From contig DYLK01000002.1 in the NCBI GenBank assembly GCA_020722065.1, forward strand, positions 128,714 through 167,115: DNA of 38,402 nucleotides, in the 5' to 3' direction. The DNA comes from Melioribacter roseus (GTDB lineage Bacteria > Bacteroidota > Ignavibacteria > Ignavibacteriales > Melioribacteraceae). The notes below the pieces were generated by a model that saw only the letters and a program-made list of their open reading frames with translations, did no database searches and had not been told where the DNA came from. Position numbers and translations under genes: made by a program. Positions 1 to 38,402 of this stretch are shown here, in pieces (the stretch's first letter is position 1; the number at the start of each line of letters is the position of its first letter).

Positions 1-2
1 CA

Positions 3-419
3 AATTGGAGCACCAACTACTACTATTGGAGAATAATACCAATACCAATACCAATCCCAATACCACGAATTGTAAACCCAGATGTGACTTGGATGATAAT
101 CCCAATAATAACCACGATAATGTGGATAATCGTTATCATAGTAATTATTTTCCACATAATAAGTATCACCATTTTCTTCATAAACTTCGTCGTAATCTGA
201 ATTTGTTTGATTTTCAGCTACTTCTTCGGTTTCTTCAAGATATTCCTCTTCAGAATATTCTTCTTCATTTGATTGATTTTCTTCAGCTATTTGTTCTTCT
301 TCAACTATTTCACTTTTTTTGTGAACTCTATATTCTGGTTCATCACTTGCTATTTGTGTGTAGCATCCAGAAATTGAAGAAATTAATACTGCGATTAATA
401 ATACTTTCAACTTTTTCAT
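3..419 (-). CDS. Partial acidic, Trp/Tyr-rich lipoprotein (C-terminus beyond window)
   Basis: The frame is open from an ATG at 419 to the left edge (139 codons visible, no stop). The N-terminus MKKLKVLLIAVLISSISGC is a classic lipoprotein signal with the lipid-modified Cys at residue 19. After it comes a strongly acidic stretch with runs of E, EEE and YSEEEY, then a segment crowded with Tyr and Trp (for example WYWDWYWYWYY) and a hydrophobic VVVGAPI. A GGAG ribosome binding site precedes the ATG. I do not recognise the family. Such a protein would be anchored in the outer or inner membrane facing the periplasm. The plus-strand ORF over the same bases is low-complexity and is rejected as a shadow. 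Confidence 0.75.
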   Translation of the reverse strand, partial: MKKLKVLLIAVLISSISGCYTQIASDEPEYRVHKKSEIVEEEQIAEENQSNEEEYSEEEYLEETEEVAENQTNSDYDEVYEENGDTYYVENNYYDNDYPHYRGYYWDYHPSHIWVYNSWYWDWYWYWYYSPIVVVGAPI

Positions 420-452
420 TTTTATTCTCCAAGTTGTTTTATGAATTAATAT

Positions 453-483
453 CAACCATAATGCCAGAAAATTTGATTTCAAA
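453..483 (-). promoter_or_regulatory. Candidate Bacteroidota-type promoter for the lipoprotein gene
   Basis: On the minus strand TTTG (480-483) is followed after 19 nt by TATGGTTG (453-460), one mismatch from TAnnTTTG. The 19-nt spacing is the same as in the perfect promoter in front of the OmpA gene (29615-29645). The start codon lies about 34 nt further on. The rest of 420-552 shows nothing else. Confidence 0.45.
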
Positions 484-552
484 CAATACTTTTTGAATGA
501 TTTTATTTCTCATTTGTATTGAATTTGCACGATTGTTCATTTTTATAGACAA

Positions 553-1317
553 TTAGAAAATTGGGGAAATATATTCGAAGAAAATTCCTCTATCTGCAAC
601 ACCAGCTTTTAATTTATTATTGTCTAACATATTTCGTAAATCAACTCCAAAAGTAAAACCATTTCCAAGTGAAACTCTCGCTCCCATATTCAAATATCCT
701 CTTCCTGAACCAAATGAATAACTTCCGTTATCGTTTATTGCGAAATCATATTCTGCAATAACTGAAACCATTTTACCAATTGTTTTTTCAGCACCAACTT
801 TCAAATTCAAATCTTTATCATTATCATCTCGTTCGAGAGAATAATTGAAATTTCCATGAATACTCAAATAGCCAAGAAATTCAAAGTTTTTTGATGCTGC
901 AACAAATAATCCTTCTGATTTATATTCATAACGCTCAAATTCATCCAAATAATCGCCCATTCCTTGCGAATCAAAACCAAGTGTAAATGCAGGGTAAGCA
1001 TCAGTTTCATCAACAACTCTGAATTTGATATTTATTCCAGGAAGTGGATAACCAATCAGACTTCCAGTTCCAATTACATTACTTCCACCGTAAGAAATTC
1101 CAAATGAAACATTTGGGAATACGCCTACTTCAATTCCAGCATCAACAACTCCATTTGGCAAAATATGTGAACTTACACCAACATAACCCTTTTCAAGAAC
1201 TCCTGCTGTTTGCATGCCAATTAATTTTCGATATTCATATTTTGCTTCACTTCCAGCTGTCCCTTGTGCAAAAATTATTGAAGTTGCAACAAAAAGTATT
1301 ATTATGATTTTTTTCAT
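553..1317 (-). CDS. Secreted outer-membrane beta-barrel-like protein, family not recognised
   Basis: 254 residues with a Sec signal peptide (MKKIIIILFVATSIIFAQ, cut likely after FA). The mature part is made of alternating polar/hydrophobic strands with many Gly and aromatic residues (GVFPNVSFGISYGG, FTFGVDLRNML) and ends in Phe (EYISPIF), as outer-membrane barrels usually do. It resembles small barrels that report position in the outer membrane rather than an enzyme; no catalytic motif is visible. An AGAGGAAATA ribosome binding site precedes the ATG. It lies 33 bp downstream of the thioredoxin-like gene and may be the last gene of that run. Barrel nature is inferred from composition; substrate unknown. 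Confidence 0.7.
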   Translation of the reverse strand: MKKIIIILFVATSIIFAQGTAGSEAKYEYRKLIGMQTAGVLEKGYVGVSSHILPNGVVDAGIEVGVFPNVSFGISYGGSNVIGTGSLIGYPLPGINIKFRVVDETDAYPAFTLGFDSQGMGDYLDEFERYEYKSEGLFVAASKNFEFLGYLSIHGNFNYSLERDDNDKDLNLKVGAEKTIGKMVSVIAEYDFAINDNGSYSFGSGRGYLNMGARVSLGNGFTFGVDLRNMLDNNKLKAGVADRGIFFEYISPIF

Positions 1318-1350
1318 TATTTCCTCTAAATTAAATAAATTTATAAATAA

Positions 1351-1857
1351 TTATTCTAAGCCTAAAATCTCTAAAATGTCACTTTCAAGATTATCTCGTT
1401 TCGGACTTTCTTCAATTCTGCCTATTTCAACTTCTTCAACTGAAAAAATAAATGTCGGGACGGCTTTTATTGATAAATCTTCTGCTCCAATAAATTTTCC
1501 ATTATTTCTTCGATTTACAGCAATTATCGAAAGATTTCCAAAATCGTAATTACATTCTTGTAATATTTTGATAAATCTTGGAAATTCCCTTCGGCTATCT
1601 GGACACCAAGTCCCGAGAACAATTGTAATCTTATACAAATTTAGATTTTCCTTCAGAATTACCATTTTTAAGGAATCAGTTTGATAATTCTCGTATTCTT
1701 CATCAAACCAAATAGAAAAAGGTCCCTTTTGAAAATCTGAAATTTCAACTTCCCCAATTAATATTGGCTTGTTATTTTTATCAAGAATCACATTATTTCG
1801 ATCTTGTGCTAAAAGAAATCCACTAAAAATTAATGTAAATAATAATATTTTTTTCAT
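1351..1857 (-). CDS. Periplasmic thioredoxin-like protein with a CPDS active site
   Basis: 168 residues. A signal peptide (MKKILLFTLIFSGFLLAQ) sends it to the periplasm. The thioredoxin fold is shown by the strand ITIVLGTWCPDSRREFPRF with the redox motif at residues 85-88, and by the cis-proline loop KAVPTFIF further on. The motif is C-P-D-S, not C-x-x-C: Cys85 is present but the resolving Cys is Ser88, so classical disulfide exchange is unlikely. Another Cys (102) lies in the following helix and could serve as partner. CPDS thioredoxin-like proteins are common in Bacteroidota. It starts 1 bp after the nadK stop, so the two are probably cotranscribed. Role unknown; a monothiol or binding function is inference. 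Confidence 0.75.
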   Translation of the reverse strand: MKKILLFTLIFSGFLLAQDRNNVILDKNNKPILIGEVEISDFQKGPFSIWFDEEYENYQTDSLKMVILKENLNLYKITIVLGTWCPDSRREFPRFIKILQECNYDFGNLSIIAVNRRNNGKFIGAEDLSIKAVPTFIFSVEEVEIGRIEESPKRDNLESDILEILGLE

Positions 1858-1858
1858 T

Positions 1859-2731
1859 TTAACCTCTGATATCTAATCCCCAAAATAGTTTTTTCCGCAA
1901 TAATTCATAATAATTAAATGATTTTAAGTGAAATAATTTAAGGTTGCTATTATATCGTGAAATTTCAACAATTAATGGTGAATGAAAGGAATGAACTCGC
2001 TGACCATCAGCACTTATTTGTATTTGGGATTGTGATTCAACTTCAATTTTTAATTTTTGATGACCAGAAAGTACTAAAGGTCGCATATTTAAAGTGTGAG
2101 CTGAAATCGGACTTAATGTTATTGCATCAGTTGAAGGACTAATTATTGGTCCGCCAGTTGAAAGTGAGTAACCAGTTGAACCAGTTGGTGTCGCAATAAT
2201 TATTCCATCGGCTGAGAATGTTGAAACTTCTTTTTCATCAATCGATAAAGTGAGTTTTATCATTTTTGGCCATCTTCCGCGTTCAATTACAATATCATTT
2301 ACAGCAAACAATTCCGAATTTACGACTGAATTTGTGCTTGCAATTAATGAAATTCTTTCTTCAATATAGAATTCTTCATTTTTAATGGCTTTTACAAGTT
2401 CACTAATTTTTTTCCTTTCAAATTCAGCAAGAAATCCCAATTTTCCCATATTTATTCCTAAAAGAGCGGTTTTGCAATCTTTTGCCAAATATGCAGTATT
2501 CAACATTGTTCCATCGCCACCAATTGAGATTAGTAAATTGCACTTTTTACAAATTTGATCAACTGGCAAAAACCGATTTTCTGGAATATTTTGCAATTCA
2601 TAATAATCAGTTTTATGTACAGAATCGTTAATAAAAAAATTGATATTATTTTCATTGAGTAATAAAATCAATTCAGCAAGCACACGAAATGATTCAATTT
2701 TTTCAATATTTGGAATTATTCCAATTGTCAT
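1859..2731 (-). CDS. nadK: NAD kinase
   Basis: 290 residues, the usual length. NadK phosphorylates NAD to NADP using ATP or polyphosphate in the cytoplasm. The diagnostic GGDGTMLNTA motif is at residues 71-80, with Asp73 the expected catalytic base. It is followed by the NMGKLGFLAEF segment, the NDIVIERG motif and the Gly-rich TPTGSTGYSLSTGGP substrate loop. The start MTIGIIPN gives the normal first beta strand of the family. The gene sits 35 bp after xerD and 1 bp before the thioredoxin-like gene on the same strand. The assignment is firm. Confidence 0.95.
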   Translation of the reverse strand: MTIGIIPNIEKIESFRVLAELILLLNENNINFFINDSVHKTDYYELQNIPENRFLPVDQICKKCNLLISIGGDGTMLNTAYLAKDCKTALLGINMGKLGFLAEFERKKISELVKAIKNEEFYIEERISLIASTNSVVNSELFAVNDIVIERGRWPKMIKLTLSIDEKEVSTFSADGIIIATPTGSTGYSLSTGGPIISPSTDAITLSPISAHTLNMRPLVLSGHQKLKIEVESQSQIQISADGQRVHSFHSPLIVEISRYNSNLKLFHLKSFNYYELLRKKLFWGLDIRG

Positions 2732-2766
2732 TTTATTTCATTTTTTATTGGATGAAATTTCATCTA

Positions 2767-3666
2767 TTATTTTGATTTTTCAAAAGGATGATAAGAAAAA
2801 TATTCTTGCTTTATAAATTCTTGGTCGATATGAGTGTAAATCTGTGTCGTTGAAATATCAGAATGTCCGAGCATTTCTTGCACTGCACGCAAATCGGCAC
2901 CACGTTCAAGCAAATGTGTTGCAAATGAATGTCGGAAAGTATGTGGATGAACTTCCTTTTCAATTTTTGCTTGCAAAGTGTATTTTTTTACGATATTCCA
3001 AATAGCCATTCTCGATATTTTCGTCCCTCTTCCTGACAAAAAAAGTAAAGAATTCTTCCGACCACTTTTCTCAAGGAAAGGACGACCAATTTTTAAGTAA
3101 TTATTTATCCAATTTAATGCAGATGAACCAATCGGGACAATTCTTTCTTTCGAGCCTTTTCCCATAATTCTAATAATTTCTTCGCTAAAAAAAATATCAC
3201 CAATTTTGATTGAACAAACTTCGCTAACTCTTAACCCTGAAGAATACATTATTTCAAGAATTGCTTTATCTCTCGACTCAAACTTATCTTCAGAATTCGG
3301 TTGAGATAAAATCAATTCAACTTCTTCAAAAGACAAAATATCTGGCAAATTTCTTTCCATTCTCATTCCTTCAAACAACACAGTTGGATTTTTCGGAATG
3401 TAACTTTGCGATTCCAAAAATTTAAAAAACCCTTTTACAGACGATAAATTCCTTGATGAAGTTGAATTTTTCGCACCATTTTTACGAATCAATGCAAAAT
3501 ATTCGGAAATTATCGAAGCAGAAATATTCGCAACATCAGTAATTCCTTTTTCTTCTGCAAAAAAAAGTAGCTTTGAAATATCAATTTTGTAAGAAACAAG
3601 CGTATTTTCGGAAAGATTTTTCTCATATTTAAGCAAAGTGAGATATTCTTCGAGAAATTCAAACAT
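2767..3666 (-). CDS. xerD: Tyrosine recombinase XerD/XerC type
   Basis: 299 residues, typical for Xer. An N-terminal SAM-like core-binding domain (about 1-85) precedes the catalytic domain. All catalytic residues can be placed: Arg146 (SGLRVSEV), Lys170 (GKGSKER), His242 and Arg245 (HTFRH), His268 (LGHSD) and the nucleophile Tyr277 (IYTH). With a partner or alone it resolves chromosome dimers at dif during division; FtsK would be needed but is not here. Its chromosomal housekeeping context (nadK, pgpH) and full Xer features argue against a phage or integron integrase. Its ATG overlaps the stop of the upstream pgpH-like gene by one base. XerC versus XerD cannot be settled from sequence alone. 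Confidence 0.9.
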   Translation of the reverse strand: MFEFLEEYLTLLKYEKNLSENTLVSYKIDISKLLFFAEEKGITDVANISASIISEYFALIRKNGAKNSTSSRNLSSVKGFFKFLESQSYIPKNPTVLFEGMRMERNLPDILSFEEVELILSQPNSEDKFESRDKAILEIMYSSGLRVSEVCSIKIGDIFFSEEIIRIMGKGSKERIVPIGSSALNWINNYLKIGRPFLEKSGRKNSLLFLSGRGTKISRMAIWNIVKKYTLQAKIEKEVHPHTFRHSFATHLLERGADLRAVQEMLGHSDISTTQIYTHIDQEFIKQEYFSYHPFEKSK

Positions 3667-5825
3667 TATTCTTCTTTCGTCGCTATTTCTGAATTATTTT
3701 CTATTTCGTCTTGATTTGGGTAACGAATTCGTTTGTGATGTTGATTTGTTAAAACTCGGACGAATGTTGCGCGAATAATTTTCAAATCGTTAAATGTGAT
3801 ATTAGAATCATCAAGTTGCCCATCTTTTATTCTAAAATCTATCAAATTATTAACTAAATTCTCAATTTTTTTATGTTCTATAGTTTCCATCGATCTAACC
3901 GCAGATTCGCACGCATCGGCTAACATTAATAATGCTGTTTCTTTGGAATTTGGTTTCGGACCTTTGTACCTAAAATCTTCTTCAGAAGCATTTGGATTAA
4001 CTTCTTTTTCCTTTTCATAGAAAAATGAAACAAGCAAAGTGCCGTGGTGTGCTGGGATAAAATTGATAATTTCTTCTGGAATTTTATGTTCTCTTGCAAG
4101 TTGAATTCCCTTTTCCACATGCTGAATAATTATCTTAGCACTTTCTTTGTAAGGAAGTCCATCGTGAATGTTTTTATTATCAAACTGATTTTCAACAAAT
4201 GCTTCGGGATAATATATTTTCCCAATATCGTGATAATACGCTCCAACCCGAGCTAAAATTGAATTTGCCCCAATCAGATTTGCAGATTCTTCAACCATTG
4301 TCCCTATTACCAAAGAATGATTAAAAGTCCCAGGGGCTTTGAACGTTAATTCTCGCAAAAGTGGATTATTAAAATCTGAGAGTTCAAGATAAGTTAACGA
4401 AGTTGATATTTTGAAAACACGTTCAAAAAAATAGATAAATCCAAATGTCAAAACGGGACTTATCAAAGCATTTGTCCCAGCAAAAGCAATATCGATTATA
4501 ATTTCATTCAAAGATCGGTAACCTTCCAAACCAAAAGCAATTATACTAACAATGTACCCGACAAGAATAGAAATAAATGCACGGAAAATCTCGTTCCGAT
4601 TTCGTAAATCGCGAACAGCAAATGCACCAAAACCGCCAGCAATTATATGCGAAAGTGTAATTACATAATCATTTCCACGAATTCCACCAACAATAAAAGC
4701 AATTGTTACTGTTCCAAAAAAAGCCAATCTTGAATCAAACAAAATTGCCAATAACATTGAACCGAGTGGAACCAAAACAAAATAATCTACGGGAACATCA
4801 ACCTTTACAAATTGAACAAAATACGCCAAACTGCTTGTAAACAATATTATTATCGCAATTACAAGTATATCTTGGTTATCATTAAAAATCTTTTTTCGTG
4901 ATAAAAATATATAAATGAAATAAAGAGTTAAGATAATTAACAAGTGAAGTAACTTTCCCAAATATTGCAAAAATTCATCGATAGTTGAAACTGTTTGGGC
5001 TTTTGCAATTCTATAAGAATCGATTTTTAATTTTATCTCTTGAGTAACTCTATCGTGCTTGGAAATGATTTTTTCATTTTCAGCAACAATTCCCAGATTT
5101 CTAGGGACTTTCGATTTTGCAATCTCAATCTCCTTTTTTGTGTAATTTTCATCGAAAATGATGTTTGGCTGAATAAATGATTTCAATAATTCCTTGCTAA
5201 ATTTTATAATATTTTCATCATTTCTATATAAATAGCCAATTTCATTTTTTATCTGATTATGAATTTCTTCATTATCAAGATAGTTTGAAAATTTTTCAGT
5301 AGTTAAGTATTTCCCATTTTTTATTGTTAAATAAATCTGACCTTTTTTTGCCGATTTACTTAAAATTCCAATTTTATAAATCTTTCGTAAAGTAGTTCCC
5401 AATTTTGTTAAATATTGTTCAAGTTGGATTTTCTCGCCTTTTGGTAAAATAGAATTGTTCTTTAAAACTGCCCAAACTGAATCTTTTATAATTTTGGGGA
5501 ATATATTGGAATTTGATTCTCCAGTTTTAAGATAATTTAATAATGAATCCGAAAAAATGTTAAAATTTTCAACTTGCTTGCGTTCAATTTCAGTATTTCT
5601 GGAATAAATTGGATAAACGAATTTTAATGCTGCTTTTACTTCAGACTTATATTGATTTTCATTTTTTAGAATTTCAAAACTTTTGGAAGCAATTAAATCG
5701 GGTTTTGTCCAAATACTCCCAACTGTTACTTCTGATTCAATTGATTCTCCTTTTGGGAACAACAAAACTAAAATTAGCGTTGTAAAAATGAAAATTAATA
5801 TTTTCCCACGGAGACTTTTTCTCAT
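3666..5825 (-). CDS. pgpH: PgpH/YqfF-type 7TM-HD membrane phosphohydrolase (probable c-di-AMP phosphodiesterase)
   Basis: 719 residues. Domain order: a membrane segment near the N-terminus (ILIFIFTTLILVLLFP), an extracytoplasmic region of about 240 residues (7TM-7TMR_HDED type), a block of seven or so hydrophobic helices (about residues 285-480), and a cytoplasmic HD domain. The HD motif is His532-Asp533 in AYYHDIGKIYYPEAF, preceded by FNHSLVIG and followed by PAHHGTLLVSFFY and a late LMLADACESAVRS. This architecture is that of PgpH of Listeria, which hydrolyses c-di-AMP. No cyclase (DacA) is in the window, so the substrate is inferred from the family. It starts 1 bp after the HAD gene stop and overlaps xerD by one base. 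Confidence 0.88.
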   Translation of the reverse strand: MRKSLRGKILIFIFTTLILVLLFPKGESIESEVTVGSIWTKPDLIASKSFEILKNENQYKSEVKAALKFVYPIYSRNTEIERKQVENFNIFSDSLLNYLKTGESNSNIFPKIIKDSVWAVLKNNSILPKGEKIQLEQYLTKLGTTLRKIYKIGILSKSAKKGQIYLTIKNGKYLTTEKFSNYLDNEEIHNQIKNEIGYLYRNDENIIKFSKELLKSFIQPNIIFDENYTKKEIEIAKSKVPRNLGIVAENEKIISKHDRVTQEIKLKIDSYRIAKAQTVSTIDEFLQYLGKLLHLLIILTLYFIYIFLSRKKIFNDNQDILVIAIIILFTSSLAYFVQFVKVDVPVDYFVLVPLGSMLLAILFDSRLAFFGTVTIAFIVGGIRGNDYVITLSHIIAGGFGAFAVRDLRNRNEIFRAFISILVGYIVSIIAFGLEGYRSLNEIIIDIAFAGTNALISPVLTFGFIYFFERVFKISTSLTYLELSDFNNPLLRELTFKAPGTFNHSLVIGTMVEESANLIGANSILARVGAYYHDIGKIYYPEAFVENQFDNKNIHDGLPYKESAKIIIQHVEKGIQLAREHKIPEEIINFIPAHHGTLLVSFFYEKEKEVNPNASEEDFRYKGPKPNSKETALLMLADACESAVRSMETIEHKKIENLVNNLIDFRIKDGQLDDSNITFNDLKIIRATFVRVLTNQHHKRIRYPNQDEIENNSEIATKEE

Positions 5826-5826
5826 G

Positions 5827-6669
5827 CTATTTTGCCAAAAGAACTTGTTCTAAAAATTCGGCAACTCCTTCGTTATTATTATCATTTTTTGTTACATAAT
5901 CGGCTTTTTTGATAATTTCTGGAACTGCATTTGCCATAGCAATTTTAAGTGCTTTCGTCTCAAATAACGAGCGATCATTGTACCAATCGCCGACAACGGC
6001 TGCATTTTTCCATGTCATTCCCAAATGCTTGCATAATTTCTTTAATCCATCACCTTTTGACGAGCCATTTTTTCTTACTTCAAGATAATATAATCCGCCA
6101 TAAATATGCGATTTATAATAGGATGTTGTTAAACCAAAACTGCTTGGAAAAGTCATTTTATTTTCGATAAACTTAATATTACTTTTTTGGTCTCCAGCAA
6201 CAACAATTTCAAGTGTGTTATCTAAATATTCATTCAAACTATGCACTTCTTTATAAATTGCACCATATTTTTCTAACAATTCTGGAATTATTGAGTTGTT
6301 ATCAGTGTAATAAATTGCATCACCATGGCAAAGAGCATAATTTGACAAAGTTTGTTCGCACAATTTTACTGCTTTTTTAACATACCTTATGGGAATTGGA
6401 GATTCGAAAACGACTTGCTTGTTATCTATGCTTTTTATTAGCGAACCATCAAGTGAAATAAGTGGTGTCGCTAAATTAAGTTCATTAGCATATTTAACTA
6501 ACGCACTATGTAATCTTCCACTTGCAAAACTAAATCGAACTCCTTTCTCGCGTAGTTTTGTAATTAATATTTTCGTATTATTTGTGATTTCGCCTTTGTC
6601 ATTTAATAGTGTACCATCTAAATCAAAAACAATTAAACTTAAATTTTTTAATCTGAAATTATCAAGCAT
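5827..6669 (-). CDS. Cof-type HAD-IIB family phosphatase
   Basis: 280 residues. HAD motif I is VFDLDGTLLND, with the nucleophile Asp16 and acid/base Asp18; motif II is FSFASGR; the C-terminal motif IV is VVGDWYNDRSLFE. The middle of the protein (about 85-200) is the C2B cap that defines the IIB/Cof group. Such enzymes dephosphorylate sugar phosphates, flavin precursors or other small metabolites in the cytoplasm; the exact substrate cannot be read here. First gene after a 154-bp spacer, so it may open a transcription unit HAD-pgpH-xerD-nadK-thioredoxin-barrel protein. Confidence 0.88.
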   Translation of the reverse strand: MLDNFRLKNLSLIVFDLDGTLLNDKGEITNNTKILITKLREKGVRFSFASGRLHSALVKYANELNLATPLISLDGSLIKSIDNKQVVFESPIPIRYVKKAVKLCEQTLSNYALCHGDAIYYTDNNSIIPELLEKYGAIYKEVHSLNEYLDNTLEIVVAGDQKSNIKFIENKMTFPSSFGLTTSYYKSHIYGGLYYLEVRKNGSSKGDGLKKLCKHLGMTWKNAAVVGDWYNDRSLFETKALKIAMANAVPEIIKKADYVTKNDNNNEGVAEFLEQVLLAK

Positions 6670-6696
6670 TTAATTAACCTTATTTTTTAAGTATTT

Positions 6697-6725
6697 ACTA
6701 TAGATTTTCAAATAAACACTCAAAA
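6697..6725 (-). promoter_or_regulatory. Weak candidate promoter ahead of the HAD gene
   Basis: Minus strand TTTTGA (6720-6725), 17 nt, TATAGT (6697-6702), about 28 nt before the HAD start codon. It resembles a sigma70 -10 box but the -35 is poor, and in DNA this AT-rich chance matches are common. Otherwise the spacer 6670-6823 shows only AT-rich sequence and no hairpin terminator. Confidence 0.25.
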
Positions 6726-6823
6726 CCAATAAAAATTGAAATATTCCCTCGAAAAATACAAAAAAGATAAAACTTATTGTTTTATTAAGATAAGATAACT
6801 TTTTAATAATTTTATTTGATTTA

Positions 6824-7177
6824 TTAATTCATTTCACTAATTGCTGCTGGAATAGATTCAGATATTTTTAATACTCTATCTAATTGCGATATTTCAATCA
6901 AAGTCCTTACGTTTCTATTTAAGTTGACTAATCGAATTTTTCCACCTTCTGTTTTTATGGTTCTAAAAGCAAGAAGAATTGCACTCAAACCCGAACTATC
7001 ACAATATTCGACATCTTCCAAGTCAAAGATTAGTTTCTTAACTTCTTCAGCATTCAAGAGAATGGTCAATTCGGCTTTCACCAGACCTGCAATTTCTGAA
7101 TCAAATCTTTTTTCAGCAATTTTGAAAATTACAACGTCATTTTGTCTTTTTATTTCGTAATTAAAAAAATCTTCCAT
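6824..7177 (-). CDS. STAS-domain protein, anti-sigma factor antagonist-like
   Basis: 117 residues, one STAS domain and nothing else. The conserved phosphorylation loop reads VEYCDSSGLSAILLAF, with Ser61 the residue that a SpoIIAB/RsbW-type kinase would phosphorylate. Family members switch partner proteins (anti-sigma kinases or similar) by binding only when unphosphorylated. No kinase or PP2C phosphatase is in the window, so the partner is elsewhere. It lies 14 bp after the unknown gene at 7192-7731, at the end of the rsmB-rodZ-ligA run, and is followed by a spacer. Domain call firm; role inferred. Confidence 0.88.
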   Translation of the reverse strand: MEDFFNYEIKRQNDVVIFKIAEKRFDSEIAGLVKAELTILLNAEEVKKLIFDLEDVEYCDSSGLSAILLAFRTIKTEGGKIRLVNLNRNVRTLIEISQLDRVLKISESIPAAISEMN

Positions 7178-7191
7178 ATTCTTCTCAAACT

Positions 7192-10539
<3,348 letters not shown>

Positions 10540-10540
<1 letters not shown>

Positions 10541-11907
10541 TATTTTTTTCTCCTTAATTTTACAGCAAACGAACCATCTATTTCATGTTTGTTAGGAAAA
10601 GTTTCCACGAAACCTATTTCATTTACTAATTCTTCAGTAAAAATTGATTTTGCGTCCACAATCTCAAAATCAAGATTTTCATCTAAAAATTGTTGAATAA
10701 TTTCCCAATTTTCTTCTGGTTCAATTGAACAAGTGCTATAAACTATATTTCCACCAACTTTCACCAACTTCGAGGCTTTTCGTAGTAAATCTAATTGCAA
10801 AGGATTTAATTGTTTTATATGCATAAATTCACGTTTCCACTTAATATCTGGCTTTTTTGCTAATGTTCCCAAACCAGAACAAGGGGCGTCAATTAAGATT
10901 TTATCGAAACCTTGTTCATCTTCAAATTCAAGAGCATCTATTGCAACCATTTTAACATTATCAATTCCAAGTCTCGCCAGATTTTTTCCCAGCACTTTCA
11001 ACCGACTTTCATATTTATCAAGTGCAATTATTTCAGCTTGATTTTTTGATATTTCAGCCAATAATGCGGTTTTTCCTCCAGGAGCGGCACACATATCCAA
11101 AATTCTATCTGTACTTTTTACATCAAGCAAAAAACATGGCAAACCTGTACTTTCATCTTGAATTGTGAAAAATCCCTTTTTGAAATACTCCCAATCAGTT
11201 ATATTAGTTTGAGATTCAAGAATAAAATAATCTGGCAAATATTTCCCTTCAGAGAATTCAAGATTTACTGATTCCAATAATTGCTTCAATTCTGTTTTGT
11301 TTGATTTCAGATTATTTACACGAATTGTAATTTTTGGTCTGCGGTTATTTGCTTTTACCAATTCCTCTGTGAACTCAACCCCAAAACGTTTCGTCCATCT
11401 TTTTATCATCCACAGCGGATGAGAATAATAATTGCTTAAGTAATAAGCTGGATTATTTTCTTCACTTGGATAACTTATATTATCTTTGCTTCGAATAATG
11501 CTTCGTAAAACTGCATTTGCTTGATTTGCAGCTTTTTGCCCTTGCAATTTTTTGATATATTCAACTGTTTGGTCAACTGCCGCATAATCTGGAATTTTAT
11601 CAAGAAATAGGATTTGATATACTGCAACTCGCAACCCATTTTTAATATCCGAAATACTTTTGGCATATTGTCCCTTAAAAAATCCTGTTAAAACCCAATC
11701 CAATCTCAACATCCAACGAATTACACCATGAACTAATTCAAAAAGTAAGGCTTTGTCTTTGCCGTTTAATTCATTTCTTTTTAATTCAACATCAATTAAT
11801 TTATCAAGATAAGCATCAGTTCGGTCAATTCTATTTAATATTTTTATAGCCAAGCCACGTGGACCATAAAACACATTATTGTCGTAATTATTATTCTCTT
11901 CGTTCAT
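10540..11907 (-). CDS. rsmB: 16S rRNA (cytosine-967 C5) methyltransferase RsmB
   Basis: 455 residues. An N-terminal NusB-like RNA-binding domain (about 15-145) is joined to a Rossmann SAM-dependent methyltransferase. The SAM site is ILDMCAAPGGKTALLAE; the two active-site cysteines are Cys343 (DAPCSGLGTL) and Cys393 (VYSTCSIEPEEN), the arrangement of RNA m5C methyltransferases. The NusB fusion points to RsmB rather than RsmF or Trm4. It methylates ribosomal RNA during assembly. It is the first gene of the rsmB-rodZ-ligA-unknown-STAS run; no clear promoter motif stands out in the 100 bp upstream. Confidence 0.93.
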
Positions 11908-12009
11908 TAGTTCGATATCATCTATATTATTTCAGAAATTAAAAATAATAAAATAAAGATGAAATTCTATTTGAATTGAAAGGAGAAATTGTGAAGGAAT
12001 TGAAGAAAA

Positions 12010-12036
12010 AACCCGCAATTTTTGAAATTGCGGGTT
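12010..12036 (-). terminator. Intrinsic terminator after the large T9SS gene
   Basis: A perfect 12-bp stem (AACCCGCAATTT with AAATTGCGGGTT) and a 3-nt loop, followed on the minus strand by TTTTTTCTTC. It starts 10 bp beyond the stop codon of the T9SS gene at 12046, which it should terminate, and separates it from rsmB. Confidence 0.85.
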
Positions 12037-12045
12037 AAACTAAAT

Positions 12046-14145
12046 TTACTTGAGAAGAATCATCTTCTTTGTTTCTACAAAACTGCCACTTTGGAGTTTA
12101 TAGAAATAAACGCCACTTGCTAATTTACTTGCATCAAATGTAACTGTGTAATTTCCTGCGACTTTTTGTCCATTTACAAGGGTCGCTACTTCTTTTCCGA
12201 GTATGTTGTAAATCTTTAACACAACATTAGAAGTTACGGGAATCGAATAATTTATTTGTGTACTTGGATTAAATGGGTTTGGATAATTCTGTGAAAGAGA
12301 ATGTTTTTTTGGAATCGAATTATTAATTTGTTCTTCAATTCCAACTTCTTCTTCAAAATAAGCCCCACCATAATTTCCCATATCTGATCTCTCTAATCCT
12401 AAACCTGAACCACAATCGAGATGAGTATCAAGGAAAACTAAATTAGGAGTTCCAGCATCAATTGCAGGTGAATCCCAAACTGAACCGCAAGTAATTGCAC
12501 TAAGATGATAATCATTTTCTTGAATATTTCTAAAAAGTGGATCTTCATCTAAACATCCTTCTCCAAAGAAAGAATCATCCCAACCATTTTGAATAATTGA
12601 ATATTCGGCAGAGAATGCTCCATCATTTATATAGATATCTGGTTGTGAATTTCCCCAAAGAATTGAATTTAATAATTCTGGATTTGAATCATACATTAAA
12701 CTGAAACTTCCACCATTTGGGCTTGTATTTCCAGAAGCGGTTAAGTTAATAATATATGGTGATGAATTAAATAAAAAAGCAAATCCAGCATTTCCAGTTG
12801 ATATATTATTTATTGCTAACACGTTAGTAACTTGAGGAGAAGAATATGAAAAGAACATTGCCGCTCCATCATTTGCAGAGTTTCTTAAAAATTCCAATCT
12901 GTGCAAAATTGGTTCGGATGATTCAAGATAAATTGCACCACCAGCAGTTGCAAAATTTTGCTCAAAAACGTTGTATTCAATTCTTGGTGAAGCATTTTTA
13001 ATATATATCGCTCCTCCTAAATATGCTCGGTTATTTATGAAATTACTATGTAGAACTTTTAGGGTTGAATATGAATCTATTGATAAAGCTCCGCCTTTGT
13101 TGTTTCCTTCTTCATCTGCAATAACATTTGAGTTTTCGAAAACGCAATAATCTATATAAGAAGTTCCAACTTCAGTAGTATCAGTGTCATAAAACCTTAT
13201 TCCGCTCCAAGTTGCATCGGTTGAAGTGAAAATTATGGAATCTTCTTCATTTCCAACAGCTATTAAAGTACCAAAAACTTCAAATTTAGCATTATTTAGG
13301 AATGTAATTTTTGTCCCAGGATTTATTATTAATGTGTCGTTTGCTGAAACAAAAATATCTCCTTCAACTGTAACTTCTTCACAATCCCAAGTGCCTGAAA
13401 CTTCACCAATATAATAACATTCGGGTAAAATATTGTTAGTCCATCTGTTTGAAGAACCTCCAAAAGCCCCCATATCCGAGAGAGATGTTCCCAGACCAGC
13501 TTCACAATCAAGGACCAAATCAGAAATAAGTGGATTACCGCTATCAATTGCGGGAGAATTTACAAATCCACCACAACTAGTATTTTGAAGATGGAAATTA
13601 TCTCCATTTGCGTTAATAAAGGCTGGGTCATAGTTGTTTAGGTTTGTAGTTGTGGTATCCATTCCAGCGTAATAACCTTGTATAAGGGAATAATTGTATG
13701 TTGAATTATCACCTTGAACTTGAATATCATAGTTAATTCCGTTATTATAAATAATGGAATTGGTAACATTTGCGATTCCTGTTCCCCAAGTGTTTGCAAT
13801 AGCAGCAAAATCCGTTGAAGTATTATTTGCTATTGTTGAATTAATTACATTTATAGTAGCACTAGCTCCCATTGTAATTCCAGCACCAGCACTACTTGAA
13901 CCCCGAGTAACGTTTTTATAAATTAAACAATTTGACAAAGTAGCAGTAACGGGAATTTGACCATTTCCAGCGGCTGAAATTCCAATTCCACCAGCGGCAT
14001 AATCAGCAGAATTATAGGCAATTTCCACATTTTTCAAAATGGGATTGGTGCCAACAAATGAAATTCCAGCTCCTTCACTTCTTGAATAGTTATTAAATAC
14101 TTTTACTCTTTCCAATAAAGTTGATGGAGAATTAAGTATATACAT
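12046..14145 (-). CDS. C-terminal fragment of the broken beta-helix protein, with T9SS sorting domain
   Basis: 699 codons from the first ATG in this frame, though the frame is open further upstream to the A6 frameshift. It has beta-helix repeats such as GGAIYIKNASPRIEYNVFEQ and GGAIYLESSEPILHRLEFL, one DUF-like module starting YIGEVSGTWDC, and the sorting domain NYPNPFNPSTQINYS to the end (VETKKMILLK). On its own it has no signal peptide, so it could not be exported. See the entry 12046-16538. Confidence 0.6.
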   Translation of the reverse strand: MYILNSPSTLLERVKVFNNYSRSEGAGISFVGTNPILKNVEIAYNSADYAAGGIGISAAGNGQIPVTATLSNCLIYKNVTRGSSSAGAGITMGASATINVINSTIANNTSTDFAAIANTWGTGIANVTNSIIYNNGINYDIQVQGDNSTYNYSLIQGYYAGMDTTTTNLNNYDPAFINANGDNFHLQNTSCGGFVNSPAIDSGNPLISDLVLDCEAGLGTSLSDMGAFGGSSNRWTNNILPECYYIGEVSGTWDCEEVTVEGDIFVSANDTLIINPGTKITFLNNAKFEVFGTLIAVGNEEDSIIFTSTDATWSGIRFYDTDTTEVGTSYIDYCVFENSNVIADEEGNNKGGALSIDSYSTLKVLHSNFINNRAYLGGAIYIKNASPRIEYNVFEQNFATAGGAIYLESSEPILHRLEFLRNSANDGAAMFFSYSSPQVTNVLAINNISTGNAGFAFLFNSSPYIINLTASGNTSPNGGSFSLMYDSNPELLNSILWGNSQPDIYINDGAFSAEYSIIQNGWDDSFFGEGCLDEDPLFRNIQENDYHLSAITCGSVWDSPAIDAGTPNLVFLDTHLDCGSGLGLERSDMGNYGGAYFEEEVGIEEQINNSIPKKHSLSQNYPNPFNPSTQINYSIPVTSNVVLKIYNILGKEVATLVNGQKVAGNYTVTFDASKLASGVYFYKLQSGSFVETKKMILLK
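12108..12282. repeat. 175-bp T9SS sorting-domain repeat, copy 1
   Basis: Direct repeat of 16830-17004. I count 3 mismatches and no gap over 175 bp. It encodes the core of the sorting domain, from PNPFNPST to ASKLASGVYF, in the large T9SS gene. Confidence 0.9.
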
Positions 14146-14284
14146 TCCGCCACCTTGTCCGCCATAAGGGTCGTAATTATTATTAGAAAATTCTGAATCT
14201 TTAATTGTGTTTGTACTATTTTCTGATTTGAATCCATTTCCAATATTAGAATCTAAGTACGAACTCTCAATATTTATAATTGAG

Positions 14285-16339
14285 TTAAACGAAGTGATTC
14301 CAATTACGTTTTTTAGTTGAAATAGAGCTTATGAAATCTAAAGTTGAATTTTCAATACAAACTCCATAGGGACTACTATTTGATATTAAAGAATTCTTAA
14401 CTACAATATCAGATTGCTGAGCAAAAATACCTGCGTCTTGAGAACCAGACTCACCAACACAACTATCAATTTTTGTGTTTTCAATTTCAATATTCGATTC
14501 ATAAAGTGCAATTCCACGACCATTTACATATTTGAAATTACAATATTTAATTGTGGATTGTTCTTGATTATTTATTGTTGTAGAATGAAAAGTTAAACCG
14601 CCCCAAACACCAACATAATTCCAATTTGCGTAGCCAAGTGAATCTGAGAAGAAGAAAATTGAATCTGTTTCAGTTCCTTCTGCTAAAAGAGTTCCGAAAA
14701 TGTCAAATTTATAATTTCCAGTAAAATATATATTGGTACCAGGCATTATTGTTAAAGTTGAATCTTCAGGAATATAAATGTTTCCAATTATTTTTACTGT
14801 ATCAATATCCCAAATTCCAGAAACTTCACCAATGTAAGTGTCGCTTCGAACTGTAATATATTCATTTAAAACAAGAGTATCAGCTATTTCATAAGAATTT
14901 ACAATTAATTTTACCGAATAAACACCAGGTTCTTCATAAATATATGTTGGGTTTTGTTCGAAAGAATCAAACTCGCCATCGTTATTAAAATCCCAAGCAA
15001 ATTCAAGTGGGTCGTTTAATGATAAATTAGTAAAGTGTACTTCGAGTGGGGCTTTCCCGTGCAAATTATCGGCAATAAAATTAGCAATTGGTCTTTCTGT
15101 CCAAGCATTTAATTTACCACCGTAAGCTCCCATATCATTTCTTCTTGTTCCCCTTCCAGCATTATAACCCATTGCAAAATCATTGAAAAATGCATCTGGG
15201 TCACCTAAGTCAATAACAGGCGAGGAGGTTGAAAGGTGATAGTCTCTTTCCTCGCGATTTCGGAATTCAGGGTCGATATGTTTAACGCCTGGTCCTAAAT
15301 CAAGATTAGACCAAGGATATTGAACAGAAGAATAAACAACATCTACGTCATTGTAATATTCGTTTGCATTTATTCCAGAAGCATTATGCCAGATAATTGA
15401 ATTAACAATATTAGCATCCCAAGTATCGTATGAATATCCACCAATAACACCTTTCTTGTCAAGATTATCAGCAAGAACACAATTGATAAATTGAGCTCTT
15501 CCAAACTCTAAATGAATTGTAAAACCTTCATCATCAATAGTGTTATGGCAAAAGTTATGGTCGAAAATACAGTTCTGGAAATAGCCATGACTGTCGAAAG
15601 TAGCAGCTGAACCCCAGTGACCGGCACTATTACCGGAAAATTGGACATTTCTTATTGGAATATCTTGTTTTCCATATAAATATGAATAAATACCGCCTCC
15701 TTCTAAAGCCCTATTCCCATTAACTGTGGAAAGAGAAAAATCTAAAATTCCAATTGCAGAAGACTCAGTAGTTGCATTTCTACCCAAATAAATACCACCA
15801 CCTATATGAGCTTTATTATTAGTTATATTCAAGTACTTTAGTATATAATGAGTTGGTTCAAAATATTTTAAATAAGTACAAATTGCTCCACCCCATGAAT
15901 TAGCTTCATTGTTTAAGAAATCAGTATGTCGGATGTCGATATCACAACCATTTGACAAAATAGCTCCACCGTCATTATTAACCGCTTTATTTTGATTGAA
16001 TAAACAATGATGAATTAATATTTGCGAATCTTTAGCATAAATTGCCCCACCGCCAAAATCTGAGCCACCAAAAGCTAAATTTCTGTAGAAAAGTGAATAC
16101 CCAATTTCTAATCGGGATGAATTTTCAATATAAATTGCACCACCAGAAAGGTGTTCATCTTCACCTAAAATAGCTTTTCCGTTCTTAAAAGAACAAAATA
16201 AAATTTTAGAAGAATCAAGGCTATTTTCATTTGTATTGAAAAAACGGATTCCACCCCAGCCAATTGTAGTATCAACTGGTGAAAATGTAATTGAATCGAT
16301 TTCAGTTCCAACTGCGAGAAGTTGCCCGTAAACGTTCAT
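14285..16339 (-). CDS. N-terminal and middle fragment of the broken beta-helix protein
   Basis: 684 codons from an internal ATG; the real frame starts at the signal-peptide junction near 16489. It carries parallel beta-helix repeats (SGGAIYIENSSRLEIGYSLF, GGGAIYAKDSQILIHHCLF), the PKD domain (APLEVHFTNLSL, FAWDFNNDGEFDS, GVYSVKLIVNSYE) and the second module (YIGEVSGIWDIDTVKI). It ends in non-homologous residues RNWNHFV straight after the A6 tract, the mark of a frameshift. See the entry 12046-16538. Confidence 0.6.
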   Translation of the reverse strand: MNVYGQLLAVGTEIDSITFSPVDTTIGWGGIRFFNTNENSLDSSKILFCSFKNGKAILGEDEHLSGGAIYIENSSRLEIGYSLFYRNLAFGGSDFGGGAIYAKDSQILIHHCLFNQNKAVNNDGGAILSNGCDIDIRHTDFLNNEANSWGGAICTYLKYFEPTHYILKYLNITNNKAHIGGGIYLGRNATTESSAIGILDFSLSTVNGNRALEGGGIYSYLYGKQDIPIRNVQFSGNSAGHWGSAATFDSHGYFQNCIFDHNFCHNTIDDEGFTIHLEFGRAQFINCVLADNLDKKGVIGGYSYDTWDANIVNSIIWHNASGINANEYYNDVDVVYSSVQYPWSNLDLGPGVKHIDPEFRNREERDYHLSTSSPVIDLGDPDAFFNDFAMGYNAGRGTRRNDMGAYGGKLNAWTERPIANFIADNLHGKAPLEVHFTNLSLNDPLEFAWDFNNDGEFDSFEQNPTYIYEEPGVYSVKLIVNSYEIADTLVLNEYITVRSDTYIGEVSGIWDIDTVKIIGNIYIPEDSTLTIMPGTNIYFTGNYKFDIFGTLLAEGTETDSIFFFSDSLGYANWNYVGVWGGLTFHSTTINNQEQSTIKYCNFKYVNGRGIALYESNIEIENTKIDSCVGESGSQDAGIFAQQSDIVVKNSLISNSSPYGVCIENSTLDFISSISTKKRNWNHFV

Positions 16340-16586
16340 ATCATTATTATTTGAAAAAAATATTTGAACACCAGGTTCAATAATTAAACTTGAATCAGCA
16401 GCAATTGTTATTGTGCTATCAATAAAATATGGCGAGTTTTGCTTTGTCCAAATTCCTGAAACAAAACCGCCACTTATGTTGGTTTGAGCAAAAAAAATAA
16501 TTTTGAAGAATTATAAAAATTACAAGGAGTTTTCTCATTCTTGTATCCTCAATGTTTGTTTATTGTTAAAAAATTTTTTTAGATGT

Positions 16587-16594
16587 CAAAAATA
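16587..16594 (-). promoter_or_regulatory. Candidate -7 element for the large T9SS gene
   Basis: TATTTTTG on the minus strand matches TAnnTTTG exactly and would start a transcript about 43 nt before the ATG at 16538. No good TTTG lies at 19 nt; a TTG 23 nt upstream is the best partner, so activation by a bound regulator (see 16633-16648) would make sense. Confidence 0.4.
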
Positions 16595-16632
16595 AAAACA
16601 ACTCATCAGTAATTGTGCAATAAATAATATTG

Positions 16633-16648
16633 TGTGATATTAATCACA
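16633..16648. promoter_or_regulatory. Crp/Fnr-type palindromic operator candidate
   Basis: TGTGATATTAATCACA is TGTGA-N6-TCACA, the exact half-sites of the Crp family. It lies in the spacer between the two T9SS genes, its centre about 55-60 bp upstream of the predicted start of the large gene, a usual distance for activation. No Crp/Fnr gene is in the window. Chance occurrence cannot be excluded in AT-rich DNA. Confidence 0.45.
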
Positions 16649-16685
16649 TCCTCACACAAATTATTTGACTTTCGTATTATTATAA

Positions 16686-16720
16686 AAAATCTCTCTAAAG
16701 TTGTTCTAAAGAGAGATTTT
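16686..16720 (-). terminator. Intrinsic terminator after the 348-residue T9SS gene
   Basis: An 11-bp perfect stem (AAAATCTCTCT with AGAGAGATTTT) around a 13-nt loop, running into TTTTTTATA on the minus strand. It lies 48 bp beyond the stop of the gene at 16768. Confidence 0.75.
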
Positions 16721-16767
16721 AATTCAATTTTCGTAAAATATGAAAATCTAAACCATTGCAAATTTTA

Positions 16768-17814
16768 TTATTTAACTAAAATCATCTTTTTCGTTTCACC
16801 AAAACTGCCATTTTGTAATTTGTAGAAGTAAACGCCACTTGCTAATTTACTTGCGTCAAATGTAACTGTGTAGTTTCCTGCGACTTTTTGTCCATTTACA
16901 AGTGTCGCTACTTCTTTTCCGAGTATGTTGTAAATCTTTAACACAACATTAGAAGTTACGGGAATCGAATAATTTATTTGTGTACTTGGATTAAATGGGT
17001 TTGGGTAGTTTTGACTTAACACAAATTTTTCTGGGATTTCATTTGAGTTCACACTAATTCCAACTATTGGAAATTCAGATAAAATTGTTTTTCTTGAACC
17101 TGGGATATGAAATGAAGGCAAACCAAATTCTTCGCCTGAAAAATAAAATGTTTCTCGATATTCTAAAACAATCCAATTCCCAGGCGCAAGCCAATTATAA
17201 GTTGGAATACTAAATAATTTTATTGGAATTATGGTTAAATAATAAACATTTACTGATAATTCAAACTTTTTACAAGAAAAATTACCAATTTCAGTTTCAA
17301 GATTTTCATCTGATAATCGTTTAGATTCAACAGTAAATCTTAGCGGAACATCTACGGAATCAATCGTAATTGTTGTGTCGTAAGAAAAGATTTGTCGGGA
17401 ATTGTTTACATTTGAATTGAAATCATAAATCGCATACCAGCCAAAAAATTGAGAAATATCACCAAAATATTCACTTGGCAAACCTTCGAGCAAACTTCCA
17501 ACATATACATTTGCTAAATCAGATTCCAAAGCGACATAATTTGAATCGATATAAGGTAACAAGTTAATTGATTCTAAATTCCCAGTTTTGGATAAAATAA
17601 GATTAGCCTCTTTGTCGTTATAGTAAACAACATTCACCAAACTGTCCATTTCGTAAACTGTATATTCTGGGATTGGTTCGTTTAATGAATCCAAAGTTTC
17701 AACTTTGTATTTCCAAGTATAACCAAAATTATCTGGGAAATAATCAGAAGCATTTTGTGCTGGAAGAACCGAAAAAACAAAGTATAAAGGAATAATTGTT
17801 AGTAAACTTTTCAT
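16768..17814 (-). CDS. Secreted T9SS cargo protein, function unknown
   Basis: 348 residues. Signal peptide MKSLLTIIPLYFVFSVLPAQ (cut likely after PA), then about 250 residues with no family I recognise, beginning DYFPDNFGYTWKYKVETLD, a pattern seen in secreted proteins of this group. The last 75 or so residues are a type A T9SS sorting domain (LSQNYPNPFNPST, ILGKEVATLVNG, GETKKMILVK), so it should cross the outer membrane and be attached or released there. The ribosome binding site is AGGAGAG. Its sorting-domain DNA is almost identical to that of the large neighbouring T9SS gene. A terminator follows. Confidence 0.85.
   Translation of the reverse strand: MKSLLTIIPLYFVFSVLPAQNASDYFPDNFGYTWKYKVETLDSLNEPIPEYTVYEMDSLVNVVYYNDKEANLILSKTGNLESINLLPYIDSNYVALESDLANVYVGSLLEGLPSEYFGDISQFFGWYAIYDFNSNVNNSRQIFSYDTTITIDSVDVPLRFTVESKRLSDENLETEIGNFSCKKFELSVNVYYLTIIPIKLFSIPTYNWLAPGNWIVLEYRETFYFSGEEFGLPSFHIPGSRKTILSEFPIVGISVNSNEIPEKFVLSQNYPNPFNPSTQINYSIPVTSNVVLKIYNILGKEVATLVNGQKVAGNYTVTFDASKLASGVYFYKLQNGSFGETKKMILVK
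16830..17004. repeat. 175-bp T9SS sorting-domain repeat, copy 2
   Basis: Direct repeat of 12108-12282 with 3 mismatches by eye. The bases on both sides diverge quickly although they still code for the ends of the same domain. Confidence 0.9.
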
Positions 17815-17860
17815 TTTTCTCTCCTATTTTTTTTGTACTAAAATATGATTTTTAAGATAT

Positions 17861-20800
17861 TCAGATATGATTTAAATCAACAATACATTTATTATCTATA
17901 AAAAATGGACAGTTTGGACAGAAATGGTGGTTTGCTTCAAAATCCTTATTTCTAATTTTATGTACAATCTCGGCTATTTCTTTCCCAAATTCCATAATCT
18001 CAGTTTTAGCAAATATTCTTTTTTGGCTTAATTCTGGTTTTCTAAAAAATATTAACTGAATCTCAACACTATTTACATTTTCAAAAAGTTTGTAAATCAA
18101 ATATGAATAGAACTTAAGTTGAGGAAGATATTGTTCAAATTTTTGCAAATATTTTTGCTCGATATTTCTATCAGATTTGTAATCAATAATCAAAATTTTG
18201 TCTTCATATCGAATAATTTTATCTACTATTCCATATAAAAAATAATCATTTTCTTTAATGTAGATTTCCCTTTCATTCCAAAATTCTTCTCCATTTTGAA
18301 CAACACTACTTTCATTTGAATTGAAAAAATTATTCAAAATCGGCAGAATTTCTTCAAGAATTGATTTTCGCAGATTCAAATCGTTTGCAAACTGACCAAT
18401 TACTTCTTCAATTTCCGATTTTCGCTCGACATTCAGAATATTCAATTCCATTATTTTGTGCAAAATCGTCCCAATTAAATTCGATGGAATTTGTTCGTCT
18501 TCATTTTGTTCACTTGTGTGTTCAAACTCAACTTTTGAATTTAATAAACTTTGCAATTTCCCTAGACCAAGTTCATAAGTAAGTTCGTATTTTCTTGGAC
18601 ATTGCAAAAAATATGCAATTTTTGAAGCAGAAATCACTTCATTTTTCTCAAAATCTTTTAAAGGGAATGTTAAATTTTCTTTTTCAAGCACTTCTTCAGA
18701 TTTTTCTTCGTCCTCAATTATTTCGTCAATTATTTCTGATTTATTAATCATCATTTCAATTGAATCTTGATAAAACTCGTTTTTCTCCAAATTGATAAAA
18801 TCAAGATTTCCATTTATGGTAAACGGCAAGTCAGTTTCAGAAATTCCCAAACCTTCTAAAATCATTTTAAAAAAGCCATCATTTTTTACAATATTTTCTT
18901 TATTTGGCTTGTTCAATTTTGCGGAAATATACAATTCATCTTTTGCACGTGTAATTGCAACATAAAGCAATCGTTTAAATTCCGCTTCGTGCTTTTGCTT
19001 ATCGTAATATTTATAAATCCAATAAATAGAAGAAGTTAGATATTCATCATAATAATTTGCTGAAGGTGATTTCGCCACCAAGCCAAACGTTTTATCAATA
19101 AAAATTTCATTAGAATTTGCTGAATTTTTATTTAGTTGGGCATTCATTTTATAAAGAAATACTCGTTTGAAATCCAAACCTTTTGCTTTGTGAATTGTAA
19201 GAATTTGCACTTTATTTTCAGATTCGAACAATTCGGCATTACTTTCTTCAACTTTTTTTATTGAATGATCAAGAAATTCAATGAAATCGAACAAAGTGCT
19301 AATTTCGTTGCCAATTTTTGACAGTGAAATTGAGATTAATTTTTTGAGATTTGCAATATTTTGAATTCCATTCTTAGTTGCAGAAACCAAACCCCAAAAT
19401 CCACTATCTTCCAAAACAATTTTGATTAGAGAAAGCGGCTCCAAAAAATCTGCCATTTCAACATGCTTTTGAAGAATTTTCCTTGTATTTATAACAATTT
19501 CATTCTCAGTATTAAAATTCATTAACTTTTCCCAAAAAGAACTGCCGTTTTGTGAGAATATTTCCAAAATTAAACGATCTTCAAAGAGAAAAAATGGCGA
19601 GCGTAAAATTGCAACGAGTGAAAAATCATCTTCGGGAGAAAGTAAAAAAGAAAAATAATTTTTGAGATCAGTTATTACTGTTTGTTGATAAAACCCTTGT
19701 CCACCTACAATTGAATATGGAATTTTGGCTATTTGAAAAACTCTTTCCAATTCGCCAATAAAACTATTCTTATAAACAAGAATTCCGAACTCATCGAATT
19801 TTGCATTTTCTTTTAAAACAATTGATTTAATTTTTTTTGCTATTATTTCCGCTTCTGATAACTCAGAATCGTTCTCGACCAACAAAAATTCACATTTCCC
19901 TTTCTCTGATTTTGGTCGAGTTGAAACCATTTTATTGTATTCTACTTCATTAAAAATTGGGTTGGGATTTTTAAATATTTCGGCGAAAAGTACATTTGTG
20001 AAAAATGCCAAATTCGGAGCCAAACGAAAACTATGCGGAAGTTCCAAAACTTGTCCGTAATTGGCAGAAACTTTTGTTTTTGTCTCAGCAAAAATTTCAA
20101 GTTCAGCATTATTAAACATATAAATACTTTGCTTCTCGTCGCCAACTACAAATAAATTCCCTTTTTTCAGATATTCCAAAATCGGCAAAAATATCTCAAC
20201 TTGCGATTCGTTTGTATCTTGGAATTCATCAATCATTATAAACTTGAACTTTTCGCTTAATTCCGCTTGAATTTCCTTTTGAGAGATTACAAATTCCGAG
20301 TATAGAATTAAATCTTCAAAATCTAAAAATGAATTTTCTCGCTTTTTTTCAGTATAAATAGATAAGATTTCATCAAAAAAATTAAGAAAAGCCGAGTTTA
20401 ATAAAATTAGAGAATCAAGATTTTCATCTTTTTGGCTAATGTTAAAATCTTTTACTGCTGAATAAAATTCAGTAATTCTTCTTGATTTTTCGTCTGAATT
20501 TGAAATACTTTTTGCAACCTCACTACGAACAGCCGTTTTCAAAGTTAAAAATGTAGTGTAATAATCACTTTTCAATAAATATTTCAATTTTTCGAAAAGT
20601 TCGCCATTTATGGGGAAATTTTGTAGCCACCAATTCATTTTTTGAGCATTATCATTTTTAGGCTTTTCTGATAAAAATTCTGCACTAACTTCATTTAGCA
20701 AATGAAATATTTCATCAATTTTTGAAGAAAATATCTCTTTGAAATATCTATCAAATTTTTCAAGAATTATGGATTTTGTATCAGAATTCGAATAAAATTC

Positions 20801-21358
20801 CTGTTTGATTTTTCCAATTGTTCTTCTTTTTTTGATTGCATTTACAATTGTTTGTTTCAGATCCGACTTTTTTTGAAAATATCTCAAAAGCACTTTTAGA
20901 TTTTCATTTCCAGAAGCAATATCGTTTTCATAAATTGTTTCAAAAGATTGAGAGATTAATTCGTCAGAAACTGTTTCATCAACAGTTGTAAAGTTTGTAT
21001 CAATGTTTGCTTGTGGAGCATATTCTCGCAATATTTCCGTACAAAACGAATGAATTGTTGAGATATTTGCCGAAACTAAGTGTTTTCTCATTTCTTTGAA
21101 TTTGAATCTTTCTTCAGGACTTACAGAATTCAAAATTCTTTCTTGAATTTCGCGGGAAATCTTTACATATAATTCGCTTGCTGCCTTATCCGTAAAAGTA
21201 ATTGCAATAATTTTATCAAGTGTCGGATTTTCAAATTCGGCAATATTTACAAAACGTTTGGCAAAGAGAAATGTTTTTCCCGAGCCAGCATTTGCAGTAA
21301 GTGCAATGTGATTTTTATAATTTAGTGCGGCTTTTTGGTAAGTTGTAAGTTCACTCAT
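17861..21358 (-). CDS. AddA/RecB-like UvrD-family helicase with C-terminal Fe-S type nuclease
   Basis: 1,165 residues. UvrD-type motor: Walker A TANAGSGKTF (GSGKT 25-29), motif II MIDEFQDTNES (Asp377), motif III VVGDEKQSIYMF, and late motifs ILTIHKAKGLDFKRVF and RLLYVAITRAKDELYI. C-terminal PD-(D/E)xK nuclease: YGIVDKI then LIIDYKSD with Asp1059 and Lys1061. Cys920 (LQCPRKY) plus Cys1147, Cys1150 and Cys1158 (CPNCPFFIDNKC) form the four-cysteine pattern that holds a 4Fe-4S cluster in AddB-type nucleases. It would process double-strand breaks for recombination. No AddB or RecC/D gene is nearby. Start overlaps the sensor kinase by 8 bp. The exact type (AddA, RecB or single-chain variant) is open. 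Confidence 0.85.
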   Translation of the reverse strand: MSELTTYQKAALNYKNHIALTANAGSGKTFLFAKRFVNIAEFENPTLDKIIAITFTDKAASELYVKISREIQERILNSVSPEERFKFKEMRKHLVSANISTIHSFCTEILREYAPQANIDTNFTTVDETVSDELISQSFETIYENDIASGNENLKVLLRYFQKKSDLKQTIVNAIKKRRTIGKIKQEFYSNSDTKSIILEKFDRYFKEIFSSKIDEIFHLLNEVSAEFLSEKPKNDNAQKMNWWLQNFPINGELFEKLKYLLKSDYYTTFLTLKTAVRSEVAKSISNSDEKSRRITEFYSAVKDFNISQKDENLDSLILLNSAFLNFFDEILSIYTEKKRENSFLDFEDLILYSEFVISQKEIQAELSEKFKFIMIDEFQDTNESQVEIFLPILEYLKKGNLFVVGDEKQSIYMFNNAELEIFAETKTKVSANYGQVLELPHSFRLAPNLAFFTNVLFAEIFKNPNPIFNEVEYNKMVSTRPKSEKGKCEFLLVENDSELSEAEIIAKKIKSIVLKENAKFDEFGILVYKNSFIGELERVFQIAKIPYSIVGGQGFYQQTVITDLKNYFSFLLSPEDDFSLVAILRSPFFLFEDRLILEIFSQNGSSFWEKLMNFNTENEIVINTRKILQKHVEMADFLEPLSLIKIVLEDSGFWGLVSATKNGIQNIANLKKLISISLSKIGNEISTLFDFIEFLDHSIKKVEESNAELFESENKVQILTIHKAKGLDFKRVFLYKMNAQLNKNSANSNEIFIDKTFGLVAKSPSANYYDEYLTSSIYWIYKYYDKQKHEAEFKRLLYVAITRAKDELYISAKLNKPNKENIVKNDGFFKMILEGLGISETDLPFTINGNLDFINLEKNEFYQDSIEMMINKSEIIDEIIEDEEKSEEVLEKENLTFPLKDFEKNEVISASKIAYFLQCPRKYELTYELGLGKLQSLLNSKVEFEHTSEQNEDEQIPSNLIGTILHKIMELNILNVERKSEIEEVIGQFANDLNLRKSILEEILPILNNFFNSNESSVVQNGEEFWNEREIYIKENDYFLYGIVDKIIRYEDKILIIDYKSDRNIEQKYLQKFEQYLPQLKFYSYLIYKLFENVNSVEIQLIFFRKPELSQKRIFAKTEIMEFGKEIAEIVHKIRNKDFEANHHFCPNCPFFIDNKCIVDLNHI

Positions 21359-24188
21359 TTTTTAATTTCACCTCGAAAATAGTACCATTATCATTCGAAT
21401 CCACAAGCAAAATATCAGAACCTGTATTTTGCAAAAACTGTTTACTCAAAAATAATCCCAAACCCATTCCTTTTTCTTTTGTCGAGAAATTTTTATTGAA
21501 AATCTTATTGAAATTTTCATTATCAATTTTTTTGCCGTTGTTCCAAATTCGCACAAAAGTGTACTCAATTTTTCTTTCAATTGAAATGATAATTTTCTTT
21601 GCCTCACTTTCCTTTGCGTTTTTAATTAGATTTATGAAAACGCGGGAAAGATATTCCTTATCTGAAGCCACAAACAAATCAGATTCCAAATTTTCAAATG
21701 TGATTGAAATATCAGAGTATAAATTTTCTACATCTTTTAATATTTGAGACAAATTTACAACTTGAACTTTAACACTCGGCATTTTTGCAAAAGCTGAAAA
21801 TTCATCTGCAATTTTGCTCAATATTTCAATTTGTTTAAGTAATGTTGAAGTGATTTTTTCAAAATACTCTTCATATTTCGGAGAATTATCGCTTTTTACA
21901 GCAATTAATTGTTGAATTGCTAATTTCATCGGCGTAAGCGGATTTTTGATTTCGTGTGCCACTTGGCGAGCCATTTCTTGCCAGGTTGCTTCTCTTTCCA
22001 TCTGAATAATTTGTTTTTGTGCAGTTCCAAGTTGTTTTGCCATTTGATTAAAATTATTCGTTAATTCTTTCAATTCTCCAAAACTTTGAGATTCAATTTG
22101 TATATCAAAATCGCCAGTTGACATTTTTTTGGTTGCTTCAGATAATCTTAAAATCGGGCTTGTAATTTTATTTACAAGAAAAATTGCCATTAGAATAATA
22201 ATAAAACCAGTTATTGAATAAGTGCTAATCAAAGCCATATCAAGGTCAGTTGCGGAAATTGACATTGTAATTGGGTTGAAAGCCGAATTTATCTCAATAA
22301 AATATTTCCGTCCGCCCAAAACAATTTCTGCAACGAAAGAATGATAAATTTTGTGATAAATTGTTGTTTGATAAATCTTGTTTTTAATAATCTTCTGATT
22401 TTCGGCTAAAGATAGATTTTTTTGAAGATTTTCATCCAAAATTCCGTTTGTGTAAAATTCCTCGTAAGTACTATAAATACAATAACTTGAATTATAAATT
22501 GAAAAATTAATCCCTAAATTTTTGTGAATTTCATTTAGTTTTTCTGTAGAAAGACTAACATTTTTAGAATCCGATAAAATGTAGTTTTTCACTTGATTTG
22601 CTCTTTTTCGCAATTTGAATTCAATTGCATCAAAATTTTTCTTTTCCGCAAAATCCCGTAAATAAAATCCCAAAAATACGAGTGGCAAAGTTGTGATAAG
22701 AATTACCGAAAGCACAAGAACAAATTTGAAATTAAAAATTATGGTCGATTTTTTTAGTGAAATTAGGGAAAGAATTAGGTAAATCAGAAATATTGCGACT
22801 AAATGAATAAAAAATATTTTCAAATTTTTGAAAACAAATTCTGTTAAGTTGTCGTTTCGCTTAATAAAAGTGTAGATTTTTGAATTATTCCCAAAAACTT
22901 TAACAATGGAATAATTTCCATTTGAGAAAGAGGTGTTTTTGCTCGACTTTGAAAGTTGACTTTCTTCAGAAAAAGGGAAATTATCTGAAAGGAAAGTAAT
23001 TTTATTATTTTCTTCAATCATCAGTGATATTTGTGAGAAATCAAAAATTTTATTTTGAAAAGACGATAAATTTTTGAAAAAATCCGCACTAGTCGAATTA
23101 AAAATATTCTCAATGGAATTATTTGCAAAAACCACGATTTGAAATTCATTCCTATCAAATGAAAAGAATTTTTCCACTTTAATAATATTTGAATTTAACT
23201 GGAAATCAGCTTTTCTTTCCGTTTCTGATAACTGAAAGTTATTTTCAAAATAAGATAAAATTTGTCCATTTTTATAAACGAGAATATAATTCCCAATTGA
23301 TTCCAAGTGGAAAAGCGAGTTTTCCCAAATCTTGAAAGCTGAATTATTGCCTAAATTTTCTGCATTAATTTGCTGATTGACAAAATCTTCTAAATCATTT
23401 TGTATAATAGCTTTCAGGTAAAAATTATTTGGTCGAACAAGTTTATGTGATAATGCAGTAAATATTTTATAATCTTTGGCGGAATTATGTTCATTTAATA
23501 TTAAAAGAGAAATGAATGATGACAGAAAAAGAGTAGAAAAAATCAATTTACTCGTTTTCCCAAATCCAAAAACAAGGATGATAATCAGCAATGAAATAAG
23601 AAATTTGCTAAAAATATTAATTTCGTGAAGAGGGAAAAATTTCTCAATTAATATATTAAAGACAAGAAGTGTAATGAAAAAGGCAATTCCAACGAAAAAT
23701 GATTTTTCTGACGTAAAAATCTTCTTCGAGAAATTTGCCGTTTTGATTAAAAGGAAAGTAAAAAAGAAGGAAATTCCAAGTAAATTGAGAATAAAAGCAA
23801 TATTAAAAAAATCTAGTAAATTAAAGGAAGTGTTGAAAAGTTGATATTTTGAATCGAAGATAATGCTTTTTAGTGTTGCTCCAAATAATCTTAATAAGAT
23901 TATAAAGAAAAACGCAACTACGATGAATATTATACTTTTCACCCAAAATTTTTCTGTTTGTTTCTTGATTAATGGGAATAATTCTTTGTTATTTAACAAA
24001 TTTAATAGTAAAAGTCCAAAAATAGTAGTGATAAACAGCGAAATTGGTTTCCCAATTAAGCCGAAAAGAAAAGTAGTGGAAAAGTAAGTTGAATCAAAAA
24101 AAGGATTTTTTAGATTAAATCCCTTTAAAATATAAAGCAACACAAAATAGAATAAAGTTAAACCAGAAATTTTTAGAATTGTTTTCAA
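21351..24188 (-). CDS. NtrY-like membrane sensor histidine kinase
   Basis: 945 residues. The N-terminal 250 or so residues hold several hydrophobic helices, then an extracytoplasmic region, two further membrane spans flanking a sensor domain of about 150 residues, and a HAMP linker (INKITSPILRLSEATKKMS). The kinase core follows: H-box VAHEIKNPLTP with phospho-accepting His745, N-box FINLIKNAKES, F/G boxes FNKNFSTKEKGMGLGLF. The HEIKNPLTP sequence and layout are those of NtrY-type kinases. No response regulator is adjacent. The start is TTG at 24188, inside the stop of the preceding gene (TTGA, 4-bp overlap), so translation is probably coupled. Signal sensed unknown. Confidence 0.88.
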   Translation of the reverse strand: MKTILKISGLTLFYFVLLYILKGFNLKNPFFDSTYFSTTFLFGLIGKPISLFITTIFGLLLLNLLNNKELFPLIKKQTEKFWVKSIIFIVVAFFFIILLRLFGATLKSIIFDSKYQLFNTSFNLLDFFNIAFILNLLGISFFFTFLLIKTANFSKKIFTSEKSFFVGIAFFITLLVFNILIEKFFPLHEINIFSKFLISLLIIILVFGFGKTSKLIFSTLFLSSFISLLILNEHNSAKDYKIFTALSHKLVRPNNFYLKAIIQNDLEDFVNQQINAENLGNNSAFKIWENSLFHLESIGNYILVYKNGQILSYFENNFQLSETERKADFQLNSNIIKVEKFFSFDRNEFQIVVFANNSIENIFNSTSADFFKNLSSFQNKIFDFSQISLMIEENNKITFLSDNFPFSEESQLSKSSKNTSFSNGNYSIVKVFGNNSKIYTFIKRNDNLTEFVFKNLKIFFIHLVAIFLIYLILSLISLKKSTIIFNFKFVLVLSVILITTLPLVFLGFYLRDFAEKKNFDAIEFKLRKRANQVKNYILSDSKNVSLSTEKLNEIHKNLGINFSIYNSSYCIYSTYEEFYTNGILDENLQKNLSLAENQKIIKNKIYQTTIYHKIYHSFVAEIVLGGRKYFIEINSAFNPITMSISATDLDMALISTYSITGFIIILMAIFLVNKITSPILRLSEATKKMSTGDFDIQIESQSFGELKELTNNFNQMAKQLGTAQKQIIQMEREATWQEMARQVAHEIKNPLTPMKLAIQQLIAVKSDNSPKYEEYFEKITSTLLKQIEILSKIADEFSAFAKMPSVKVQVVNLSQILKDVENLYSDISITFENLESDLFVASDKEYLSRVFINLIKNAKESEAKKIIISIERKIEYTFVRIWNNGKKIDNENFNKIFNKNFSTKEKGMGLGLFLSKQFLQNTGSDILLVDSNDNGTIFEVKLKNE

Positions 24189-24571
24189 TTGAATTCTTTG
24201 ATTGTAATTTGGTCAATTTGCCACAATTTATCTTTAATATTAACCGAAAAATAAATATGATATTTCTGTCGCCCATTTGTTAAGACAAAAAATATATAAG
24301 AAAATCTTTCCCCAAAATGAGAATTTGAGACTTTTACAGTATGGAATTTGTGATTTTGAAGAAACTCTTTGAACATAAATTTCAACTGATTTTTACCAAA
24401 ATAATCATTTGTTAAATCATAACTGACGTAAGTTTGGTCGTTCAGATGAATATCTGGAATTTCCCTTTTTTGAAGTAGAGTGTTAGTTAAAGTTTGTGTT
24501 ATTTCCTCAGGAATATTTTGAGGAAATAACACATTTGAAAATGCTAATAATATTAGAATTATTCTTCTCAT
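24185..24571 (-). CDS. Small secreted DUF4783-like protein
   Basis: 128 residues with a signal peptide (MRRIILILLAFSNVLFPQ). The mature part starts IPEEITQTL and goes through FGKNQLKFMFKEFLQNH to HIYFSVNIKDKLWQIDQITI. This order, a helix, then a small beta sheet ending in a WxIxQIxI strand, resembles the NTF2-like DUF4783 family of Bacteroidota; I could not check it by search. Probably periplasmic. It is 13 bp after the FN3 lipoprotein gene and overlaps the sensor kinase start by 4 bp, so a link with signal sensing is possible but unproven. Confidence 0.65.
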   Translation of the reverse strand: MRRIILILLAFSNVLFPQNIPEEITQTLTNTLLQKREIPDIHLNDQTYVSYDLTNDYFGKNQLKFMFKEFLQNHKFHTVKVSNSHFGERFSYIFFVLTNGRQKYHIYFSVNIKDKLWQIDQITIKEFN

Positions 24572-24584
24572 ACATCGAAAATAA

Positions 24585-25403
24585 CTATTTTCGGTTAATT
24601 ATAACTTTATCTTTAGTAATTGGGACTGAAATTTTCTTTAACAAAGTTTCACCTTCAACAAGTTGATAAGCCCAATCAAAAACAACTCTTTCGTTAGTAA
24701 TATTTGAAATTCTAATTTTGGCATAATGATTTGCGTTTGTCCAAATTACATAAGTGTGATTTATTGCAGCTGGAAGATATTTTACATTTTCACCAGGTTG
24801 CAATTCTACCCAACCAGTTGAAGGAGCAGAAGTAACATCGTAAATATCATTTGTAACGCCAACATCTTGAATATCAGTATCTGCCCAAACATTCAACCAG
24901 AAAGTTCCGTTATTATTCTCAAAAAAGAAATCGGCGTAAGGTGAATTAAATTCAACTACACTTTGCAATGAAAAACTGAATCCAGCATCATTTGGGAATT
25001 GGAGATAATCATATACCATTTCGTTAAAATCATCTGGACGTGGAATAGCAAAAGCGACATCGTAACTAAGTTCACTTTCGTTCCCGTAAATATCAACTGC
25101 GGCGACAGCGTAATAATATGTTTCACCATTTATGGCGTCTCCGTCAAAATAATAATTTAATGTTGTCGAACCAATGTAAAGATAATTCCCATCATAAGTA
25201 GAATTAACATAAATATCGTAATGTGAAATATCTGCTTCGGAATTGTAGTCCCAATTAATTTCAACTCCATTATCAACTGCTAAAACAGAAAGATTTCGAG
25301 GGGCAATTGGTGCATTTTGTGCGTCACTATTATCTATCGAATCACATCCCCAAAAAGTAATAACTAAAAGCAAAATCGCGAGTAAACGACTAATATTTTT
25401 CAT
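24585..25403 (-). CDS. Lipoprotein with one fibronectin type III domain
   Basis: 272 residues from the ATG at 25403, chosen because TGGAGAAAAA stands right before it and it opens the lipoprotein signal (ISRLLAILLLVITFWGC, Cys20). A start 8 codons earlier, MEFKNGEK, lacks a site and would spoil the signal. Residues about 35-125 are an FN3 domain (PRNLSVLAVDNGVEINWDY, then YYYAVAAVDIYGNESELS). The remaining 150 residues are beta-rich and not recognised. Likely anchored in the outer membrane. It heads the run FN3 lipoprotein, DUF4783-like, sensor kinase, helicase-nuclease. Confidence 0.82.
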   Translation of the reverse strand: MKNISRLLAILLLVITFWGCDSIDNSDAQNAPIAPRNLSVLAVDNGVEINWDYNSEADISHYDIYVNSTYDGNYLYIGSTTLNYYFDGDAINGETYYYAVAAVDIYGNESELSYDVAFAIPRPDDFNEMVYDYLQFPNDAGFSFSLQSVVEFNSPYADFFFENNNGTFWLNVWADTDIQDVGVTNDIYDVTSAPSTGWVELQPGENVKYLPAAINHTYVIWTNANHYAKIRISNITNERVVFDWAYQLVEGETLLKKISVPITKDKVIINRK

Positions 25404-25524
25404 TTTTTCTCCATTTTTGAATTCCAATTAAACAAAATAAATGCCAAATAAATTGTTGTTTTTTAGCAAACAGAGAATGATTTTGCAAATAGATGTTCAA
25501 TATTTGCACAACTATTATAAATAG

Positions 25525-26805
25525 TTAGACATATTCACCATTTATGTACAATTTAGAATTATTAAAAATTCCGATTGCTTTTCCAGTTAGAAGTTTTTTA
25601 TCAAACGGAGAATTTTTTGATTTTGATTTTGATTGAACCAAATTTACAGCCCAAACTTTATCTGGAATTAGAAAAGTAAATTCTGCTTTGTTACCAACTT
25701 TAATCTGTGGAATTTCAATATTTAGAATTTGTCTTGGATTTATTGCAAATTTTTGAATTATTTGTTCAATGCTCAATTTCTTTTTATTATAAAGTTCGGA
25801 AAGTGCAAGTCCAACTTCCGTTTCCAAACCGATAATTCCATTTGGAGCTTGAACAAATTCAACTTCTTTATCTTCTTGCGTATGTGGTGCGTGGTCGCTT
25901 GCAATAACATCAATTGTACCATCAACCAAACCTTCTATAATTGCTTCAACATCTTCGTCGGTTCGTAATGGCGGGTTCATTTTATAATTTGTATCGTAAC
26001 TTCTTAAACTATTTTCAGTTAATGAAAAATGATGTGGAGTTACTTCTGCCGTTACATTTAAGCCTTTTGCTTTTGCTTTTCTCACTAAATCGACTGAATT
26101 TTTTGTGCTGATATGTGCAATATGTAATTTACCTTGTGTGTATTCAGCAAGGAGAATATCGCGTGCTATTGTCAATTCTTCAGCAACAGAAGGAATTGGT
26201 GGTAATCCTAATTCAGTTGAAATTGTCCCTTCATTAATAGAACCGCCAGCTAATGATTCATCTTCGCAATGTTCAATTAAAGGTGCTCCAATAGGTTTTA
26301 AGTATTCTAATGCTATTTTTACCATGTTTGCAGTTTTTACTGCTACTCCATCATCAGAAAAGGCAACTGCCCCAGATTCATGCATTTCATAAATTGGAGA
26401 TAAACTTTCTCCTTTTCGTCCTTTTGTAACAGCACCAATAGGAAAAACATTTACGATATGATTTTCAGATTTTTTTATAATTGATTCAACAACTTCCGAA
26501 GTATCAATTGTGGGATTAGTGTTCGGCATACAAGCAATTGCAGTAAATCCACCTTCGGCAGCTGCATCTGAGCCAGTTTTTATAGTTTCAGCTTGTTCGT
26601 AACCAGGTTCGCGTAAATGTACGTGCATATCAAAAAATCCAAGAGTACAAATTGTTTTATCAAATTCAATTACTTTGACATCTTCTGTGGGAATTATATT
26701 TTCTGCAATTTTTTTGATAATTCCATTTTCAATTAATATGTCTGAAATTTGATTGATATGCAAAGTCGGGTCAATAATTTGAAGATTTTTCAATAAATAT
26801 TTCAT
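25525..26805 (-). CDS. pyrC: Dihydroorotase (class I type)
   Basis: 426 residues. It closes carbamoyl aspartate to dihydroorotate, the third step of UMP synthesis. Metal-binding His61 and His63 are in FFDMHVHLREPGYEQ; the following KTGSDAAAEGGFTAIACMPNT, LIEHCED, HIAHISTKNS and catalytic Asp304 in VIASDHAPHTQED are all present, so the enzyme should be active. The DMHVHLREPG pattern is that of the class I group (PyrC of Bacillus, not E. coli). AAGGAC precedes the ATG. It is last in pyrR-pyrB-pyrC, 9 bp after pyrB. Weak inverted repeats follow (see rejected items). Confidence 0.94.
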   Translation of the reverse strand: MKYLLKNLQIIDPTLHINQISDILIENGIIKKIAENIIPTEDVKVIEFDKTICTLGFFDMHVHLREPGYEQAETIKTGSDAAAEGGFTAIACMPNTNPTIDTSEVVESIIKKSENHIVNVFPIGAVTKGRKGESLSPIYEMHESGAVAFSDDGVAVKTANMVKIALEYLKPIGAPLIEHCEDESLAGGSINEGTISTELGLPPIPSVAEELTIARDILLAEYTQGKLHIAHISTKNSVDLVRKAKAKGLNVTAEVTPHHFSLTENSLRSYDTNYKMNPPLRTDEDVEAIIEGLVDGTIDVIASDHAPHTQEDKEVEFVQAPNGIIGLETEVGLALSELYNKKKLSIEQIIQKFAINPRQILNIEIPQIKVGNKAEFTFLIPDKVWAVNLVQSKSKSKNSPFDKKLLTGKAIGIFNNSKLYINGEYV

Positions 26806-26814
26806 AATTCGTCC

Positions 26815-27738
26815 TTAATTTGGAAGAGTTCCGAGTAAATAAAGAATTGCCATTCGGATAGCAACTCCGTTTGTAACTTGTTCGAGAATAAGTTGATAAG
26901 GTCCATCAGCAACTTCTGAAGTAATTTCAACACCACGATTTATTGGACCTGGATGCAAGATAACTATTTCAGGATTATATTTTTCCAAACGTTCGCGAGT
27001 TATTCCAAAATACTTGTGATATTCGTTAACATTTGGAATTGCACCACCAGCTTCTCTTTCTAATTGAATTCGAAGAACATTGAGTACGTCATTTTCACGA
27101 ATTGCATCTTCAACTTTTTGGTAGATTTTTACACCTAATTTTTCAATATTTCTTGGAATCATAGTTGCTGGTCCGCAAACTGAAACATTAGCCCCAAGTG
27201 TTTGTAATCCAAAAATATTAGATAACGCAACTCGGCTATGTGAAACATCGCCAACAATACAAACATTTTTACCAGAAAGTTTACCCAATTTTTCTTCTAT
27301 CGAGAAAAAATCGAGTAATGCCTGAGTTGGATGTTCATGTCTCCCATCTCCAGCATTTATAATGTTTGCATTAGAAATTCTTGTTAAAAAATCGGGAACA
27401 CCTGCTGATTGATGGCGAACAACAATCATATCTATTTTCATTGCTTCAATATTTTTCACAGTGTCTTTAAAAGTTTCCCCTTTTTTTGTGCTACTTGTAG
27501 ATATAGAAAAGTTAATTGTATCAGCAGATAATCTTTTTTGTGCTAATTCGAATGAAATTCTGGTTCGAGTAGAATTTTCAAAAAATAGATTTACAATTGT
27601 TTTTCCAGTTAAAGTAGGAACTTTTTTAATTGGACGTTCAAGAACTTCGCGAAAAGTTTTTGCTGTATCAATAATTAATTCTATATCTTCACGAGGTGTA
27701 TTTCTTAATCCTAATAAATGTTTACTTGATAACGACAT
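26815..27738 (-). CDS. pyrB: Aspartate carbamoyltransferase catalytic chain
   Basis: 307 residues from the ATG at 27738, preceded by CTGGAG at a good distance; the TTG seven codons earlier would overlap pyrR and is less likely. It condenses carbamoyl phosphate and aspartate, the first committed step of pyrimidine synthesis. The carbamoyl-phosphate loop FFENSTRTRISFE (STRTR 56-60), HPTQALLDFFSIEEKLG, VCIVGDVSHSRVA and the aspartate-site HPGPINRGVEI are all in place. No regulatory chain pyrI follows, as usual when PyrR is present. It starts 1 bp after the pyrR stop. Confidence 0.95.
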   Translation of the reverse strand: MSLSSKHLLGLRNTPREDIELIIDTAKTFREVLERPIKKVPTLTGKTIVNLFFENSTRTRISFELAQKRLSADTINFSISTSSTKKGETFKDTVKNIEAMKIDMIVVRHQSAGVPDFLTRISNANIINAGDGRHEHPTQALLDFFSIEEKLGKLSGKNVCIVGDVSHSRVALSNIFGLQTLGANVSVCGPATMIPRNIEKLGVKIYQKVEDAIRENDVLNVLRIQLEREAGGAIPNVNEYHKYFGITRERLEKYNPEIVILHPGPINRGVEITSEVADGPYQLILEQVTNGVAIRMAILYLLGTLPN

Positions 27739-27739
27739 A

Positions 27740-28288
27740 TTATTCTCCAGAACTATCAATTAAATAAACAGCATCTTCACCATCAACTTCAAGCAATTTT
27801 ACTTTTACTTCTTCATTTATGGAAGTTGGGATGTTTTTCCCTACATAGTTTGCTTTAATTGGCATTTGCCGATGACCTCGATCAACTAAAATACAAAGTT
27901 GAATTGATTGTGGTCTTCCTAAATCCATAATTGCATCGAGAGCCGCACGAACAGTTCGTCCCGTATAAAGCACATCATCAATAAGAATTATGTCTTTATC
28001 ATTTATATCAAAAGTGATATTTGTAACGGAAACTTTAGGTTGTTTGAGTCTATTTCTGAAATCATCGCGATAAAGAGTAATATCGAGAACTCCAAGTTTC
28101 AAATTTGAGTTGTTTTCAATTTCTGAAATTTTAGAATGAATTCTGCGGGCAATAAATTCTCCACGTGTTCGCATTCCGATAAGTACCAGATTTTCAGAAC
28201 CTTTATTCTTTTCAATAATTTCATGTGCAAGTCGTGTTATCGTTCTTTCCAGACTTGCTTGATCGATAATTAATGCTTTTATTTTCAT
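27740..28288 (-). CDS. pyrR: PyrR pyrimidine operon regulator / uracil phosphoribosyltransferase
   Basis: 182 residues from the ATG at 28288 (MKIKALIIDQ); a TTG five codons earlier would place the start in the leader hairpin. The PRPP motif is LIDDVLYTGRTVRAALDA (DDVLYTGRT 104-112), with the PyrR-specific LVLIGMRTRGEFIARR and LCILVDRGHRQMPI. PyrR makes UMP from uracil and, in Bacillus, binds leader RNA to end transcription when UMP/UTP is high. It is the first gene of pyrR-pyrB-pyrC and follows a terminator-like hairpin whose 3' arm (GAGG) is also its ribosome binding site. Confidence 0.94.
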   Translation of the reverse strand: MKIKALIIDQASLERTITRLAHEIIEKNKGSENLVLIGMRTRGEFIARRIHSKISEIENNSNLKLGVLDITLYRDDFRNRLKQPKVSVTNITFDINDKDIILIDDVLYTGRTVRAALDAIMDLGRPQSIQLCILVDRGHRQMPIKANYVGKNIPTSINEEVKVKLLEVDGEDAVYLIDSSGE

Positions 28289-28325
28289 AAAAAAAAACCT
28301 CAAGAAATTTTTACTTTTCTTGAGG
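28289..28325 (-). promoter_or_regulatory. Attenuator-like hairpin with T9 run in front of pyrR
   Basis: Minus strand: CCTCAAGAAA (28316-28325), 8-nt loop, TTTCTTGAGG (28298-28307), then nine T and the pyrR ATG. The stem is a perfect 10 bp. It can act as an intrinsic terminator, and because its 3' arm holds the GAGG site for pyrR it can also hide that site. The 18-codon leader ORF runs right through it and stops within the 3' arm. Regulation by UTP, by PyrR or by both is inference. Confidence 0.65.
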
Positions 28326-28356
28326 ATCTCCTAAAATATTTTACAAATTCTTTCAT
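28300..28356 (-). CDS. Putative pyr leader peptide, 18 residues
   Basis: An ATG at 28356 with a strong AAGGAG site 4 nt upstream gives MKEFVKYFRRSSRKVKIS and then TGA at 28300-28302, 11 nt before the pyrR ATG. Its last 8 or so codons lie inside the hairpin at 28298-28325, so a ribosome finishing it would hold the hairpin open. This is the logic of E. coli pyrL-pyrBI attenuation. The peptide sequence itself matches nothing I know. Too short for ordinary gene callers; its use as a leader is inferred from position. Confidence 0.5.
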   Translation of the reverse strand: MKEFVKYFRRSSRKVKIS

Positions 28357-28401
28357 TTTCTCCTTTTTTATCACGCGGATAAAGTTAAAGGTAATTAAAA
28401 A

Positions 28402-28424
28402 AAAAGGTGCTTTCAGCACCTTTT
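28402..28424 (-). terminator. Intrinsic terminator after the OmpA-family gene
   Basis: A perfect 10-bp stem (AAAAGGTGCT with AGCACCTTTT), 3-nt loop, then TTTTTAATT on the minus strand, starting 7 bp past the stop codon at 28431. It isolates the OmpA gene from the pyr operon, whose promoter must then lie between here and 28365; no clear box is visible (TACCTTTA near 28388 is the nearest). Confidence 0.85.
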
Positions 28425-28430
28425 CAAAAT

Positions 28431-29573
28431 TTATTTGACAATAAATTCAATTCTTCTATTTAATGCTCTGCCTTCAGCAGTTTTGTTATCAGCAATTGGT
28501 TTTTCTTCTCCACAACCTTCGGTCGTAATTCTTGTACTTGCAACACCACGTGCTACTAAATAATTTTTAACAACATCAGCACGTTTTTGTGATAATTCTT
28601 TATTGTATTTAGCTGAACCAATATCATCAGTATAACCTTTTACAACTACATTCATTTCAGGTTTTTCGATTAAAGTTCTTGCAGCAAAGAAAAGCACTGG
28701 ATAAGATTCTGCAGTTAATTCTGAACTATTGAATTCAAAATTAACGCCTGATAGATATACAGTTTTTTCTGTACCTGTACTAGGAGCCATTTCTTTGTGA
28801 TGTGCATCAATTACTTCTGCTAAAGCTTCTTTTACTTGGTCTTTATTAATTCCAACATTAGCTGTGTTTTTCTTAACTATATTTTCAATTCTTTCATAAT
28901 CAACTGGGTCGTTATTTACACCTTCGTATAATTCACATAATCTTGATTTTTCACCTTTTTCATAAGTATAGGTTAGTCCCAATTTGAAAGTCATATAGCT
29001 ATCATCTGGGGTACCCAAAAAACCACCACCGTTTGTTCCATAATTACCATCAGCCCAAGAAAGTGGTAACGAATTATAAACAAATTCAGTATTTAATTTC
29101 CAGTCATCATCTAATTTATAGGCAAAGCCCATACCAACATTAAATTGATAATCTAAGAAATAATCATCTTTTGTATTTGCAGCATCATCAAGCATACCAT
29201 AAGCAACGCCAAGACCAATTATTGAGTATGGAGATAAAGTTTCACAAGGAATAAAGTTATATAAGTATTCAAAATCAACACCTAAAAGATTTGTTCTTGT
29301 TTTAGTCCAAGGATCAGTTCCCGTATTTTTATATTCAATACTATTAAAATTTAAGGTTCCTCTCCATGAAGAATGTTCTGACAATTGATTTGTTAACCCA
29401 GCATATAATCCGAAATTGATATTTCCAGATATTCCAGTGTTTTGGCTTGTTGCTCTAGGATAGTTAATTCCAAAATTGAACCCCCAACTATCTTTATATA
29501 GATTTGATTGTGCTTGGGTGATGTTCAATGTTAGAAAAGAAACAAGTGCCACTAACGTAAGTAGTCTTTTCAT
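28431..29573 (-). CDS. OmpA-family outer-membrane protein, barrel plus peptidoglycan-binding domain
   Basis: 380 residues. Signal peptide MKRLLTLVALVSFLTLNITQAQ; an eight-strand-type barrel domain (about 30-210, many aromatic and Gly residues, for example FGINYPRATSQN and MGFAYKLDDDWKLNTEF); a linker with basic residues; and an OmpA C-terminal domain (about 265-380) with VKGYTDDIGSAKYNKELSQK and RALNRRIEFIVK, which carry the Asp and Arg that bind diaminopimelate in peptidoglycan. It should tie the outer membrane to the wall. It has a strong own promoter, a GGAG site and a terminator, so it is probably a single, highly expressed gene. Confidence 0.93.
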   Translation of the reverse strand: MKRLLTLVALVSFLTLNITQAQSNLYKDSWGFNFGINYPRATSQNTGISGNINFGLYAGLTNQLSEHSSWRGTLNFNSIEYKNTGTDPWTKTRTNLLGVDFEYLYNFIPCETLSPYSIIGLGVAYGMLDDAANTKDDYFLDYQFNVGMGFAYKLDDDWKLNTEFVYNSLPLSWADGNYGTNGGGFLGTPDDSYMTFKLGLTYTYEKGEKSRLCELYEGVNNDPVDYERIENIVKKNTANVGINKDQVKEALAEVIDAHHKEMAPSTGTEKTVYLSGVNFEFNSSELTAESYPVLFFAARTLIEKPEMNVVVKGYTDDIGSAKYNKELSQKRADVVKNYLVARGVASTRITTEGCGEEKPIADNKTAEGRALNRRIEFIVK

Positions 29574-29614
29574 TTTTACTCCAATATTTTTTTAGATAGT
29601 TATTAAATAATATG

Positions 29615-29645
29615 CAAATATATGACATTTCATTAATATTGCAAA
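29615..29645 (-). promoter_or_regulatory. Consensus Bacteroidota promoter for the OmpA-family gene
   Basis: Minus strand TTTG (29642-29645), 19 nt, TATATTTG (29615-29622): a full match to the Bacteroidota -33/-7 pattern TTTG-N19-TAnnTTTG. Transcription would begin near 29608, leaving a leader of about 35 nt with GGAG 6 nt before the ATG. Confidence 0.75.
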
Positions 29646-29711
29646 TTATTTCTATCAACTTAATAAATATTTCATATACAAAATTGAAAAATTTTTTAAT
29701 AAGTAGATTTC

Positions 29712-29740
29712 TTGACATTTAGAATTGCTTAAACTATTTT
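29712..29740 (+). promoter_or_regulatory. Candidate promoter of the uppS-bamA-lpx operon
   Basis: TTGACA (29712-29717), 17 nt, TATTTT (29735-29740), placed to start transcription near 29747, only about 17 nt before the uppS ATG. There is no Shine-Dalgarno motif in that short leader. Good spacing and -35, moderate -10. Confidence 0.5.
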
Positions 29741-29763
29741 CATAAGTCTAATTCTTATTAAAT

Positions 29764-30534
29764 ATGAACAAACTAAAAGACAACGAAATATCGCAATTAA
29801 AATCACTTTCTCAAAACGGAAATATTCCTAAACATGTTGCTATTATTATGGATGGAAATGGTCGTTGGGCAAAGCGGAAAGGATTGTTAAGAGCCGTTGG
29901 ACACAGACAAGGTATTAAAACTGTAAGAACAGTAGTTGAGGCGTGTACAACTCTTGGGATCAAATATTTAACTTTATATACATTTTCTACTGAGAACTGG
30001 AATCGACCTAAAAATGAAGTTTCAACTTTGATGAGATTAATAGTAAAAAGTTTGAAAGATGAGACTGATGAACTCCATCAAAATGGAGTAAAATTGATTT
30101 CGATTGGTGATTTGTCAAAATTGCCTGAAGATGTTCAATATGAACTTAATGATGCTTTTGAGAAAACAAAAAATAATTCGCGAATGATTCTAAATCTTGC
30201 GTTAAGCTATTCAGGCAGATTGGAACTTATTAACGCCATAAAATCTATAAGTGAAAATGTTTTGAGAAATGAATTGAAAATTGAAAATATAGATGAGAAG
30301 ACTCTTTCATCATTTCTTTATACAAAAGATTTACCAGACCCAGATTTATTGATTCGCACTGGCGGTGAAATGCGAATTAGTAATTTCCTACTCTGGCAAA
30401 TTGCTTACTCAGAAATATACTTTTGCAAAACCCTTTGGCCAGATTTTGGTGTAAGTGAGTTTGTAAATGCAATTAACGACTATCAATCGCGTGAACGAAG
30501 ATTTGGATTAGTTAGCGAACAAATTAACCAATAA
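29764..30534 (+). CDS. uppS: Undecaprenyl diphosphate synthase (cis-prenyltransferase)
   Basis: 256 residues. It extends farnesyl diphosphate with isopentenyl units to the C55 carrier lipid for peptidoglycan and polysaccharide synthesis. The catalytic loop HVAIIMDGNGRWAKRKG has Asp30; LTLYTFSTENWNRP, ALSYSGRLELINAI and the C-terminal PDLLIRTGGEMRISNFLLW and WPDF motifs are complete. First gene of the plus-strand envelope operon, 13 bp before bamA, an order widely seen in Bacteroidota. A short leader without an obvious ribosome site precedes the ATG. Confidence 0.96.
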   Translation: MNKLKDNEISQLKSLSQNGNIPKHVAIIMDGNGRWAKRKGLLRAVGHRQGIKTVRTVVEACTTLGIKYLTLYTFSTENWNRPKNEVSTLMRLIVKSLKDETDELHQNGVKLISIGDLSKLPEDVQYELNDAFEKTKNNSRMILNLALSYSGRLELINAIKSISENVLRNELKIENIDEKTLSSFLYTKDLPDPDLLIRTGGEMRISNFLLWQIAYSEIYFCKTLWPDFGVSEFVNAINDYQSRERRFGLVSEQINQ

Positions 30535-30547
30535 TAGAATAATAATA

Positions 30548-33058
30548 ATGACAATACTCTCTCGATTTTTTTCTAATTCTCTTAAATTTTTAACTCTTTT
30601 TGTTGTGCTTTTCTCTACGAACACTTTTTCTCAGAATGGTGAAGAACGGCATAATTATAAAATACTTGGAATTTCTGTTGAAGGAAACATTTCTGCCGAT
30701 TCAAAAACCATAATTGCAAATAGTGCACTTAAAATTGGTGACGAAATTGAAGTCCCAGGTGATCAAACTATTGCTGCAATCAAAAGACTTTGGGCTTTGA
30801 ATATTTTTTCGAATATCTCAATCGAAATTGAAAAGGAACTTCCGCAAGGAGTTTTTCTTTTAATTAAGGTTGAAGAATACCCCCGTATTGAAAAACATAT
30901 TATAAAAGGTTACGATAAAATTTCAGAAGAAGATATTAATGAAAAAATCAATTTTATCCGCGGTCAAATTCTTAAACCGCAAGATTTACAAAGAGTTAAT
31001 AATAAGATTATTAAATTGTATGAAGATGAAGGTATTATCAATACAAGAATTGATGTAAAGAAATATTCATTCCTTAGTGCAGATTCTTCAGACGATGATG
31101 AAATTATTGTAACATGGAGAAATGTAAAGGATTTTTCGGACGAGTATCAAACCAACTACGACATTAACGAACGTGGAATTAATAGGCTACTTGATCGAAT
31201 TAAAGAAAGATTCTTGATAATATTTGATATTCACGAAGGCGAAGAAATAACTATTCGAAAAATTTCTTTTAATGGGAATAAGAATTTTGACGACAGCGAA
31301 CTATCTTCTGAATTTGAAGAAACACACGAAAAAATCTGGTGGAAATTCTGGCAGTCTGCAACTTTTAATAAAGAAAAATATGAAGCTGATAAACTTCTTC
31401 TAACTAATTTTTATAAAGACAACGGTTATCTTGATTTTGAAATCATTTCAGATTCAATAAATATCGATTTTGAAACTGCAGATGCAAATCTTGAATTAAA
31501 TATTTTCGAAGGACCACAATACAAAATTCGCAATATTATTTGGGACGGGAATGAAGTCTTTACTGACGACCAGCTTTCAACACAACTTGGATTTTATAAG
31601 GGTGATATTTACAATCTTTCCAAATTTTCACAAAATCTTTTTTTCAATGAAAAACAAGATGACGTTTCATCGCTTTATCAGGATTTAGGATATTTAACAT
31701 TCAGAATTGATAAAAAAGAACAAAAAGTAGCTGATGATTCTCTCGATATTCTTATCACAATTTTTGAAAACAATCGCTTCAAAATCAATAAAGTTGACAT
31801 TACAGGAAATAATAAAACAAAAGATAAAGTTGTTCGTCGCGAACTTTATTCTTTACCTGGTAATTATTTTAACCGAAAGTTAATTTTCAGAAGTTTACAA
31901 CAACTTGCAAACTTACAATATTTTAATGTTGAAAAACTATACCAAAAAGGAATTGATTATCAACCAGTTAGCGATTCTACAGTAAACTTGGTTTATAGTG
32001 TCGAGGAACAATCAAACGATTATTTTAATGCTTCTGTTGGATATAGTGGAAGTTATGGATTTAGCGGTTCTATTGGAATAACTTTATCAAACTTTTCAAT
32101 TCTCGAACCATTTCAACTTGGCGGTGGACAAATATTAAATTTCAATTGGCAATTTGGTGTTGGAAATTATTATCGAACATTTAATCTCGGTTTTACTGAA
32201 CCTTGGTTTATGGACACGCCAACAATGGTTGGATTCGACATTTTCGATACCCGCCAAAATTATGTTTATTCTTTAAGTCAAACTGGAATTAGTCTTAAAG
32301 CCGGAAGACGTTTAAAATGGCCTGATAACTTTTTCTATATTCAATCTGTGTTGAAATATCAATACAACAATGTTTTAAATGGTCGCAGTTGGTACTCAGA
32401 AGGTGTAACACATCAGTATTCGGTTGAAGCAACTATTTCGCGAAATGATATTGATAATCCAATTTTCCCTTCCCGAGGTTCAAAATTAATGCTAAGTGGC
32501 GAGCTTTCGGGCGGACCATTTCTACCTGGGAATGTAGATTATTACAAAATCCAACTCCAAACAGATTGGTATCGCAGAATTTTCGGAAGTCCGCGTTTAG
32601 CATTCTATTTCGGTATGAATTGGGGAATTTTGAAAGAATTGACAACTACGACTACAATTCAACCATTTGAATATTTTTATATGGGAGGCAATGGTTTAGT
32701 TGTTGCAACAACACCTTTACGCGGTTATGATGACAGAGCTGTTGGTCCCAGAAATTTTAACGGAGATGTAATTGGCGGTAGAGTTATGAGTAAATATACA
32801 GCAGAATTTCGTTCGGCTGTTACTCTTGACCCAATGCCACTTTATTTTCTTGTTTTTGCAGAAGCTGGTAATGTATTTTACGACATCAAATCCACAGATT
32901 TTTTTAATTTAAGAAGATCAGTAGGAATTGGTGCAAGAATATTAATTAATCCAATCGGATTAATTGGGTTTGATTATGGATACGGTTTTGATCGTAAAGA
33001 AGTACAAGGTTACGACCCAGAATGGCTGTTCCATTTTCAATTCGGACGAGGTTTATAA
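30548..33058 (+). CDS. bamA: BamA outer-membrane protein assembly factor
   Basis: 836 residues. A signal peptide (about 1-28, FVVLFSTNTFSQ) is followed by five POTRA domains (about 35-430; GISVEGNISADSKTI, RKISFNGNKNFDDSEL and INKVDITGNNKTKDKVVRREL start three of them) and the Omp85 barrel to the end. The barrel has the loop-6 region with MGGNGLVV and LRGYDDRAVGPR, matching the conserved (V/I)RGY(R/D) lock motif. The protein ends FHFQFGRGL, slightly different from the usual terminal Phe. It inserts barrel proteins, such as the OmpA and barrel proteins here, into the outer membrane. The two Skp genes follow directly. Confidence 0.95.
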   Translation: MTILSRFFSNSLKFLTLFVVLFSTNTFSQNGEERHNYKILGISVEGNISADSKTIIANSALKIGDEIEVPGDQTIAAIKRLWALNIFSNISIEIEKELPQGVFLLIKVEEYPRIEKHIIKGYDKISEEDINEKINFIRGQILKPQDLQRVNNKIIKLYEDEGIINTRIDVKKYSFLSADSSDDDEIIVTWRNVKDFSDEYQTNYDINERGINRLLDRIKERFLIIFDIHEGEEITIRKISFNGNKNFDDSELSSEFEETHEKIWWKFWQSATFNKEKYEADKLLLTNFYKDNGYLDFEIISDSINIDFETADANLELNIFEGPQYKIRNIIWDGNEVFTDDQLSTQLGFYKGDIYNLSKFSQNLFFNEKQDDVSSLYQDLGYLTFRIDKKEQKVADDSLDILITIFENNRFKINKVDITGNNKTKDKVVRRELYSLPGNYFNRKLIFRSLQQLANLQYFNVEKLYQKGIDYQPVSDSTVNLVYSVEEQSNDYFNASVGYSGSYGFSGSIGITLSNFSILEPFQLGGGQILNFNWQFGVGNYYRTFNLGFTEPWFMDTPTMVGFDIFDTRQNYVYSLSQTGISLKAGRRLKWPDNFFYIQSVLKYQYNNVLNGRSWYSEGVTHQYSVEATISRNDIDNPIFPSRGSKLMLSGELSGGPFLPGNVDYYKIQLQTDWYRRIFGSPRLAFYFGMNWGILKELTTTTTIQPFEYFYMGGNGLVVATTPLRGYDDRAVGPRNFNGDVIGGRVMSKYTAEFRSAVTLDPMPLYFLVFAEAGNVFYDIKSTDFFNLRRSVGIGARILINPIGLIGFDYGYGFDRKEVQGYDPEWLFHFQFGRGL

Positions 33059-33081
33059 TTAATTAAATATAAGGAAAAACT

Positions 33082-33621
33082 ATGAAAGCTGTAAAAATTC
33101 TACTTGTTGTACTGATTGCTTCAGTATCAATTTATGCACAAAATGATCAAGTGAAAAAAATTGGATTTGTTGATTCAGAAGTGATTCTTTCGCAATATCC
33201 ACCTGCAATTAAAGCACAAAGTGATTTGGATGGTTTGGTTGCTAAATGGAAAACACAATTGGATAGCATGATGACTGCTTACCAATCAGAATTAGCCACT
33301 TTACAAAAACAATTTCAAAGTATGGCACCAGATAAACAACAAGAAGCACAACAAAAAATGGCTAAAAAGGAAATGGAATATCAACAATTCCAACAACAAA
33401 AATTTGGTCAGCCAAATGGCGAAGTTTATGTAAAAAATCAAACTATGCTTCAACCAGTAAAAGAAGAAATTCTAAAAGGTATTGAAGAAGTTGCAAAAAA
33501 CGAAGGAATGGCTTTCGTTTTTGATAAAAACCAAACCTTACCTGTACTTTTATACGGGGCAGAAGAATTTGATATAACATTCAAAGTTCTTGATCATCTT
33601 AAAAGAGGAAAGAAAAAATAA
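33082..33621 (+). CDS. OmpH/Skp-family periplasmic chaperone, copy 1
   Basis: 179 residues. Signal peptide MKAVKILLVVLIASVSIYAQ; then the Skp start KKIGFVDSEVILSQYPPA, a long Gln/Lys-rich coiled coil (about 45-130, with DKQQEAQQKMAKKEMEYQQF) and a return strand FVFDKNQTLPVLLYG. Skp trimers hold unfolded outer-membrane proteins on their way to BamA, the preceding gene. TAAGGAAAAA precedes the ATG. A second copy follows 12 bp on. Confidence 0.9.
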   Translation: MKAVKILLVVLIASVSIYAQNDQVKKIGFVDSEVILSQYPPAIKAQSDLDGLVAKWKTQLDSMMTAYQSELATLQKQFQSMAPDKQQEAQQKMAKKEMEYQQFQQQKFGQPNGEVYVKNQTMLQPVKEEILKGIEEVAKNEGMAFVFDKNQTLPVLLYGAEEFDITFKVLDHLKRGKKK

Positions 33622-33633
33622 TTAGAGAATAAA

Positions 33634-34167
33634 ATGAAAAAATATATAATCATATTCGTTTTAGCATTTTTCAGCACTTCAATTTATAGCCAACAAAAGA
33701 TTGGCTATATTGATTCACAAGCAATTATTGAACAACTTCCAGATGCACAAGACGCTCAAAAACAACTTGATGCTCAAATTAGCGAATGGAAAGAAGAACT
33801 GAGTAAAAAAGAATCATCTTGGAAAACAAAGTATGACGATTATCAAAATCGTAAACTAACTATGAGCAATAAGAAACGTTCTGAAACTGAAAAAGAATTG
33901 ATGAAATTGGAAGATGAAATTAGTGATTTCCGTCAGAAAAAGTTTGGGGCAAATGGTGAACTTTTCAAATTACAAGAAGAAATTATGAAACCAGTGAATA
34001 ATAAGATATTCAAAGCAATTGAAAAAATTGCACTGGATGAAGAATATGATTATATTTTTGATAGAAGTGGTGATTTAATATTTCTCTATACTAATGAAAA
34101 GCACGATTTAACTCTTCAAGTTTTAGAAGTTATAAAAGAATTAGGTAATTCCGTTGAAAGTAAGTGA
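33634..34167 (+). CDS. OmpH/Skp-family periplasmic chaperone, copy 2
   Basis: 177 residues with the same plan as its neighbour: signal peptide ([20 protein letters not shown]), [19 protein letters not shown], a charged coiled coil (about 45-125) and [15 protein letters not shown]. It is more Lys/Glu-rich and less Gln-rich than copy 1, so this is an old duplication, not a recent one. Tandem skp genes after bamA are usual in Bacteroidota. Its last 14 bases overlap the lpxD start. Confidence 0.9.
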
Positions 34168-35188
34168 TTTAGCTCTTTTTCTAAATGCTGAAGTTGACGG
34201 AAATCAAGATTTAGAAATTAACAAAATCGCCAAAATCGGTGAAGCTGAAAATGGCGATTTGACTTTTCTTTATCTCGATTCTTATGCCAAACATATTGAA
34301 ACAACAAAAGCAAGTGCCGTTTTAACAAACAACAAAATTGAAAGAACTCGCAAAGATTTAACCTACATAATTCATCCAAATCCGCATTATGCTTTGGTTC
34401 AAATAATAACTAAATTCTTTGATATTCGCCCGAATTTAGCACAAATTAAATTAATTGATGAATCTTCACAAATTGCTGAACAAGTTCAAATCGGGCTAAA
34501 TGTTGTAATTGGAAAAAATGTTAAAATTGGAAAAGGGACTATAATTTCGCATAATTCTGTTGTATTGGAAAATTCCCAAATTGGCGAAAATTGTATTATC
34601 TATCCAAATGTTTCAATTCGCGAAAATTCAATAATTGGAAACAATGTAATAATACATTCAAATACAGTTATTGGTTCAGATGGATTTGGATTTATTCCAG
34701 ATGCAAACGGAATTTACCACAAAATTCCGCAAATAGGAAATGTAATAATTGAAGATGATGTTGAACTTGGCTCAAATGTTTCAGTAGATAGAGCAGCACT
34801 CGGTTCAACAATAATCAGAAAAGGGGTAAAAATTGATAATCTCGTTCAAATTGCACATAATGTGGAAATTGGCGAAAATACCGTTCTTTCTGGGCAAACT
34901 GGAATTTCTGGAAGTGCAAAAATCGGCAAAAATGTAATTCTTGCTGGACAAGTTGGCGTTGCGGGTCATATTGAAATTGCAGATAATGTTATTGTTGCAG
35001 CAAAAGGTGGTGTATCCAAATCACTTACACAACCTGGGAAATATTATGGCGTCCCAGCAAAAGATATGAGTTTAGGTTTACGCTTGGAAGGACATATCAG
35101 AAACTTGCCAAATTATCTTGACAGAATAAAACAATTAGAAAATAAAATTTCTGAACTAACATCCAAAATTGATGAATTAAGGAAATAA
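34154..35188 (+). CDS. lpxD: UDP-3-O-acyl-glucosamine N-acyltransferase LpxD
   Basis: 344 residues. It adds the second acyl chain in lipid A synthesis. An N-terminal uridine-binding domain (about 1-100) precedes a left-handed beta helix of hexapeptide repeats ([19 protein letters not shown] and more) and a C-terminal coiled helix. Catalytic His235 is in [13 protein letters not shown], and SDGFGFIPD is typical of LpxD. The start is TTG at 34154, within the end of skp copy 2 (14-bp overlap); it gives the family N-terminus [16 protein letters not shown], and no ATG fits. The unusual start may keep expression low. Confidence 0.94.
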
Positions 35189-35190
35189 TT

Positions 35191-36606
35191 ATGTTAGCGA
35201 TGCAACACACTATAAAAGCACCAATCTCAATTTCGGGCTTCGGGTTACACACAGGAGTTGAAACAACTCTTACTTTTCGTCCCGCACCCGAAAATCATGG
35301 AATAATATTCAAACGTACAGATTTAGCTGGCGATGTTCGAATTCCAGCACTTGCTGACTACGTTGTTGAGATTGCACGCGGAACGACACTTGGTCTTGGT
35401 GACGTGAAAATTCATACTGTGGAACATATTTTAGCAGCCGTCGCGGGACTTGAAATAGATAATATTTTAATTGAACTTGATAATATCGAGCCACCTGTTT
35501 GCGATGGAAGTTCAAAACCTTTTGTTGATAAACTACTTGAAGTTGGTTTGATTAAACAAGATGCACCAAAGGACTTTTTGGTAATTGATGAGAATATTCA
35601 CTATGCTGATGAAGCTAATGGCGTTGAAATTGTAGCTCTTCCATTAAATGATTTTAGAATGACCGTGATGGTGGATTATATGAATCCCGCTCTCGGAAGC
35701 CAACATACTGGAATGTTTAACATAAACGAATTTGTCTCAGAATTTTCTGCTGCAAGAACTTTTTGCTTTCTTAGTGAAGTTGAAATGCTTTCCAATGCTG
35801 GACTTATTCGTGGTGGAAATCTTGATAATGCCGTTGTAATTGTTGATAAAGAAGTTAACCAAACTGAACTTGACGAACTTCGCGACAAGCTCGGAATTGT
35901 TACTGAAATGAAAATAGGACAAAGTGGATTTATCAACGAAAAAACTCTTCGATATAAAAACGAACCTGTCCGCCACAAATTACTTGATATGATTGGCGAT
36001 TTGGCTTTAGTTGGTGCTCCAATTAAAGCTCAAATTCTTGCTGCACGACCAGGACATAAATCCAATGTAGAATTCGCAAAGAAAATTCGCCAACTTTATC
36101 ATCAAAAAAAATTAGAGAAAAAATTCCAATTCGTAAAAAAAGAAGGTGTTGTATTTGATAACAATGCAATACAACGAATTCTTCCTCATCGCTATCCATT
36201 TTTATTAGTTGATAAAATTATCCACCTCGAAATGGATAAACGAGTTGTTGGCGTAAAATCTGTAACAGTAAACGAACCTTTTTTCCAAGGACATTTCCCA
36301 GGACAACCAGTTATGCCTGGCGTTCTGATAATTGAAGCAATGGCACAAACTGGCGGAATTCTTTTGCTAAATTCATATTTCGACCCAACTACAAAACTTG
36401 TACTTTTCCTTGGAATAAACAATGCCAAATTCCGAAAAACCGTTCTCCCTGGCGACCAACTTGTTATGGAAGCAATCTTAAAAAGCAAGAAGAGAAACAT
36501 TGTTACAATTGATGCAAAAGCTTATGTAAACGATAAAATAGTTTCCGAAGCTGAACTTATGGCTGCAATAGTTGATAAAGAATCTCAACCAAAAGATGAG
36601 AATTAA
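35191..36606 (+). CDS. lpxC/fabZ: LpxC-FabZ fusion: UDP-3-O-acyl-GlcNAc deacetylase and 3-hydroxyacyl-ACP dehydratase
   Basis: 471 residues, two enzymes in one chain. Residues 1-310 are LpxC, the committed zinc-dependent step of lipid A synthesis: zinc ligands His79 (TVEHILAAV), His262 and Asp266 (HKLLDMIGDL), and general-acid His289 (PGHKSN). Residues about 320-471 are FabZ, which dehydrates 3-hydroxyacyl-ACP in fatty acid synthesis: ILPHRYPFLLVDKI, catalytic His368 in GHFPGQPVMPG and Glu382 in IIEAMAQTGG. Both compete for the same acyl-ACP pool, so fusion may balance the two. The same fusion is known in Bacteroidota and Chlorobi. All key residues are present. Confidence 0.96.
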   Translation: MLAMQHTIKAPISISGFGLHTGVETTLTFRPAPENHGIIFKRTDLAGDVRIPALADYVVEIARGTTLGLGDVKIHTVEHILAAVAGLEIDNILIELDNIEPPVCDGSSKPFVDKLLEVGLIKQDAPKDFLVIDENIHYADEANGVEIVALPLNDFRMTVMVDYMNPALGSQHTGMFNINEFVSEFSAARTFCFLSEVEMLSNAGLIRGGNLDNAVVIVDKEVNQTELDELRDKLGIVTEMKIGQSGFINEKTLRYKNEPVRHKLLDMIGDLALVGAPIKAQILAARPGHKSNVEFAKKIRQLYHQKKLEKKFQFVKKEGVVFDNNAIQRILPHRYPFLLVDKIIHLEMDKRVVGVKSVTVNEPFFQGHFPGQPVMPGVLIIEAMAQTGGILLLNSYFDPTTKLVLFLGINNAKFRKTVLPGDQLVMEAILKSKKRNIVTIDAKAYVNDKIVSEAELMAAIVDKESQPKDEN

Positions 36607-36607
36607 T

Positions 36608-37381
36608 ATGAATAATATTCATCCAACTGCAATAATTAGTGATAAAGCAAAAATCGGAGATAACGTAACAATTCATCCATTTGCAATTGTTCATGATGAT
36701 GTTGTTATTGGCGATAATTGTTCAATTGGTCCGAATGCTGTTATTTATAATGGAGCAAGATTAGGAAATGGAGTTCAAATTTATCAAGGTGCTTCTATTT
36801 CAAATTCACCTCAAGATTTAAAATTTGGTAACGAAATAACATATTTTTTTATTGGAGATAATACAGTAGTTCGCGAATTTGCAACATTACATCGTGGAAC
36901 TCACGAAACGGGACAATCTTCTGTTGGAAGTAATTGCTTAATTATGGCTTATGCTCACGTTGCCCACGATTGCAAAATCGGAAACAATGTAATTCTTGCT
37001 AATGCTGTTCAAGTTGCGGGACATTCTGAAATTGACGATTTTTCAATTATTGGAGGACTTTCTGGCATTCATCAATTTTGCAAAATTGGTAGAAATGTAA
37101 TGTTCGGCGGACATTTTCGTACTACAAAAGATGTTCCACCGTATATTCTTGCTGGCGGAACGCCTCTAAAATTCGAAGGATTAAATATAGTTGGCTTGAG
37201 AAGACGTGGTTTTTCAAACGATGAAATTAATTCGATTAAAGATGCTTATCAAATAATTTATAATTCAAACTTATTAATTAATGATGCAAAGCAAAAACTT
37301 ATTGATAAATATTCCGAAAACGACAAAGTAATGGAAATTGTCCGATTTATTGATAGAAGCAATAGAGGTTTAATTAGATAA
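36608..37381 (+). CDS. lpxA: UDP-N-acetylglucosamine O-acyltransferase LpxA
   Basis: 257 residues from the ATG at 36608, one base after the lpxC/fabZ stop; it gives the classic start NNIHPTAIISDKAKIG. A longer start at a TTG inside fabZ is not needed. LpxA puts the first acyl chain on UDP-GlcNAc. Left-handed beta helix of hexapeptide repeats (1-180), catalytic His120 and nearby His117 in AYAHVAHDCKIG, GGLSGIHQFCKIGRNVMFGG, then a helical C-terminal domain (GLRRRGFSNDEINSI). It completes the set lpxD-lpxC-lpxA. Its stop overlaps the next ATG by one base. Confidence 0.96.
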   Translation: MNNIHPTAIISDKAKIGDNVTIHPFAIVHDDVVIGDNCSIGPNAVIYNGARLGNGVQIYQGASISNSPQDLKFGNEITYFFIGDNTVVREFATLHRGTHETGQSSVGSNCLIMAYAHVAHDCKIGNNVILANAVQVAGHSEIDDFSIIGGLSGIHQFCKIGRNVMFGGHFRTTKDVPPYILAGGTPLKFEGLNIVGLRRRGFSNDEINSIKDAYQIIYNSNLLINDAKQKLIDKYSENDKVMEIVRFIDRSNRGLIR

Positions 37382-38097
37382 TGAAATTGGAGTTGCTCAA
37401 TACAGGCAAGAACTCCGGCAATTACAATATGAATTTTGACTTAAACCTTGTTCATAACTTAAAAAGTGGACAAGGTTTTTTTCGTTTATACTATTGGGAA
37501 CCATATTGTATTTCACTTGGAGCTAATCAAGCACAAACTGAAATAAATGAAGAACTTTGCAAAAAAGATGGAATTGAAATCGTAAAACGTCCAACTGGTG
37601 GAAGAGCAATTCTGCATGCCGAAGAAATTACTTATTCCTTTGTAATTGCAATAACTGATGTTTTTCAACCAAGAATTGTATATAAATTGATTTCAGAAGC
37701 ATTAATCGAATCGCTTGCAAAGTATAATTCCATATTATCAGAGTGCAGTTTAGAAAATAATCAACCAAATTTTAGAAATTTACTTCAAACAAATAGCGGA
37801 ATTGTCTGTTTTGCAAGCACTGCCCAAAATGAAGTGAATTTTCGAGGGAAAAAATTAATAGGAAGTGCTCAACGAAAAATTGATGGGAAAATACTTCAGC
37901 ACGGCTCAATTTTAATTGGGAAAAGACACAAAGATTTACCAAAATATCTCAACATTTCTGAAGAAGAAAAGGCAAAATTATTCACAGAAATGGGAAACAA
38001 AACAACAGAAATTGAAACTATACTCTCCGAAAAAATTAACTATTCAAAATTAGAAGAAGCGTTACTTTCCACTTTCTCGGAAAAATTCAATCGATAA
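37381..38097 (+). CDS. lipM: Lipoate/octanoate transferase of the LplA/LipM family
   Basis: 238 residues with the biotin/lipoate protein ligase fold. Signature VKRPTGGRAILHAEEITYS (about 72-90) and, further on, IVCFASTAQNEV and GKKLIGSAQRKIDGKILQHGS. The Cys143 of VCFAS stands where octanoyltransferase LipM of Bacillus has its catalytic cysteine, which ATP-using LplA ligases lack; I therefore favour octanoyl transfer from ACP to lipoyl domains over lipoate ligation. It shares a base with the lpxA stop, so is translated with the lpx genes, although lipoate has no direct part in lipid A. LplA remains possible. Confidence 0.8.
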   Translation: MKLELLNTGKNSGNYNMNFDLNLVHNLKSGQGFFRLYYWEPYCISLGANQAQTEINEELCKKDGIEIVKRPTGGRAILHAEEITYSFVIAITDVFQPRIVYKLISEALIESLAKYNSILSECSLENNQPNFRNLLQTNSGIVCFASTAQNEVNFRGKKLIGSAQRKIDGKILQHGSILIGKRHKDLPKYLNISEEEKAKLFTEMGNKTTEIETILSEKINYSKLEEALLSTFSEKFNR

Positions 38098-38131
38098 GTT
38101 AAAAATCTGAAAAGTCTAAGATTCAAGAATA

Positions 38132-38213
38132 TTTAGCCTCTTTTTATTGCAGTTGGCTTTAGCCCACTGATTTGAATAATAAAAATAATTTGGCTTTAGC
38201 CTCATTTTTATTT
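38132..38213. repeat. REP-like element with two GGCTTTAGCC hairpins
   Basis: GGCTTTAGCC, able to fold as a small hairpin, occurs at 38155-38164 and 38192-38201, both after TT. TTAGCCTC followed by a T-run and ATT also appears twice (38133-38147 and 38197-38213), so the segment is built of repeated pieces. GGCTAAAGCC palindromes of this kind are scattered REP elements in Bacteroidota genomes, mobilised by RAYT transposases; no such gene is here. The rest of the gene-free stretch 38098-38158 shows no terminator. Confidence 0.5.
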
Positions 38214-38402
38214 TTAATTTTAGATATATCTAGTTCTGTTAATTGATATAATTTGTAAACTAAAGCATCTTTGATTTGGTAATTCGGTTGTGTCTGCTTT
38301 GGAATTTTTTCTTTAGCCGATTCTATTTTTCTTCAATAAATTCCCACCCATATTTTTTCATAAAATCATTAACTTCTTCTGTAAAAGATTTTATTTTATG
38401 AT
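38159..38402 (-). pseudogene. Decayed C-terminal end of a possible restriction-modification enzyme
   Basis: The minus strand enters from the right edge in one frame (SFTEEVNDFMKKYGWEFIEEK, stop at 38323). Adding one A to a five-A run (38326-38330) switches to a frame that carries on for 55 codons, IESAKEKIPKQTQPNYQ, then IKDALVYKLYQLTELDIS, to a stop at 38159. DALVYKLYxLT is the typical end of Eco57I-type N6-adenine methylase/restriction proteins. The last dozen codons lie in the REP-like repeat, which may have replaced the true end. Only this tail is visible, so both the family call and the pseudogene status are tentative. Confidence 0.4.

Follow-up and report, generated by a model that had tools for sequence, protein, structure and literature searches.

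The leader of the pyrimidine operon in the analysed stretch of DNA (38,402 nucleotides, here termed the window) is likely to be a PyrR-gated, translation-coupled attenuator of pyrRBC, a reading that rests on comparative sequence analysis. In this leader, a stem-loop of the PyrR-binding type is followed by a short open reading frame (ORF) that runs into a terminator hairpin placed directly ahead of pyrR. These parts are conserved in relatives, the stems of both the box and the terminator covary, and the leader frame is kept open across the class Ignavibacteria.

Architecture of the pyrR leader

The operon occupies the minus strand of the window in the order pyrR-pyrB-pyrC, with all three genes confirmed by NCBIfam models. 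The features referred to below are listed from upstream to downstream, with the evidence for each in brackets.

28401..28425, minus strand: terminator of the OmpA-like upstream gene (terminator scan)
28362..28391, minus strand: PyrR-box stem-loop, CCUUUAACUUUAUCC-loop-GAUAAAAAAGG (RF00515, model R1, covariation in relatives)
28360..28365, minus strand: AAGGAG, leader Shine-Dalgarno sequence, sharing bases with the 3' strand of the PyrR box (sequence)
28300..28356, minus strand: leader ORF of 18 codons, MKEFVKYFRRSSRKVKIS, with its stop codon TGA inside the 3' arm of the terminator (sequence and class conservation)
28298..28325, minus strand: terminator hairpin with a perfect 10-bp stem and an 8-nt loop (sequence, terminator scan)
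28289..28297, minus strand: T9 tract of the terminator, with the pyrR ATG (28288) directly after it (sequence, terminator scan)
27740..28288, minus strand: pyrR, 182 aa, bifunctional regulator/uracil phosphoribosyltransferase (NF003549, 238.6 bits, cut-off 138)
26815..27738, minus strand: pyrB, aspartate carbamoyltransferase (NF002032, 402.1 bits, cut-off 263)
25525..26805, minus strand: pyrC-like dihydroorotase (TIGR00857, 410.3 bits, cut-off 279)

The pyrR product also matches PDB entries 1a3c (E 1.1e-58) and 1ufr (E 1.8e-58), and the gap between pyrB and pyrC is 9 nt, with no gene between them. The upstream neighbour of the operon is the OmpA-like gene, which lies on the same strand as pyrR and whose terminator stops a few bases ahead of the PyrR box.

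Read on the minus strand, the succession of AAGGAG, 18-codon ORF (ATG at 28356-28354, TGA at 28302-28300), 10-bp hairpin (5' arm CCTCAAGAAA at 28325-28316, 3' arm TTTCTTGAGG at 28307-28298), T9 tract and pyrR ATG is correct to the base in the original prediction. The GAGG that it had placed in the 3' arm of the hairpin is indeed there and is likely the Shine-Dalgarno sequence of pyrR; the same arm also holds the leader stop codon. A terminator scan of 28150-28600 returned two sites, the leader hairpin and that of the upstream gene, against a shuffle mean of 0.3 (sd 0.5). The folding of the whole leader was not significant (z -1.27, with 27 of 200 shuffles equally good), and single-sequence folding was therefore not counted as evidence. 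Within the window, Shine-Dalgarno-like 4-mers precede 15 of the 27 ATG-started ORFs of 150 or more codons; a search of the window's own assembly found no 16S 3' end.

Just upstream of AAGGAG, the PyrR box (28391-28362) reads CCUUUAACUUUAUCCGCGUGAUAAAAAAGG, with a lower stem CCUU/AAGG and an upper stem UUUAUC/GAUAAA, and its 3' strand provides the Shine-Dalgarno sequence of the leader ORF. The original prediction had reported that the usual PyrR-binding loop was absent from the leader, which was mistaken: a stem-loop of this type is present, outside the interval then described. Compared with the Bacillus loop consensus ARUCCAGAGAGGYU, as given in the available text of PMC7430163, the window loop reads UAUCCGCGUGAUA and those of relatives mostly read UAUCCnGnGAGAUA. 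The window box is atypical in carrying U at loop column 20, where the aligned relatives have A in 35 of 36 cases and G in one.

A gathering-level Rfam scan of the whole window gave no match. In a permissive scan of 201 bases, RF00515 (PyrR) aligned to 28395-28289 of the minus strand with 34.6 bits (E 0.0017), short of its gathering score of 54, and among the loci of 19 relatives seven had a match at E <= 0.1, the best with 51.2 bits and none over the cut-off. These low scores in the window and its relatives would explain the silence of routine annotation, and constitute an annotation gap. The Rfam model also gave 13 weak matches over the window's own genome (E 0.4 or more, the pyr leader not among them), and nine of the 14 control genomes had matches at E <= 10, two of them over the cut-off; for this reason, a class-specific covariance model, R1, was made.

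Conservation of box, hairpin and leader frame in the class

At E <= 1e-30, 212 of the 391 class genomes have a PyrR match and the remaining 179 have none. From the 150 matches listed among these 212 genomes, 142 upstream regions were analysed (the window's own, L003-L031 and L112-L223), which are the higher-scoring matches and not a random draw; eight listed genomes (G344, G347, G335, G287, G212, G258, G118 and G092) lie outside this set. The PyrR-box pattern occurs in 131 of the 142 regions (108 strict and 23 looser, the window being among the looser), covering 82 of the 87 genera of the set; the count takes in a degenerate element in L014, and the class so defined is biased to canonical loops because the patterns require GA in the loop. 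Among the 29 relatives fetched with flanks (L003-L031), 28 carry a box-like element upstream of pyrR, typically CCUUUAAnUUUAUCCnGnGAGAUAAnAAGG. The pattern was not found in 11 of the 142 regions, of which L178 is cut by a contig end. All five members of genus g79 (L181, L194, L197, L199 and L215) have pyrR without a PyrR-box pattern upstream.

Behind the box, a terminator-like hairpin was called in 123 of 131 regions, with no energy cut-off applied (two of the 123 are weaker than -7 kcal/mol, the weakest being -3.9). The 110 regions with box and hairpin used below are those with a box-to-arm spacer of at most 60, the 13 of 123 with a longer spacer being left out. The 3' arm contains GAGG, immediately ahead of pyrR, in the window as well as in many relatives. 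A mid-stem interior loop of at least 2x2 nt is found in 68 of 123 pyr leader hairpins, compared to 9 of 54 other terminator-like hairpins in the relatives' loci, and often takes the form CCUC-GC-GAC/GUC-AA-GAGG in the pyr hairpins of the class; the window hairpin (28325-28298) is an exception.

The alignment behind R1 comprised 36 of 46 one-per-genus sequences, those left out by choice being L021, L112, L114, L121, L137, L140, L141, L143, L153 and L161, and never included the window or the near-identical L003. Over these 36 sequences the box stems and the terminator stem both covary: 57 cells are changed on both sides, compared to 18.8 in shuffles, and 95.7% of cells are paired, compared to 46-55% with slid partners. 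R1 locates the window leader at 28391-28291 of the minus strand (62.4 bits, E 6.3e-9), and over the window's own genome the pyr leader is the only clear match (E 3.9e-7, the next being at E 0.17). Within the family, 54 of 57 genomes match at E <= 0.01, each of them once except G340, which has a second, weak match of 38.6 bits, and no match was obtained in G260, G394 and G407. The PyrR-box site looks dedicated to the pyr operon.

A start codon falls within the 20 nt scanned after the box in 108 of the 110 regions (92 ATG and 16 GTG/TTG), and an ATG lies within 17 nt of AAGG in 92 of 110, compared to 38.7 (sd 4.6) in shuffles. Of these 108 ORFs, 52 have their first in-frame stop past the hairpin, 26 within the hairpin and 28 no more than 18 nt ahead of it, which leaves only 2 that stop earlier. 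Followed to a point 18 nt short of the arm, the leader frame is free of stops in 84 of 86 testable cases, compared to 47 and 50 for the other two frames and to 55.4 (sd 4.2, max 66) in dinucleotide shuffles. When each genus contributes a single sequence, the frame is open in 50 of 51 (shuffles 33.3, sd 3.1, max 41), and with the further restriction to ATG in 44 of 45 (shuffles 29.1, sd 2.9). Over all 108 ORFs, the frame is open as far as the base of the arm in 83 (shuffles 48.7, sd 5.0). The segments in these tests begin after the start codon, since ATGA stops frame +1 at once; a control that included the start codon gave early stops in 90/108 (+1) and 38/108 (+2), a comparison unfair to +1.

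The leader peptides are unalike between genera, the open frame alone being kept, so that translation of the leader, rather than the peptide, seems to be under selection. In 50 of the 92 class members with an ATG, this codon lies only 0-3 nt past AAGG, too near for a classical Shine-Dalgarno sequence, and the stem of the box would reach right up to the start codon. In many relatives the leader stop overlaps the pyrR ATG; this overlap was not read as a sign of selection, given that an ORF crossing the T tract, which contains no stops, will usually end at that point. In L011, L019 and L180, three of the 108, the leader ORF continues without a stop to the end of the pyrR segment that was read, and that of L011 is in frame with pyrR.

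The sequences ahead of the box point to a promoter in many relatives. In 39 of 81 regions, the 48 nt ahead of the box contain TAnnTTTG, the -7 element of Bacteroidota promoters, compared to 5.3 (sd 2.1) in shuffles; the commonest start of the motif is 22 nt upstream, and transcripts therefore probably start just before the box in many of these genomes. No exact TAnnTTTG is present in the 70 bases before the window's box, since the neighbour's terminator sits at the usual place; TAAATTTTG, which exceeds the motif by one base, is found far upstream, and a sigma-70 scan of 28150-28600 returned three sites, all on the plus strand. Transcription by read-through, or from a promoter inside the end of the upstream gene, is possible. 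Between 28425 and 28391 the terminator of the upstream gene abuts the PyrR box and leaves no room for the usual promoter, and the same crowding of terminator and box is seen in L012, L014, L137 and L149.

The original prediction had looked to an alignment of relatives, where a conserved short ORF and compensating changes in the stem would support it and where loss of the leader or the hairpin would count against it. Across the class, as the frame statistics and the covariation show, the ORF and the hairpin are conserved and the compensating changes are present. Within the window's own genus, G260 (L014) retains pyrR behind a degenerate box, no terminator was found upstream of its pyrR, and the attenuator has probably been lost there naturally. 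The PyrR matches include just one further genome of this genus, G324, which is nearly identical to the window and hence not independent of it.

These genomes bear on the possibility that the switch is decaying in the window's genus, with constant partial termination and with PyrR serving mainly as a uracil phosphoribosyltransferase. Besides the missing terminator of G260, the atypical loop base of the window box, its perfect hairpin, in contrast to the interior loop seen in many relatives (68/123), and the lack of the promoter motif in its usual place are consistent with decay. Nevertheless, G000 and G324 keep every part, including the Shine-Dalgarno sequence, the open frame, the perfect 10-bp stem and T9, and R1 gives 62.4 bits for both alike; we consider decay unlikely. 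The U in the window loop, together with the degenerate box and missing terminator of G260, indicates that the window may be a drifting member of a well-kept family.

Proposed mechanism and competing explanations

From these sequence patterns we infer that PyrR binds the box, that its binding affects initiation on the leader, and that initiation is in turn linked to termination. PyrR with UMP would bind the 28391-28362 stem-loop and keep its lower stem closed, hiding the leader Shine-Dalgarno sequence (AAGG) and crowding the leader ATG. With the leader untranslated, the 28325-28298 hairpin would form and RNA polymerase would stop in T9, while the same hairpin would sequester the pyrR GAGG and so silence pyrR translation. 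At low UMP, PyrR would leave, and a ribosome would enter the leader, run into the hairpin and hold it open, letting transcription pass. Because the leader stop lies in the 3' arm, the terminating ribosome would cover the hairpin, and, ending 14 nt before the pyrR start codon, it may also help pyrR initiation. The suggestions of the original prediction that a translated leader and PyrR act together, and that the hairpin could affect transcription and the start of pyrR translation at once, both gain support from the conserved ORF and hairpin and from the compensating changes.

The part of this scheme that concerns termination could be dispensed with if the control were purely translational, the hairpin serving only to hide the pyrR GAGG until a leader ribosome opens it. 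The placement of GAGG within the 3' arm, immediately ahead of pyrR in the window as in many relatives, fits such a device. T9 right behind the stem argues for termination, however, as does the fact that hairpin and T tract are kept where the similarity-placed pyrR start lies tens of bases further on (L169, L190 and L192), which makes purely translational control quite improbable.

A different arrangement would be that of Bacillus, in which an antiterminator would pair the 3' half of the box with the 5' arm of the terminator, PyrR would prevent this pairing and the ORF would be incidental. The available texts of PMC7430163 and PMC4347634 describe for Bacillus subtilis a PyrR family protein, an ARUCC...GAG box in a stem-loop and a terminator before pyrR; the protein and the terminator have their counterpart here, the box resembles that of Bacillus, and the Rfam PyrR model aligns across the whole leader. 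The same sources give three sites in the B. subtilis operon, compared to a single clear one in the window genome, and the window differs further in having a leader ORF with its Shine-Dalgarno sequence in the box and no clear antiterminator. The duplex between box 3' half and terminator 5' arm is predicted at -4.2 kcal in the window and at a median of -6.5 in the class, compared to -11.8 in Firmicutes, with a median fraction of shuffles as good of 0.64, 0.48 and 0.26, respectively; it beats 95% of shuffles in 11/110 class members and 5/28 Firmicutes. The longest exact pairing is 4 nt in the window and has a median of 4 in the class (0/110 with at least 7), compared to 5 in Bacilli (4/29 with at least 7). 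In the window and at the class median, the pairing is thus no better than in shuffles by a test that is only moderately sensitive even on the Bacilli and Firmicutes controls, so that the contrast is modest. The comparison favours a leader without an antiterminator, and an antiterminator model leaves the conserved leader frame unexplained; we assign this arrangement a low probability.

Attenuators of the Escherichia coli pyrBI type carry a U-rich pausing tract ahead of the terminator and sense without a protein. Applied to the window, UTP would pace RNA polymerase, and at low UTP a ribosome following closely would block the terminator with no part for PyrR. A translated leader that overlaps the terminator, and a ribosome that blocks termination, are indeed common to the proposed mechanism and to pyrBI as described in the available text of PMC5021804. 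Unlike in pyrBI, translation of the window leader would be gated by a PyrR box, and the leader, short and A-rich, does not look like a U-rich pause region. Of the 142 class regions, 131 have the PyrR-box pattern ahead of pyrR, the box of the window covers the leader ribosome site, and the spacer is A-rich rather than U-rich (A 0.56, T 0.22; families f1-f3). A pyrBI-type device accordingly seems highly improbable; the window leader is probably not paced by UTP, and the PyrR box is its likely sensor.

As a rule, leader-peptide attenuators use the leader itself to respond to an amino acid, an antibiotic or the speed of the polymerase. Here, the leader sequence seems irrelevant, and the task of sensing falls to a protein, which would open or close the ribosome site. 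In mycobacteria, PyrR acts by translational repression; the PyrR-gated leader would resemble this system in that PyrR would block a ribosome-binding site, and would differ from it in that the blocked site is that of the leader, the pyrR site being hidden by the terminator hairpin.

The closest precedent is reportedly a proposal made in 1997 for Thermus ZO5, whose pyrR-pyrB-bbc-pyrC operon is said to carry a leader-ribosome attenuator without antiterminator. In both cases a pyrR-first operon would combine PyrR, a leader peptide and a terminator, with the ribosome in place of an antiterminator hairpin. The features of that proposal present in the window are pyrR as first gene together with pyrB and pyrC, a PyrR-type box (62.4 bits with R1), and a leader ORF that has its own ribosome site and extends into an intrinsic terminator. 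By contrast with the system reported for Thermus, the window belongs to a different phylum, has no gene between pyrB and pyrC, and the model is backed here by conservation, covariation and frame statistics over many genomes. Calling this pyr attenuator new, as the original prediction tentatively did, was therefore too strong. In the available text of the literature matches listed, no description of a leader peptide under PyrR control was found.

Occurrence in other phyla

For other groups, the best 30 PyrR loci per search were examined, of 127, 61, 55 and 77 genomes with a match, the group names (Omnitrophota, Nitrospinota, Zixibacteria and Bacilli) being those of the seed records L039, L042, L038 and L110. 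Among the best 30 Omnitrophota loci, 26 have box and hairpin, 25 of these 26 have an ATG soon after the box (shuffles 13.3), and 24 of the 25 ORFs stop no earlier than 18 nt ahead of the hairpin. The Nitrospinota figures are 27 of 30 for box and hairpin, 27 of 27 for the ATG (shuffles 11.2) and 26 of 27 for the ORFs stopping no earlier than this. In Zixibacteria, 19 of the best 30 loci have the box and 9 both box and hairpin, and all nine of the latter have the ATG (shuffles 3.2) and an ORF that stops no earlier than 18 nt ahead of the hairpin. In 55 of the 61 loci from these three groups, AAGG and the ATG are 4-12 nt apart, as is usual for a Shine-Dalgarno sequence.

The Bacilli control, with box and hairpin in 29 of its best 30 loci, showed no excess of ATG codons (10 of 29; shuffles 12.4) and had a median spacer of 67 instead of 37. 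Eight of its 10 ATG ORFs reach the hairpin, but the other two frames show comparable openness (6 and 8 of 10; shuffles 6.0).

On this distribution, we lean towards the existence of two PyrR architectures: that of Bacilli, with an antiterminator, and a widespread one, perhaps the older form, in which the 3' strand of the box is the Shine-Dalgarno sequence of a leader ORF that runs into the terminator. The latter would be represented in Ignavibacteria, Omnitrophota, Nitrospinota and Zixibacteria, and in the reported Thermus proposal, with PyrR admitting or refusing the ribosome on a leader of no fixed sequence. The spread over phyla and the lack of a signal in Bacilli suggest that the PyrR mechanism of the textbooks may have branched off later, as a derived form. 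Attenuation as such, the box and the regulator are already known; the overlap of box and leader Shine-Dalgarno sequence and the spread over four phyla are, as far as seen, new. The phyla with the second architecture have few tractable strains, and what is reportedly a single proposal from 1997 has become testable by sequence in four phyla.

In a smaller, overlapping set of loci with box and hairpin, for which no shuffles were made, 13 of the 15 from non-Firmicutes have an ATG, as do 14 of the 28 from Firmicutes. The corresponding ORFs stop no earlier than 18 nt ahead of the hairpin in 13 of 13 and 12 of 14 cases, respectively, the latter indicating that short-spacer Firmicutes ORFs often reach the hairpin too.
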